From positions 35,646 through 99,645 of the forward strand of contig VFJQ01000001.1 of the NCBI GenBank assembly GCA_009885995.1: a stretch of DNA of 64,000 bases, read 5' to 3'. Shown piece by piece: positions 1-64,000 of this stretch (positions within the stretch are counted from its first letter, which is position 1; every line of letters begins with the position of its first letter). The translations under genes were made by a program, and so were the position numbers. This DNA is from Verrucomicrobiota bacterium. Its GTDB lineage: Bacteria; Verrucomicrobiota; Verrucomicrobiia; Chthoniobacterales; Chthoniobacteraceae. The notes below the pieces were generated by a model, which made no database searches, was not told where the DNA came from, and worked only from the letters and a program-made list of their open reading frames with translations.

Positions 1-962
1 ACGACGAGCAGAGGGAAGCCGAAGAGCAGCGCGGCTTGCAGCGCGAGTTGGCCGCGGTCGCGGAAGAAGAGTTTCCACCGCCGCGCGAGCAGCACGGCGA
101 ACTGCGCGGCGAGCGACGGCATGGGCGCGAGCGGCGCTGCGATCACCGTGGGCGCGCTGTCGCTCGTGTCTCCGTCCAGCCCGCACTCGCCGTAGTAAGC
201 AGTGCGATGTTTCTGCCACGAGGAGTGCCAATCCTCGGGACTGCGCGTGGCGAGGCGGGAGAAGAGGTATTCGTGACTCTCGACACCGAAGTAGTGGAAG
301 AGCGTCTTCGGCGAGCCGTGATAGGCGACGCGGCCCTCGGCGAGGACGAGCACGCTGTCGTGTTGATCGAGGTGGCGAAGGCTGTGCGTCACGTTCACCA
401 CGAGTCGCTCGCTACGTCGCGAGAGGTTGCGGAGCAGCGCCACGATCTCGTCCTCCGACTTCGCATCGAGACCGCTCGTCACTTCATCCGCGAGGAGAAG
501 ATGGGGCGCGCTGACAAGCTCGAGCGCGAGCGCGAGGCGGCGACGCTGGCCGCCGGAGAGCAGGCGCACGGGGCGGTCGGTGATGTCATCGAGGCCGACG
601 TCTTTGAGCACGCCTTCGATCACGGCGCGGCGCTCGTCGCTCGCGAGACCGCTGACGCGCAGGCGCGAGGCGGCCTCGACGTTTTCCCACACGGTCAGTC
701 GCTCGTAGGCGATTCCAAATTGCGGAACGTAGCCGATCTCGTGCGGGTCGAGATCGCCCTCGTGCGCGAGGTCGCGGCCCTCCCAGCGCACGTGCCCGGT
801 CGAGTGCTCGCGCACGCCGGCGATGACTTTGAGCAGCGTGCTTTTCCCGCAGCCAGATGGGCCGAGCACGGCGACAAGATGCCGGCGCGGCAGACGCGCG
901 GTGATTTCGGCGAGGAGCGTATGTTCATCGACCTGGAGGGAGAGGTCCTGGAGTTCGAGCAC
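1..962 (-). CDS. ABC transporter ATP-binding protein, ABC-2/ABCG type (partial, runs off left edge)
   Basis: Minus-strand reading from GTG at 962: MLELQDLSLQVDEHTLLAEITARLPRRHLVAVLGPSGCGKSTLLKVIAGV...LSGGQRRRLALALELVSAPHLLLADEVTSGLDAKSEDE; Walker A, signature and Walker B present. Absent from the ORF track, which only shows antisense ORFs here. Confidence 0.88.
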   Translation of the reverse strand, partial: MLELQDLSLQVDEHTLLAEITARLPRRHLVAVLGPSGCGKSTLLKVIAGVREHSTGHVRWEGRDLAHEGDLDPHEIGYVPQFGIAYERLTVWENVEAASRLRVSGLASDERRAVIEGVLKDVGLDDITDRPVRLLSGGQRRRLALALELVSAPHLLLADEVTSGLDAKSEDEIVALLRNLSRRSERLVVNVTHSLRHLDQHDSVLVLAEGRVAYHGSPKTLFHYFGVESHEYLFSRLATRSPEDWHSSWQKHRTAYYGECGLDGDTSDSAPTVIAAPLAPMPSLAAQFAVLLARRWKLFFRDRGQLALQAALLFGFPLLV

Positions 963-970
963 GGGGCGAT

Positions 971-1043
971 TTGAACCAACAAGACACAAAGACACAAAGG
1001 TTTGCTGCGGGAAATCTTGGTGCCTCGGTGCCTTGGTGGTGAA
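971..1043. repeat. Imperfect inverted repeat, AAGACACAAAG/CTTGGTGCCT type dispersed intergenic element
   Basis: Left arm TTGAACCAACAAGACACAAAGACACAAAG versus reverse complement of right arm TTCACCACCAAGGCACCGAGGCACCAAG; lies between two genes. Confidence 0.6.
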
Positions 1044-1084
1044 CAAGCCGTTGACGCTGCGATCGGAGCCGGAAGTGTGCGCGC

Positions 1085-2470
1085 GTGCCCGCACCGTCCG
1101 CTCCCACTTCCCGCCGCCCGAGGATCGTATTCGCGTGGCTCGGTGGCGCGGTGGTGGTGTTGCTCGCGGCGTGGTTCGGCGTGAAGGCGTGGCTGCTGGC
1201 GTATCTGCACGGGCCGGAGTTTCAGCGGTTCGTGGATGCGCGGCTGAGCGAGACGCTGAGCGCGGAGGTGGAGTGCGCGCCGCTGCGCTTCGATGGGTTC
1301 GATGTGTTCTGCGACGGCGTGCGGGCGCGTGGCTACGAAGGCTCGCCCTTTGCGGAGGTGCGCGTCGAGCAGGTGCGCGCGCGGTTAAGCCTGCGGAAGT
1401 TTTTCGCGGGAGCGTGGGAGATCGAGCACATCGACGCGGAACGCCTCGCGGTGAAGCTCGATGGGACACGCCTCGCCTCACCGCTGACGCGGAAGCTCGA
1501 ACCCCGAAGCTCGAAATCCGAAACAGGCTGGCTGCCGAACCGGCTCGAAGTAGGCGTGGCGAAGGTGCGCGAGTTGGAGATCGCGTGGGGCGATCTGCCG
1601 TCGAGCGCGGGGGCGCTGCGGCGGGTCGCGTTGCAGGCGACGCCGGCGGATGGCGGATGGAATATCGACGGACAAGGCGGGGAACTCGTCGCCGCGGGTT
1701 TGCCGCCGCTCGATGTCGCGATGCTGCGACTTCGCCAGCGCGGGACGATGTTGCTTGTGAACGAGGCGAAGTTTTCCGGTCGCACCGGCGGCGCGGCGGT
1801 GGCGAGCGGCGAGGTGGATTTCGGCAAGTCGCTCGACTTGCAGGCGCAGCTCGACGGCATCGACCTCGCGCCCTTCCTCGATGGCGACTGGCGCGCGCGG
1901 CTTCACGGGCGCATGGCCGGGCTCGTGCGGGTGCAGAGTCCACTGCCCAGCGCGGGACCGCCGACGGTGAGCGGCTCGCTGCATCTCACCGACGCGCGCA
2001 TCGAGGCGCTGCCGGTGCTCGATCAGATCGCGGTGTTCACGCGCACCCAGCAGTTCCGCCAGCTCACGCTCACGCGGGTGACGGGCGATTTTCGCCGCGA
2101 CTCCACGCGGCTCGATGTGACGAAGTTGGTCGCCGAGAGCGAAGGCCGGCTGCGAGTGGAGGGCGGCTTCGCGATCGCGCAGGGGCAGATCGATGGGGCA
2201 TTCCAAGTGGGCGTGCCGCCCGCGCTGCTGCAATGGCTGCCGGGGGCGCAGGAGCGCGTCTTCACGAACGCGCGCGATGGCTACGTGTGGGCGCCGATGG
2301 GGCTGACGGGCCCGGTGGAAGCGCCGAGCGAGGACTTGTCCGCGCGGCTCGCCGCAGCGGCGGGCGAAGCAGTGCTGGAGAAAGTCGAGGGCGCGACGCG
2401 CGATGCAATCCAGACCGGGAAGGACGCGGCGAAGAGCGCGCTCGATTTGCTGATCCCGCTTTTCAAATAG
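1085..2470 (+). CDS. AsmA-like / hypothetical membrane-anchored protein
   Basis: 461 aa, N-terminal TM helix, long beta-rich body typical of AsmA/DUF748-like proteins. Confidence 0.6.
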   Translation: MPAPSAPTSRRPRIVFAWLGGAVVVLLAAWFGVKAWLLAYLHGPEFQRFVDARLSETLSAEVECAPLRFDGFDVFCDGVRARGYEGSPFAEVRVEQVRARLSLRKFFAGAWEIEHIDAERLAVKLDGTRLASPLTRKLEPRSSKSETGWLPNRLEVGVAKVRELEIAWGDLPSSAGALRRVALQATPADGGWNIDGQGGELVAAGLPPLDVAMLRLRQRGTMLLVNEAKFSGRTGGAAVASGEVDFGKSLDLQAQLDGIDLAPFLDGDWRARLHGRMAGLVRVQSPLPSAGPPTVSGSLHLTDARIEALPVLDQIAVFTRTQQFRQLTLTRVTGDFRRDSTRLDVTKLVAESEGRLRVEGGFAIAQGQIDGAFQVGVPPALLQWLPGAQERVFTNARDGYVWAPMGLTGPVEAPSEDLSARLAAAAGEAVLEKVEGATRDAIQTGKDAAKSALDLLIPLFK

Positions 2471-2474
2471 CGGC

Positions 2475-3977
2475 TCACGCCGCCGAGCGCGCGCGCTTGA
2501 GTTCGGCGCTGGTCTTCTCCGTCTCACGCAGGAGCGCGGGCACGGTCGGCAGCGCGCGGGCGCGGACGTAGATCTGGTAGCTGAAGAGACCGCGCACGAG
2601 GGCGATGCCGATGTCATTGAACGCGACGAGGAGGCGGCCGAGGAAGTTGTCGCCGACGGCCTTCGGGAAGGGCGCCGGGATGCCGCGCATCTCCTCGATC
2701 TTAAAGCCGGTCTGCTCGAACAGCTCGCGCAGCGAATTGAACGTGAAGAGCCGCGTGTGCGTGCGGTCGAGGATGCCTTTGCGTCCGTAGTTGAACTGGC
2801 CGAGCAGCAGCATGAAGCGCGTGATGAAGAAGCCGACGTTTGCGGTCGTGAGGACGATCTCCGGGCACTTGTAGGCGGCGGCGACGCGCAGGCGCTCCAT
2901 GAACGCCTCCGGGTCGTGAAGGTGCTCGATCACGTCGAGCATGAAGATCTGATCGAAGTCGGAGACTTCGACGGGGAACTCGCCGGCATCGAGGTCGAAG
3001 CGGCGGAACTCGACCTTCGCGCTGCCGGACTCGCGCACGTATTGATCGATGCCGACGATGCGCGACGCTTTCTTCGCCAGCTCGTCGGCGACGTAGCCCT
3101 GGCCGCAGCCGATATCGAGCACGGTCGCGCCTTCACGCACCGAGTCGATGGCCATCGTGTGCGAGGAGGTGAAGCCGAGCTTGAGATCGTAGGTGAGCTC
3201 GACCTGGCCGACGTCGAACTTGCGATCGTAGAGCAGGTTCATCTCGTGGAACTTCGCGCGCAGCACGGAGCGGCAGCAGTCCCACGCATATTTGATCCCG
3301 TTCACGTGGCAGATTTCGTCACCGTAATACGTGGGGATCGGGATCTCGACGATCTTCAGCCCGGCGAAGACGAGCTGGATGATGATGTCGGTGTCGAAGT
3401 GGAAGTCGTTCGAGTTGCGATCGAACGGGATGCGCGCGAGCGCCTTCGTGGAGTAGAGGCGGTAGCCGCTGTGAAACTCGCTGAGCTGGGTCTTGAGCAC
3501 GCGGTTTTCGATCGCGGTGAGCACCTGGTTGCCGACCCATTTATACATCGGCATCCCGCCTTTGAGCGCGTCCTGCTTGTTGATCATGCGCGAGCCGAAG
3601 ACAGCGTCGGCTTCACCCTTGAGCAGCGGATCGAGCAGCAGAGGCAGCTTCTCCGGCGCATACTGGCCGTCGCCGTGGACGAGCGCGACGACGTCGAAGC
3701 CGTGGTCGATCGCGTAGCGGTAGCCGAGCTTTTGATTGCCGCCGTAGCCTTGGTTTGTGGGCGTGCGGAGGACGGTGATCTTCAAGTCGCTGGCCGGGTC
3801 CTCGTGCTTGAGGCCGGCGCCGAAGGTGTCGTCCTTCGAGGAGTCGTCGATGATGAGGACTTCGACGTTCTTTGTGCGCAACTCGGCAGGGATGCGCGAG
3901 AGGACGCTGGAGATGGTTTTCTCCGCGTTGTAGGCGACGATGAAAATGAGGACGCGCTGATCGGCGAGGTCGGTCAC
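2475..3977 (-). CDS. Bifunctional GT2 family glycosyltransferase / class I SAM methyltransferase
   Basis: N-term VLIFIVAYNAEKTISSVL...LIIDDSSKDDT...VHGDGQYAPE (GT2); C-term VLDIGCGQGYVADELAKKASRIVGID (methyltransferase motif I). Start GTG at 3977 chosen over the upstream track start. Confidence 0.85.
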   Translation of the reverse strand: MTDLADQRVLIFIVAYNAEKTISSVLSRIPAELRTKNVEVLIIDDSSKDDTFGAGLKHEDPASDLKITVLRTPTNQGYGGNQKLGYRYAIDHGFDVVALVHGDGQYAPEKLPLLLDPLLKGEADAVFGSRMINKQDALKGGMPMYKWVGNQVLTAIENRVLKTQLSEFHSGYRLYSTKALARIPFDRNSNDFHFDTDIIIQLVFAGLKIVEIPIPTYYGDEICHVNGIKYAWDCCRSVLRAKFHEMNLLYDRKFDVGQVELTYDLKLGFTSSHTMAIDSVREGATVLDIGCGQGYVADELAKKASRIVGIDQYVRESGSAKVEFRRFDLDAGEFPVEVSDFDQIFMLDVIEHLHDPEAFMERLRVAAAYKCPEIVLTTANVGFFITRFMLLLGQFNYGRKGILDRTHTRLFTFNSLRELFEQTGFKIEEMRGIPAPFPKAVGDNFLGRLLVAFNDIGIALVRGLFSYQIYVRARALPTVPALLRETEKTSAELKRARSAA

Positions 3978-4055
3978 GGCGCGGAGGATAGCTAGGCTGC
4001 GGAGCCGCGCCAGTTTCAAACCGGAGCGTCTTGTGAGAGGCTGCGCGCCCGCCGC

Positions 4056-4811
4056 TTGAACCGACGCCATCACCCCTCAACTCCAAAGCTCATCGCCGAG
4101 ACCGACGAGTTTCTCGTCGTGGACAAGCCGCCCTTTCTCGAAGCGCACCCGACCAAGCCCGGCGGCGCTCGCACGCTGTGGGACGGGATGCGCGAACTGC
4201 TCGCTTACGAGATCGCGAACGGCGGGCAGGTCTCGATCATCAACCGCCTCGACCGCGAGACGAGCGGGCTCACGATCATCGCGAAGACGCGCGACGCCGC
4301 GCGAATGCTCAGCCGTGAGATGGCCGCACGCGCGATCGGAAAGGAATACCTCGCGGTCGTGTGGGGCTGGCCGGAGCGCGACGCGTGGGAAGTCGATGCG
4401 CCGCTGCTGCGGCTCGGTTCGGTGGAGCCATTTCGGATTTGGCTAAAGCAAGGCATTCATCCGGACGGCGTGCCGGCACGGACACGCTTTCGGGTCGAGC
4501 GGCGCTTTCGGCGCGAGACGACGAATGGGCGCGAGTTCGCGATCGTGCGCGCCTTTCCCGAGACGGGCCGCACGCACCAGATCCGCGTGCATCTTGCGCA
4601 CAGCGGCCACGCGATCGTCGGCGACAAAATCTACGGACCTGACGAAGGCTGTTACCTCGAGTTCATCGAAACGAGCTGGACGCTGGCGCTCGCCGAGCGG
4701 CTGCTCCTACCGCGCCACGCGCTGCATTCTGCCGCGCTGCGGATCGAGTCGCGCGCGATTGGCTGGGAATCGCCGCTCCCGGAAGACCTTGTTGCCTTCG
4801 TCGCAGAATAA
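4056..4811 (+). CDS. RluA family pseudouridine synthase
   Basis: NRLDRETSGLTIIAKT and GRTHQIRVHLAHSGHAIVGDKIYG motifs. Confidence 0.9.
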   Translation: MNRRHHPSTPKLIAETDEFLVVDKPPFLEAHPTKPGGARTLWDGMRELLAYEIANGGQVSIINRLDRETSGLTIIAKTRDAARMLSREMAARAIGKEYLAVVWGWPERDAWEVDAPLLRLGSVEPFRIWLKQGIHPDGVPARTRFRVERRFRRETTNGREFAIVRAFPETGRTHQIRVHLAHSGHAIVGDKIYGPDEGCYLEFIETSWTLALAERLLLPRHALHSAALRIESRAIGWESPLPEDLVAFVAE

Positions 4812-4866
4812 CGCGGCGCAAAAAAACTGCTCGCCGCCACGCGAGGAGCGCGATACGCGTCCCGGC

Positions 4867-5742
4867 ATGAAGGTTTCCGCCAAATGCATGAACCACTCCG
4901 GGTGCCTCAAGGCCTACCGGGGGGAAATTATCGAACTCGACCCCGGTGCGCCACTCGTCTGCCCCGAGTGCGGCAAGCCGCTGAGCAAGGCCGGCGGTGG
5001 TGCGGGAGGTGCGATCAAGATCGCGGCGATCGGCGTCGCTGTGCTCGTGGTCGCCGTCGGCGCTATCGTCGGGATGAAAGTCATGGGGAAGAAAGGCAGC
5101 GGCACCGCGGTAGCCGAGCCGACACCCATGCAGGAAGTCACGACGCCACCTTCGACGCCCGTCCCGCCTTCCACCGAGCCCGCCACGAAGCCGATGGCAA
5201 CCATCACGCCACCGGCGGCCATACCGATGCCCGATACGCCGCCGCCCGCCGATGAGCCGCCGCCCGCCGCACCGATCGCGACGAACGAAGCGGTGACCGA
5301 CCAGATCCGGCAGGAAGTGCTCACCCGCATCGACAAGATCCCGAACCTCAGCCCGGAGAAAAAGGACCGGCTTTACGTGAGCGTGCAGCGCGCTCGCGAC
5401 ATGCGGAAGATCGTCGAGATCTCATTTGCTTCCGGCCAGGCGCAGATGCCGAGCACTTCCGCCCCGCAGGTGAAGAAGCTGCTCGAAGATCCCGCCGTCG
5501 TGAAATTCCGCGACGACCTCACCGCCGTCTTCGTAGTGCTCGGCTTCGCCGACGCAAAGGGCGACGAGAAGACCAACTACGCGATCTCCGAGAAGCGCGC
5601 GAAGTCCGTCGTTGATTTCATGGAAAAGCAGGCTGCTGTGAAAAACGTGACCCACTCCGTCGCCATGGGCGGCACGAACCTCGTGGACAAGACGAACACC
5701 GCCAAGAATCGCGTCGCCGAGATCTGGGCGGTGCTGCCGTAA
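4867..5742 (+). CDS. Zinc-ribbon / TM / OmpA-like domain protein
   Basis: N-term CMNHSGC...CPECGKPL, TM segment, Pro-rich linker, C-term OmpA-like fold (VLGFADAKGDEKTNYAISEKRAKSVVDFM). Confidence 0.75.
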   Translation: MKVSAKCMNHSGCLKAYRGEIIELDPGAPLVCPECGKPLSKAGGGAGGAIKIAAIGVAVLVVAVGAIVGMKVMGKKGSGTAVAEPTPMQEVTTPPSTPVPPSTEPATKPMATITPPAAIPMPDTPPPADEPPPAAPIATNEAVTDQIRQEVLTRIDKIPNLSPEKKDRLYVSVQRARDMRKIVEISFASGQAQMPSTSAPQVKKLLEDPAVVKFRDDLTAVFVVLGFADAKGDEKTNYAISEKRAKSVVDFMEKQAAVKNVTHSVAMGGTNLVDKTNTAKNRVAEIWAVLP

Positions 5743-5760
5743 GATGGCGCAGGCGCCGCG

Positions 5761-8097
5761 ATGAGCGCGCCGCGGCTCATCATCATCCGCGGACTCGATG
5801 CGGCCAGCTTCCCACTCCAAGTCGGGCAGGGTGTCGTCGGTCGCGCGCCCGGCAGCGCGATCGAGTTGCGCCACCCGGAGATTTCGCGCCAGCACTGCCG
5901 CATCGCGTGGGACGGGACGACGTGCATGGTCGAAAACCTCAGTTCGACGCGCGGAACGACCGTCAACGGTCTCGCCATCGCCACACCCGTCGCGCTCAAG
6001 CCGGGTGAGGAACTCGGCGTCGGTCCCGTCTATATGCGCCTAGAACTCGATGGCCCCACCGTCGCCCCGCCCGAGCCGCCACCTTTGCCGCCGACCACCG
6101 CAAACGTGATCCTTGTCCGCGGCATGCCGACCGACCGCATCGACCTGCGCGGCGGCCCGCTCATCATCGGGCGCGAAGCATCGTGCGACGTGGTGCTCAA
6201 CGACAAGTCCGTCTCCCGCAAGCACGCCAGCCTCCACCCACTGCCCGGCGGCGGCTGCCGCGTGCGCGATGAGCACAGCCAGGGCGGCTCCTTCGTGAAC
6301 GGCCGCCGCTTCGACGAGCACGAGTTCACCGTCGGCGACCGGCTCGAGATCGGGCCGTTCTGTTTTCAGTTCGACGGCATCGCGCTCGTCAGCGTCACGA
6401 ATACTTCCGGCGGCAGCATCCGCGCACAGGCGATCACCATGCGCATCTCGGAGCGCTCACTGCTCGACGTGGTGATGAGCAGGCCGCGTCGCGACAACGT
6501 CATCCTCGACGACGTGTCGGTCAGCGTGCCTCCGTCGCGCTTCTTCGGCCTCATCGGCCCGAGCGGCGCGGGCAAATCTTCTCTGCTCCACACGCTCGCC
6601 GGCTTGCGCAAGCCCGAGAGCGGCGCGGTGCTCATCGACGGCGAAGACATCTACGCCCACGACCAACCGCCCTCGTTCGGCTTCGTGCCGCAGGACGACA
6701 TCGTCCACGGCGAACTCACTGTGCGGCAGGCGCTGCAATTCAGCGCCCGCCTTCGCCTCTCGCGCGAAACGCCACGGCACGAACTCAACCGCCTCATCAC
6801 GCAGACGCTCGATCAGCTCATGCTCACCCCGCGCGCCGAGTTGCCGATCTGGCGGCTCTCCGGCGGCCAGCGCAAGCGCGTGAGCGTCGCCGTCGAGCTC
6901 CTCGCGCGCCCATCGATCCTCTACCTCGACGAACCCACCTCCGGCCTCGATCCCGCGACTGAGTTCCAGCTCATGACGCTGCTGCGCGATCTCGCCGACA
7001 CCGGCTGCACGATCGTCTGCACCACGCACGTGATGGAGAACGCCTTCCTCATCGACCAACTCGTGATCCTCGTCGGCGGCTGCCTCGCGTATCAGGGCTC
7101 GCCCGCCGAAGTGAAAGATTACTTCGGCGTGAAAAAGCTCACCGACCTCTACGAGCGGCTCGACGAACGTCCGCCGAAGCAGTGGAAGGAAGCCTTTCTC
7201 CCGATCGCTGCGGCACGCCCCGGCGAAGCGCTCGCCGGCGCCGGAGCCGCGCGCCCGCCGCAGAAAGTCCGCCGCGCCTTCCCTCTCCCGATCCTGCTCG
7301 CGCGCCAGTGGACCATCCTGCGCAGCGACTGGCGGAACTTCCTCATCCTCATCGGCCAGCCGCCGATCATTGCCGCGCTCGTCTGCTGGGTCGTCACCAA
7401 GGACACCGACTACCCGCGCGACCTGATCATGTTCTTCGCCTACCTCTCGACGCTGTGGTTTGGCACGAGCAACGCGGCCCAGGAGATCGTGAAAGAGATC
7501 GCCATCTATCGCCGGGAGCGGCTCGTCGGCGTGAGCGGACACTCCTACCTGCTGAGCAAGTTTCTCTTTCTCGGCGCGCTGACTTGTGGGCAGTCGATGC
7601 TGCTGCTTTTCCTGATGGTCCTTTTCGAGGGCGGGCGCGACGGCTCGGTCCTCATCCAAGGAGTAGGCCTTTGCACGACCGCGCTCGCCGCCGTCGGCAT
7701 CGGCTGCGCCATCTCCGCCCTCGCACGCAGCGTCATGCAGGCGGTGATGATCGTGCCGCTGGTGCTCATCCCCATGATCATCTTCTCCGGCTTCGTGGTC
7801 CGCCCCTCGCAGATGACCAAGGCCGTGCTCACCGCCAGCCGCAACACGCCGGGCTACGCCGCGCAGGTCTTCATGGACACCAGCTTCATCTACGACCGCG
7901 ACTGGACGGAGGTGCGTGAGAACTCCCACCGACTCTCCGGCGGCTACCTGCAAAAGCTCGTGGCTGACGCGAAGGTGGTCGATGACCGCTGGCTCGATTT
8001 GCGCCCTGCGGGCCAGGCCGGCGCCGTCCACGCGTGCTGGTTGCTTGTCACCTATTGGCTCGCTTGGTTCACCCTGCGCCGCCGCGAGCGCGGGTAA
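5761..8097 (+). CDS. FHA-FHA-ABC-2 type (ABCG-like) ATPase/permease
   Basis: Two FHA domains (GRAPGSAIELRHPEISRQHCRI; GREASCDVVLNDKSVSRKHASL), Walker A GPSGAGKSSLLHTLAG, LSGGQRKRVSVAVELLARPSILYLDEPTSGLDP, six-TM C-terminus. Confidence 0.92.
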   Translation: MSAPRLIIIRGLDAASFPLQVGQGVVGRAPGSAIELRHPEISRQHCRIAWDGTTCMVENLSSTRGTTVNGLAIATPVALKPGEELGVGPVYMRLELDGPTVAPPEPPPLPPTTANVILVRGMPTDRIDLRGGPLIIGREASCDVVLNDKSVSRKHASLHPLPGGGCRVRDEHSQGGSFVNGRRFDEHEFTVGDRLEIGPFCFQFDGIALVSVTNTSGGSIRAQAITMRISERSLLDVVMSRPRRDNVILDDVSVSVPPSRFFGLIGPSGAGKSSLLHTLAGLRKPESGAVLIDGEDIYAHDQPPSFGFVPQDDIVHGELTVRQALQFSARLRLSRETPRHELNRLITQTLDQLMLTPRAELPIWRLSGGQRKRVSVAVELLARPSILYLDEPTSGLDPATEFQLMTLLRDLADTGCTIVCTTHVMENAFLIDQLVILVGGCLAYQGSPAEVKDYFGVKKLTDLYERLDERPPKQWKEAFLPIAAARPGEALAGAGAARPPQKVRRAFPLPILLARQWTILRSDWRNFLILIGQPPIIAALVCWVVTKDTDYPRDLIMFFAYLSTLWFGTSNAAQEIVKEIAIYRRERLVGVSGHSYLLSKFLFLGALTCGQSMLLLFLMVLFEGGRDGSVLIQGVGLCTTALAAVGIGCAISALARSVMQAVMIVPLVLIPMIIFSGFVVRPSQMTKAVLTASRNTPGYAAQVFMDTSFIYDRDWTEVRENSHRLSGGYLQKLVADAKVVDDRWLDLRPAGQAGAVHACWLLVTYWLAWFTLRRRERG

Positions 8098-8098
8098 A

Positions 8099-8179
8099 GG
8101 TAGGGACGGCTGTCCCCAGCCGTCCGCGAGGGAGAGGTGATTCGCAGGGCGCGGCGCGGTGAGGACACCGCGCCCTACC
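8099..8179. repeat. GTAG-headed REP/BIME-like inverted pair
   Basis: GGTAGGGACGGCTGTCCCCAGCCGTCC (8099-8125) and, inverted, GGTAGGGCGCGGTGTCCTCACCGCGCC (8153-8179). Confidence 0.8.
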
Positions 8180-8224
8180 AATCACTCTCGACCTTTCACG
8201 ACCGATTCCTTACCACCCCCGCTG

Positions 8225-8650
8225 ATGTCCAAGACCAAGCAGCACTGGCTGGTGAAGCAGGAGCCCACGGCCTATTCGTGGGAGCAGTTCGTAAAGGACG
8301 GCGGCACCGCGTGGACCGGCGTCCGGAATTTCCAAGCCCGGATCAACCTCCGCGCGATGCGCCGTGGCGACGAGGTGCTCTTCTATCACAGCGTCGTCGG
8401 GAAGGCCGTGGTCGGCATCGCGAAAGTCGCGCGCGAAGCCTATCCCGACCCCACCGCCGACGAGGACGGCTGGGTCTGCGTCGATCTCGCCCCCGTGCGC
8501 CCGCTCAAGTCGCCGGTGTCGCTGGAGCAGATCAAAGCGACGCCCACGCTCAAGGACATCGCGCTTCTGCGCCAGTCGCGGCTGTCTGTGATGCCGCTGA
8601 GCGCCGGGGATTTCGCGGCGATCGTCGCGCTGTCCAAACTCGCACCTTGA
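8225..8650 (+). CDS. EVE domain-containing protein
   Basis: QHWLVKQEPTAYSWEQF...WTGVRNFQARINLRAMRRGDEVLFYHS is the EVE signature. Confidence 0.92.
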   Translation: MSKTKQHWLVKQEPTAYSWEQFVKDGGTAWTGVRNFQARINLRAMRRGDEVLFYHSVVGKAVVGIAKVAREAYPDPTADEDGWVCVDLAPVRPLKSPVSLEQIKATPTLKDIALLRQSRLSVMPLSAGDFAAIVALSKLAP

Positions 8651-8701
8651 AGCACGCCGCCCGCTGAACTACTAGGCCGCCACTTCGAGGCTCCCTGAAC
8701 G

Positions 8702-9238
8702 ATGAAAACACTGATCGCATTCCTGATTCTGGCCGGGCTCGCAGCCTACTACGGGAACGAGCTGCGGAAGGAAAACGCGCAACTGAAAGCGCAGGTCAGC
8801 GAACTCGCGGAGAAGATACCGGAGGAAGAAAAGGCTCAACTGTTTGCCGCGAAGCCCTTGTGGGAGACGAAGGTTCCCCAATCGACGGCAAAACCGATGA
8901 CCAAGCACAACCGCATCCTTTGCCCCCAGTGCAAAGGCGAAGGCGCGGTAATGGTGCGGCGAGGGACCAACGACGTGAAAATGATGTGCGGCCTGTGCAT
9001 GGGGGCCGGCAAACGGGAATTCGACATGCCGTCACGCGACGAGGTCTGCCCCGACTGCGGCGGCATGGGGAAACGAATCGTCCTCCACACGGTCGCCCCT
9101 CGCAGCGGCGGCAGTCTCAGCCAGCAGAGTCTCGATGGGAGCAGCCCGAGCGGGGGCTTCGCCAAGCAAGCTCCGACATCGACCTCATGCCCGCGCTGTC
9201 TCGGCAAGGGCCACATCAATAGACCCGGCACACAGTAG
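8702..9238 (+). CDS. Membrane-anchored protein with DnaJ-like Cys-rich zinc repeats
   Basis: N-term TM; CPQCKGEG, CGLCMGAG, CPDCGGMG, CPRCLGKG. Confidence 0.7.
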   Translation: MKTLIAFLILAGLAAYYGNELRKENAQLKAQVSELAEKIPEEEKAQLFAAKPLWETKVPQSTAKPMTKHNRILCPQCKGEGAVMVRRGTNDVKMMCGLCMGAGKREFDMPSRDEVCPDCGGMGKRIVLHTVAPRSGGSLSQQSLDGSSPSGGFAKQAPTSTSCPRCLGKGHINRPGTQ

Positions 9239-9296
9239 CCCGTGCGACTCGTGACCACGGACCGCGCACTGATGAGCGCTCCGCATGGCCAGCGCG

Positions 9297-10832
9297 GCGC
9301 TTGAGATGAGCGATTCGCAACCCTCCGAAACCGCCCCGGCGCTGGGATTCCAAGTCGGACGAAAGATCTTCGTCAGGGCATTGGGAATCGTTTTCGCCAT
9401 CGCGTTCTTCTCCCTGGCAGTCCAAGCGTCCGGCCTCATCGGCGAGCACGGCATCGCTCCAGCCGCAGACTTCCTCAAGATGGTGCGCGACTCGGCTGGC
9501 ATGAGCGCGTGGCAGGTGCCGACGCTCTTCTGGCTGAGTTCCAGCGACGCTGCGCTGCTCACCGTCTGCTGGCTCGGCGTCGCCGCGAGCCTCGTGCTCG
9601 CCAGCGGCTTCGCACCCGCGCCGGCGGCGCTCACGTGCTGGGCGCTCTACCTCTCGCTGTGCTCGGTCGGCAGCCCCTTCCTCAATTTCCAATGGGACGC
9701 GCTGCTGCTCGAAACCGCACTGCTCGCCGCCATCGCCCTGCCGTGGCGGCTGCGGCCCGACTGGTCGCGGGAGACGCCGCTGCAATGCGTCGGTCGCTGG
9801 TTGCTGTGGTGGCTGATCTTCCGGCTCAACTTCGAGAGCGGCATCGTGAAGCTCACGTGGGGCGACAAGACGTGGCTGGAGATGCGCGCGCTCGACGTGC
9901 ACTTCGAGACGCAGTGCATCCCGCACGCCATCGCGTGGTTCGCGCACCAGATGCCCGCGTGGTTCTCGCGCGTGAACTGCGCGATCATGTTCGCCATCGA
10001 GTTGATCGTCCCATTCCTCATCGTCTTCCCCGGCCGCGTCCGCCACGCCGCCGCGCTCGCGATGATCGCGCTGCAACTCGGCATCATCGCCACGGGAAAC
10101 TTCGCCTTCTTCAACTGGCTCACAATCGCCCTCTGCCTCCCGCTCTTCGCCGACGACTTCTTCCCCGCCCGCTGGAAGGTAGGGACCGCACTGCCGCAGG
10201 CAGGTCGAGGGGGAAACATGGCGACAATCCCCAATGGTCCGCGGACGGCTGAGGACAGCCATCCCTACCAGCAGCCCGAGTGGAAATGGATCGCCGCAGG
10301 GTGCGTCGCGCTGTTCGGATTCGTTGCCACGCTGCCCGGCCTGCTCGGCGCCTTCCGGCTCGACGTGGGCGACGGGCTCCAGCGCGCGCTCATGCCGCTG
10401 CGCAGCTTCAATGGCTACGGCCTCTTCCGCGTGATGACCACCGAGCGGCCCGAGATCATCGTGGAGGGCAGCCGCGACGGCGTGAACTGGGACGCCTACG
10501 AATTCCGCTACAAGCCCGGCAATCCCTACCGCCGCCCTCCCTTCGTCGCGCCGCATCAGCCGCGGCTCGACTGGCAGATGTGGTTCGCCGCGCTCGGCGA
10601 CGTGCGCAGCAATCCGTGGTTCGTGAACTTCCTCGTCCGCCTGCTCCAGGGCTCGCCCGACGTGCTCGCGCTGATCGAGAAGAACCCCTTCCCCGCCGAG
10701 CCGCCGCGCTACGTCCGCGCGGTGCTCTACGAATACCGCTTCACGCGCGGGTCCGATCACACCGCCGCGTGGTGGAAGCGCGAACGCAAAGGCCTCTACT
10801 GCCCGGCGATCTCGCTGAACAAGGAACCGTGA
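9297..10832 (+). CDS. Lipase maturation factor family protein
   Basis: Multi-TM protein; FRLNFESGIVKLTWGDKTW, YEFRYKPGNPYRRPPFVAPHQPRLDWQMWFAAL are typical of the LMF family. Confidence 0.85.
   Translation, partial: ALEMSDSQPSETAPALGFQVGRKIFVRALGIVFAIAFFSLAVQASGLIGEHGIAPAADFLKMVRDSAGMSAWQVPTLFWLSSSDAALLTVCWLGVAASLVLASGFAPAPAALTCWALYLSLCSVGSPFLNFQWDALLLETALLAAIALPWRLRPDWSRETPLQCVGRWLLWWLIFRLNFESGIVKLTWGDKTWLEMRALDVHFETQCIPHAIAWFAHQMPAWFSRVNCAIMFAIELIVPFLIVFPGRVRHAAALAMIALQLGIIATGNFAFFNWLTIALCLPLFADDFFPARWKVGTALPQAGRGGNMATIPNGPRTAEDSHPYQQPEWKWIAAGCVALFGFVATLPGLLGAFRLDVGDGLQRALMPLRSFNGYGLFRVMTTERPEIIVEGSRDGVNWDAYEFRYKPGNPYRRPPFVAPHQPRLDWQMWFAALGDVRSNPWFVNFLVRLLQGSPDVLALIEKNPFPAEPPRYVRAVLYEYRFTRGSDHTAAWWKRERKGLYCPAISLNKEP
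10176..10270. repeat. GTAG-headed REP-like element inside the lipase maturation factor CDS
   Basis: GGTAGGGACC at 10178 and inverted unit GGTAGGGATGGCTGTCCTCAGCCGTCC (10243-10269 on minus strand); reading frame stays open. Confidence 0.7.
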
Positions 10833-10840
10833 TTTGCGCC

Positions 10841-10892
10841 CTGTAGGGCAGGCGCCCCGCCTGCCGCGGCAAGCGAAGCGCTTGCCCTACAG
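10841..10892. repeat. GTAG-headed REP doublet
   Basis: CTGTAGGGCAGGCGCCCCGCCTGCC followed by inverted CTGTAGGGCAAGCGCTTCGCTTGCC; two perfect hairpins flanked by CTGTAGGGCA/TGCCCTACAG. Confidence 0.8.
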
Positions 10893-10918
10893 CACCCCGG
10901 TGGTTAAGCCCCTCGCGC

Positions 10919-11728
10919 ATGACCATCATCGATCACGAGTCTGTCGATCTCCCCACGCCCAGCGGCCCGATGCGCACGTTCATCTCCCGGCCCGCGGCCG
11001 AGGGAAAATATCCCGGCATCGTGCTCTTCTCGGAAATCTTCCAAGTCACCGGTCCGATCCGCCGCACTGCCGCGCTGCTCGCGGGAAATGGGTTCATCGT
11101 CGCCGCGCCGGAAATCTTCCACGAGTTCGAGCCCGCCGGCGCCGCGCTCGCCTACGACAGCGCGGGAGCGGACCGCGGCAACTGGTGCAAGACGGCAAAG
11201 CCGCTCGCCGCCTACGACGCCGACGCGCGCGCGGTGATCGACTTCCTCAAGTCGCACCCGCTTTGCACCGGCAAGCTCGGCAGCATGGGCATCTGCATCG
11301 GCGGGCACCTGAATTTCCGCTGCTGCATGAACCCGGAAATCCTCGCCGGCGTGAGCTTCTACGCGACCGACATCCACAAGCTCGATGCCCACCCACGCGT
11401 GCTCGGCAACGGCACGACCGACGACTCGCTAGAACGCGCCCGCCGCGGCGACATCAAGGGCGAACTGCTCATGATCTACGGCCGCCAAGACCCGCACGTT
11501 CCGTTTGAAGGGCGCAACCAGGTCCGCGAAGCGCTCGAGACCAGCGGCTCGAACTACCAGTGGCTCGAATTCAACGGTGCCCACGCCTTCATGCGCGACG
11601 AAGGCCCGCGCTACAATCCCGCGCTCGCCCAGCACTGCTACGCGCTCGCGCTCGAGCTCTACAAACGCAAGCTCGGCGAAGGCGACCTGCCCGCAAAGCC
11701 AGTCGCTTCCGGCGAAACGCGGCATTGA
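10919..11728 (+). CDS. Dienelactone hydrolase family protein
   Basis: alpha/beta hydrolase; LGSMGICIGGHLNFRC nucleophile elbow with Cys, PGIVLFSEIFQVTGPIRR. Confidence 0.88.
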   Translation: MTIIDHESVDLPTPSGPMRTFISRPAAEGKYPGIVLFSEIFQVTGPIRRTAALLAGNGFIVAAPEIFHEFEPAGAALAYDSAGADRGNWCKTAKPLAAYDADARAVIDFLKSHPLCTGKLGSMGICIGGHLNFRCCMNPEILAGVSFYATDIHKLDAHPRVLGNGTTDDSLERARRGDIKGELLMIYGRQDPHVPFEGRNQVREALETSGSNYQWLEFNGAHAFMRDEGPRYNPALAQHCYALALELYKRKLGEGDLPAKPVASGETRH

Positions 11729-12588
11729 GCAAGCCTGCGAGCATCCATGTCGGCACGTGCGCGTGGAGCTTCGACGACTGGCGCGGCGTCTTTTATCCCG
11801 AGCATCTTCCCGCGAGTGAACGGCTCGCCTTCTTCGGGCGGCACTTTTCATCCGTCGAGATCGACTCGACGTTTTACCATCCGCCCACGGCTCACGTAGC
11901 CGAGCACTGGTCTGAAGTCACACCGCACGACTTCGTCTTCGCCGCGAAGCTGCCGCGTGAGATCACGCACGAGCGCGAGCTGCGCGACTGCGCGGCGCAG
12001 CTCGAGGCCTTCCTCCAAAGCCTGAGCCACCTGCACCGGAAGCTCTCCTGCGTGCTCGTGCAGCTCCCGCCTCATTTCTCACCACGGCACGATGAACACA
12101 CGCTGCGCGATTTCGTGCGGCACCTGCCGGCCGATTTCCGGTTCGCGATCGAGTTCCGCCATCCCGACTGGCACCATCCGCGCATCACGCACCTGCTCGA
12201 GGAACACCACGTGTGCTGGGTCTGGAAAGACAGCTCAACGGTCCCGCATGCCGACGAAGCCCCATTCGCATTCTGGCCCCACACCACGGACCTGATCTAC
12301 CTGCGCCTGCTCGGCGATCCCGCCACGCAATACCGGCCCGACGGGGAATCGATCCACCACTACCGGCAACCGCTGTGGTCGCGCGAGGAGGCGCTCGACA
12401 GTTGGGCGGAGAAAGTGCGCGCGCTGCTACCGCAGGTGAAGCGCGTGCTGATCTACGCGAACAATCACTACGAAGGCTTCGCGCCACACACCGCCGCGCG
12501 CATCGCGGAAAAGCTCGGCCTGCCAGTCGTATTACCTGCCGCGGATGAACTCGCCGAGCGTGACTCGCGGCAGCTCCCGCTGCTTTAG
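11725..12588 (+). CDS. DUF72 domain-containing protein
   Basis: IHVGTCAWSFDDWRGVFYPEHLPASERLAFFGRHFSSVEIDSTFY; start TTG overlapping upstream stop. Confidence 0.9.
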   Translation: MSKPASIHVGTCAWSFDDWRGVFYPEHLPASERLAFFGRHFSSVEIDSTFYHPPTAHVAEHWSEVTPHDFVFAAKLPREITHERELRDCAAQLEAFLQSLSHLHRKLSCVLVQLPPHFSPRHDEHTLRDFVRHLPADFRFAIEFRHPDWHHPRITHLLEEHHVCWVWKDSSTVPHADEAPFAFWPHTTDLIYLRLLGDPATQYRPDGESIHHYRQPLWSREEALDSWAEKVRALLPQVKRVLIYANNHYEGFAPHTAARIAEKLGLPVVLPAADELAERDSRQLPLL

Positions 12589-13145
12589 CGCAGACCCTGG
12601 AGGTTGTGCTGGAACTGCTCGATCAGCGGCGCGAGGTCCATCTTCGTCGCGATGCTCGCTTCGCTGTAAAAGCTCTTCAGCCCTTGCTCGACGATGCGTT
12701 GCGCGTGCTCGCTCTGGTCGAGCCGACCAGGTGCTTCGCCGTCCTCGTCCTGGAGATCTTTGAGCGCGCGGTTCACGAACTGTTTGCGCTTCATCGGGTC
12801 CATCTTGTTCAGCGCCTCCATCATCTGCTTGAAGCCCTCAGGCAGCGTGAGATCGAGGAAGCGCGCCTGCTCCTCGGGCGCGAGCTGGCGGAAGAATTTG
12901 TCGAGCTTGCGGTTCATCCGCACCTCGCGGCGCTGTGCGTAAGTGAGCGTGTTGAGTTGCTTCGCGATCTTCTCCATCTCCTTCGCGCGCGTCGCGGCGG
13001 GCTGGGTCGCAACGTCCAGTTTCTCCACGTAGGCGGCGAGCGATTCGGGCGTGGGCTTGTGCGCCTTCGCCCACCACATCGCCCCGCCGGCGACGAGCCA
13101 GACGGCGAGGAGAAGGAGGGCGGCTTTGAGGATGAGCGGACGCAT
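12585..13145 (-). CDS. Hypothetical membrane-anchored protein
   Basis: 186 aa, N-terminal TM, charged helical body. Confidence 0.6.
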   Translation of the reverse strand: MRPLILKAALLLLAVWLVAGGAMWWAKAHKPTPESLAAYVEKLDVATQPAATRAKEMEKIAKQLNTLTYAQRREVRMNRKLDKFFRQLAPEEQARFLDLTLPEGFKQMMEALNKMDPMKRKQFVNRALKDLQDEDGEAPGRLDQSEHAQRIVEQGLKSFYSEASIATKMDLAPLIEQFQHNLQGLR

Positions 13146-13158
13146 GGCGGTGGAGACG

Positions 13159-14766
13159 TTAGCGGCGAAGTTTCCGTTTCACCACGCCGGTCAGCTCGGC
13201 GATTTCCTCCACACGGCAGAGCATCGCAGTGACGAAAAACACGCCGCCTGCGCAAGCGATCGTCGCTATCAAGCGGAGCGCTTGCTGCCACAGCGGCAGG
13301 CCGGCCCAGCCGGCGAGCACGGTGCCGCTGGCATACCAGCAGATGCCGCCGAGCAGCGCGGTGGGCAGCGCGAGCTTCGCGAACGTGACGAAAAGTTTCC
13401 CCGTCTCGAGCTGCCCGGTCGCGCGGCGCATGAGGGCGTAGAGCAGCAGGAAGTTGAAAGTCGCCACGCAGCCAGTCGCGACGCCGAGGCCCCAGATGCC
13501 CAGCTTCAGCACGAAGGCGAAATACCAGTTCAGCGCGAAGTTCAGCGCGATGGAGACGAAACTGACGAGCATCGGCGTGCGGCGGCGGTCGATCGCGTAG
13601 AAGGCGGGCGAGAGGATCTTCAGCGCCGAGTAAGCGCACAGGCCGAGCGCGTAGCCTTGCAAGCCGAGCGCCGCCTGGTCGGTCGCGTGCGCGCTGAATT
13701 TCCCGTGCTCGTAGATCAGGCTGATGATCGGACGCGCGAGTAGCATGAGCCCGGCGGTCGCGGGGATCGTGAGGAGGAAAGCCAGCCGCATCCCGCGCGC
13801 GAGCACGGCGCGGAAGTCGGTCATGTTTCCCTGCGCCGCCATGCGCGAGATGAGCGGCAGCGTGACGGTGCCGAGCGCGACGCCGAAGAGCCCGAGCGGG
13901 AGTTGCATGAGCCGGAAGGCCACGCCGAGCCGGTAAGCGGTGCCGTCTTCGAGCCAGCTCGCGAACCAGCCATTCACCATCACGTTCACCTGCACCGAAC
14001 TGGCCGCGATGATCGCCGGGCCCATCTGCCGCAGCACGTCGCGCACGCCTTCGTCGCGCCAGTCGAAGTCGAAATGGAAGCGGTAGCCGATGCGCCGCAG
14101 TGAGGGGAGCTGCACGACGAGTTGGAGCGCGCCGCCGACGAGCGTGCCGAGTGCGAGGCCGATGAGCGCCTTTGGCCCGAACGTCGGATCGATCCACCAC
14201 GCGAGCGCCACGCCGCCGATGATCGAGCCGATGTTGAAAAACGACGACGCCATCGCCGGCACACCGAAGACGTTCTTTGCATTCAGCACGCCCATGACCT
14301 GCGCGCCGATCGAGACGAGCAGGATGAAGGGGAACATGATCTGCGCGAGCTGCACGGTGAGCGCGAACTTCTCCGGATCCTGCCGGAAGCCCGTGACGGT
14401 GATCGAGAGCAGCGCGGGTGCGAGCAGCACGCCGAGGATCACGACGAGCGTCATCGTCACCACGAGCAGCGAGCCGACTTTGTTCGCGAGCCGCCACGCC
14501 GCGGGCTCGCCTTCCTTTTCGATCTTCTTGGAAAACGTGGTGATGAACGCCGTCGAGAGTGCGCCCTCGGCGAAGAGATCGCGCAGCAGGTTCGGCGTCT
14601 TGAACGCCATCGTGAAGGCGTCCATCGACTTCCCCGCGCCGAAGAGCATGCCAAACAACACCTCGCGCACGAGCCCGAGCACGCGCGAGCACATCACCGC
14701 GAGGCCGACGATGCCGGCGGCTTTGGTGTTCAGCTTGTTCGCGTCGGGCACTTTCGGATCACTCAC
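13159..14766 (-). CDS. murJ: Murein biosynthesis integral membrane protein MurJ (lipid II flippase)
   Basis: MCSRVLGLVREVLFGMLFGAGKSMDAFTMAFKTPNLLRDLFAEGALSTAFI is the MurJ signature; start GTG at 14766. Confidence 0.9.
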   Translation of the reverse strand: MSDPKVPDANKLNTKAAGIVGLAVMCSRVLGLVREVLFGMLFGAGKSMDAFTMAFKTPNLLRDLFAEGALSTAFITTFSKKIEKEGEPAAWRLANKVGSLLVVTMTLVVILGVLLAPALLSITVTGFRQDPEKFALTVQLAQIMFPFILLVSIGAQVMGVLNAKNVFGVPAMASSFFNIGSIIGGVALAWWIDPTFGPKALIGLALGTLVGGALQLVVQLPSLRRIGYRFHFDFDWRDEGVRDVLRQMGPAIIAASSVQVNVMVNGWFASWLEDGTAYRLGVAFRLMQLPLGLFGVALGTVTLPLISRMAAQGNMTDFRAVLARGMRLAFLLTIPATAGLMLLARPIISLIYEHGKFSAHATDQAALGLQGYALGLCAYSALKILSPAFYAIDRRRTPMLVSFVSIALNFALNWYFAFVLKLGIWGLGVATGCVATFNFLLLYALMRRATGQLETGKLFVTFAKLALPTALLGGICWYASGTVLAGWAGLPLWQQALRLIATIACAGGVFFVTAMLCRVEEIAELTGVVKRKLRR

Positions 14767-15775
14767 GAGCGGCGGCTTTGCGGAGGCGATCCATGATGGC
14801 GACGCCGAGGCCCGTCTCGGGCACGGGCTCGGCGATGATGAGGTCGAGGCCGGCTTCGTCGAGGCGGCGGAGTTTGGCGAAGAGCGTGGCGGCGGCTTCG
14901 CGGAGGTCGCCGGTGGGAGAGAGGATTTCGATGGCGGCGAAGGGACTTGCGTCCTTCGGAGCCGCGCGGAACGCCAGAACGCCGGTCGAAGGCGCCAGCG
15001 TCTTTCCCGCGGCAAGCGCCAGCGCCGCCGCGGTGCGGGGCGTTGCGAGGATCAGGGGCGTCCGCGGCGCGTAGTGGCTCTTGAGCTGGCCGGGAGCTTG
15101 AGGCGAGGACAATGGCGAGGAAGAGTCGGATACCGAAAGCGCGAACGTCTCCAGGTCCTCCCTGGTGACCGGCCCCGCGCGGAGGATCGTGAGCAGCAAC
15201 GGCTCGACGCGCACGATGGTCGATTCGACGCCGTGCTCGGTTGGGCCGCCATCGACGACGAGCGGGATGCGCCCGCCGAGTTCCTTCACCACGTCCGCTG
15301 CGCACGTCGGGCTGATGCGGCCGAAACGGTTAGCGCTCGGGGCGGCGAGCGGTTTGCCGAAGGCGCGGCAGACTTCGCGAAAGACCGGGTGCGCGCTCAT
15401 GCGGACGGCGACGGTTTCCAAACCGCTCGTGACGATGTCCGGCACGAGCGACCAGCGCGGCAGCACGAGCGTGAGCGGGCCGGGCCAGAAGGCCGCGGTG
15501 AGTTCCTCCACGAGCACCATCACGTCGTCGTGCCGCGCGATGCGGCCGAGCCACGATTGGTCGGGCAGGTGGACGATGAGCGGATCGAAAAGCGGGCGCT
15601 CCTTCGCCTCGAAGATTTTCACCACGGCCTCGGGGCGCGTCGCGTCGGCGGCGAGGCCATAGACGGTCTCGGTCGGCAGCGCGACGACTTCGCCCGCACG
15701 CAGCAGTTCGACGGCGCGATCGACAGCGAGCGCCAGTTCGGCAGGTGTGCTCGTGGCGGCGACGCGGGTTTCCAT
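14759..15775 (-). CDS. L-threonylcarbamoyladenylate synthase (Sua5/YrdC)
   Basis: GEVVALPTETVYGLAADA, ANRFGRISPT, C-terminal Sua5 domain; start ATG at 15775. Confidence 0.9.
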   Translation of the reverse strand: METRVAATSTPAELALAVDRAVELLRAGEVVALPTETVYGLAADATRPEAVVKIFEAKERPLFDPLIVHLPDQSWLGRIARHDDVMVLVEELTAAFWPGPLTLVLPRWSLVPDIVTSGLETVAVRMSAHPVFREVCRAFGKPLAAPSANRFGRISPTCAADVVKELGGRIPLVVDGGPTEHGVESTIVRVEPLLLTILRAGPVTREDLETFALSVSDSSSPLSSPQAPGQLKSHYAPRTPLILATPRTAAALALAAGKTLAPSTGVLAFRAAPKDASPFAAIEILSPTGDLREAAATLFAKLRRLDEAGLDLIIAEPVPETGLGVAIMDRLRKAAARE

Positions 15776-16919
15776 CAGCGGCCGGCGACGAGCGCGTGGC
15801 GCGCGGCGACGACGCGGCTGGCGGCTTCGGCGGGATCGGCGCCGAAGGCAACGAGGTGACCCATCTTGCGGCCGGGGCGCGCGCCCGCTTTGCCGTAGAG
15901 GTGAATCTTCACCTCGGGGAAGGCGGCGGCGGCGGCCCAGTCGGGTTCGCCGTTCGCCCAGAGGTCGCCGAGGAGGTTCGCCATCGCGCATGGGCGCAGC
16001 AGTTCGCCGCTGCCGAGCGGGAGGCCGCACACGGCGCGAAGCTGCTGCTCGAACTGGCTGGTGATCGAGGCGTCGAAGCTGAAGTGCCCGCTGTTGTGCG
16101 GGCGCGGGGCGAGTTCGTTGATGAGGATTTCGCCGTCCGGCAGCTCGAACATCTCGACGGCGAGAATGCCGATGAGGCCGAGTGCTTCGGCCACGCGCCC
16201 GGCGAGTTGGCGCGCGCGGGCGGCGACGTCGTGAGCGATCCGCGCGGGCACGAGCGTGAGGTCGAGGATATGGTGCGCGTGTTGGTTTTCGCAGACGGGG
16301 TAGCTGACCGTTTGCCCCGCCGCGCTGCGGGCGACGATGACGCTGATCTCGCGCGCGAAGGGCACCCACGCTTCGAGCACGGCGGGCGTGCCTTCGTAGC
16401 GCGCCCACGTCGCGGCGAGGTCGGTGTCGCCGTCGATCTTCGTCTGGCCTTTGCCGTCGTAGCCGAAGGCGGCGGTCTTGAGCACGCACGGTGTGCCGAG
16501 CTTGGCGACGGCGTGGGTGAGATCGGCCTCGCTCTCGATCTGCTCGAAACGCGGCAGCGGCAGCCCGGCGCCGACGAGGAAGAGTTTTTCGCGAAGCCGG
16601 TGCTGGCAGGTGTGGAGCACGCGGCCCGAGGGGCGGACCTCACATTCCTCCGAGGCCCACGCGACGGTCTGGCTCGGGATGTTTTCAAACTCGAACGTCA
16701 GCACGTCGATGCCGCGCGCGAAGTCGCGGACGGCGGCTTCGTCATCGTAGGCGGCGGCGACTTCGCGATCGGCAAGCTGGCCGGTCGGCGTGTCCTCATC
16801 GGGCGAGAAAGTGTGGACGCGGTAGCCCATGCGGCGCGCGGCGATGGCGAACATGCGCCCGAGCTGGCCACCGCCCATCACGCCGACGGTGGAGCCGGGA
16901 AGGAAGACTCGCGGCTCGC

Positions 16920-16923
<4 letters not shown>
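15775..16923 (-). CDS. purK: 5-(carboxyamino)imidazole ribonucleotide synthase
   Basis: ATP-grasp; [55 protein letters not shown]. Confidence 0.93.
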
Positions 16924-17411
<488 letters not shown>

Positions 17412-17477
17412 GCGGGCGGCGATTCAAGCCGGACACGGGGGCTTGGCAAACGCGAAGTCGTAATTCCGAGATGCAGC

Positions 17478-17562
17478 AAGGTAGGGACGGCTGTCCCCAG
17501 CCGTCCGCCGCATACCGGCGACACTCTCACCCCGGACCGCTGGGGACAGCGGTCCCTACCTT
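17478..17562. repeat. GTAG-headed REP/BIME-like inverted pair
   Basis: AAGGTAGGGACGGCTGTCCCCAGCCGTCC ... GGACCGCTGGGGACAGCGGTCCCTACCTT; 29-bp arms differing only at positions compensated within each hairpin. Confidence 0.85.
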
Positions 17563-18443
17563 CGCAGCGGGGCGTCGGAGAATGCGGCGAGCACGGCGCG
17601 GCAGAGGATCGTGCGGACTTCGGCGCGGGGGACTTTCACGCGGAGCGGCGTTTCGAGCGGGTTGGTCGCGGCGAGGAGGGCGAGCGTGCGACGGGCGAGC
17701 TCCCACGGCAGGTAACAACCGGCGCGGACGCGGGCAGGGCGCAGGGAGCGGATGTATTCGCGGCCGGACGCGAGCAGTGCGACGGCGCGCGCGTGCCAGC
17801 GGGTGAAGTCGGGCGCTTCCACTGGGAGGTAGCGGCGCCCAGAGCGCAGGTCGGCGGGGAGATCGCGGAGGATGTTCACGAGTTGCAGCGCCTTGCCGAA
17901 ATCCGACGCGAGCGAAAGGAGCCGCTCCGGCGCGAGGCGGCTGTAGCGCGGGAGGTGATGTAGGCAGATGCGCGTCCAGAACTCCCCGACGCAACCGGCG
18001 ACGAGGTAGCAGTATTCCTCCAGCTCTTCCGCCGTGTTCAGCGCGGGACGCTGCACATCGAGCGTCTGGCCGCGGATGATCTTGCCGAGCACGTCACGGA
18101 TCTCGGCGCGGTCGAAGTCGGGCAGCGCTTCGAGCCAGGCGAGGCAGCGTTCGAGCTGCGCGATGAGTTCGTTTTCGCCGGCGTGCGGGGAGCGGACTCG
18201 ATCGCGGATTTCCGCGAGCCCGTCGCGAGTGCCGCTGCGGATCATCGCGAGGAAGGCGGCGAGGTGCCGCTCGCGCTCCGGCGCGGGGAGATCGGCGCTG
18301 TCGGCGATCGTGTCGCTCGCCCGCGCGAGCAGGTAGGCGAGGGCCACGGGGGCGCGCACGCCTTTCGGCAGCAGCCGAACGGAGAGGTAAAACGAACGCG
18401 AGACGCTGCGCAGCAGCGGGCCATCGAGGTCGCTGGTGGTCAC
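17556..18443 (-). CDS. Squalene/phytoene synthase family protein
   Basis: VALAYLLARASDTIADS, ASDFGKALQLVNILRDLPADLRSGRRYLP (both DxxxD-type motifs). Confidence 0.9.
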   Translation of the reverse strand: MTTSDLDGPLLRSVSRSFYLSVRLLPKGVRAPVALAYLLARASDTIADSADLPAPERERHLAAFLAMIRSGTRDGLAEIRDRVRSPHAGENELIAQLERCLAWLEALPDFDRAEIRDVLGKIIRGQTLDVQRPALNTAEELEEYCYLVAGCVGEFWTRICLHHLPRYSRLAPERLLSLASDFGKALQLVNILRDLPADLRSGRRYLPVEAPDFTRWHARAVALLASGREYIRSLRPARVRAGCYLPWELARRTLALLAATNPLETPLRVKVPRAEVRTILCRAVLAAFSDAPLRR

Positions 18444-19510
18444 GGCGTGACGGAGACGAGTTTTAGGCGCTCCTCGGCCGCTTCACCGAGGCCCATCTGC
18501 TCGGCGATGCGCAGCCACTCCGCGAGGGGCGCGACCGGCGGAAGCTTCACGAGCTTGCGCCATTCGTCGATCTTGCGGACCGCGAACGAGTCGAGCGCCA
18601 CCGGGTCGCGCGAGGCGTAGAGCGTGGCGTGATCGTAGGTGTAGTTCAGGTTCGCTTCGGGAGCGCCGGCGTATTGCGCGAGCAGGCCGTCGAGGAAGTG
18701 AAGCACGACCTTCGGCGCGATGTGCTCACTCGCGTAGAGTTCCGGGATCGCTTCGGCGGCGGACTGATCGACGGCGACGAAGCGGCGCCAGTTGTCCACG
18801 TTCTTGACGCAGAGGTTGTAGAAAACGCCGCCGACCCCGCAGCCGGCGTCATCGGCGAAGGTGGCGACGTTGATGATCTTGGTGACGTCCTTCGTGACGA
18901 TCGTCGCGAAGTGGCTGGTCGAAGAGAGTTGGTCGGAGTCGGTGGTCGTCCGTCCGAGGCCCTTGGTGTTTTTTTCGACGAAGAGCGCGTCGCCCCAGAT
19001 CAAGCGCCCGAGCGCGGGCGCCGCGAATGGCACGGTGCGATCCCAGCCCTTTGGCGGGTCGATGCCGCGCACTTTGCAGCCGAGACGCCGCGGATCGAAG
19101 CCGGCGGCGCGCAGTTCGTCGCTCTCGCGATCCCACACGAACACGTTCGATGACTTCACACCGGCTTGCTCGAGTCCCTCGATGATCGCTCGCACGACTC
19201 CGACGCGTGTGGAAAAGCGGGCGCCGGCGCCGGCGTTGACCTTGATGCCGATGCGATCCTTCGGCTCGACGAACTTTCGCCAGGCCCGCGCGAGATCGGT
19301 CTCCCCGGCAGCGGCGAGCACGAGCGCATTCACCATGCGACGGGTGACCGCGGGGACTTCCGTGAATCGGTCCATCGCCGAGTCGTCGTGCGCCGCCCAG
19401 ACGGTCGCACGAGCCGCGTGTGCACGCGCGACCGGAATGGGTGTCACCTCATCCGCAGCGGGAGAGATGGCTCCGAGCAGCAGAAGAATCGTTGCGAGGC
19501 GGTCGAGCAC
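18440..19510 (-). CDS. DUF362 domain-containing protein, secreted
   Basis: VEPKDRIGIKVNAGAGARFSTRVGVVRAIIEGLEQAG; N-terminal signal. Confidence 0.75.
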   Translation of the reverse strand: MLDRLATILLLLGAISPAADEVTPIPVARAHAARATVWAAHDDSAMDRFTEVPAVTRRMVNALVLAAAGETDLARAWRKFVEPKDRIGIKVNAGAGARFSTRVGVVRAIIEGLEQAGVKSSNVFVWDRESDELRAAGFDPRRLGCKVRGIDPPKGWDRTVPFAAPALGRLIWGDALFVEKNTKGLGRTTTDSDQLSSTSHFATIVTKDVTKIINVATFADDAGCGVGGVFYNLCVKNVDNWRRFVAVDQSAAEAIPELYASEHIAPKVVLHFLDGLLAQYAGAPEANLNYTYDHATLYASRDPVALDSFAVRKIDEWRKLVKLPPVAPLAEWLRIAEQMGLGEAAEERLKLVSVTP

Positions 19511-19600
19511 GGCGGCGACTATGCCCCGCGCTCCTTGGCTGCAAAGTGAAAGTCACGCCGGTCTTGGCCGAGCGGTGGACGGAGCGAGCAGGACCGAGTT

Positions 19601-20113
19601 TTACCCGATCCGAAGCGAGCGGAGCAGAGCAGTGTCGATGCGACCGGTGGCCGGGAGTCCGCGAGAGCGCTGGTAGGCGCGGATCGCGGCGCGGCTGCCG
19701 GAGCCGATGTCTCCATCGATCGGCCCACGGTAGTAGCCCCGGCTTCTCAGCGCGCTCTGCACCTCGGCGGCGAGGCTGTCGCGGGTGTCATACGAGCGAT
19801 AGACGCGTGAGGTGGAGTAATACGTCGGGCGCGAGAAAAAGGAGAGGCCGAAGGTCGTGCGCGGGTAGCCGTAGTAGCTGCGCGGATAACTGTAGTAGGA
19901 CGAGCGATACCCGTAGTCGCCGTAGCCCCCGTAGTAGGGCCGGTGTCCGTAGGAGGAGCCCCTATGCTGAGTCTCGTAGGTCTTCTTGTTGTAGTGACCG
20001 TCGCCATCGAGGTCGCGAACCACTTTGACTTTGTGGTCCGCGAAGACGCTCGCCGGCGTGGTGACCAGCGCGAGAGCTGCGGCACATGGGATGATAAGTG
20101 ATTTGAGTGTCAT
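19601..20113 (-). CDS. Peptidoglycan-binding (PG_binding_1) domain protein with Tyr-rich linker
   Basis: Signal peptide; C-term VQSALRSRGYYRGPIDGDIGSGSRAAIRAYQRSRGLPATGRID. Confidence 0.8.
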   Translation of the reverse strand: MTLKSLIIPCAAALALVTTPASVFADHKVKVVRDLDGDGHYNKKTYETQHRGSSYGHRPYYGGYGDYGYRSSYYSYPRSYYGYPRTTFGLSFFSRPTYYSTSRVYRSYDTRDSLAAEVQSALRSRGYYRGPIDGDIGSGSRAAIRAYQRSRGLPATGRIDTALLRSLRIG

Positions 20114-20212
20114 GGTGAGATTGGTGTTGTTCAGAAGATGCGACTCAGCTCGACGGGAATCTGTTCAACAGAATCTCGCAGCAGCCACGCGTCGGGACAC
20201 TACCCGCCGTGC

Positions 20213-21385
20213 CTACGCCACGCGCACCGCGCGTGTCTTATCGAGCTTGAGCACGGCGCCAGCGGCGAGCGCGGGCGAGGCTTTCGGATCGGTGATCTTT
20301 TCGTCGCCGAACGTAACGCTCCCCTGCTCCACGAGCCGCCGCGCATCGCCACGGCTGCGCGTCTGCTGGAAACCAGCGGCGTAGGCGTGGACGACGAGCG
20401 AGACGAGATCGGGATTCACCCCCTCGAAACTGACGATGGGAAGCTCCGCGTGCGCGAGATCGCGCTTGCTGAAGCGCGTGTTGAAATCCTCGAGCGCCTC
20501 GTGTCCCGCGGCCTCGCCGTGGTAACGCTCGACGATGCGCCGGGCGAGCGCCTTCTTCGCATCCATCGGGTGGCCGGCGGGCACGTCTTCGCCGAGCAGC
20601 AGCGTGTAGTAAGTGGCCATCGTGTCATCGGTGATGCTCATCACCTTCCCAAACTGCGTCTTCGGATCCTCACTGACCCCGACGTAATTGCCGTAGCTCT
20701 TCGACATCTTCTGCACGCCATCGAGACCAACGAGCAGCGGGTTGAGGAAGACGACCTGCTCGGGCTGCCCCTCGGCGCGCTGGAGTTCGCGGCCGACGAG
20801 GATGTTGAAAAGCTGATCCGTGCCGCCGAGTTCGACGTCCGCCTTGATCATCACGGAGTCCCAGCCCTGCATGATCGGGTATTGGATCTCGTGAAGGTGG
20901 ACGGGCTCGCCCGTGTCGTAGCGCTTCCGGAAATCCTCGCGCTGGAGCATCTGCTGGAGCGTCACGCGCGCGTTCAACCGCATGACTTGCTCGAAGGTCA
21001 TGATCTCGAACCACTCGCCATTGAAGACGACGCGCGTGCGCTCAGGATCGAGGATCTTGAACGCCTGGCACTTGAACGACGACGCGTTCTCCATCACCTG
21101 GTCGTGCGTGAGCGGCGGGCGCGTTTTCGAGCGACCGCTCGGATCGCCGATCATCGCCGTGAAGTCGCCGATGATGAGGATGGCCTGGTGCCCGAGATCC
21201 TGGAACTGCCGCAATTTCGTGAGCGCCACGGTGAAGCCGAGGTGGATGTCCGGCGCGGTCGGATCGACGCCAAGCTTGATATTGAGAGGGCGGCCGAGGC
21301 GCAGCTTGGCGAGGAGTTCTTCCTCGGAAATGATCTGCGCCGCACCGCGTCGGAGTTGTTCGAGCTGCGTCTCGGGTGAAAGCAT
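20213..21385 (-). CDS. tyrS: Tyrosine--tRNA ligase
   Basis: Class I synthetase; VDPTAPDIHLGFTVALTKLRQFQDLGH and KMSKSYGN. Confidence 0.93.
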   Translation of the reverse strand: MLSPETQLEQLRRGAAQIISEEELLAKLRLGRPLNIKLGVDPTAPDIHLGFTVALTKLRQFQDLGHQAILIIGDFTAMIGDPSGRSKTRPPLTHDQVMENASSFKCQAFKILDPERTRVVFNGEWFEIMTFEQVMRLNARVTLQQMLQREDFRKRYDTGEPVHLHEIQYPIMQGWDSVMIKADVELGGTDQLFNILVGRELQRAEGQPEQVVFLNPLLVGLDGVQKMSKSYGNYVGVSEDPKTQFGKVMSITDDTMATYYTLLLGEDVPAGHPMDAKKALARRIVERYHGEAAGHEALEDFNTRFSKRDLAHAELPIVSFEGVNPDLVSLVVHAYAAGFQQTRSRGDARRLVEQGSVTFGDEKITDPKASPALAAGAVLKLDKTRAVRVA

Positions 21386-21446
21386 CGGCCTTTCCCTACC
21401 CCTCGATCGCGCGCTCTGGCAAGCGGCAGTAATCGCCGGATGCCTA

Positions 21447-22004
21447 CTAGTTCTTGTTCAGCAGCGCCTTCACGTCCTCGACCGTCTTCAACTCACGCAT
21501 CTCGTTCGTGATCTTCGGGAGGTTGTCCGGGTCGAGCGGCGTCTTCATTTTCTGCGCTTCCTTGCCGAGGTAAGGCCGGCTGCCATCCGGGAGGTCGCGC
21601 GTCGCCATCGTCTTGCCGGACTCGCGCGCGTCCTTCACCGGCGCGGACTTCGTGCCGGTGGTTTTGCCGGCGTTGGGAATTTCGTATTTGCCCTTGGTCG
21701 CGGCGGTATTGGTCGAGAACTTGAAGTTACCCGCCCACCAACCCTTGGTCTCGAAGGCGCGGGCGTCGTAGGTCTTCGGCGAATACTTCTGCTGAAAGTA
21801 GAAGGTGTCCGAGCGCGCGGTCTTGCTGTCGAACGTCGATTTCGAGCGGCTGAACGGGGTGAGTTGATCGAGGTGAAACGCGCGGTCCGTGTCGGGATTG
21901 CCGAGCACCTGCGCGCTGCGCGAGATGGGCGCGGGAGCGGGATCTTTGGCCGCGGCGACGGCGGCGAGGGAGAAGGCGATGAGCAGGGCGGAGCGCAAGG
22001 TCAC
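21447..22004 (-). CDS. Hypothetical secreted protein
   Basis: Reading from GTG 22004: VTLRSALLIAFSLAAVAAAKDPAPAP..., signal-like N-terminus; no recognised domain. Confidence 0.6.
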   Translation of the reverse strand: MTLRSALLIAFSLAAVAAAKDPAPAPISRSAQVLGNPDTDRAFHLDQLTPFSRSKSTFDSKTARSDTFYFQQKYSPKTYDARAFETKGWWAGNFKFSTNTAATKGKYEIPNAGKTTGTKSAPVKDARESGKTMATRDLPDGSRPYLGKEAQKMKTPLDPDNLPKITNEMRELKTVEDVKALLNKN

Positions 22005-22076
22005 AACGCTAGCCACGGCTTTCGCCTGCGGGCAAGGGTGGAATCCGGGCGCGGCACCCGCTATGGCTGCCGCCAC

Positions 22077-23042
22077 ATGTCGCCTTGGAAACGCTTCCGC
22101 TACCGCCTCGAAGAGCTCGGCTGCCGCCTGCTCGCGTGGGCCATCCCGCGCCTCTCGCGGCATGGACTCGTCGCGTTCGCGGATGCCGTTGGCGCGCTCG
22201 CCTTCCGGCTCGATGGCCGCGGAAGGACGGTGGCGCTCGCGAATCTCGAATGCGTTTTCGGCGGGCGCTTCAACGCTGCCCAGCGCGCGGAGATCGCCCG
22301 GTGCGCCTACCAGAATTTCGCGCGCACCATGCTCGATCTTTTCTGGGCGGAGCGGCTGACGCGGGAAAATTTCCGCGATTGGCTGAAGGTCGAAGGCTTC
22401 GACGAACTGCGCGAGCGGCTCGCGCGGGAGAAGCGCGGGGCGGTGCTCATGTGCGTGCATCAAGGGGACTGGGAATGGGGTAGCCTCGCCTTCGGGTTCC
22501 TCGGCCTGCCGACGACCATCGTCGCGGAGAACTTCAAGAACCCGCGACTGACTGCGATCTTCACCGAGCGGCGGCAGCACTCGGGACACACGATCATCGC
22601 GCAGGAAAGCTCGCTGCTGCGGATGCTCAAGATCGTGAAGCGCGGCGGCGCGACCGGGATGCTCATCGACCTCAACCTGCGCCCCGACCAGTCCGCGACG
22701 GTGATCGATGCGCACGGCGGCTTGAAGATGTGCGTGCCCCTACTCCACGCCGTGCTCGCCAGCCGCATCGGCGCCTTGCTCGTGCCGGTCGAGACGCAAC
22801 CGCAGCCCGACGGCACTTGCCGCGTGATCGCGCACCCACCGCTCGAGGTGCCGGAAGGCGCGAGCGTCCGCGAGATCGCGCAGCGCTGCTGGGATGCGTT
22901 CGAGCCGATCGTCCACGCGCGCCCGGCGGAATACCTCTGGGCTTACAAACACTTTCGCTACCGCCCGCGCGACCCGAAGCGGAGCTACCCGGCTTACTCG
23001 AATGAGTCCGGCAAATTCGAGAAGCTGCTGCGCACCGGTTGA
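22077..23042 (+). CDS. Lysophospholipid acyltransferase (LpxL/HtrB-like)
   Basis: MCVHQGDWEWGSLAFGFLGLPTTIVAENFKNPRL...RRQHSGHTII; start ATG at 22077. Confidence 0.85.
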   Translation: MSPWKRFRYRLEELGCRLLAWAIPRLSRHGLVAFADAVGALAFRLDGRGRTVALANLECVFGGRFNAAQRAEIARCAYQNFARTMLDLFWAERLTRENFRDWLKVEGFDELRERLAREKRGAVLMCVHQGDWEWGSLAFGFLGLPTTIVAENFKNPRLTAIFTERRQHSGHTIIAQESSLLRMLKIVKRGGATGMLIDLNLRPDQSATVIDAHGGLKMCVPLLHAVLASRIGALLVPVETQPQPDGTCRVIAHPPLEVPEGASVREIAQRCWDAFEPIVHARPAEYLWAYKHFRYRPRDPKRSYPAYSNESGKFEKLLRTG

Positions 23043-23077
23043 CTTCCGCCCCACGCTGCGCTCCCCCTTCCACCCGC

Positions 23078-23746
23078 ATGATCAAACGTCTTCTCACCCT
23101 TCTCGCCCTCGGCGCCAGCGCCGCGTGCCTCACCAGTTGCGCCGGCGGCCCGCGCCTCATCGGCACGTATGATGCCCCCGCCTACAAGCCGAAGAACCCG
23201 GACAACGTCCGCATCAAGGTCTCGCTCCAAAACCGCGCGGTCTATGTGATGGAAGGCGACCGCCCGCTGCTCGTGACCGCGACGGCGATCGGCCTTCCGA
23301 CCAACCCGACGCCGACCGGTAACTTCCGCATCTTTAACAAGATCGCGCAGAAGCGCTCGGGCTCCTACGGCTTCTCCGTCAGCGGCGACAACATCCGCCC
23401 GTGCAAGTCGAGCCAGGCGACCGGCCGCTATGTCGGCTTCCCGATGGCGTGGTGGTGCGAATTTCATCCCGCCTACGGCTTCCACGAGGGCTCCGTGTGG
23501 CCGATGCCGCGCACGCACGGCTGCCTGCGGCTGCACAAGAACGTCGCGCCGAAATTCTACGCGCTCGCCCGCGCGGGCACGCCGGTGAACATCGCGCATT
23601 CGCAGCCCGAGGACGCGACCCTCGGCCGCAACCTTCGCCGCCCGACCGACTACAACGCCCCCGATCCGGCGAACAGCGTGCTCATCTCCGAGCGCGTCTT
23701 CTCCGCGCCGCCCAGCCCGCTGCTGCTCGATCAGCCCGGCGTTTAA
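23078..23746 (+). CDS. L,D-transpeptidase (YkuD) lipoprotein
   Basis: Lipobox-like LTSCAGG; HGCLRLHK catalytic motif. Confidence 0.88.
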   Translation: MIKRLLTLLALGASAACLTSCAGGPRLIGTYDAPAYKPKNPDNVRIKVSLQNRAVYVMEGDRPLLVTATAIGLPTNPTPTGNFRIFNKIAQKRSGSYGFSVSGDNIRPCKSSQATGRYVGFPMAWWCEFHPAYGFHEGSVWPMPRTHGCLRLHKNVAPKFYALARAGTPVNIAHSQPEDATLGRNLRRPTDYNAPDPANSVLISERVFSAPPSPLLLDQPGV

Positions 23747-23750
23747 GCTC

Positions 23751-24968
23751 GTGCCGACCCCCGCGCCCAGCGCCGCCCCCAAGCCGCGTGTGAATCTCCG
23801 CACGCCGGACGTGATGACGGCGGTGCAGGCGCAAGTCGAGACGCACTACCGCAGCGAAATCGTCGAGCGCCTGCGCGCCAGCGGCGGCGTGATCTCGGTC
23901 GGCGGCGTGACGGTGCGGCTCGCGAAGCAGTTCGGCTTTTGCTACGGCGTCGAGCGCGCCATCGACCTCGCCTACGCGGCTGCGAAGGTCTTCAAGGACC
24001 GCCGCGTCTTCATCCTCGGCGAGATCATCCACAATCCCGAGGTGAACCGGCAGATCGCCGAACTCGGGATCACGAACATCATCCCGCCCGGCGGCGAAGC
24101 GCAGCTCGATGGGCTCACGGCTGAGGATGTCGTCATCGTCCCCGCCTTCGGCAGCGAGGTGAAGACGGTCGCGCGCATCAAGGAGATCGGCGCGCAGATC
24201 GTGGACACGACCTGCGGCGACGTGATGAGCGTGTGGAAGCGCGTGCGGCAAAACGCGCAGGACGACATGACCTCGATCATCCACGGCAAGGCTTCGCACG
24301 AGGAGACCAAGGCCACCGCCAGCCACGCCGTCCACGCGGGCCGCGGCCACTACCTCATCGTGCTCACGCTCGAAGATACCGACTACGTCTGCGACTACAT
24401 CCGCCGCGGCGGCGACCGCGCGGCCTTCCTCGCGCGCTTCGCCGGAGCGATGAGCGAGGGCTTCGACCCCGACCTGCACCTGCGCCGCGTCGGCGTGGCG
24501 AACCAGACCACCATGATGCGCGGCGAGACCGAGGAAGTGCAGCGCCGCGTGATGGCCGCCGTGCGCGACCGCGACGGCGAGGCGAGCGCGAACTACCGCT
24601 TCTTCGACACCATCTGCGGCGCCACGCAGGAGCGCCAGGACGCGCTGCGCGACATGCTCGCCACGCCGATGAGCCTGCTGCTCGTCATCGGCGGTTACAA
24701 CAGCTCGAACACCTCCCACCTCGCCGAGATGGGCGAAGGCAAGCTGCCCACTTTCTTCATCCGCAACGCCGCGAAGATCGAGAGCCGCGACCGCATCGTC
24801 CACTACGACCAGCACGCGAAGACCGAGCAGACCACCGAGCACTGGATGCCCGGCGCGCCGCTCGTCGTCGGCATCACCGCCGGCGCGAGTTGCCCGAACA
24901 ACTTGATCGAAGACGTGATCGTGCGCGTCTTCGAGTTGCATGGCATCGGCCGCGAGCGGCTGGTCTAG
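23751..24968 (+). CDS. ispH: 4-hydroxy-3-methylbut-2-enyl diphosphate reductase
   Basis: QFGFCYGVERAIDLAY, DTTCGDVMSVWKRV, GITAGASCPNNLIEDV Fe-S cysteine motifs. Confidence 0.92.
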   Translation: MPTPAPSAAPKPRVNLRTPDVMTAVQAQVETHYRSEIVERLRASGGVISVGGVTVRLAKQFGFCYGVERAIDLAYAAAKVFKDRRVFILGEIIHNPEVNRQIAELGITNIIPPGGEAQLDGLTAEDVVIVPAFGSEVKTVARIKEIGAQIVDTTCGDVMSVWKRVRQNAQDDMTSIIHGKASHEETKATASHAVHAGRGHYLIVLTLEDTDYVCDYIRRGGDRAAFLARFAGAMSEGFDPDLHLRRVGVANQTTMMRGETEEVQRRVMAAVRDRDGEASANYRFFDTICGATQERQDALRDMLATPMSLLLVIGGYNSSNTSHLAEMGEGKLPTFFIRNAAKIESRDRIVHYDQHAKTEQTTEHWMPGAPLVVGITAGASCPNNLIEDVIVRVFELHGIGRERLV

Positions 24969-24970
24969 CC

Positions 24971-27550
24971 GTGCCGCCCGCGCCGCCGACCCCAGACACC
25001 CCAAAAGCCGCGCCGCTGAAGATCCTGCTCGTCGATGATGAATCGGCGAACCTCTTCGTGCTCCAGAGCCTGCTGCAGGAGGTCGGGCATCCCGTCCGCA
25101 CCGCGCTCTCCGGCCCGGAGGCGCTCAAGATTCTCGCCCGCGAGGAGTTCGCGCTCGCGATCCTCGACATCATGATGCCGGAAATGAGCGGCCTGGAACT
25201 CGCCGCGAAAATCCGCGAGCAGACCGGCACGCGCTGCCCCGCAATCGTCTTCCTCACCGCGCGCTCCCCGGACAAGGAATTTACCAAGCAAGCCTACGCA
25301 ACGGGCGCGGTCGATTACCTCAGCAAGCCGATCGACTCGACCCTCCTGCGCGCAAAGGTGAAGTCCATCCTCGACCTCGCCGAAGCGCAGCGAAATCTCG
25401 CCACCGAAACCGCGCGGCGCGAGCGCATGGAGGCGCAACTTCACGAGAGCGAGCGCCAGGTGCAGCAAAAGGAATGGCTGCTCATGCTCGACCGCCGGCG
25501 GCCCGAGGACACCGCCGATCGTGAGGCGGCTCTGCGCCTGATGACCGAGGTCGGCGCCGCGGCGTTCGACGTCGAGCGATCAAGCATCTGGCTCTTCGAC
25601 TCCGGGCGCACCGCGCTCGTGCTCGCCGATCTTTACGAGCGCTCACGCGAGCATCACTCCTCCGGCATGACGCTGCCCGCGGATCAATACCCCATCTACA
25701 TCGCCTCGCTCGCCGAGGGCCGCGCGCTCGCCGCGCACGAGGCGATGGCCGATCCGCGCCTGCGCGAATTTCGGCTGAGCTACCTGCGCCCATTTCGCAT
25801 CCAGGCCATGCTCGATGCGCCGGTCCGCTGGCGCGGGGAAATCGTCGGCGTCGTCGGTATCGAACACGTCGAGGGGCCGCGACGCTGGTGGCCCGACGAG
25901 GAAGCCGCCGTCGCCTCGCTCGCCGACCGCGTCGCGCTCGTGCTCGAGGCCGAAGCGCACCGGGCTGCGCAGGCAGCGCTCCGGCGCGCCCATGCTGAAC
26001 TCGAAGCGCGCGTCGTCGAGCGCACCGCTGCATTGAATGTCGCGCTGCAAACCGCCGAGCAGGCGAACTCCTCAAAGTCCCGCTTCCTCGCCAACGTCAG
26101 CCACGAGCTGCGCAGCCCGCTCAATGGAATCCTCGGCCTCAACGAGATGCTGATCGAGAGCGGCCTGCCACCGGCGCAGCGCCGGCTTGCCGAGTTGCTC
26201 CAGCAGAGCGCCGACGGGATGCTCGCCATCGTGAACGACCTGCTCGATCTCTCGAAAACCGAGGCCGGGCACTTCGAGATCGAGGCGCGGCCGTTCGAGC
26301 TGCCCGCGCTCGTGAACGCCACCGTCCAGCTTCACCTCCCACGCGCCAGCGCGAAGGATCTCGTCCTTACCGCCACGCTCGCTCCCGGCCTCCCGGCGTG
26401 GGTCAAAGGCGACCCGCTCCGGCTACGCCAAGTGCTCACGAACCTCATCGGCAACGCCGTGAAATTCTCCACACACGGCCGCATCCGCGTGAACGTCGAG
26501 CCGTGCGCCGCGACTGATGGACTCGCTGGGGTGCGCTTCGCCGTCAGTGATGAAGGACCCGGCATCGCGCCCGAAGATCAACGACGGATCTTCGAGCCTT
26601 TCGTCCAAGGCGACGCCTCGAATACCCGCGCGCACGGCGGCACGGGACTCGGCTTGTCCATCTGCCGCGAGATCGTCACACGCATCGGCGGCGAAATCGG
26701 CGTCGAGAGCGAGCCCGGTCGCGGCTCGACGTTTTGGTTCACGCTCGCCTTCGAGCCCGCGGAACCAGAGGCCACCACGCCGGAGACATCGCCGCTCGCC
26801 GCCGGCAGTCTCACCGGCCTGCGCGTGCTCATCGCCGAGGACAGCGACACGAACGCCATCGTCACCCGCGACCGCGTGGAAAAGCTCGGCTGCACCGCCG
26901 TGATCGCGAGCCATGGAGCCGAGGCCATCGCCGCATGTGAGCGCGAGGATTTCGACGTCGTGCTCATGGATTGCCACATGCCCACGATGGATGGCTACGA
27001 GGCCACCGCCCACCAGCGCGCGCGCGAAGCCGCCGGCGCGCGGCGCGTGTGGATCGTGGCGCTCACCGCCAACGCCATGCCCGGCGAACGTGAGCAGTGC
27101 CTCCGCTCCGGGATGGACGGCTACCTCAGCAAGCCCTTCCGCCCCGCGGAACTCCGAGCCGCGCTCGAAGCCGCGGTGCGCGCTCGTATTTCCAAGCCGG
27201 ACCCCGCCCTCGACGCGGCGACGATCGCGATGCTGTGCGAGGGCGACAGCCCGGACGGCGCCAATCTCCGCATCATCATCGAGAGCTTCGCCCGCGAAGC
27301 CGACGCCGCCCTGCTCGCTCTCGCCGCCGCGCGCGCCGCCGATGACGCCGACGCGCTGCGCCACGCCGCACACAAGCTTGGCGGCACCAGCGGCACGCTC
27401 GGTGCGAATCACCTCCGCAGGCTATGCTCCGAGGTGGAAATCGACGCCCGCGCCGGCCGGTTCGTCCAGGCTGCCGCGCCGCTGCCCGAGCTCACCGCCG
27501 AAGTCACCCGCGTGAGAGCCGCGCTCGACGAACTCCTCGCCCCGCGCTAA
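24971..27550 (+). CDS. Hybrid histidine kinase: REC-GAF-HisKA-HATPase-REC-HPt
   Basis: ILLVDDESANLFVLQSLL, FLANVSHELRSPLNGILGLNEML, second REC LIAEDSDTNAIV, C-term HPt LRHAAHKLGGTSGTLGA; GTG start at 24971. Confidence 0.9.
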   Translation: MPPAPPTPDTPKAAPLKILLVDDESANLFVLQSLLQEVGHPVRTALSGPEALKILAREEFALAILDIMMPEMSGLELAAKIREQTGTRCPAIVFLTARSPDKEFTKQAYATGAVDYLSKPIDSTLLRAKVKSILDLAEAQRNLATETARRERMEAQLHESERQVQQKEWLLMLDRRRPEDTADREAALRLMTEVGAAAFDVERSSIWLFDSGRTALVLADLYERSREHHSSGMTLPADQYPIYIASLAEGRALAAHEAMADPRLREFRLSYLRPFRIQAMLDAPVRWRGEIVGVVGIEHVEGPRRWWPDEEAAVASLADRVALVLEAEAHRAAQAALRRAHAELEARVVERTAALNVALQTAEQANSSKSRFLANVSHELRSPLNGILGLNEMLIESGLPPAQRRLAELLQQSADGMLAIVNDLLDLSKTEAGHFEIEARPFELPALVNATVQLHLPRASAKDLVLTATLAPGLPAWVKGDPLRLRQVLTNLIGNAVKFSTHGRIRVNVEPCAATDGLAGVRFAVSDEGPGIAPEDQRRIFEPFVQGDASNTRAHGGTGLGLSICREIVTRIGGEIGVESEPGRGSTFWFTLAFEPAEPEATTPETSPLAAGSLTGLRVLIAEDSDTNAIVTRDRVEKLGCTAVIASHGAEAIAACEREDFDVVLMDCHMPTMDGYEATAHQRAREAAGARRVWIVALTANAMPGEREQCLRSGMDGYLSKPFRPAELRAALEAAVRARISKPDPALDAATIAMLCEGDSPDGANLRIIIESFAREADAALLALAAARAADDADALRHAAHKLGGTSGTLGANHLRRLCSEVEIDARAGRFVQAAAPLPELTAEVTRVRAALDELLAPR

Positions 27551-27571
27551 AAGCGCGCCGCGCCAGCCGCC

Positions 27572-28285
27572 ATGTCCGACTCCCAGCCTTACATCCTCAT
27601 CCTCGAAGATAGCGAAGTGCTGACCCACGTGCTCTTGCAATGGTTCGCGCGGAAGTTTCCCGAGCGACTCGTCACGCAAGCCGCGACCGTGGCGCAGGCG
27701 TGCGAGGTGGCCGCTTCGGTCGAGGTTGATTTCGTGCTCGCCGATTTCAACCTGCCCGACGGCAACGGCCTCGACTTCGTCTGCGACTATTGCGCCACGC
27801 ACCCGCTCGCGCAGTTCGTCATCATGACCGGCGTGCCGAACGCCGAGAAGGTGCGCGGCGAGATCGCCGGACTCGGCATGGTCGGCTTCCTCGAGAAGCC
27901 GCTGAACATGGCCGTGCTCGAGCGCGTGCTGCGCCAGCACCTCGGCCCGCCACCAAACGGCTTCCACGCCGAGCTCCGGTCCACACAGCCTTCCGAGATC
28001 CTCCAGCTCAAGTGCATGTCCGGCGCCACGACCGTGCTTGAGTTTCTCAACTCCGACGGCGCGATCGGCCGCGCGCATCTCGAAAAGGGCAACATCATCC
28101 ACGCCGAGACGCCCGGCGCCACCGGCCTCAACGCACTGGCCGAAATGGTAAGCTGGATCCGCGGCGGCGCGCGTGAACTCTCCGGCGTCGAGCCCCCCGC
28201 GGAGAAGACGATCGACGTGGCGTGGAGCATGGCCCTCATCGAATCCGCGCGCCTCTCCGACGAGGCCAAGGCCGAAGCGGTGTGA
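27572..28285 (+). CDS. Response regulator with C-terminal DUF4388-like domain
   Basis: REC ILILEDSEVLTHVLL; C-term SEILQLKCMSGATTVLEFLNSDGAIGRAHLEKGNIIHAE. Confidence 0.8.
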   Translation: MSDSQPYILILEDSEVLTHVLLQWFARKFPERLVTQAATVAQACEVAASVEVDFVLADFNLPDGNGLDFVCDYCATHPLAQFVIMTGVPNAEKVRGEIAGLGMVGFLEKPLNMAVLERVLRQHLGPPPNGFHAELRSTQPSEILQLKCMSGATTVLEFLNSDGAIGRAHLEKGNIIHAETPGATGLNALAEMVSWIRGGARELSGVEPPAEKTIDVAWSMALIESARLSDEAKAEAV

Positions 28286-29688
28286 GGCTGCGCTGGTCCG
28301 ACCTGTGGCGGTGGGAGGGCGCGATCGACCGCGGGCCGTATCTGCTGCTCGGGTGCGTGCTCTTCGCGGTGAAATACAACCTCGACCGCGCGATCACGCT
28401 CGCGATCACCGGACGCGCGTGGCCCTTCGTCGATCTCGCCGGTTTCGCCGACTACCTGCTGCGCCGCGCGGACTACGCGGCGAACCCAAAGCTCGCCACG
28501 GCGCTGCTGCTCACCGCGCTGCCATTCATGTGGACCGGGCTGATGCTCACGATCCGCCGCCTCCGCTCCGCGGATCTGCCGCGCTGGCTCGCGGCGCTCT
28601 ACTTCGTGCCGTTCGTGAAGCTCGTGCTCTTCGCCATGCTCGCGATCGTGCCCGCGGCGGCGGCGCGCGCGGAGGAGCAGCGGCGCGTGATGTCGTCGTT
28701 CGAGCGCTTCGTCGGCCTGTGGCTGCCGCACAATGCGCTCGGCAGCGCCTTCGTCGCCGCGCTGAACGTCGCGGCGACCGGCGGAGTGCTCGCCTACTTC
28801 GGCACCACGTGGCTCGGGAGCTACCAGTGGGCGGTGTTTGTCGGCGTGCCATTCGGCATGGGCTATGTCGCCGCCGCGCTGCACTGCCACCGCGCGCGGC
28901 GCTCGCTGATCGGGTGCCTCGGCGCTGCGGCGCTGAGCGTGGCGCTGCTCGGTGCGGGGTTCCTCGTCTTCGCAGTGGAAGGGATCATCTGCCTCGCGAT
29001 GGCTGCGCCCCTCGCGCTCGTGCTCGCGAGCCTCGGCGCCGCGCTCGCCTACGGTTTCCAGCGCGCACTCTGGCCGGATGGGTCGGGCGATCGCCTGCTC
29101 TGCGTCGCGCTGCTTTCCGCGCCGATGCTCGCGCTCGTCGAGCATCACGCTCCGCCGGTCGTGCCGCTACTGCGCGTCACCACGAGCATCGAAATCGCCG
29201 CGCCGCCGGAAGTGGTCTGGCGCCACGTCGTGTCCTTTTCCGAGCTGCCGCCGCCGACCGAGTTCCTCTTCCGCCACGGCATCGCCTACCCGATGCGCGC
29301 GCGGATCGATGGGCGCGGCGTCGGCGCGATCCGACGCTGCGAATTCAGCACCGGCGCCTTCATCGAGCCGATCGAGGTGTGGGACGAGCCGCGGCTGCTC
29401 AAGTTTTCCGTGAGCGAGAATCCGGCGCCGATGGAGGAGTGGACGCCGTATCCGCGCATCGAGCCGCCCCATCTGCACGGCTACTTCTGCTCGCAGTGCG
29501 GGGAGTTTCGCCTGCACGCCCGCACGGATGGCGGCACGACGCTCGAAGGCACGACGTGGTATCACCACCACATGTGGCCCGCCGCCTACTGGCAGGCGTG
29601 GAGCGACGCGGTGCTGCACCGCATCCACAGCCGCGTGCTGCGACATGTGAAGTCGCTCGCGGAGGCCGACACGGCGGCGGGCTCCTAG
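28282..29688 (+). CDS. Membrane protein with C-terminal SRPBCC-like domain
   Basis: N-terminal TMs then TTSIEIAAPPEVVWRHVVSFSELPPPTEF typical START/SRPBCC; GTG start overlaps upstream stop. Confidence 0.7.
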   Translation: MRLRWSDLWRWEGAIDRGPYLLLGCVLFAVKYNLDRAITLAITGRAWPFVDLAGFADYLLRRADYAANPKLATALLLTALPFMWTGLMLTIRRLRSADLPRWLAALYFVPFVKLVLFAMLAIVPAAAARAEEQRRVMSSFERFVGLWLPHNALGSAFVAALNVAATGGVLAYFGTTWLGSYQWAVFVGVPFGMGYVAAALHCHRARRSLIGCLGAAALSVALLGAGFLVFAVEGIICLAMAAPLALVLASLGAALAYGFQRALWPDGSGDRLLCVALLSAPMLALVEHHAPPVVPLLRVTTSIEIAAPPEVVWRHVVSFSELPPPTEFLFRHGIAYPMRARIDGRGVGAIRRCEFSTGAFIEPIEVWDEPRLLKFSVSENPAPMEEWTPYPRIEPPHLHGYFCSQCGEFRLHARTDGGTTLEGTTWYHHHMWPAAYWQAWSDAVLHRIHSRVLRHVKSLAEADTAAGS

Positions 29689-30626
29689 TTTTGCCCGGTG
29701 CCAGCCGGCTCGAAGACGAAATCCGCCGTGAGCAGTTTGTGGTCGGATCGCAACGTCCCAGCGTTTCGAGAGCGGATGGCGTTCAGCCCTTTCCCAAACC
29801 AAATATGATCGAGGGATAACACCGGGAGTGGCCAGGGCCAGGTGTCCCCCGGACCGAAGCCCGCGACTTCCCACGACTCGCTCAGCTCGCGACGCAGCGG
29901 GGCGAAGTGAACCGAGTGGCGCGGGGTGTTCAGATCGCCGATCATGAGCAGCGGGCGGTCGCGCAGGGTGGCGGCGAGTTCGGCGACGCGGGCGAGCGGC
30001 TTGCGCCGCGACATGGTCGGGATGCCCTGCACGTCGCCCTGTAGGACACGCAGGTCGCGGCCTTTGATCCGCACGTCGTAGATCGCATAATACGAGCCGT
30101 AATCGAGGCTGCCCTCGCTCCGGGAGAGGATCTCGCCGCGGACGAAGAGCATCATATTCCCAGCAGCGAATGCGGATGCGTAGCCGGGCAACTCGGCATC
30201 CCAACGCGCGGGCCGCTCGCCCACGCGGGGCTCGGGTTCGGCGAGGGAGATGAGGTCCGCGTCGGTCTCGCGCAGGCGCTGCGCGACGCCGGCGAAGCGC
30301 GCCACGGGACGGGCGACATTCCAATGCACGACGCGGAAGTCCGCCGGAGCGCGCGACGGCTGGCCGCTGCGCCAGTCCTCCATGATCCACATCGCGAGCA
30401 TCACATGCGTGAGCACGATCGCGCCGAAGACCATCTGCGGCTGGCGCCGCACGCGCCACACGAGCGGCAGCACGAGCGCCGCGAGCACCGGCCACGGCGT
30501 GGCGTAGTAGAGCGGCGCGAACCGATCGACCGAGTCGCGCACCGTAAGGCGGAGCACGAGCCCATTCGCCCAGACGATGAGCAGGAGAGGGAAAAGCTGG
30601 CGGCCCAGCCAGCGCAGCGCCTTCAC
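29685..30626 (-). CDS. Endonuclease/exonuclease/phosphatase family membrane protein
   Basis: N-terminal TMs; FRVVHWNVARP, MIGDLNTPRHS, LSLDHIWFG motifs; start GTG at 30626. Confidence 0.85.
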   Translation of the reverse strand: MKALRWLGRQLFPLLLIVWANGLVLRLTVRDSVDRFAPLYYATPWPVLAALVLPLVWRVRRQPQMVFGAIVLTHVMLAMWIMEDWRSGQPSRAPADFRVVHWNVARPVARFAGVAQRLRETDADLISLAEPEPRVGERPARWDAELPGYASAFAAGNMMLFVRGEILSRSEGSLDYGSYYAIYDVRIKGRDLRVLQGDVQGIPTMSRRKPLARVAELAATLRDRPLLMIGDLNTPRHSVHFAPLRRELSESWEVAGFGPGDTWPWPLPVLSLDHIWFGKGLNAIRSRNAGTLRSDHKLLTADFVFEPAGTGQN

Positions 30627-31639
30627 CTCAGCAGCGGGGCGAAGAATTGTTCGAGGGCTTCCGCGCCCTTTGCGAAGCTGAGCGTCGCGCGTGCGTTCTC
30701 GACCGCGCGCACGACGTAGTCCGTGCAGTCGTGCGGGTGCTCGAAGAGCCGCGCGGCCATGTCGAAGAGCTGTTCGTGCGTGCGGCCAAAGCCGCACAAT
30801 TCGGGGAAGACGAGCCGCTCCGTGGTGCCGTGGCCGCCGAGGCACGGGACGCGTGCGAGCAGCGCATCGCCGGCGACTTGGCCGGGCACGGTGCTCGCGT
30901 CGAGTTGGAAGACGAAGCGGTGCTTCGCGACGGCGCGCAGGTATTTCGGATACGGCAGGCGCTCCTCGACGACGCGCAACGCGCCTTCGCCGTAGTCGAG
31001 TTGGCGGAGCATCTTGCGTCCGCGCCAGCCGTCGAGGTTGAAGACCGTCACCTGCTCGCCGAGGCCCTCCGCGATGCGGCGGATGATTTGCAGAGCGGCG
31101 AAGTGGTTGCGCGTCGGCGTGGAAAACTCGCGCGTGCCGATCAACACGCCGCTCTTCTCCTCCTCGGGCCGCGTGAAGTCCCAACGCTCGTCTTCCACCG
31201 GATACGGCGTCGGGATGAAGTCCGCGCGATGCGCGCCGGTCCACAAAAAGAGCGGCAGCAAATCCGGCGTGTTCGCGATCGCGCCGTCGCTCATCTCGCA
31301 GACCTGGCGGAAGAGTTCGATGTTGCGCCCGCGGGCGAGTTGTTCGGCGACTTGATGTCCGCCCGCTTCCTTCCACGCGATGGCGACGCACTTCTTCTCG
31401 CGCCGCAGCCGAGTCAGCGCCTTCGCGGCTCGGGAGAGGTCTTTGGTCAGCAGGAGGATGACGGCGCGAATGTCCTTCGGGATCGCATCGTAGTCGCTCG
31501 CGAAGACGCCACCCGTGCAGGCCGCGAAGGCGTGGTAGTTCACCGGCGCATGGCGCTTCTCATCGGGCGCGCCGGCGAAGTCGGGGAAACTTTGGTCGGG
31601 ATCGCGCCCGCCGGGATTGAGGACGGCGACTTTCAACAT
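30623..31639 (-). CDS. Putative glycosyltransferase
   Basis: 338 aa GT-B-like C-terminus: YPKYLRAVAKHRFVFQLDASTVPGQVAGDALLARVPCLGG. Confidence 0.55.
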   Translation of the reverse strand: MLKVAVLNPGGRDPDQSFPDFAGAPDEKRHAPVNYHAFAACTGGVFASDYDAIPKDIRAVILLLTKDLSRAAKALTRLRREKKCVAIAWKEAGGHQVAEQLARGRNIELFRQVCEMSDGAIANTPDLLPLFLWTGAHRADFIPTPYPVEDERWDFTRPEEEKSGVLIGTREFSTPTRNHFAALQIIRRIAEGLGEQVTVFNLDGWRGRKMLRQLDYGEGALRVVEERLPYPKYLRAVAKHRFVFQLDASTVPGQVAGDALLARVPCLGGHGTTERLVFPELCGFGRTHEQLFDMAARLFEHPHDCTDYVVRAVENARATLSFAKGAEALEQFFAPLLR

Positions 31640-31672
31640 GGGCCGCGGATAAGACGCGAAGACCGCCCGTGG

Positions 31673-32035
31673 TCAAAGGCCGAACTCGTCGATCTCGCGC
31701 CGGTCCCGCTTGGTCGGGCGGCCGGTCCCCTTTGCGCGGAAGCCAAGCGGGAGCAAGTTGGCTTCGCAGCGGCGGGCGTATTCCTCCGGCGGGGTGAGGT
31801 CTTCGGAGAACTGCACGACGAGCTTCGCAGCCACGCGGGAAGGCGGGGCACCGAGCACGCGGACGGTGCGGGTCATTTGCGAGACGCGGGCGGCGACCAC
31901 CTCACCGGGACGGACTTCGTGTGCCGGCTTGGTCGGCTCACCGGCGATCTTCACGTGCCCTCCGCGGATGGCGTCGGCGGCGAGCGAGCGAGTCTTGTAA
32001 ATGCGGATGGCCCAGAGCCATTGATCGAGTCGCAT
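31673..32035 (-). CDS. S4 domain RNA-binding protein (Hsp15-like)
   Basis: MRLDQWLWAIRIYKTRSLAADAIRGGHVKIAGEPTKPAHEVRPGEVV. Confidence 0.88.
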   Translation of the reverse strand: MRLDQWLWAIRIYKTRSLAADAIRGGHVKIAGEPTKPAHEVRPGEVVAARVSQMTRTVRVLGAPPSRVAAKLVVQFSEDLTPPEEYARRCEANLLPLGFRAKGTGRPTKRDRREIDEFGL

Positions 32036-32083
32036 GGTGCGATGGATGGCACTCGCGGGCCTGCGGAGCTAGCAGGAAGTTTT

Positions 32084-32114
32084 ATGATTGCTTGCGATCA
32101 TAACGTGCTATCAT
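32084..32114. promoter_or_regulatory. Candidate DeoR operator: three 5-bp half-sites at exact 13-bp spacing
   Basis: ATGAT(32084)-TGCTTGCG-ATCAT(32097)-AACGTGCT-ATCAT(32110), just upstream of deoR. Confidence 0.7.
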
Positions 32115-32120
32115 CGCGCC

Positions 32121-33005
32121 GTGAAAGTGCCCATGCACGTGATCCAAGCCCGCCGGGAGAAGCTGGCGGCATTGATCGAGCAGCACCGCTTCCTCCCGGT
32201 GAAGGAGCTGTGCGCCCGGCTCGGAGTGTCGGAGGCGACTATGCGGCGGGACTTGGCCGCCTTGCACGGGGAGAAGCGGATCACTCGGACTTTCGGTGGA
32301 GCGCTCCGGGAGTTTAATGATCGGTTCCCTTCGTTTAGGGAGCGGCAAGGCCGGGCATCGCGCTCGAAGATGCGAGTGGCCAAGCTCGCCTTGAGCCTGC
32401 TCGAGCCGGGGAAGACCTATTTCTTCGATTCCGGCACCACGGTCTTCGCGATTGCCGAGGCGTTCCGCGAGGCACCGGTGACCCCGATCACGATCGTCAC
32501 TTCAAATCTGCCGGTCGGGGAGATGCTCGCGGCGATCCCGGGCGTGGAGGTCTTTCAACTCGCGGGGCAGCTCCTCCACCTCCAGTCCACGCTGCTAGGC
32601 GAGACGGCCAAGCGGAGCCTGGAGTTCTGGCGGTTCGACTGGGCGTTTCTCTCGACGGAAGGGATGATGCCGACCGGGCTGTGGAATTCGCAGATCGCCA
32701 TCGTCGAGCAGCAGAAGGCGGTGCTCCGCCGGAGCGCACGTCATGTCTTCTGTGTCGATGGATCGAAACTGAACCGGCAGGCTCCGCACTTCCTGATCGG
32801 GTGGAACCAACTCGACACGTTGCTCACGGATGTGCCGATGGAGAAGCTGCACGCGGCCGGCATTATGGTCGATCCCGCGCACTACCTTGGGCCGGAATCG
32901 GTCGTTTCAGATGAAGCAGAGGTCGCGCCCTCACCTGCCACAGAGCCGGCCCCGCCGGAGGGCAAAGCTACAGGCACGGGGGATCTGCCGGTTCATTTTT
33001 TATGA
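32121..33005 (+). CDS. DeoR/GlpR family transcriptional regulator of the BMC locus
   Basis: HTH FLPVKELCARLGVSEATMRRDLAALHGEKRITRTFGGAL; sensor domain DSGTTVFAIAEAF. Start at GTG 32121 or ATG 32133; the track start at 32088 lies inside the operator. Confidence 0.88.
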   Translation: MKVPMHVIQARREKLAALIEQHRFLPVKELCARLGVSEATMRRDLAALHGEKRITRTFGGALREFNDRFPSFRERQGRASRSKMRVAKLALSLLEPGKTYFFDSGTTVFAIAEAFREAPVTPITIVTSNLPVGEMLAAIPGVEVFQLAGQLLHLQSTLLGETAKRSLEFWRFDWAFLSTEGMMPTGLWNSQIAIVEQQKAVLRRSARHVFCVDGSKLNRQAPHFLIGWNQLDTLLTDVPMEKLHAAGIMVDPAHYLGPESVVSDEAEVAPSPATEPAPPEGKATGTGDLPVHFL

Positions 33006-33019
33006 TCGGAAATAATCAT
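33002..33019. promoter_or_regulatory. Candidate DeoR operator O1 upstream of pduL
   Basis: ATGAT-CGGAAATA-ATCAT, same 5-8-5 geometry; overlaps the deoR stop codon. Confidence 0.7.
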
Positions 33020-33028
33020 ATAAAGTCT

Positions 33029-33056
33029 TTGACGCGTAACGCGGAAGTTATATGAC
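33029..33056 (+). promoter_or_regulatory. Candidate sigma70-type promoter of BMC operon
   Basis: TTGACG (33029-33034), 16-bp spacer, TATGAC (33051-33056). Confidence 0.4.
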
Positions 33057-33069
33057 TGCGATCCGTCAT
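33052..33069. promoter_or_regulatory. Candidate DeoR operator O2 overlapping the -10
   Basis: ATGAC-TGCGATCC-GTCAT, same 5-8-5 geometry, exactly 50 bp centre-to-centre from O1. Confidence 0.65.
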
Positions 33070-33088
33070 TAAGTTTTCCCCACCTGAA

Positions 33089-33763
33089 ATGAGCGCCACT
33101 CTCACTCCCAGCCGAACGTCCGTCGAAGCTCTCGTCCGGTCGGCGCTGTTCAAGCAACTCGGAAAGCAAGCGCCAGCAGAGGCGGCTCCGACACTTGTGG
33201 TGAACAGCTCCGCACGGCACATGCACATCTCGCCGGAGAATCTGGAGACGCTTTTCGGGCCGGGTGCGAAGCTCACCGTCCACAAGTGGCTCTACCAGGA
33301 AGGGCAATTCGCATCGGAGCAGACGGTCACGCTCATCGGGCCGCGGCGTCGCGTCATTCCTAGCCTCCGGATCCTTGGCCCGTGCCGAAACCTCACGCAG
33401 ATCGAGCTGGCGCTCACCGATGCGGTGCAACTCGGGATGGACATCCCGGTGAAGATGTCGGGCGACATCAAGGGCACACCGGGCGGATACGTCATGGGGC
33501 CGAAAGGGATGCTGGAGATGAAGGACGGCATCATCCGCGCGGCGCGGCACGTCCACATGTCACCGGCTGACGCGAAATTTTACGGTGTGAAGCACCTCGA
33601 CCGCATCACGCTCAAGGTCACCTCGCCATTCTGCAACACCCGCTTCGACGAACTGATCGTGCGCGTCGATCCCAGCTTCAAACTCGAGGTCCACATGGAC
33701 ACCGACGAAGCGAACGCCTGCGACCTCGAACGCGCGACGAAGGTCGAACTGATTAAATCTTAA
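33089..33763 (+). CDS. pduL: PduL-type phosphate acyltransferase (BMC-associated)
   Basis: VNSSARHMHISPENLETLFG, RVIPSLRILGPCR, AARHVHMSPADAKFYGV; N-terminal amphipathic targeting helix. Confidence 0.93.
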   Translation: MSATLTPSRTSVEALVRSALFKQLGKQAPAEAAPTLVVNSSARHMHISPENLETLFGPGAKLTVHKWLYQEGQFASEQTVTLIGPRRRVIPSLRILGPCRNLTQIELALTDAVQLGMDIPVKMSGDIKGTPGGYVMGPKGMLEMKDGIIRAARHVHMSPADAKFYGVKHLDRITLKVTSPFCNTRFDELIVRVDPSFKLEVHMDTDEANACDLERATKVELIKS

Positions 33764-33786
33764 CCCTAACCCAAACAAACCAACAT

Positions 33787-34056
33787 ATGAGCGAAGCAAT
33801 CGGACTAATCGAAACTCGCGGCTACGTGGGCCTGGTGGAAGCCAGTGACGCCATGGTCAAGGCCGCGAACGTGCAACTGGTCAAGTCAGTCCCAATCGGC
33901 GGCGGACTGATCACGACCATCGTCAAAGGCGATGTCGGCAGCGTCAAAGCCGCCGTCGAAGCGGGCAAGGAAGCCTCCAAGCGGATCGGCAACCTCGTCG
34001 CGTCGCACGTCATCGCGCGCCCGGGGCCTGACCTCCTCAAGTTCTTCACCTCCTAA
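33787..34056 (+). CDS. BMC-H shell protein 1
   Basis: [30 protein letters not shown]...[13 protein letters not shown], Pfam BMC-type hexamer. Confidence 0.95.
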
Positions 34057-34075
34057 CCTCTACCAACCTACTACC

Positions 34076-34381
34076 ATGCCTGGACAAGCACTCGGAATGA
34101 TCGAAACCAAAGGCCTCGTCGCCCAGTTCGAAGCAACTGACGCGATGATCAAAGCCGCCAACGTGGAACTCATCGGCTGGGAAAAAGTCGGCTCCGGATA
34201 CGTCAGCGTCTTCGTGCGCGGCGACGTCGCAGCGGTGAAAGCCGCGGTGGAAGCCGGCGCCACCGCCGCGAGCGCCATCGGCGAAGTGGTCGCCGTTCAT
34301 GTGATCCCGCGCCCGCACGACGACATCTACGGGCTCGGAAAATTCCTCGGCGGCAAACCGTCGAACGGCCCCACGAAGTAG
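34076..34381 (+). CDS. BMC-H shell protein 2
   Basis: [31 protein letters not shown]...VIPRPHDDI. Confidence 0.95.
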
Positions 34382-34397
34382 TCGCGCAGTCTCCGCG

Positions 34398-35582
34398 ATG
34401 ACCGCCAATAAGATCCTCGTCGCCAATATCGGCAGCACGTCGTTCAAGTTCCGCTTGATCGAGATGCCAGGCGAGCGCGTGCTCGCAAATGGCGGCGTGG
34501 AGCGGATCGGTGGCGCGGAATCGACTTACAAATACCAAGTCGGCAACGACGTGGAGCAGAAGGGCGTGGCGGCATTGCCCGACCACGGCGCGGCGATCTC
34601 GCTGGTCGAGAAAGCACTCGGCGGTTTCGGCGAACTCGCCGCAGTCGGCTTCAAACCGGTGATGGCGCGCGGCATCTCGGGCACGCAGGTGCTCGACGAG
34701 CCCGTGCTGCGCGCGATGGAGGAGATCAACACGCTCCTTCCCGCGCACAACCCGCCTTACGTCGCCGCGGTCCGCAGCTTCCACCGCTCGCACCCACAAC
34801 TGCCGTGCATCGGCACGTTCGAGACCGCGTTCTACGACGACGTGCCGGTAGAAAACGTGCGCTACCCGGTGCCGCGCGAGTGGGAGACGAAATACGGCAT
34901 CCGCCGCTACGGCTTCCACGGCGCGAGCCATCGGTTCGTCACGCAGCGTTGCGCCGAACTGCGCGGCACGGACCAGCTCCGCATCATCTCCTGCCACCTC
35001 GGCGGGAGCAGTTCGATCGCGTGCGTGCGCAATGGCAAGGCCATCGATTCGAGTTGGGGCATGACCCCGCAGAGCGGCCTGCCGCAGAACAATCGCGTGG
35101 GCGACTTCGATGTCTTCGCTCTCATCTACCTCGCTCGCGATCTTGGCCTCGGCATCGACGCCGTCGAAAAAGCGCTCACCTCGCAGTCCGGCCTCAAAGG
35201 CCTCTCCGGCCTCGCAACCGGCGACGTGCGCGACTTGCTCGAAGCATCCGCGAAAGGCAACACCGATGCGTCCATCGCACTCGATGTCTTCGTCGCCGCG
35301 ATCCGCAAATACATCGGCCAATTCCTCGTCGAGCTGAACGGCGCTGACGTGCTCATCTTCACCGCCGGCATTGCGGAGAACAACCCGATGCTCCGCGAGA
35401 AAATCTGCGCGAACCTCGACTTCTGCGGCCTCGAACTCGACCGCGACGCGAACAACCACACGCGCGCCAACGAAGCCATCATCTCCACGCCGCGCTCGAA
35501 AATCGAAGTGCGCGTCATCCCCACCAACGAAGAACTCATCATCGCCCGCAACGCGTGGGCCAAGCTTTCAACCCTCAACTAA
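34398..35582 (+). CDS. ackA: Acetate/propionate kinase
   Basis: ILVANIGSTSFKFRLIEMPGE, YGFHGASHRFV, LGGSSSIACVRNGKAIDSSWGMTPQSGLPQ. Confidence 0.93.
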   Translation: MTANKILVANIGSTSFKFRLIEMPGERVLANGGVERIGGAESTYKYQVGNDVEQKGVAALPDHGAAISLVEKALGGFGELAAVGFKPVMARGISGTQVLDEPVLRAMEEINTLLPAHNPPYVAAVRSFHRSHPQLPCIGTFETAFYDDVPVENVRYPVPREWETKYGIRRYGFHGASHRFVTQRCAELRGTDQLRIISCHLGGSSSIACVRNGKAIDSSWGMTPQSGLPQNNRVGDFDVFALIYLARDLGLGIDAVEKALTSQSGLKGLSGLATGDVRDLLEASAKGNTDASIALDVFVAAIRKYIGQFLVELNGADVLIFTAGIAENNPMLREKICANLDFCGLELDRDANNHTRANEAIISTPRSKIEVRVIPTNEELIIARNAWAKLSTLN

Positions 35583-35599
35583 CCCAACAACCAAAACCT

Positions 35600-35881
35600 A
35601 TGGCACAACAAGCAATCGGAATGATCGAAACACGCGGCCTCGTCGCACTCGTCGAGGCAACTGACGCGATGCTCAAATCGGCCAACGTCGAACTCGTCGG
35701 CCCCATCACCCAGGTCGGCAACGCGATGGTGACCGTCTGCGTCACCGGCGACGTCGCTGCCGTCAAAGCCGCGACCGAAGCCGGCCGCAATGCCGCGCAG
35801 TCACTTGGCGAAATCGTCAGCGTCAGCGTCATCGCGCGCCCGCACAACGACCTCGGCGCAGTCCTGCCGAAGGCGAAGTAA
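35600..35881 (+). CDS. BMC-H shell protein 3
   Basis: QAIGMIETRGLVALVEATDAMLKSANVELVG...VIARPHNDL. Confidence 0.95.
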   Translation: MAQQAIGMIETRGLVALVEATDAMLKSANVELVGPITQVGNAMVTVCVTGDVAAVKAATEAGRNAAQSLGEIVSVSVIARPHNDLGAVLPKAK

Positions 35882-35888
35882 TCGCAAC

Positions 35889-36197
35889 ATGATCCTCGCC
35901 CGGGTCGAAGGCAGCGTCGTTGCGACGAAGAAGAACACGAAGATGACGGGGAATAAATTCCTCCTCGTCCGTCCGCTCGTGATCGACTCCGCGGACGCGA
36001 AAACGTGGAAGCCCGGCGTGACCACGCTCGTGGCCGTGGACAGCCTCGGCGCGGGTGAAGGTGAGATCGTCCTCGTCGTCCAGGGCAGCTCCGCGCGCCT
36101 CGCTGCCGACGACAAGGACTCGCCCGTCGATGCCGTCGTGATCGGCCTCGTGGACACGGTCGATATCGGAAAACACATCCTCTACAAGGCGCACTAA
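35889..36197 (+). CDS. BMC-P (EutN/CcmL) vertex protein 1
   Basis: MILARVEGSVVATKKNTKMTGNKFLLVRPL...AVDSLGAGEGEIVLVVQGSSAR. Confidence 0.93.
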   Translation: MILARVEGSVVATKKNTKMTGNKFLLVRPLVIDSADAKTWKPGVTTLVAVDSLGAGEGEIVLVVQGSSARLAADDKDSPVDAVVIGLVDTVDIGKHILYKAH

Positions 36198-36209
36198 CCG
36201 CATACTTAA

Positions 36210-37640
36210 ATGGCAACGTTGGACGAAAGAATCGTATCGAGAGTCGTGAGCGAAGTGCTCGCGCGTTTGCAGTCGCAGACCAAGGTCGCGTCGTCGCGGC
36301 AGAGCAGCTTCGGCGTTTACGACAAGATGGAAGACGCGTGCGAAGCCGCGCACAGCTCGTTTGAAAAGCTGCGCAACCTCGGCGTGAACGCCCGCAAGCA
36401 GGCGATCAACGTCATCCGCCGCATGTGCGTCGCGAAGGCGAAGGAGTGGGGCGAGATCGAATTCGCGGAGACAAAGATCGGCCGACTCGACCACAAGATC
36501 GAGAAGCTCAAGATTTGTGGAGACCTCGTGCCGGGCGTCGAATTCATGGAGCGCCACGCATTCAGCGGCGACTTCGGCCTGACCGTGATCGACTTCGCGC
36601 CGTGGGGCGTCATCGGCGCGGTGACGCCTTCGACGCACAGCGTCCCGACGCTCACCGGCAACGCGATCAACATGATCGCATCGGGCAACGCCGCTGTCTT
36701 CAACACGCACCCGGCCGCCGCGGGTTGCGCCGCGCTCGCGATCCGCAGCTACAACGAAGGCATCTTCCAGGAGATCGGCATCAGCGACCTGCTCACCACG
36801 GTGGCGAAGCCGACGCTCGAAACCTTCGACACGATGTGCAAGCACGCGAAGGTGAAGCTGCTCTGCGTCACCGGCGGCCCCGCGGTCGTCGCCGCGGCGA
36901 TGAAAACCGGCAAGCGCGCCGTCTGCGCGGGACCAGGGAATCCGCCGGTCGTCGTCGATGAAACCGCCGACCTCGCCAACGCCGCGAAGTGCATCATCCA
37001 GGGCGCGAGCTACGACAACAACCTGCTCTGCATCGGCGAGAAGGAAGTGTTCGTCGTCGAGAGCGTGGCTGACAAACTTTTGGCCGAGCTGAAGAAAGCC
37101 GGCGCCGTGCAACTCGACGCGAAGCAGATCGAGGCGCTCGCGGAGAAAGCGTTCGTGTTCCCGCAGGGCAAAGGCGCGGGCTGCCCGCATCCGGTCGTGA
37201 ATCGCGACCTCGTCGGACGCGACGCCGCAGTGCTCGCGAGAGCGATCGGCCTCAGCGTGCCGCCCGCGACGCAGCTCCTCTTCGGCGAGACGAAGGAAGA
37301 TCACATCTTCGTCGATGAAGAGCAGATGATGCCCTTCATCCCGATCGTGCGCGTCGCGAATGTGGACGAGGGCATCGCCGCCGCGATCCGCGCCGAGCAC
37401 AATTACAAACACACGGCGATCATGCACTCCACGAACATCAAGGCGCTCACGAAAATGGCGCAGGTCGTGGACACCACGCTCTTCATCAAGAACGGCCCGT
37501 GCATGACCGGCCTCGGCCTCGGCGGCGAAGGTTTCCTCAGCTTCTCCGTCGCCACGCCGACCGGCGAAGGCGTGACCACCCCGATGACGTTCACCCGCTC
37601 ACGCCGCTGCGTGATGGTCGAGGAACTCAACCTGTTCTAA
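36210..37640 (+). CDS. BMC-associated CoA-acylating aldehyde dehydrogenase
   Basis: GVIGAVTPSTHSVPTLTGNAINMIASGN, catalytic NNLLCIGEKEV; N-term helix LDERIVSRVVSEVLARLQ resembles an encapsulation peptide. Confidence 0.92.
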   Translation: MATLDERIVSRVVSEVLARLQSQTKVASSRQSSFGVYDKMEDACEAAHSSFEKLRNLGVNARKQAINVIRRMCVAKAKEWGEIEFAETKIGRLDHKIEKLKICGDLVPGVEFMERHAFSGDFGLTVIDFAPWGVIGAVTPSTHSVPTLTGNAINMIASGNAAVFNTHPAAAGCAALAIRSYNEGIFQEIGISDLLTTVAKPTLETFDTMCKHAKVKLLCVTGGPAVVAAAMKTGKRAVCAGPGNPPVVVDETADLANAAKCIIQGASYDNNLLCIGEKEVFVVESVADKLLAELKKAGAVQLDAKQIEALAEKAFVFPQGKGAGCPHPVVNRDLVGRDAAVLARAIGLSVPPATQLLFGETKEDHIFVDEEQMMPFIPIVRVANVDEGIAAAIRAEHNYKHTAIMHSTNIKALTKMAQVVDTTLFIKNGPCMTGLGLGGEGFLSFSVATPTGEGVTTPMTFTRSRRCVMVEELNLF

Positions 37641-37904
37641 ATGCGCCTCGCCACGATCCACGGCTACGCCACTTCGACGGTCAAGCACCGCAGCCTGGAA
37701 GGCTGGCGCTTGCTGATCGCGATACCGGAGAGCCCGGATCTCGCGCCACAAATCGTGCTCGATTCGCTCGGTGCCGGCATCGGTCAGCGCGTGCTGATCT
37801 CCAGCGATGGCAGCGAAGCGCGAAAGATGGTGAAAGACGAACGCAGCCCCGCGCGCTGGACCGTGATGGGCATCATCGATCCGGAAAGGGATCTCGCGAT
37901 ATGA
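37641..37904 (+). CDS. BMC-P (EutN/CcmL) vertex protein 2
   Basis: MRLATIHGYATSTVKHRSLEGWRLLIAIPE...VLDSLGAGIGQRVLISSDGSEAR. Confidence 0.9.
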   Translation: MRLATIHGYATSTVKHRSLEGWRLLIAIPESPDLAPQIVLDSLGAGIGQRVLISSDGSEARKMVKDERSPARWTVMGIIDPERDLAI

Positions 37905-38179
37905 GGATGGGCACCGTCATCGGTCGCGTGACTCTTTCCGTGCGCCACAAGCGCTACTCCGGCGAGCGCCTGCTGCTCACGTTGCCGTGGAGGACCGACA
38001 CCTTCAAAGGCGTGGAGAAGCACGACCCGGCCATCGTCGTTTACGACCAACTCGGCGCGGGCGTCGGCCAGCACATCGCCATCAGCGAAGGCCGCGAAGC
38101 CGCCTGCCCTTTCCCGACCCCGACACCCGTGGACGCCTACTGCGCCGCGCTCGTCGATGAACACTTTTACAAAGAATAA
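37901..38179 (+). CDS. BMC-P (EutN/CcmL) vertex protein 3
   Basis: MGTVIGRVTLSVRHKRYSGERLLLTLPW...VYDQLGAGVGQHIAISEGREAA; overlaps upstream stop. Confidence 0.9.
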   Translation: MRMGTVIGRVTLSVRHKRYSGERLLLTLPWRTDTFKGVEKHDPAIVVYDQLGAGVGQHIAISEGREAACPFPTPTPVDAYCAALVDEHFYKE

Positions 38180-38182
38180 TCT

Positions 38183-39256
38183 ATGACCCTGATCGCACAA
38201 AAAGAAGCCGCAGAGATCGTGAAGACCGGCGCAAAAGAGTTCCGCCAAAACAGCGAAACGCGCCTCACACCCGGCGCGAAAGACATCCTCAACGACGCTG
38301 GCGTGAAGATCGTCTTCGACGCGAGCGCCGCCCCCGCTGCTGCGGCCGCCGCATCGTCGCAAGGCTACGCACCCGTGGCCGCGCCGGCGCCTTACAGCCC
38401 GGATGACGTCCGCCTCTTCAACTCGAAGGAAGCGAACGAAATCAAAGAACAGATCTGCGACATCGGTCGCCGCATCTGGGCGCGCGAATACTGCGACGGC
38501 AACGGCGGCAACATCTCCGCTCGCCTCGCGCCGGATCGCTTCATCTGCACGCCGACCGGCGTGAGCAAAGGGTTCATGAAGCCCGACATGATGTGCATGG
38601 TCGATGGCAAGGGCACGCAACTCGGCGGCACGTGGAAGCGCTCCAGCGAGATCACCACGCACATGGCCATCTTCCACTCGACGCCGGAAGCGATGAGCGT
38701 CTGCCACGCGCATCCGTGCCACGCCGGCGCGTTCGCGATCAAGGGCATGCAACCGCCGCCACGCCTCATCCCCGAGCTGGAAGTGTTCGTCGGCACCGTC
38801 GCCTACACGCCTTACAAGACGCCGGGCTCGCCGGAAATCGCCGCGGAGATTTTCCCGCTCGCGCCGAAGCACCAGTCCATCCTCATGGGCAACCACGGCG
38901 TCATCTGCTGGGGCAAGTCGGTCGAGGACGCGTATTTCAAAATGGAGATCACCGACGCGTATTGCCGCACGGTCATTCTCGCGCAGGCCATCCCCGGCAG
39001 CGCGTCGATCCCATGCGACAAGCTGCCCGAACTGCTCAACATCAAGAGAACGCTCGGCCTGCCCGACGACCGCTACGACCTCAAGCCCGCGGGCCTGTGC
39101 GAAGTCGATCCGTGGCAGCAGATGTGCGGTTCGCACGGCTGCTCGTCGCCGGTCACGCCCTTCAATCCGATGACCAACGACAACACGAGCGACGCCGACA
39201 TCGAAGCGCTCGTGCAGAAGCTGACCGACGAAATCGTCGCAAAGCTCGGGAAATGA
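38183..39256 (+). CDS. Class II aldolase (L-fuculose/L-rhamnulose-phosphate aldolase-like) with BMC tags
   Basis: DGNGGNISARLAPDRFICTPTGVSKGFM, MAIFHSTPEAMSVCHAHPCHAGAF; extra N-terminal ~75 aa region and C-terminal helix. Confidence 0.9.
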   Translation: MTLIAQKEAAEIVKTGAKEFRQNSETRLTPGAKDILNDAGVKIVFDASAAPAAAAAASSQGYAPVAAPAPYSPDDVRLFNSKEANEIKEQICDIGRRIWAREYCDGNGGNISARLAPDRFICTPTGVSKGFMKPDMMCMVDGKGTQLGGTWKRSSEITTHMAIFHSTPEAMSVCHAHPCHAGAFAIKGMQPPPRLIPELEVFVGTVAYTPYKTPGSPEIAAEIFPLAPKHQSILMGNHGVICWGKSVEDAYFKMEITDAYCRTVILAQAIPGSASIPCDKLPELLNIKRTLGLPDDRYDLKPAGLCEVDPWQQMCGSHGCSSPVTPFNPMTNDNTSDADIEALVQKLTDEIVAKLGK

Positions 39257-39273
39257 GCACGCTGAGTTGCGTT

Positions 39274-39472
39274 TTGCCCCGGAGGGGCAGCCAGAGATTA
39301 GCCCCGGGTGAAACCCGGGGTATCCCAGGCAAGACGGATGCACCCCGGACGGGGTGCGAGGAATCACTGACACAGGCGACGTTTCCTTCCACCCCGTCCG
39401 GGGTGGATACGTTGGTGGGCGTGAACCGGGGGTGTTACCCCCGGCTAATTTCTGGCTGCCCCTCCGGGGCAA
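39274..39472. repeat. ~199 bp inverted pair of ~92-bp multi-hairpin repeat inside the BMC operon
   Basis: Left TTGCCCCGGAGGGGCAGCCAGAGATTAGCC..., reverse complement of right TTGCCCCGGAGGGGCAGCCAGAAATTAGCC...; internal hairpins CCCCGGGTGAAACCCGGGG, CCGGGGGTGTTACCCCCGG and CACCCCGGACGGGGTG. Confidence 0.85.
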
Positions 39473-39509
39473 TTCGCTCGCGCCTTTCGTGGGCCAACCC
39501 AAACTCACC

Positions 39510-40826
39510 ATGTCTTTAGTCGACCAAGTCAGACTCGCAGGCGTCGTCGGCGCGGGCGGCGGCGGATTTCCCGCGCACGTGAAGCTCGGCTCGAAAGCCG
39601 AGATCATCATCGCCAACGGCGCCGAGTGCGAACCGCTGCTGCACAAGGACGCAGCGGTGATGGAACACTACGCGGCGGATGTCGTGCGTGGCGTCGAACT
39701 CTGCATGGCTACGACCGGCGCGAGCGACGGCGTTATCGGCATCAAGGCGAAGAAAAAGAAAGCGGTCGAAGCGATCGAGGACGCCTGCCGCGGGACGCGT
39801 GTGCGCGTGCAACTCCTCGGCGACTTCTATCCCGCGGGCGACGAATACGACCTCGTCTATACCGTCACCGGGAAACTCATCCCGCCCGCCGGCCTGCCTA
39901 TCCACGTCGGCGCAATCGTCAGCAACGTCGAGACCCTCGTGAACATCGCGCAGGCCGTCGATGGCAAGCCGGTCACGCACAAGACCATCACCATCGCCGG
40001 CGCCGTCGCCGAGCCGGTGACGCTCACCGTGCCCATTGGCATTAGCTTCCGCGAATGCATCGCGGCAGCAGGTGGCGCGACTTGCGACGATCCCGTGATG
40101 GCCATCGGCGGGCTGATGATGGGTGAGACGACCGACAATCTCGACGCGCCCGTCATCAAGACGAGCACTGGGGCGATCATCCTCGCGCGCACGCATCACG
40201 TGATGGAGAAGAAGTTCAAACCCGCCAAGGTGCAGGCTTCGATCGGCAAGTCCGCGTGCGACCAGTGCCGCTACTGCACCGAGTTCTGCCCGCGCTTTCT
40301 TCTCGGCTATCAAGTGGAGCCGCACCAGGTCATGCGCACGCTCGCCTTCACCGGCACAGGCGCGGAGCGGTTCAACGAATGGGCCGCGCTCTGCTGCTCG
40401 TGCGGCCTCTGCACGCTCTACGCCTGCCCGGAAGAGCTGTATCCGAAGGAAGCCTGCGACGACTCGAAAGCCATCCTGCGGAAGCAGAACTTCAAGTGGA
40501 CCGGAAAGACCGACATCAAAGTCCATCCGATGCGCGATGGCCGACACGTGCCGATCAAGACGCTGATGAAGAAGATGCACGTCGAGCAATACGACAACCC
40601 CGCGCCACTTCGCGCCGGCATCGTCGAGACGCGGCAGCTCGTCCTCCCGCTCAAGCAAAGCGCCGGCGGCCCGACCATCCCGCTCGTGAAGGTCGGCGAC
40701 ACCGTGAAAGCCGGCCAGCCCATCTCCGAGCCCGCGCCGAACGCCCTTGGCGCCATCATCCACGCGCCCTTCGCCGCCAAGGTCACCGCCCTCGCGGACG
40801 ACCGCATCACCTTGACCAAGTCATGA
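39510..40826 (+). CDS. PduS-like RnfC-family Fe-S/flavin electron-transfer protein
   Basis: VRLAGVVGAGGGGFPAHVKLGSKAEIIIANGAECEPLLHKD; 4Fe-4S motifs CDQCRYCTEFCP and CCSCGLCTLYACP. Track start 39354 is an artefact of the repeat. Confidence 0.9.
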   Translation: MSLVDQVRLAGVVGAGGGGFPAHVKLGSKAEIIIANGAECEPLLHKDAAVMEHYAADVVRGVELCMATTGASDGVIGIKAKKKKAVEAIEDACRGTRVRVQLLGDFYPAGDEYDLVYTVTGKLIPPAGLPIHVGAIVSNVETLVNIAQAVDGKPVTHKTITIAGAVAEPVTLTVPIGISFRECIAAAGGATCDDPVMAIGGLMMGETTDNLDAPVIKTSTGAIILARTHHVMEKKFKPAKVQASIGKSACDQCRYCTEFCPRFLLGYQVEPHQVMRTLAFTGTGAERFNEWAALCCSCGLCTLYACPEELYPKEACDDSKAILRKQNFKWTGKTDIKVHPMRDGRHVPIKTLMKKMHVEQYDNPAPLRAGIVETRQLVLPLKQSAGGPTIPLVKVGDTVKAGQPISEPAPNALGAIIHAPFAAKVTALADDRITLTKS

Positions 40827-41374
40827 AAGAAAAGTCCGTAGGCCTCATCGAACTCTCCAGCATCGCCGCCGGTTTCTCCGTCGCCGATTCCGCGCTGAAG
40901 GCGGGCAACGTGAAGCTGATGCTCTCGCGCTCCATCTGCTCGGGCAAATACATGATCCTCATCGCCGGCGACACCGCGAGCGTCGAGGCCGCCATCGCCA
41001 CCGGCAATGAAACCGCCGGCGGTTGCCTCATCGACCACATCGTCATCGCGAACCTGCACCCCGACGTGCTCAGCGCGATCGGCCGCACCTCGCCCGTCGA
41101 GCCCACCGGCGCGCTCGGCATCTTCGAGAGCTTCAATGTCGCCACGCTCATCAAAGCCGCCGACGCCGCCGCGAAGGCCGCCGACGTGCAACTCCTCGAA
41201 GTCCGCCTCGCCATGGCCCTCGGCGGAAAAGCCTTCTGCACCCTCACCGGCGACGTGAGCTCAGTCCAGGCCGCCGTCGCCGCCGGCCGCGCCGTCATCG
41301 CCGAAGCCGGCGTCCTCGTGAACGCCGTCGTGATCCCGCGTCCGCACCCGGACGTGTATCGCGAGGTGATCTGA
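40823..41374 (+). CDS. PduT-like BMC-T trimeric shell protein
   Basis: Two tandem BMC domains (SVGLIELSSIAAGFSVADSALKAGNV; GALGIFESFNVATLIKAADAAAKAADV); conserved Cys in LSRSICSGKYMIL aligns with the PduT Fe-S cysteine region. Confidence 0.9.
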   Translation: MKEKSVGLIELSSIAAGFSVADSALKAGNVKLMLSRSICSGKYMILIAGDTASVEAAIATGNETAGGCLIDHIVIANLHPDVLSAIGRTSPVEPTGALGIFESFNVATLIKAADAAAKAADVQLLEVRLAMALGGKAFCTLTGDVSSVQAAVAAGRAVIAEAGVLVNAVVIPRPHPDVYREVI

Positions 41375-41507
41375 GTTTCGGAGCCGGAACGGTGCGCACG
41401 TCGCGAATTGCTTCCGTTGACGAAGCCTCGGCACCTTTTTCAGGGCCAAGTGAATGGTTGCACGAGGTGCTTTTGAGGAAAGGGAAGCGTGTTAGAATCC
41501 GCGCCAC

Positions 41508-42974
41508 ATGATTACCCGGATCCAAATCGACGGATTCAAGAACCTGCGAAACGTTGATATTCGCCTTGATGCGTTCACGTGTGTCGCGGGCGGGAATGGT
41601 GTCGGGAAATCAAACCTGTTCGACGCCATCCGTTTTCTGAGTGCGCTGGCGGACGAGAAGAAGCTCGACGAAGCAGCCCGCACGGTTCGCGACGAGAATG
41701 ACAGAAGCGCAGACGCGAAAGCGATTTTCTTCCAGACGCCGAGCGGCAAGCTCTGCAAGGCGAGTTTCACAGTGGACATGGTGATTCCGGTCGAAGCGAG
41801 CGACGACCTCGGCCAAGCGGCGAAGGGCAAGACCACATTCGTCCGCTACGAATTGGAAGTCAGACACCGCGAGACTCTCGATGAGCGCCAGCAATACGGA
41901 GAGATTCAAATCCTGCGTGAGTCACTGATGCCGCTGCCCATTAGCAAGGCGTTCTCGGCGCTCGGATTCGTCCACTCCCCAGCATGGCGTCAGTCGGTCA
42001 TCACAGGTCGCCGCACCGTCCCGTTCATCTCGACTGCGGCAAAGGGCGATGAAATCATCATCAAAGTTCATCAAGACGGCGAAGGCAGGCGTGGATTGGG
42101 GCGGGCCTACGAACGTCCGGCGCGCAAGTTGCCACGAACGGTGCTTTCGTCGGCTGCAGCGGACAACCCCACGATGATGTGCGTGAAAGCCGAGATGCGT
42201 TCGTGGGAACTTCTCCAACTCGAACCTTCGGCAATGCGGCGGGCCGATTCGCGGAGCCAAGAACCCATCATGGACTCAAACGGAGCGCACTTGCCGGCCA
42301 CGCTGAACCGTCTCGCGGGGCGCGGGACAAAGGACAAACTCGCAGCAAACTTGTATCAGGAAATCGGCAACCGGCTTGCCGAGTTGCTGGGCGATGTGCG
42401 CCAAATCGAAGTCGAGGACAACGAACGAACGGACACGCTCACCATTTTCGCGGTCGGGAAGGACGGAACCCGGATTCCCGCGCGCTCGCTGTCCGACGGC
42501 ACGTTGCGCTTCCTCGCGCTGCTGGTGAAGGAACTCGACACGCAAAGCCGTGGAGTCATCTGCCTCGAAGAGCCGGAGAACGGCATCCATCCACAGCGAA
42601 TCCCGGCAATGCTCAAGCTGCTCCGCGATATCGCCGCCGACACCACTTCGCCAAGCGATGACGACAACCCGCTCCGACAGGTCATCTTCAACACTCACTC
42701 GCCATCCATCGTCCAACAGCTCGAATCGGACTCTCTTCTCATCGCCGAAAGCGCGCCGTTTCTCTGCGAAGGCAAGCAAGTGGCCACGGTTCGTTTTGGA
42801 TGCCTGCGGAACTCATGGAGATCAAAGTTGCCCGAGCGCCCACACGTCGCGTCACTTTCCAAGCTGCTCGCCTACCTCCGCCCGTCGTCTGCCGCTGTGA
42901 ACGGCGATACCCCGCGTAAACCACGGCTCATTGACAGCGAAGAAACCAAACAGTTCTTGCTCAAACTCGCGTAG
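41508..42974 (+). CDS. AAA family ATPase (AAA_21 / RecF-SMC-like), candidate defence protein
   Basis: MITRIQIDGFKNLRNVDIRL, Walker A GGNGVGKSNLFDAIRFL, Walker B VICLEEPENGIHPQRI, FNTHSPSIVQQL; no C-terminal TOPRIM. Confidence 0.85.
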   Translation: MITRIQIDGFKNLRNVDIRLDAFTCVAGGNGVGKSNLFDAIRFLSALADEKKLDEAARTVRDENDRSADAKAIFFQTPSGKLCKASFTVDMVIPVEASDDLGQAAKGKTTFVRYELEVRHRETLDERQQYGEIQILRESLMPLPISKAFSALGFVHSPAWRQSVITGRRTVPFISTAAKGDEIIIKVHQDGEGRRGLGRAYERPARKLPRTVLSSAAADNPTMMCVKAEMRSWELLQLEPSAMRRADSRSQEPIMDSNGAHLPATLNRLAGRGTKDKLAANLYQEIGNRLAELLGDVRQIEVEDNERTDTLTIFAVGKDGTRIPARSLSDGTLRFLALLVKELDTQSRGVICLEEPENGIHPQRIPAMLKLLRDIAADTTSPSDDDNPLRQVIFNTHSPSIVQQLESDSLLIAESAPFLCEGKQVATVRFGCLRNSWRSKLPERPHVASLSKLLAYLRPSSAAVNGDTPRKPRLIDSEETKQFLLKLA

Positions 42975-42980
42975 CAGCAA

Positions 42981-43604
42981 ATGCGGCACATCCAGTTCAC
43001 GCTTTTCGCCGACGGCCCCACTGACTGCGCTCTTCTTCCGATTCTCGACTGGCTCATACGCGAAACACACGGGCCGGAAACAGTCGCACACGAGTTCTTG
43101 TCTAAACCCGAGTTGCGTTCCGACTTGAGTTTTCCCGACAGACTTCAAACCGCGCTGGAGCTTGCGCCGTGCGATGTGCTTTTCGTTCACCGCGACGCAG
43201 AGAAGCAGGACCCTCAGCTTCGCTACGAAGAAATCACCGCCGCCGTCACCGCGCTCCAATTGCCGGGAACGAAAATCCCCCACGTGTGCATCGTCCCGAT
43301 TCGGATGACGGAGGCTTGGCTTCTCACCGACGAGGGAGCCATCCGGAAAGCGGCAGGTCGGCCGAATAGCACTGATCCTCTCGTTCTGCCAAAGCTGACT
43401 CGGCTTGAAAGTTTACCCGACCCAAAGGCGACGCTGCATCAGCTCCTGCGCGAAGCGTCAGGGAAGAAAGGGAGACGTCTGGCGTCATTCGATGTGCGCG
43501 ATGCGGCAGCATTGGTTTCCGACTGCACTCCTTCGTTTGCCCCCTTGCGTCAGTTGGGCGCGTTTGCGCGGCTGGAGGCCGACTTGCGGAAGCTGTCGCT
43601 ATAA
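42981..43604 (+). CDS. DUF4276-like protein (possible TOPRIM-fold effector)
   Basis: MRHIQFTLFADGPTDCALLPILDWLIRE, CDVLFVHRDAEKQD, CIVPIRMTEAWLLTDE; 6 bp downstream of AAA gene. Confidence 0.7.
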   Translation: MRHIQFTLFADGPTDCALLPILDWLIRETHGPETVAHEFLSKPELRSDLSFPDRLQTALELAPCDVLFVHRDAEKQDPQLRYEEITAAVTALQLPGTKIPHVCIVPIRMTEAWLLTDEGAIRKAAGRPNSTDPLVLPKLTRLESLPDPKATLHQLLREASGKKGRRLASFDVRDAAALVSDCTPSFAPLRQLGAFARLEADLRKLSL

Positions 43605-43656
43605 GGCAAGCCCGCAACTGCTCGCGTCATGGGAACCGCTGAACTATGCAGACGGG

Positions 43657-46056
43657 ATGAGCCCGCAGACTGACCTCGCCGCCCAACTCGCCACCGCTCG
43701 CGCGGAGTGTGCGAGCCTGGCGGAGGAGAATCGGCGGTTGCGGCAGCGGCATGGCGAAGGGGAAGCGCCAGCGCAGGCCGTGCAGCACGACGCGAAGCTT
43801 GCCGTCACTCACCACTCGGCGCCAGCGGAGAAGGTCGCGCTTTTCCGCGCGCTGTTCCGAGGGCGGGAGGATGTGTTTGCGGTGCGGTGGGAGAATCACG
43901 GCAAGGTGGGATACTCGCCGGCGTGCATCCGCGACTGGAACGTGCGCGATGCGGACGGGAAGCCGAAGCGCACGCTCATCCCACTCACGGACGATGCGAT
44001 CTTCGACCACCTCGCCGGGCGGCATGTCGCCGGCGTGTATCCGCTGCAGCACGATGAGACGTGCTGGTTCCTCGCTGCGGATTTCGACAAGGCCGCGTGG
44101 CAGGACGACGCGGCGGCGTTCCTCGCGGCGTGCGACGAGTGGAGCGTGCCGGCGGCGCTGGAGCGGTCGCGCTCCGGCAAGGGCGCGCACGTTTGGATGT
44201 TCTTTGCCGAGCCGGTCGCAGCGTCGATCGCGCGCAAACTCGGCTCCGCGCTGCTCACGCGCGCGATGGAGCGCCGGCACCAACTCGGCCTCGATTCCTA
44301 CGACCGCCTTTTCCCGAATCAGGACACGATGCCGAAGGGCGGCTTCGGCAACCTCATCGCGCTTCCGCTCCAGCACGCCGCGCGTGAACAAGGCAACAGC
44401 GTCTTCGTGGACGCCGCGTTCGCGCCGCACGCGGACCAGTGGGCGTTTCTTTCGTCGGTGAAAAGAACGCCGCCTGCACAGCTCGAATCGCTCGTGCGCG
44501 AAGCCGAACGCACGGGCCGTGTCATCGGTCTGCGCCTGCCGCTCGACGACGACGACGCCGCCGAGCCGTGGAAGCTCGCGCCTTCGCGCACGCGGAAGGA
44601 GCCACCGATCACCGAGCCGCTGCCCGCGAGCGTCGGCGTCGTCCGCGCGAATCTCGTCTTCATCGAAAAGACGGGGTTGCCCTCCGCGATGCTGAACCGC
44701 CTTCTGCGGCTCGCTGCGTTTCAGAATCCCGAGTTCTACCGCGCTCAGGCCATGCGGCTCTCCACGTTTGGAAAGCCGCGCGTCATTCGCTGCGGCGAGG
44801 AATTTCCGCTCCACATCGCTCTCCCGCGCGGCTGCCTCGATGACGTGCTCTCGCTGCTGAAGGCGCACAGGATCACGGCGAAAGTGCGCGACGAGCGTTT
44901 CGCGGGCACGCCGATCAGCGCAGCGTTTCGTGGCGAACTCCGCCCGGAACAACTCCGCGCCGCCGACGCGCTGCTCGCGCACGACGACGGCGTGCTCTCC
45001 GCCACGACCGCCTTCGGCAAAACGGTGGTCGCCGCGCACATCATCGCTGGTCGCGGGGTGAACACGCTCGTGCTCGTCCATCGCCGGCAGCTCATGGACC
45101 AGTGGCGCGAACGGCTCGCCACTTTCCTCGACCTCCCGCCCACGGACATCGGCCAAATCGGCGGCGGCAAAACGAAACGCACCGGCATCGTGGATGTCGC
45201 CGTCATCCAGAGCCTCGTGCGCAAAGGCGCGGTGAAGGACTTCGTTGCCGAATACGGCCATGTCGTCGTGGACGAATGTCATCACCTGTCCGCGTTCAGC
45301 TTCGAGCAAGTCATGCGTGCGGCGAAGGCGCGCCACATTCTCGGCCTCACCGCAACGCCGTTTCGCAAAGACGGCCATCACCCGATCATCTTCATGCAGT
45401 GCGGTCCCGTGCGGCACGTCGTGGACGCCCGCGTGCAGGCGGCAGCGAGGCCTTTCCGCCACATCGTCCTCCCGCGCGCGACCACCTTTCATGCACCGCC
45501 GGACGCGGTGGAGATTCACCAATTCTATGCCGCGCTCGCCGCTGATCCGCGCCGCAACGATTTCATCATCGCCGACGTGCTCGCCGCCGTCCGCGAAGGC
45601 CGCAGTCCGCTCGTCCTCACCGAACGCACCGCGCATCTCGACGAGCTCGCTGCCCGGCTTCACTGCGAAGTGCCGCACATTATTACTCTGCGCGGAGGCA
45701 TGGGCGAAAAGCAGCGTCGCGCGCTCGCCGACACACTCGCCGCGATCCCCGCCGACGCCTCGCGCGTGCTGCTCGCCACGGGGCGCTACATCGGCGAGGG
45801 CTTCGACGACGCGCGCCTCGACACGCTCTTTCTCGCCATGCCCGTCTCATGGCGCGGCACGCTCGCGCAATACGCCGGTCGCCTCCACCGCCTGCGCGAC
45901 AGCAAACGCGAAGTTCGCATCCTCGACTACGTGGACGGCGCCGTCCCGCTTTTCAACGCGATGTTCGACAAGCGCCGCAAAGGCTACGCGGCCATCGGCT
46001 ACGACGTGGTGATCGATGAAGCGCAGACTTGCCCCACCGCGGCGGCGCGCGGTTGA
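43657..46056 (+). CDS. TOTE-type archaeo-eukaryotic primase fused to DEAD/DEAH helicase
   Basis: LFRALFRGREDVFAVRWENHGKVGYSPAC...CWFLAADFDKAAWQDDAAAFL...ERSRSGKGAHVWMFF...SYDRLFPNQDTMPKGGFGNLIALPLQ; helicase VVVDECHHLSAFSFEQV, LGLTATPFRKDG. Confidence 0.88.
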   Translation: MSPQTDLAAQLATARAECASLAEENRRLRQRHGEGEAPAQAVQHDAKLAVTHHSAPAEKVALFRALFRGREDVFAVRWENHGKVGYSPACIRDWNVRDADGKPKRTLIPLTDDAIFDHLAGRHVAGVYPLQHDETCWFLAADFDKAAWQDDAAAFLAACDEWSVPAALERSRSGKGAHVWMFFAEPVAASIARKLGSALLTRAMERRHQLGLDSYDRLFPNQDTMPKGGFGNLIALPLQHAAREQGNSVFVDAAFAPHADQWAFLSSVKRTPPAQLESLVREAERTGRVIGLRLPLDDDDAAEPWKLAPSRTRKEPPITEPLPASVGVVRANLVFIEKTGLPSAMLNRLLRLAAFQNPEFYRAQAMRLSTFGKPRVIRCGEEFPLHIALPRGCLDDVLSLLKAHRITAKVRDERFAGTPISAAFRGELRPEQLRAADALLAHDDGVLSATTAFGKTVVAAHIIAGRGVNTLVLVHRRQLMDQWRERLATFLDLPPTDIGQIGGGKTKRTGIVDVAVIQSLVRKGAVKDFVAEYGHVVVDECHHLSAFSFEQVMRAAKARHILGLTATPFRKDGHHPIIFMQCGPVRHVVDARVQAAARPFRHIVLPRATTFHAPPDAVEIHQFYAALAADPRRNDFIIADVLAAVREGRSPLVLTERTAHLDELAARLHCEVPHIITLRGGMGEKQRRALADTLAAIPADASRVLLATGRYIGEGFDDARLDTLFLAMPVSWRGTLAQYAGRLHRLRDSKREVRILDYVDGAVPLFNAMFDKRRKGYAAIGYDVVIDEAQTCPTAAARG

Positions 46057-46073
46057 GTCAGTGCATGGCTGTC

Positions 46074-48746
46074 AAAAAATCCTCGCAACTCACGCTCCAC
46101 GACCGGCTCTCGCGGCTTACGATTCAGCAGGCGGCGAAATGGCTCGGGCCGAATGGCGCGAAGCTGCTCGCGGATGCGGGCAAGGACCAGAGCGAGATCG
46201 AGCCGACGGATGTTTCATGGCCGGATGATGTGACCTTTCAAATGCTGCTGCGTCCGGCGAGGCGCGAGCCCGTGGTGGTGACGCTCACGCGTGCGGCGGC
46301 GGGGCGCGATGGGGTGCGCTGGGCTTGCAGCGAGCGGAACGATGCGCCGGCGTGGGTTGCGATCGTGCTGGCGTTTTTGCTGGAGGAAAAGACGGCGCTT
46401 GGGCTCGCAGCGCCGCCGCCGGATGAGCAGAAGCTACCGCTGGAACTCCTCGACGAAGCAGCGCTCAAACGCCGCGCGCTTGCCGAGCGCGAGCAGCGGG
46501 CGCACGAGGAGAAGATGGACGTGTCGCGCATCGCGGGTGGTGAGGGACCGTGGCGTGACTACATCGTGAAAAGTGCGCTCTCGGGGAAGTCGTATCGCGT
46601 CGCGCTGCGTGGACTGGCGCGCGGGGAGTCGTTTTGCGCGTGTCCGGATTTTCGCAAGAACACGCTCGGCACTTGCAAGCATCTGCTCCGCGTCATCGCG
46701 TGGGCGAGGAAGAAGCACACGCCCGCTGAGATGGCGCGCGCGTGGGTGCCGGATCGGCTCGCGATTCACATGCGCTACGATGGCGAGCCGCGGCTCGCGC
46801 TCGAAATCCCGCCGAAAACATGGCCGGGCACGATGAAGCTGCTCAAGCGTTGGCGCGGCCGCTGCGCGACGACGGATGACGAGCGGCGGAGCTTTTCTCG
46901 CTCGTGCAAAAGCTCGATTCGGCTGGCGAGAGCGTGCTCGTTTTCCCCGATGCCGAGGAGCGCATCGGCCACGCGCTGCACCGGCGGCGGCTCGCGGGCG
47001 TCGTCGCGGAGATCCGCAACAATCCCGCGTCGCATCCGCTGCGGACGACGCTTTTGAAATGCGAACTGCTGCCCTACCAGCTCGACGGCATCGCCTTCGC
47101 CGCGGGGGCGGGGCGCGCGGTGCTCGCGGATGAAATGGGTCTCGGCAAAACGATTCAGGGCGTCGGCGTCGCGGAGTTCCTCGCGCACAACGCTGGCATC
47201 GCGCGCGTGCTCATCGTCTGCCCCGCGTCGCTGAAATCGCAGTGGAAGGCGGAGATTGAAAAGTTCAGCGGGCGCAGCGTGCAGCTCGTCGCGGGGCGGC
47301 TCGCCGAGCGCGAGGCGCAGTATGCCAGCCCGGCGTTTTTCACCGTGTGCAACTACGAGCAGGTGCTCCGCGACTTCCTGCCCATCGAGCGCGCGGCGTG
47401 GGATCTCATCATCCTCGACGAAGGCCAGCGCATCAAAAACTGGGAGGCGCAGACCGCGCGCATCATCAAGTCGCTCCGTTCGCGCTTCGCCCTCGTGCTC
47501 ACCGGCACGCCGATCGAAAACCGGCTCGATGACCTTTTTAGCATTGTCGAGTTCATCGACGACCAGCGGCTCGGGCCAGCGTTCCGTTTCCTCCACCGCC
47601 ACCGCACGGCGAGCGAGACAGGGAAAGTGCTCGGCTACAAAAATCTCGCCGCGCTCCGCCGTGCCATCGCGCCCGTGCTCCTGCGCCGCACGCGTGTGAG
47701 CGTCGCGCTCGACCTGCCGCCGCGCACGAAGGAAATCGTCCGCATCGCGCCGACCGACGAGCAGCTCAAGATGCACAATGCGCACTTGCAGGTCGTCGCG
47801 AGCATCACGTCGAAAAAGTTCATCACCGAGATGGACCTCATGCGCCTGCGCCGCGCGCATGGCGGCGGACAGCACCTTCCTCGTGGATAAACAGCCGCCC
47901 GGCTTTTCCTCGAAGCTCGAGCGCCTCGCCGAGTTGCTCGCCGCGCTCATCGCCGAGCCGGAGCGGAAAATCATCATCTTCAGCGAATGGACCACGATGC
48001 TGAACCTCATCGAGCCGGTGCTGAAAAACTTGCGCGCCGGCTTCGTGCGGCTCGACGGCTCCGTGCCGCAGGCGAAGCGCAAGCAGATCGTCGCCGAGTT
48101 CCAGCGCGAGGCGAAGTGCCGCGTCTTCCTAACCACGAACGCCGGCAGCACCGGCCTCAACCTGCAAGCCGCAGACACCGTCATCAACGTGGACCTCCCG
48201 TGGAACCCCGCGATGCTGGACCAGCGCATCGCCCGCGCGCACCGCATGGGGCAGCGGCGCAAAGTCCACGTCTATCTCCTCATCACCGAGCGCACCATCG
48301 AGGAGGGCCTGCTCGCCACGCTGGGCGCGAAGCACGAACTCGCCAACGCCGTCCTCGACCCCGACAGCGACCTCACGGAAGTCGAACTCCAAAGCGGCAC
48401 CGAAGCCCTCAAGCGCCGCCTTGAAATCCTGCTCGGCGCGCACGAAGCGGCGCCCGCCGACATCAGCGTGGAGCTGCGCGCGCGCGCCGACGCCGCCGCG
48501 CTCGCCGAGCGCAAAACGCGCGTCGCCGAAGCCGGTGGCCAGCTCCTCGGCGCAGCGTTCACTTTCCTCGGCCAGCTCATCCCCACCGCCGGCGAGCCAA
48601 ATCCCGCCGCTGCCGCCGCGATCCGCGAGCGCCTCAGCGAGTGTGTCGAGACCGGCGAAGACGGACGCCCGCGCCTGAACGTCACCTTGCCGAACGCCGA
48701 CGCGTTGAGCGCGCTCGCCGACGCGCTCGCGCGGCTGATGAAGTAG
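46074..48746 (+). pseudogene. SWIM zinc finger SNF2-family helicase split by two frameshifts
   Basis: SWIM part CACPDFRKNTLGTCKHLL in one frame (to 47057), SNF2 N-lobe VLADEMGLGKTIQGVGVAEFL in 46904..47890, C-lobe FSEWTTMLNLIEPVLKNL...TNAGSTGLNLQAADTVINVDLPWNPAMLDQRIARAHRMGQ in 47778..48746. Confidence 0.8.
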
Positions 48747-48801
48747 TCGGCAGATTGAAGCGCTGACTGACGGTCAAGCCCCGGCTTGTCCTCCACACAT
48801 C

Positions 48802-49881
48802 GTGCCGCTACGAGAGCCGGTCGTGAACACTCCGCCGCCCGACTCCACGCCGAACCCCAATCCCATCGAACCCGCGCCGCGCGATGGCTGGTCGCGCCGC
48901 ACGGCGCTCAAGTCCGCGCTCGCCGCCGTCGGCGCCGCCACGCTCGCGCCGGTGGCGGGCAGCGCTGCCGAGAGCGCCGCAAAGCCCGACGCTCGACGCG
49001 CCTCGCCGAAGCGCTACGACATGAAAAAGTCGATCAACCTGTGGGCGTTTCCCTACCCCGACCGGATGAACCTGCGCGAGTGCCTCCAACTCGCGAAGGA
49101 CGCGGGCTTCGACGGGATCGAGTTGAACTACGACCTCGACAACGACCTCTCGCCCAAGGCCGGCGCGAAAGAGTTCGCCGCGATCCGGCAGATGGCGGAC
49201 AAAATCGGCATCCAGATCAGCGGCCTGTGCTCGTTCCTATTCTGGCCGTATCCGTTGACGAGCAACGACCCCGCGAAGCGCGCGCGCGGTCTCGAGCTCG
49301 CCGGCAAGATCGCGCAGGCAGCGAGCGATCTCGGCGTGGAAAACGTGCTCGTCGTGCCCGGTGCCGTTCACATCCCGTGGCGCACCGACCACGAGCCCGT
49401 GCCCAATGATGTGTGCGACCAGCGCGCCCGCGAAGCCGTGGGCCAGCTCGTGAAATCCGCCGAGAAGCTCAAGGTCTTCCTCAACATCGAGAACATCTTT
49501 TTCAACGGCTACCTGATGACCCCGATGGAAATGAACGCTTTCGTCGATCACTTCGGCAGCGAGCGCGTCCGCATCCATTTCGACACGGGCAACATCTCCA
49601 TGTTCCAGCACGCCGAGCACTGGGTGCCGATCATGGGCAAGCGGACGAAGAACATTCACTTCAAGGAGTTCACGAAGAAGGGCACCGACTACTCGCTGGA
49701 GACTTTCCGTCCGCTGCTCGACGGCACGACCAACTGGCCCGCCGTCATGGAGTCGCTCGATGCGACCGGCTACCGCGGCTACGTGACCTTCGAATATTTT
49801 CACCCCTATCTGCACTATCCCGAGGCACTCATCCACCAGACCAGCGACTCGTTGGATCGGATGCTGGGGCGGAAGGCGTGA
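48802..49881 (+). CDS. TAT-exported sugar phosphate isomerase/epimerase (TIM barrel)
   Basis: [23 protein letters not shown] signal; [18 protein letters not shown]...[11 protein letters not shown]. Confidence 0.85.
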
Positions 49882-49897
49882 ACGACCGACGCCCACG

Positions 49898-51741
49898 ATG
49901 GACTTGCTGAACGCTCTCCGCACGCACTTCGGCCACGAGTCGTTTCGGGACGGGCAGGAAGCGGTGATTCGCGCGCTGCTCGATGGAGAATCGGCACTCG
50001 CGCTTTTTCCGACGGGCGCGGGGAAGTCGCTTTGCTACCAGCTTCCGGCGGTGTTGCTGGAAGGGACGGCGCTGGTCGTGTCGCCGCTCATCGCGTTGAT
50101 GAAAGACCAGGTCGGAAGTTGAAGCTGCTCTACGTCGCGCCGGAGCGGCTGTCGGGGGAGGCGTTTCTCGACCGGCTGCGGCGGGTGAAAATTTCGCTGC
50201 TCGCGATTGATGAGGCGCATTGCATTTCGGAGTGGGGACACAATTTTCGGCCGGAGTATCTGCGGCTCGCGCGCGTGGCGGAGGAACTGTCGTTGCGGCC
50301 GGTGCTGGCGCTCACGGCGACGGCGACGCCGGATGTGGCGCGTGATATTTGCAAGGCGTTCGGCATCGCGAGTGAGCGTCATGTGCAGACTTCGTTCCGC
50401 CGGAAGAATCTGCACCTGCGCGTGACTCCGTGTGCGGCGCGCGAGCGGTTGGCGGTGCTCGCAAAGCGGCTCGCGAGCGCGAAGGTGCGGCCTGCGGTGG
50501 TGTATGTGTCTTTTCAAAAAACCGCCGAGGACGTGGCGGCGCATCTCGCGGGCGCGGGGCTGGCGGCGCGGGCGTATCACGCGGGGATGGACGCGGAGGA
50601 GCGCGACGCGACGCAGGAGGCGTTCATGCGCAGCGAGTGCGAGGTCATCGTGGCGACGATCGCGTTTGGGATGGGCATCGATAAGGCGGACATCCGCAGC
50701 GTGATTCATTTCAACCTGCCGAAGACGCTCGAAAATTATCAGCAGGAGATCGGGCGCGCGGGGCGTGACGGGCAGCCGTCGCTGTGCGAGTTGCTCGCGT
50801 GCGCGGACGACTCGGTGCCGCTGCAAAATTTCACGCTCGGCGACACGCCGGAGCCGGTGGCGGTCGAGGCGCTCGTGCGGCGGATGCTTGGCTCGGGCGA
50901 GGAGTTCGACGTGAGTCGCTACGATCTCAGCCAGGAGACGGACATCCGCCCGCTCGTCGTCGAGACGGTCATCACGTATCTCGAACTCGACGGCCTGCTG
51001 CGCCCGACGCGCGCGTTTTACGAAAGCACGCAGGTGCAGTTTTTGAAGAGCGAGGACGCCATTCTCAGCGCGCTCAACGACGACCGTCGCCGCTTTCTCT
51101 CCGCGCTGTTCGGAGCCGGACGTCGCGGCCCGAAATACCACACGCTCGAAATCGAGAACGCCGCGCGCCAGCTCGGCGAACCGCACGAGCGCATCGTGAA
51201 GGCGCTGACGTGGCTGGAGGAAACCGGCGCGATCACGCAAAAGCCCGCCGGCCTGCGCCACGGCTTCCGCCTCTGCGGCGACGCCGCTCATCACGACCCC
51301 GCGACCGTCGCTGCGCACCAGGCCGAACTTTTCGCGCAGCGCGAAGCCCGCGACTCGCAGCGCCTCGCGCAGATCCTCGACTTCGCCAGCGCCTCCGGCT
51401 GCATCACGCGCCGCCTGCTCGGCTACTTCGGAGAACCGCTCGCCGACGAGAACTGCGGCCACTGCCACTTCTGCCGCACCGGCGAACCCGCCACGCCCGT
51501 CGCGCTGCCCGCCACGCCGATCGCGCCGTTCACCGACGCCGACGCCGAATCCATCCGCACGCTCATCTTCGAGGAACACCCTCCGCTCTCCACGCCGCGC
51601 CAGCTCACGCGCTTCCTCTGCGGCCTCACGAGCCCCGCGACTTCAAGTGCAAAGCTCACGAAGCGCGCAGAGTTCGGACGCTACGCCACCACGCCCTTCC
51701 GCGCGGTGCTCGCGCAGGTCGAGGCGTGCTGGGATGAGTGA
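49898..51741 (+). pseudogene. recQ: RecQ-family DNA helicase, interrupted by internal deletion/frameshift near 50117
   Basis: Frame 1 [59 protein letters not shown], then other frame [24 protein letters not shown]...IDEAHCISEWGHNFRPEY. Confidence 0.8.
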
Positions 51742-51800
51742 AGGCAGAGGTGAAAAGTTTCGCTTTCACGTGCGCCGCGGGCTTTTAGCATCCGCGCCCC

Positions 51801-53045
51801 ATGCTCACTCTCGAAAAATTCACCATCGGCGTCGGCGACCGGTTCGCACACCAGGCGAAGGCGCAACTCCGCGCGTTTCAGCTCGCAGCGAAGGACGGCG
51901 TGGAGGTCGTGCCGGTCTGGAACAAGTCGAACCGCGAGCACACCTTTGTCGGGTCGGAACCGCAGAGCGTTTACGACGCGGCGGCCGAGGCGGTGAAAGC
52001 GCTCGGGTGGACGCACGGGTGGCACGTGGATGCGGATCACATCCGGATCGAGACCATCGATCGCTTCCTCTCGTGTTCGGACTTTTTCACCATCGATGTC
52101 GCGGACTCGATCGGAAAACCGGCCGCGCCCGAGGCAGTGAAGGCGTTCGTCGATCGGCACGCGGATCTCGTCGGCAAGATCGACATCGTCGGCATCGATC
52201 ACCCCTTCACCATCACACGCGCTGAAGTGGAACGCGTCGCGGCGAAGTATCTGCTCGCGGTGGAGGACGCGGGGAAAACCTTCCGGCACATCGCGGCAGA
52301 GAAGGGGCATCGGGATTTCATCGCGGAGGTGTCGATGGACGAGACGGACGCGCCGCAGACGCCGCCGGAACTGCTGATCATCCTCGCGGCGCTGGCGGAT
52401 GAAGGCGTGGAGGCGCAGACGATCGCGCCGAAGTTCACGGGTCGGTTCAACAAGGGCGTGGATTACGTGGGCAACCTCGCGCAGTTCGAGCGGGAGTTTC
52501 ACGACGATCTCGCGGTGATCGCGCACGCGGTGCGGCACTATGAACTGCCGCGCAACTTGAAGCTCTCGGTCCACAGCGGCTCGGACAAGTTTTCGCTTTA
52601 TCCGATCATCCGCCGCACGCTGCCGAAGTTCGGCGCGGGGCTGCACCTCAAGACGGCGGGGACGACGTGGCTGGAGGAACTCATCGGCCTCGCAGAAGCA
52701 GGCGGCGATGGGCTGGCCTTCTCGAAGGAGATCTATGCGTATGCGCTCGACCACATCGACGAGCTGTGCGCGCCGTATGCGTCGGTGATCGACGTGGATC
52801 GCGCGAAGCTGCCGGCGTCTGTGGCGGATTGGACGAGTGAGCAGTTCGTCCGCGCGCTGCGGCATGTGCCGGGCGATCCGCAGTTCAACTCCAGCCTGCG
52901 CCAACTCCTGCACGTCAGCTTCAAGCTCGCGGCGAAAGCGGGGCGGCGTTACCTGGACTTGCTCGAGAGCAACGCCGACGTCGTCGGACGGAACGTGACC
53001 GAAAACATCTACGCGCGGCATCTGCGGCCGCTCTTCGTGGCGTGA
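51801..53045 (+). CDS. Tagaturonate epimerase-like (UxaE family) protein
   Basis: VVPVWNKSNREHTFVGSEPQSVY, LSVHSGSDKFSLYPIIRR resemble UxaE-type epimerases. Confidence 0.7.
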   Translation: MLTLEKFTIGVGDRFAHQAKAQLRAFQLAAKDGVEVVPVWNKSNREHTFVGSEPQSVYDAAAEAVKALGWTHGWHVDADHIRIETIDRFLSCSDFFTIDVADSIGKPAAPEAVKAFVDRHADLVGKIDIVGIDHPFTITRAEVERVAAKYLLAVEDAGKTFRHIAAEKGHRDFIAEVSMDETDAPQTPPELLIILAALADEGVEAQTIAPKFTGRFNKGVDYVGNLAQFEREFHDDLAVIAHAVRHYELPRNLKLSVHSGSDKFSLYPIIRRTLPKFGAGLHLKTAGTTWLEELIGLAEAGGDGLAFSKEIYAYALDHIDELCAPYASVIDVDRAKLPASVADWTSEQFVRALRHVPGDPQFNSSLRQLLHVSFKLAAKAGRRYLDLLESNADVVGRNVTENIYARHLRPLFVA

Positions 53046-53854
53046 AGTCAGCGGTCACCGTCTCCCTTACTCCGCAGGCGCGCAGCGGTCCGTTTGTTTT
53101 CCACGACGGACTCGAAGATGCCTGCATCGCGGCATCGAAGCTCGGCTTCGATGCGATCGAGATTTTCCCGCCGGCGGCCAATGCGATCGACATCGCGGAG
53201 TTGCAGGGGCTGCTCGATCATCACGAACTCGCAGTCGCCGCGGTCGGCACGGGTGCGGGGATGGTGATCCACAAGTGGTCACTCACGCACGCCGACGCCG
53301 CGATCCGGCACGAGGCGCGCGAGTTCATCCGCGCGATCATCGACCTTGCGGGCGGCTTCGGCGCGCCGGCGATTCTCGGCTCGATGCAGGGGAAACACGA
53401 AGGCGACGTAACGCGCGAGCAGGCGCTCGCGTGGCTGGCGGAGGCGCTCGAAGACCTGGGCGAACACGCGGCGCAGCATCACCAGCCTTTCCTCTACGAG
53501 TTCCTCAATCGCTATGAGACGAACCTGTTCAACCGTGTCGAGCCGACCGCCACCTTCCTGCGCGGACTCAAGACGAAGAACGTGAAGATCCTCGCCGACC
53601 TCTTCCACATGAACATCGAGGAGGAAGACATGGAGGCGGCGATTATTGCCGGGGGCGACTTGATCGGTCACGTTCACTTCGCAGACTCAAACCGGCAGGC
53701 CGTGGGCCTCGGTCATACGATGATGCACCCGGTGATCGATGCGCTGGAGAAGATCGGCTACACGGGCTATCTCAGCGCCGAAGTCCTCCCGCTCCCCTTC
53801 CCTCTCATCGCGGCGCAGCAGACGATCGAGAGCTTTCACCACTACGTTCACTGA
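53042..53854 (+). CDS. Sugar phosphate isomerase/epimerase (hydroxypyruvate isomerase-like TIM barrel)
   Basis: FHDGLEDACIAASKLGFDAIEIFPP...NVKILADLFHMNIEEEDMEAAI...GHVHFADSNRQAVG. Confidence 0.85.
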   Translation: MKSAVTVSLTPQARSGPFVFHDGLEDACIAASKLGFDAIEIFPPAANAIDIAELQGLLDHHELAVAAVGTGAGMVIHKWSLTHADAAIRHEAREFIRAIIDLAGGFGAPAILGSMQGKHEGDVTREQALAWLAEALEDLGEHAAQHHQPFLYEFLNRYETNLFNRVEPTATFLRGLKTKNVKILADLFHMNIEEEDMEAAIIAGGDLIGHVHFADSNRQAVGLGHTMMHPVIDALEKIGYTGYLSAEVLPLPFPLIAAQQTIESFHHYVH

Positions 53855-53856
53855 TC

Positions 53857-54303
53857 ATGCTCAAGACCACGCTTCTTCACCCCGACATCCTCCGCATCAT
53901 CGCGCAGGCCGGCCATCACTCGAAGATCCTGATCGCGGACGGAAACTACCCGGCGTCGAATAAGCGCGGGCCGCGGGCGGAACTGGTGTGTCTCCAACTC
54001 ACGCCGGGCGTGCCGACGGTGGCGCAGGTGCTGAGCGCGGTGCTGAGCGCGGTGCCGGTGGATCAGCTCAATACGATCGGCATCCCGGCGGATGATCCCT
54101 ATGCAAAGTTCGGCGAGCCGGCCGCGTGGGCGGACTTCCGCACGCTGGCGCAGGAGGCAGGTATCACGGCGCCGATCGAGCCGATCTCGAAGTGGGATTT
54201 TTACAAGGCAGTCGAGTCGCCGGATCACGTGCTGACGATCCAAACGGCGGACCAGGCGCTGTGGGCGAATGTGCTGCTGACGGTCGGCTGTCGCACGCCC
54301 TGA
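53857..54303 (+). CDS. RbsD/FucU family sugar mutarotase
   Basis: LLHPDILRIIAQAGHHSKILIADGNYP. Confidence 0.85.
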   Translation: MLKTTLLHPDILRIIAQAGHHSKILIADGNYPASNKRGPRAELVCLQLTPGVPTVAQVLSAVLSAVPVDQLNTIGIPADDPYAKFGEPAAWADFRTLAQEAGITAPIEPISKWDFYKAVESPDHVLTIQTADQALWANVLLTVGCRTP

Positions 54304-54482
54304 GCGCGCCCGGCGAGAGCCGTCTGCCGCTTAATCCGGGAGAACCCTGACACCGCCGCGCGAATCACGCGATCGCGCCCGAGTTACCCCTTGCCAAGGC
54401 TATGTGGTGCGGCAATCGCTACCGCCCGCGGCACCCCCGCAGTTCACGCCGCGACCACCAACCACGCACGTTAGCTAACTCG

Positions 54483-55115
54483 ATGAAAACCCGTGTGGTC
54501 GTGATCGACGACCACCTCTCAATCCGCCAGATGCTGGAGCGGATCTTCGCCTTCGATTCCCTGTATGAGCTCGTGGGCCATAGCGGGAGTGGGCCCGAGG
54601 GCCTGGAACTCTGCCTCGACCTGAAACCACGCGTAGCGATCGTGGACCTGCTGCTCCCGGGGATGAACGGGGTGGAACTGCTGCGGGCCTTGCGCACGGC
54701 GGGCCCCGAGACGCGCGTGCTGATCTACTCCGGCACGTTGAACCAATCGCTCGTGGCCAGTGCGCTCGACGCCAAACCGCACGGCTTCGTGCACAAGGAA
54801 GACTCGCTCTCCACGCTGCTCGAAGCCTTGCGCACCGTGGCCCGTGGCGGCTCGTATCTCACGCCATTTGCCACCGCGCTGGCCGAGCGGGAGGAGCCGA
54901 ACACGTCGCCCGTGATGCAGCTCAGCGCTCGCGAACGCATGGTCTTGCAGTTGGTCGCCGAGGGCTGCAGCAGCAAGGAGATCGCGGGCCGGCTCGGCAT
55001 CTCGGTCAAGACGGTCGAGCACCACCGGACCGGGCTGATGCAGAAGCTCAACGTGCATGACATCGCCAGCCTCACGCGGCTCGCCGTGCGCGAAGGGCTC
55101 GTCAACAACGACTGA
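54483..55115 (+). CDS. NarL/FixJ-type response regulator (LuxR HTH)
   Basis: VVVIDDHLSIRQMLERIF; LSARERMVLQLVAEGCSSKEIAGRLGISVKTVEHHR. Confidence 0.92.
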   Translation: MKTRVVVIDDHLSIRQMLERIFAFDSLYELVGHSGSGPEGLELCLDLKPRVAIVDLLLPGMNGVELLRALRTAGPETRVLIYSGTLNQSLVASALDAKPHGFVHKEDSLSTLLEALRTVARGGSYLTPFATALAEREEPNTSPVMQLSARERMVLQLVAEGCSSKEIAGRLGISVKTVEHHRTGLMQKLNVHDIASLTRLAVREGLVNND

Positions 55116-55124
55116 CGCCCGCTC

Positions 55125-56372
55125 TCACGGCTGGACCTTCAGCATCAGCGTGAACGTCGCCCCCTCGCCGGCTTTCGTGCGCATGTGCAGGCCCGCGCCG
55201 GCTTCCTCCACCAGCCGCCGCACGATGCTCAAGCCCAGGCCTGTGCCGCGATCCGCGGGTTTGGTGGTGAAGCGCTCGCGGAACATCCTGGCGACATCCT
55301 CCGGCGCGATGCCGGGGCCATTGTCGCCGACGCTGATCGCGACCATCGGCGCTTCGTTGCGAAATCCCACGCGGTTGATGAAGAGCTGCTCCGGCCCATC
55401 CGCGACCGACTCCAGTGAGATCGGCCGCGTCAGATGGCGCGCACGAATCTCGACATGGTGCGGTTCGTCGGTGGCCTGGAAGGCGTTGATCGTGAGGTTG
55501 AGCAGGATCTGGAGGAAGTCGGTGCCGTTGATCTCCGCGGTCACGTCGGACCGAATGTCCTCGATGTGCAGCCGGTGACCTTTCGCGCTCGGGTGCCGCG
55601 TGAGCAGATCGCGAAGGTCCGCGAGCATCTGGCCGACGCTCGTGTAGGTGCTTTCCACGCGCTTGGTGTTGAGAAAGCTGAGGTAGCGACGGGAGATCTC
55701 GAAACAGCGCGAGACCTCATCGTGGACCCGATGGAGATCGTCGCGCAGCGTGTCCAATTGCTCGCCCTCGACGCGCGCGGCGCTGTGCATCGAGCGATTG
55801 ATCAGCTCGACGAAGCCGCTGATGACCGTAAGCGGGCTGTTCAGGTCGTGCAGCACGCTGGCGTAAATCTCGCCCTTGGTTCGGGCCATCTCCTCGCGCT
55901 CGCGGTGCTCAGTGATTCGCAGCTGGAGCGCCTCGAGTTCCGCCGTCGCGCCGTGAATGACCTGCGCCGCGCGGCGCTTGGCGAGCGCCTTCTGCACGGC
56001 CTCGCGCATGGTCGGAATATCGAACGGTTTGTTCAGGTAGTCGCATGCGCCGAGGCGCAGCGCCTGGCGCGCAGTCTCGATCGTCTCGTAGGCGGTGAGC
56101 ATCACCACCTCGATCGCCGGGTCGCGTCTCTTGAGCTCGCGGAGCACATCCACGCCCGAGATGCCGTGCATGAGGATGTCGAGCACGGCGACATCGATCT
56201 GTTCCGAACTCGCGAGCGCGATCGCTTCGTCGCCGCTGCTCGCGACCAGCACGCGGTATTCGTTTTTGAAAACGATGCGCAACGACTGGCGCGGACCTTC
56301 CTCGTCGTCGCAGATGAGCAGCGTGGGGCGATTGTCGGCGGCGGCTTCGGGCATGGCAGTGAGATCAGCCAA
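55125..56372 (-). CDS. REC-domain N-terminal sensor histidine kinase
   Basis: LLICDDEEGPRQSLRIVF REC; SVLHDLNSPLTVISGFVEL H-box; GDNGPGIAPEDVARMF, GTGLGLSIVRRL. Confidence 0.9.
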   Translation of the reverse strand: MADLTAMPEAAADNRPTLLICDDEEGPRQSLRIVFKNEYRVLVASSGDEAIALASSEQIDVAVLDILMHGISGVDVLRELKRRDPAIEVVMLTAYETIETARQALRLGACDYLNKPFDIPTMREAVQKALAKRRAAQVIHGATAELEALQLRITEHREREEMARTKGEIYASVLHDLNSPLTVISGFVELINRSMHSAARVEGEQLDTLRDDLHRVHDEVSRCFEISRRYLSFLNTKRVESTYTSVGQMLADLRDLLTRHPSAKGHRLHIEDIRSDVTAEINGTDFLQILLNLTINAFQATDEPHHVEIRARHLTRPISLESVADGPEQLFINRVGFRNEAPMVAISVGDNGPGIAPEDVARMFRERFTTKPADRGTGLGLSIVRRLVEEAGAGLHMRTKAGEGATFTLMLKVQP

Positions 56373-56727
56373 TGCGCTGGCCTTCGGCGATGAAATCCAC
56401 GCTCTCGGTCACCATGAGCGTGTGGACGTTGCGGTTGGAGCGTCCCATGAAATTCACCTCATCGGCGACGACTGCCGCGAGCTCCGGGCTCTGCTGCACG
56501 CGAGCGAGCGCCTCGGGCGATTCCCACCACGTCTCGACGATGCCGTCGATGGGCGCTTCGTCCTGCGCGTATTCGGGGCGCGGCACACTCACCACGTGGT
56601 GCTGCACATAGCGCACCAGGCCCGGCAGCTTCGCCACGATCGGCCCGTGCGTTTTGCGCCAGTAGTCGTGGAACTCCTCGGGCGTGAGATCGGGGCGGCG
56701 GCGGAGCACGAAGAAGAATTTGATCAC
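56365..56727 (-). CDS. EthD domain-containing protein
   Basis: MIKFFFVLRRRPDLTPEEFHDYWRKTHGPIVAKLPGLVRYVQHHVV. Confidence 0.88.
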   Translation of the reverse strand: MIKFFFVLRRRPDLTPEEFHDYWRKTHGPIVAKLPGLVRYVQHHVVSVPRPEYAQDEAPIDGIVETWWESPEALARVQQSPELAAVVADEVNFMGRSNRNVHTLMVTESVDFIAEGQRIG

Positions 56728-56819
56728 GCGCTAGAATCGGTAGCAGAGGCGATCTTTCATGGTCGGGCGCCTGCTTGTAGCAAATCCCAACCGCGCCGTG
56801 ACAGCGAAATTTCAGCGCG

Positions 56820-58238
56820 TCACACGAGGATATCCTTCACCACGTGCCCATGCACGTCGGTGAGCCGGAAGTCGCGGCCCGCATAGTGATACGTCAGCCG
56901 CTCGTGATCGAAGCCGAGGCAGTGCAGGATCGTCGCCTGCACGTCGTGAACGTGGACGGGATTCTCGACGATGTGGAAACCCATCTCGTCCGTCGCGCCG
57001 CAGGTGAGACCGCCTTTGATCCCGCCACCTGCCATCCACATCGTGAACGCCTGCGGATGATGATCGCGACCCATGCTGCGGCCGAGCGCGGGGTTCGTCT
57101 CGACCATCGGCGTGCGGCCGAATTCGCCGCCCCAAATCACGAGCGTGTCGTCAAGCAAACCGCGCTGCTTGAGATCGAGCACGAGCGCCGCGCTGGCCTG
57201 GTCGGTCTTTTTGCAGTTGGTCGTGTGATTGCCGACGAGCGCCGTGTGCGCGTCCCAGCCTTCGTTGTAGATGTTCACGAAGCGCACGCCGCGCTCGATC
57301 ATCCGCCGCGCCAGCAGGCATGCGCGGGCGAAGCTCGGCTCGTCCGGCTTGCATCCGTAGAGATCGAGCGTCGCCTGCGATTCGCTCTTCAGGTCCATTA
57401 AATCGGGCGCGCTCGTTTGCAGGCGATAGGCCATCTCGTAGTTCGCGAGCCGCGTGGAAATCTCCGGGTCGCCGACGGCGGCCAGTTGCTGGCGGTTGAG
57501 CGTCGAGACGAGATCGAGCGTGTCCCGCTGGAGCTTCGCATCGACGCCCGCGGGGCTGCTCACATTCAGAATCGGGTCGCCCTTTCCGCGGAAAAGTGTG
57601 CCCGTGAAAACCGTCGGCAGGAACCCACTCGACCACAGCGCCGCGCCGCCGCTCAGGCCGTTGCCCGTGCTCATCACCACAAACGCCGGCAGGTCTTGCG
57701 TCTCCGCGCCGAGCCCGTAGAGCGCCCACGAGCCGAGGCTCGGCCGGCCCGGCTGCGAGAAGCCCGTGTTGAAGAAAATCTGCGCGGGCGCGTGGTTGAA
57801 CTGGTCGGTCTTCACCGAACGCACGAAGCAGATGTCATCGACCACCTCCGCGAGATGCGGCAGCACCTCCGCGATCTCCGCGCCGCATTGCCCATGCTTC
57901 GCGAACTTGAACTGCGGCCCCATCACCGCCGCATCGGGACGGATGAATGCGTAGCGCTGCCCGCCGATCACCGACGGCGGAAGCGGCTTGCCTTCGAGCT
58001 TCGCGAGCGCCGGCTTGTAGTCGAAGAGATCGAGATGCGATGGCGCGCCCGCCATGAACATGTGGATGACGCGTTTCGCCTTCGGCGTGAAATGCGGCTG
58101 CTTCACCGCGAACGGATTGCTCGCCGCGAATGCGTCCGTGAGCAGGCCCGCAAAGGCGATCTTTCCGAGACCGATGCCGCAGTCGTGCAGAAAGTGGCGG
58201 CGGGCGATGGGCGTGGGCTGCGGGATGAACGGGCTCAT
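56820..58238 (-). CDS. DUF1501 domain-containing protein
   Basis: ARRHFLHDCGIGLGKIAFAGLL signal; HMFMAGAPSHLDLFDYKPAL; GGEFGRTPMVE. Confidence 0.92.
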   Translation of the reverse strand: MSPFIPQPTPIARRHFLHDCGIGLGKIAFAGLLTDAFAASNPFAVKQPHFTPKAKRVIHMFMAGAPSHLDLFDYKPALAKLEGKPLPPSVIGGQRYAFIRPDAAVMGPQFKFAKHGQCGAEIAEVLPHLAEVVDDICFVRSVKTDQFNHAPAQIFFNTGFSQPGRPSLGSWALYGLGAETQDLPAFVVMSTGNGLSGGAALWSSGFLPTVFTGTLFRGKGDPILNVSSPAGVDAKLQRDTLDLVSTLNRQQLAAVGDPEISTRLANYEMAYRLQTSAPDLMDLKSESQATLDLYGCKPDEPSFARACLLARRMIERGVRFVNIYNEGWDAHTALVGNHTTNCKKTDQASAALVLDLKQRGLLDDTLVIWGGEFGRTPMVETNPALGRSMGRDHHPQAFTMWMAGGGIKGGLTCGATDEMGFHIVENPVHVHDVQATILHCLGFDHERLTYHYAGRDFRLTDVHGHVVKDILV

Positions 58239-61200
58239 GACTTGGTGATGGCTTCGTCGAGGTTGAAAAGCGCGCGGGCCAGCGCGGTCCACGCGGCGGT
58301 CTCGGCGTCTCCGCCCGCGAAGACCTTTGGATCGAGCAAAGGTGGAAGCGGCGCCCCGCCGCTCTTGTTTTCTCCAAGCGGCGGGGCGCCGCTTCCACCA
58401 AAGCGAGCACGCTGCGCCTTCACGAACTCGCGCAGTGGCGGCAATTCATCCGCGCGCGCAGCCCGGCCGAGCACGTTGCGGAATGCGGCTTTGAGCTTCG
58501 CATCGTCGTCGCCCGGCGCGGCGGCAAGCGCCTTTCCGAGCGCCTGCGCGGCTTCGACGAAGACGACGTCGTTGAGGAGCGAGAGCGCTTGCAGCGGCGT
58601 GTTCGAGACGTCGCGCCGCGGGATGCAGGACTCGCCGGTCGGTGCGTCGAAGGTGTTGTAGAGCGCGAAGGGCGCGGTGCGTTTCACGAACGTGTAGAGG
58701 CTGCGGCGGTAGCGGTCCTCGCCGCCGCTCGCGTTCCACTTCGGGCTGCCGTAGGCGACTTCGCTCACGCCGTCCGGCTGCGATGGCCGCACGGGCGCTC
58801 CACCCATTTTCAGCGAGAGCAGCCCAGCCGCGCGCAGCGTGCCGTCGCGGATCATCTCCGCCTCGAGCCGCGCGCGCGGGAAGCGCGCGAGCAGCGAGTT
58901 CTCCGCGTCCTTGGCCAGCATTGCGGGCGTCACCTTCGACGCTTGCCGATACGTCGCGCTCGTGACGATGAGGCGGTGCAGCTTCTTCTGCGACCAGCCC
59001 TTTTCCATGAACTCGACCGCGAGCCAGTCGAGCAACTCGGGATGCGTCGGCGACGCGCCCTGGTAGCCGAAGTCCTCGGTCGTGCGCACGATCCCCTTGC
59101 CGAAGAACGCAGCCCACGCGCGGTTCACGATCACGCGCGCGGCGAGCGGATTCTCCTGCGCGACGAGCCAGCGCGCGAAGGCGAGGCGGTTGCGCGGGCC
59201 GTCGGGCAGCGGGTTGAGGATCGAAAGCGCGGCGGGGTCGATGCGGTCGATCGGCTGGAGGTATTCGCCGCGGTTGCGGAGGAACGTCGCACGCGGATTT
59301 TCCGAAGGACGCTCGCGCATCACGAGCGTCGTCTGGACCTTCGACGGCTGCCGCAGTGCGCGGATCTCTTTCGCGGCGGCATCAAGCTCGGGCGCGGTGA
59401 GGAGGAAATGCTCGCGCATTTTCCCGCGCTGCGCGTCGGTGAGCTGGGCTTCGGGCACGGCGAGCAGGGCCTCGATCGCATCGGTCATTTCGCGCGCCTC
59501 GGCGCCGCGCGGATCGGTCGTCACCGAGATGCGGAACCGACCCAGCGGACACGCGTAGTGGCGGCCGAAGATCATCTTCACATCGAGTTGTGCCGCGCTG
59601 ATCGGCTGTTGGGGGATGAAGACCGCCTCGTGCGCTTCGCCCGGACGATCCGCGCACGACCAACCAGTCTGAGGATCGCCGTCGGTCGCGGCCTCCGCGG
59701 AGACGGGTGTGTCCTTCTTCTTGCCGAAATTGTTGTTCGCGTAGCTTTCGGTCGTGCTCGCGAACTTCACCGCTTGCCCGTCGGCGCTGACCTGGAATTC
59801 GCCCATGAAGAAGTCCCCTTTCGGTCCTTCGTAATAACACAAGCCGGGGCCGTGCGCGGGCAGGCTGTCGTCGGGCAGCGCCTCGAGCCGGATGGCGGTG
59901 ATCTTCGCCGGGAGGCTTGCGAACTTCAGCTCGTAGGTGTCGCTCTTCGTGATGTCGCCGCTGCCGAGGATCGAGAGATCCGGCTGGATCGTGAGCAGCG
60001 GGAGATTCGTCTTCATCGCCGCGGGCTTGAGCGCCGTCCACGCGACGGTGCGCGCGCTCTCCTTCTCCATCCAGGCATGGAACGCCTCATCGACGCTCCC
60101 CTTCTCCACCGGCCACTTCGCGGGCAGCTCCGCGATGAGTTTCTGCGCGCGCGCTTCGCGATCCCTCTGCTGCTGCGCGGCATCCGCGGGCGGGAGGTCG
60201 AGGTCGAGTTCGTCCGCGTTGTCGAGGAAAGCCATCATCCCGTAATACTCGCGGTGCGTGATCGGGTCGTATTTGTGCGTGTGGCACTGCGCGCAGCCCG
60301 TCGTGAGGCCGAGCCACGTCGCGCCGGTCGTCGCCACGCGGTCTGTCATCGCGTGGAAGCGGAACTCAAGCGGGTCGATGCCGCCTTCTTCGTTGAGCAT
60401 CGTGTTGCGGTGAAAACCGGTGGCGATCTTCTGATCCAGCGTCGCGTTCGGCAGCATGTCGCCGGCGATCTGCTCGATGGTGAACTGATCGAACGGCATG
60501 TCCGCATTCAGCGCGCGCACGACCCAGTCGCGATACGGCCAGATCGGGCGCTCTCGGTCTTTCTCGTAGCCGTTCGTGTCGGCGTAACGCGCGAGGTCGA
60601 GCCACTTGCGCGCCCAGCGCTCGCCGTATTGCGGCGAAGCGATCAGCCGATCGACGAGCCGCTTGTAGGCGTCCGGGGCGTGGTCGGTTTCAAACGCCAC
60701 GACTTCCTCCGGCGTCGGCGGCAGGCCGATGAGATCGTAGCTCACCCGGCGGATGAGCGTGGCGCGATCCGCTTCCGGCGAGCGCTGCAAACCCGCCTTC
60801 GCCAGTCGCGCGTCGATGAAGGCATCGACTGAATCCAACGCGCCCTTCCTCGGCGCGGCGAAGGCCCAGTGCGGCTGATAGTCCGCGCCCGTGGCGATCC
60901 AGCGTTTGAGGATGTCCTTCTGCTCCGCGGTTAGCTCCTGCTTCGTCTCGGGCGGCGGCATCGCGTCGTCCTTGTCGGTCGAGAAGATGCGCACGCACAG
61001 CTCGCTCTCGTCCGTCTTGCCCGGCACGATGGCGATGGCGCCGGACTTCGCCTCCTTCGTCGCCGACTCGCGCACATCGAGCCGCAGCTTGCCTTTGCGC
61101 GACTTGTCGTCGGGGCCGTGGCACTTGAAGCAGTAGCGAGAGAGGATCGGGCGGACTTCGCGATTGAAGTCGGGCGCGTCGGCAGCAGCGGAGGCGGCCG

Positions 61201-61249
61201 CGATGCTGGCGGCGATGAGCCATGAGAATGCACACGTGCGGTTCGACAT
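58235..61249 (-). CDS. Planctomycete cytochrome C / DUF1549 / DUF1553 (PSD1) protein
   Basis: FNREVRPILSRYCFKCHGPDDKSRKGKLRLD (CxxCH); FTIEQIAGDMLPNATLDQKIATGFHRNTMLNEEGGIDPLEFR; start ATG at 61249. Confidence 0.92.
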   Translation of the reverse strand: MSNRTCAFSWLIAASIAAASAAADAPDFNREVRPILSRYCFKCHGPDDKSRKGKLRLDVRESATKEAKSGAIAIVPGKTDESELCVRIFSTDKDDAMPPPETKQELTAEQKDILKRWIATGADYQPHWAFAAPRKGALDSVDAFIDARLAKAGLQRSPEADRATLIRRVSYDLIGLPPTPEEVVAFETDHAPDAYKRLVDRLIASPQYGERWARKWLDLARYADTNGYEKDRERPIWPYRDWVVRALNADMPFDQFTIEQIAGDMLPNATLDQKIATGFHRNTMLNEEGGIDPLEFRFHAMTDRVATTGATWLGLTTGCAQCHTHKYDPITHREYYGMMAFLDNADELDLDLPPADAAQQQRDREARAQKLIAELPAKWPVEKGSVDEAFHAWMEKESARTVAWTALKPAAMKTNLPLLTIQPDLSILGSGDITKSDTYELKFASLPAKITAIRLEALPDDSLPAHGPGLCYYEGPKGDFFMGEFQVSADGQAVKFASTTESYANNNFGKKKDTPVSAEAATDGDPQTGWSCADRPGEAHEAVFIPQQPISAAQLDVKMIFGRHYACPLGRFRISVTTDPRGAEAREMTDAIEALLAVPEAQLTDAQRGKMREHFLLTAPELDAAAKEIRALRQPSKVQTTLVMRERPSENPRATFLRNRGEYLQPIDRIDPAALSILNPLPDGPRNRLAFARWLVAQENPLAARVIVNRAWAAFFGKGIVRTTEDFGYQGASPTHPELLDWLAVEFMEKGWSQKKLHRLIVTSATYRQASKVTPAMLAKDAENSLLARFPRARLEAEMIRDGTLRAAGLLSLKMGGAPVRPSQPDGVSEVAYGSPKWNASGGEDRYRRSLYTFVKRTAPFALYNTFDAPTGESCIPRRDVSNTPLQALSLLNDVVFVEAAQALGKALAAAPGDDDAKLKAAFRNVLGRAARADELPPLREFVKAQRARFGGSGAPPLGENKSGGAPLPPLLDPKVFAGGDAETAAWTALARALFNLDEAITKS
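58341..58399. repeat. Perfect 23-bp-arm inverted repeat in frame inside DUF1553 CDS
   Basis: GGTGGAAGCGGCGCCCCGCCGCT (58341-58363), 13-nt loop, AGCGGCGGGGCGCCGCTTCCACC (58377-58399). Confidence 0.9.
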
Positions 61250-61387
61250 AGACGGTGACGCCAAAACAACCCCCGATCGCCCGAGGATGAAAGCCGAGCT
61301 TTTGCATGATGTGCGCTCGAACCGCACCAGAGCTGAGGTTGACCCTGCGTGGTTCGAGCCGAAGATGCGTCGCAACTCCCGCCGACT

Positions 61388-64000
61388 ATGACGCATCTCC
61401 GTTTCCTCCTCGCCGTGGCATTCGCCGCGACCGCGCTCTTCACCAGCCAGAGCCGCGCCGATTTTCCACGACTCGCGCTGAAGCCGATCAGCCTCGGCGA
61501 GATTCATTCTCCGACTACGATCACGCACGCGCCGGACGGCTCGGGGCGGCTGTTCGTGTGCGATCAGCCGGGCGTGATCTATGTGATCGAAAATGGGTCG
61601 CAGTTGCCGACGCCGTTCCTGAACATCTCCAGCACCAGCAACGTCCCGCCCAACAACGGCCCCGGCCCGGTGGTGACGCTCACGACGGGCTACAGCGAGC
61701 GCGGGCTGCTCGGGATGGCGTTTCATCCGGGCTACGCGGACCCGCTCTCGCCCGGCTACCGGAAGTTCTACCTCAACTACAACAAGAACTACGAAGCGGG
61801 GATCGATCCCGGCCCGCCGGTGGCGGATCACACGCCGAACTGCGTGACGGTGATCGCGGAGTTTCAGGTCTCCGCGGGCGACCCGAACGTGGCCGACCCG
61901 ACGGAGCGGCGGCTGCTCATTTTCACCCAGCCGCAGAGCAACCACAACGGAGGCCAGCTCGAGTTCGGCCCGGATGGGAAGCTCTACATCGGCACCGGCG
62001 ATGGCGGCAGCAGCAACGACAACAACGTGGGGCACACCGGCGGCGGCGCCACGCGCCCGACCGGCGGCCTCGGCAACGGCCAGGACCGCACGAACTACCT
62101 CGGCAAGATCCTGCGCATCGATCCCCTCGATCCCGACGCCGGCGGCCCGCTCACCTACGGCATCCCGATGGACAATCCGTTCTTCAACGACGCGACGCCC
62201 GGCTTGAAAAAGGAGATCTTCGCCTACGGCCTGCGCAATCCGTGGCGCTTCTCCTTCGACACCCGGCCCGGCGGCACGGGCCGGATCTTCTGCGGCGACG
62301 TGGGCCAGGGACGCATCGAGGAGATCAATCTCATCGTCGCCGGTGGAAACTACGGCTGGCGTTATCTCGAGGGCGTTGAGATGCCCACCTTCTCATCCGG
62401 CGCGCCGACCAACCCCATGCCGAATCCGGGCGGCCCCTTCATCCCGCCGATCGCGACGTATGCGCATCCCGGTGTGACCACGGGCAATCCGCCCTTGCCG
62501 CAGCTCGGGCTCTCGGTGACGGGCGGCTACGTCTATCGCGGCGCGGCGATCCCGGCGCTGCAAGGCAAGTATGTCTTCGGCGACTACGGCTCCACCGCCG
62601 GCGCGTCGGACGGACGCATGATGGGTCTGGAGGAGACCGCGCCGGGCAGCGGCGTCTTCACGCTGAACCCGGCAATCCCGCTCCTCGGCACGAACCCGAT
62701 CGTGGGCCAGCGCATTCTCACGCTAGGGGAAGACGAGAGCGGCGAGATCTACGTGGGTCTCAAGAGCACGCCCGGCGTGCTCCTCCTGAACGGCACCGGC
62801 CAAAAGGCGGGCGGCATTTACCAGATCGTCGCCGAGCAGCGCATCTCCACGACAGTCCAGCCGTCGCAGGACAATACGATCTTCTCAGATGATACCGACC
62901 CGGTGCTGGTCGCGACGCGGGGCTTCGCCGATAGCAGCGACGCGCTTGGCTACCTCTACGCGGGCCGCACGGGCCCGAATCGAGGCCCCTACCTCCGCCG
63001 CGCGCTGGTGGCGTTCGACATGCCGGCGCGGGTGCCGAGCGGCTCTGTGATCCAATCTGCCGTGCTCCAACTCAACCTCGTGAAGACGGGGCCCGCCGGC
63101 GCGGGGAAGAATGTCGCCCTGCATCGGCTGACGCAGCAATGGGGCGAGGGCACTTCCAAAAACAACTCAGACGCTGGCTTCGGCGCCGCGGCGACTCCGA
63201 ACGACGCGACTTGGCTTTATCGCACCTTCGATACTGTCAACCCTGTGTTCTGGTCCGGTGCCGGCGGCACCTTCACCGCTGCGGCTTCGGCCACTGCGGT
63301 CGTGGGCAATCCGGGGCCGATGATGTGGACTTCCACCCCCGAGCTCGTGGCCGATGTGCAGAGCTGGGTCAATGCGCCCGCGAACAACGCCGGCTGGATG
63401 CTGCGCGGCGACGAACTCACCAACACGACGGCGAGCCAGTTCGACAGCAGGCAAAGCGGCTCCATCCCGCCGAGGCTGGTCGTCACTTATGATACGGCGA
63501 CCCCGCCCATCGTCTTCGTGACGCCCGCGGACATCGTCGCCGAGGCGCCCGGCGCGACCGGCGCTGTGGTGAACTACACAGCCTCCGCGTCCGACGCCGG
63601 CGGCCTCTCGCTCTCCTTCACGACCAATCACGAGAGCGGCACGACCTTCGCCGTGGGCAGCACCGTGGTGAATCTCACGGTGGACGACGGGTTCGGGAAT
63701 ATCGGCACCACGAGCTTCACCGTGACCGTGCAGGACACGACCAAGCCCGCGCTGACGCTGCCGGGGCCGATCACTGCCGAGGCGACCGGGGCGACTGGCG
63801 CAGTGGTCAATTTCAACGCGACCGCAAGCGACGCAGTCGGCGTGACCAGCCTCGCGATCGTGCCGCCCAGCGGGAGCCTCTTCCCGCTCGGCCAGACGAT
63901 GGTAAACGTGACCGCGATGGATGCAGCGGGGAACACGGAGACGGGCAGTTTCACCGTGACGGTGCAAGACACGACCAAACCCGCGCTGATGCTGCCGGGG
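61388..64000 (+). CDS. Secreted PQQ-dependent sugar dehydrogenase-like protein with DNRLRE and HYR repeats (partial, runs off right edge)
   Basis: From ATG 61388: MTHLRFLLAVAFAATALFTSQSRADFPRLALKPISLGEIHSPTTITHAPDGSGRLFVCDQPGVIYVIENG...; no in-window stop, so missing from the ORF track as a plus-strand ORF. Confidence 0.85.
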   Translation, partial: MTHLRFLLAVAFAATALFTSQSRADFPRLALKPISLGEIHSPTTITHAPDGSGRLFVCDQPGVIYVIENGSQLPTPFLNISSTSNVPPNNGPGPVVTLTTGYSERGLLGMAFHPGYADPLSPGYRKFYLNYNKNYEAGIDPGPPVADHTPNCVTVIAEFQVSAGDPNVADPTERRLLIFTQPQSNHNGGQLEFGPDGKLYIGTGDGGSSNDNNVGHTGGGATRPTGGLGNGQDRTNYLGKILRIDPLDPDAGGPLTYGIPMDNPFFNDATPGLKKEIFAYGLRNPWRFSFDTRPGGTGRIFCGDVGQGRIEEINLIVAGGNYGWRYLEGVEMPTFSSGAPTNPMPNPGGPFIPPIATYAHPGVTTGNPPLPQLGLSVTGGYVYRGAAIPALQGKYVFGDYGSTAGASDGRMMGLEETAPGSGVFTLNPAIPLLGTNPIVGQRILTLGEDESGEIYVGLKSTPGVLLLNGTGQKAGGIYQIVAEQRISTTVQPSQDNTIFSDDTDPVLVATRGFADSSDALGYLYAGRTGPNRGPYLRRALVAFDMPARVPSGSVIQSAVLQLNLVKTGPAGAGKNVALHRLTQQWGEGTSKNNSDAGFGAAATPNDATWLYRTFDTVNPVFWSGAGGTFTAAASATAVVGNPGPMMWTSTPELVADVQSWVNAPANNAGWMLRGDELTNTTASQFDSRQSGSIPPRLVVTYDTATPPIVFVTPADIVAEAPGATGAVVNYTASASDAGGLSLSFTTNHESGTTFAVGSTVVNLTVDDGFGNIGTTSFTVTVQDTTKPALTLPGPITAEATGATGAVVNFNATASDAVGVTSLAIVPPSGSLFPLGQTMVNVTAMDAAGNTETGSFTVTVQDTTKPALMLPG

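Follow-up and report, generated by a model that had tools for sequence, protein, structure and literature searches.

Through which DNA sites might a DeoR-family regulator control the microcompartment operon that follows its gene? The question is raised by a 64-kb stretch of verrucomicrobial DNA (the window, taken at its full length), in which a deoR gene is followed by pduL and a set of microcompartment genes. The DeoR protein, whose N-terminus (MKVPMHV...) reflects a start kept in the ortholog comparison, carries an HTH_DeoR domain (PF08220, 2.1e-15) and a DeoRC sensor domain (PF00455, 5.7e-32), both past the Pfam cut-off. The genes downstream were identified by Pfam and NCBIfam matches, the last ones from the open reading frame list only. 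They include pduL, BMC shell genes, acetate kinase, aldehyde dehydrogenase and class II aldolase, which together with the DeoR regulator give the gene content of the L-fucose/L-rhamnose microcompartment locus of Planctomycetes and Verrucomicrobia (PVM; PMC4207490). The features of the locus are as follows.

32084 to 32101, no strand: predicted operator of deoR itself, 18-bp core ATGATTGCTTGCGATCAT (26-bp form 32080-32105; 31.0 bits)
32121 to 33005, forward strand: deoR, DeoR-family repressor gene (GTG start at 32121, TGA stop at 33003-33005)
32317 to 32334, no strand: candidate intragenic auxiliary operator, in the deoR codons for FNDRFPSFR (26-bp form 32313-32338; 19.6 bits)
33002 to 33019, no strand: site 1, ATGAT-CGGAAATA-ATCAT, over the deoR stop codon (26-bp form 32998-33023; 34.7 bits)
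33029 to 33034, forward strand: predicted -35 element TTGACG of the microcompartment promoter, conserved across loci
33051 to 33056, forward strand: predicted -10 element TATGAC, almost wholly within site 2, with TATGAY kept at the same place
33052 to 33069, no strand: site 2, ATGAC-TGCGATCC-GTCAT, predicted main operator of the microcompartment operon (26-bp form 33048-33073; 26.9 bits)
33089 to 33763, forward strand: pduL, phosphate propanoyltransferase, first gene of the operon (Pfam PTAC, 2.4e-66)
33787 to 41374 (3' end approximate), forward strand: remainder of the PVM-type operon, encoding BMC shell proteins, acetate kinase, EutN/CcmL, aldehyde dehydrogenase, class II aldolase and an RnfC-like protein

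A first-pass annotation of this DNA had pointed to the two palindromes that we call sites 1 and 2, with centres 50 bp apart, and to a geometry shared with the deoR operator. Letters, coordinates and spacing were exact, and the likeness to the deoR operator at 32084-32101 was confirmed. Bare 5-8-5 symmetry was rejected as evidence, as the window holds 116 exact inverted repeats of this form. The word ATGAYN8RTCAT was more telling: it occurs three times in the window, always inside the same 1 kb, against 0.08 expected, and seven times in the whole 5.94-Mb genome. We then scored the window with a matrix derived from 77 distinct sites lying 5' of deoR or pduL, taken from other genomes only, the window being excluded along with any site-1 or intragenic copy from relatives having both. 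The DeoR homologs behind it were gathered from the family, the phylum, the genome collection and the Planctomycetota. The matrix (26.7 bits of information) describes a 26-bp palindrome, TTATATGATTGANNTCAATCATATAA, with inner arms TGA..TCA, so that the 18-bp extent first proposed was too short. Its four best matches in the window were site 1, the deoR operator, site 2 and a copy inside deoR that had been overlooked (34.7, 31.0, 26.9 and 19.6 bits), all within 1 kb, and the fifth scored 2.2 bits. In 3.8 million simulated bases no position scored as high as any of the three ATGAYN8RTCAT sites, and by both word count and matrix the palindromes are not chance.

Relatives of the locus were found by DeoR homolog search in Chthoniobacteraceae and other Verrucomicrobiota. 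An operator (score of at least 12 of 16, attained by 2.6% of shuffles) lies about 40 bp 5' of deoR in 26 of the 28 pduL loci with upstream sequence and in 34 of 51 loci lacking pduL; a strong operator precedes pduL in 28 of 30 loci. The 26-bp operator is kept 5' of the repressor gene across the Verrucomicrobiota, and conserved copies stand both at the regulator's own gene and at its presumed target operon, as comparative sequence establishes. Where pduL is lacking, the genes that follow deoR include some for an FGGY kinase, for class II aldolases and for a protein with a weak fucose-isomerase C-terminal match. The operator accompanies deoR despite these changed neighbours, which ties it to the regulator and not to the microcompartment, while the neighbours themselves point to rhamnose or fucose as the pathway. 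Within the window's own genome, relaxed patterns gave no more than control-level matches outside the locus; a wider regulon there was accordingly rejected, and the regulator looks local. We infer the pairing of DeoR with the operator from their co-inheritance. As this pairing rests on co-occurrence, another transcription factor might bind the palindromes, but we consider this highly improbable given that the site tracks deoR across differing downstream genes and is limited to this locus in its own genome. The palindromes are very probably operators of the adjacent DeoR repressor, which would act as a local regulator of L-rhamnose/L-fucose breakdown.

Two side observations concern deoR itself. 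A possible -10 element, TATCAT, lies in the stretch 32109-32121 of the window and ends 6 bp 5' of the deoR start codon, as in several relatives, and from its position close to the start codon the deoR mRNA may be leaderless. The same deoR and operator also occur in L165, labelled Methylococcaceae, a label that probably reflects a binning error or transfer.

The promoter proposed in the first pass, TTGACG and TATGAC separated by 16 bp, is real by its conservation among related loci. A script found TTGAC exactly 16 bp 5' of an operator-embedded TATGAN in 21 of 28 loci, a count in which, for L090, L113 and the window, it had settled on the operator lying upstream; in these three the same promoter was read by eye at the downstream operator. 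The arrangement TTGACS-N16-TATGAY, with the -10 within the operator, is thereby conserved in most related loci. The microcompartment promoter was missed by a promoter scan, whose rule demands T as the last -10 base. That the second palindrome covers the -10 was borne out (TATGAC at 33051-33056, site 2 at 33052-33069), and this overlap too is established by sequence comparison. The idea that the pair brackets the promoter was only loosely correct: the promoter does lie between and under the sites, but site 1 sits over the deoR stop codon, 5' of the -35. In the operators on the deoR side, TTGA is followed by C in 79% of cases, against 10% at pduL. There TTGAC may double as a -35 element, although matches to a downstream -10 are uneven.

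With the -10 embedded in the operator, its occlusion is the simplest mechanism. When no inducer is present, DeoR would sit on site 2, cover the pduL -10 and keep RNA polymerase off; it would also bind 5' of its own gene, giving autoregulation. Judged from the sequence, promoter-occlusion repression by DeoR together with autoregulation is well supported. Site 1 and the intragenic operator would be auxiliary, most likely raising repressor occupancy by cooperative binding or looping, and a sugar phosphate of the pathway would probably release DeoR. Repression, the inducer, its phosphorylation and any loop are what we infer for the working of the switch.

The intragenic match raised the question of whether it is an operator or a mere by-product of the conserved peptide FNDRFPSF, with which part of the match necessarily comes. 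Site scores were compared with those of synonymous recodings drawn by local codon use. Synonymous codon choice favoured the operator in the window (p=0.006) and in 13 further operon loci (L089-L095, L097, L105-L108 and L113; p≤0.055), values that are singly modest and, the loci being related, must not be multiplied. The bias was absent in the orphan deoR genes L096, L098, L101 and L104, and also in several operon loci, e.g. L100, L102, L103 and L109; in this comparison the DeoR tree requires several changes for either label. Across 13 loci, in which deoR was divided into 250 windows of nine codons, the FNDRFPSFR stretch ranks top on two counts, synonymous identity (z=2.9) and A/T third bases (z=4.9), whereas in loci that lack the intragenic site its synonymous identity is unremarkable and its A/T third bases reach z of about 2. 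Such leaning of the codons in the window and 13 operon loci, but not in the orphans, makes a by-product unlikely. The codon bias, again brought out by comparative sequence, supports the intragenic match as a putative operator. Its distance from the deoR operator drifts over 233-241 bp, through most of one helical turn; helical-phase conservation between these two sites was rejected, no phase constraint being seen.

Site 1 posed a different problem. In the window and in L089, L091-L095 and L097, the part of the site free of coding constraint (outside the Leu-stop codons) is conserved in all eight loci (p≤0.009 each). Eleven further loci have no such match over the deoR stop codon; among relatives the site is degenerate in several and missing in many, and many that share the promoter have an operator at the -10 alone. 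The first-pass annotation had equated the 50-bp spacing with about five helical turns on one DNA face and had proposed repression by a looped pair of DeoR dimers. The 50 bp hold, but at 10.5 bp per turn they make 4.76 turns, about a quarter turn off, and relatives with both sites have centre spacings of 60, 61 (five loci) or 63 bp. Of the looped pair, the neighbouring DeoR operators and repression stand, the loop much less so. A loop between sites 1 and 2 is possible by analogy: looping is reported both for E. coli DeoR, between its operators, and for lambda CI, between single operators 5-6 turns apart (PMC8053113). The difference between 50 bp in the window and mostly 61 bp in relatives, about one helical turn, is suggestive; however, these roughly 11 bp could stem from one evolutionary event, the spacings do not seem to keep a whole or fixed number of turns (4.76, 5.81 and 6.0 turns for 50, 61 and 63 bp), and site 1 is absent from many relatives. 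We therefore find it rather doubtful that sites 1 and 2, each bound by a DeoR dimer, are joined in a short loop that encloses the promoter and depends on helical phase.

Site 1 could instead act without a loop, as a roadblock to read-through from deoR, as an occupancy booster, or as a remnant of an older layout that had the operator and -10 placed on the deoR stop codon. The Opitutae relatives L114, L116 and L120 have just this layout: in them pduL is preceded by a single operator, which covers the deoR stop codon and contains the -10, and TTGAC stands 16 bp upstream, which places the -35 within the coding tail of deoR. The window copy of site 1 lacks a -35, and copies are degenerate in several relatives, both of which favour this reading. 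On the other hand, site 1 is the top-scoring operator of the window (34.7 bits) and shows no decay, which speaks against a remnant. We regard a role without a loop as conceivable, on a tentative footing. L090 and L113, the closest relatives of the window, have a deoR-pduL gap of 311-312 bp that holds two operators at a distance of 222-223 bp, and the stop-codon site is absent. As for the locus as a whole, there is close to an even chance that the four sites within 1 kb would form one multi-site repression complex on an organelle operon, with operators written into the repressor's synonymous codons and stop codon, the codon-embedded one being kept mainly where deoR adjoins the operon.

In the lac and gal systems, auxiliary operators, some of them inside coding sequence, reinforce the main operator. 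The arrangement proposed here is similar, but the repressor families are unrelated. Closer in family is E. coli DeoR with the O1, O2 and OE operators of the deo operon, where looping between distant operators improves repression (PMC8053113, PMC4217526). Those operators are 300-600 bp apart and deoR does not adjoin the operon, whereas in the window four sites lie within 1 kb, one of them intragenic. DeoR-type RhaR regulators of four taxonomic groups share family and pathway, but the motifs predicted for them are direct repeats, imperfect and with a period of 10-11 bp (PMC3870299), unlike the 26-bp inverted repeat of the window. The nearest counterpart is PvmA of Planctopirus limnophila, a putative DeoR regulator with a promoter predicted before pvmB (PMC11958385); as in the window, the DeoR-family gene directly precedes the operon and an intergenic promoter precedes the second gene (PMC11958385, PMC4207490). 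A reporter with PvmA and its promoters was rhamnose-inducible, and its leaky expression in E. coli was taken as a sign of repression (PMC11958385), as expected of a repressor. Relief by a sugar-derived ligand is thus the natural reading for the window by analogy with this system. The text of that paper mentions neither an operator nor a binding site (PMC11958385), and in the planctomycetal PVM loci that we examined the palindrome was not found, so the comparison with PvmA is one of role and not of operator. In L173-L197, PVM loci of Planctomycetota, two TGATTGA-type half-sites in direct orientation, spaced by about 43 bp, often lie 5' of deoR.

In the open-licence literature we found no operator for this type of regulator, though an earlier description elsewhere is possible; regulation of PVM loci was named there just as 'a DeoR-family regulator'. 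The operators seem newly defined: the mechanism is ordinary and the kind of switch already known, while the binding sites were apparently undescribed before. The repressor of the sugar-degrading PVM microcompartment of Verrucomicrobiota is now given an operator, a promoter and a likely logic. With the consensus, the regulon can be searched phylum-wide, and a compact inducible promoter becomes available. What auxiliary operators do in DeoR-family autoregulation can be tested directly on the copies that lie in the codons and over the stop codon.
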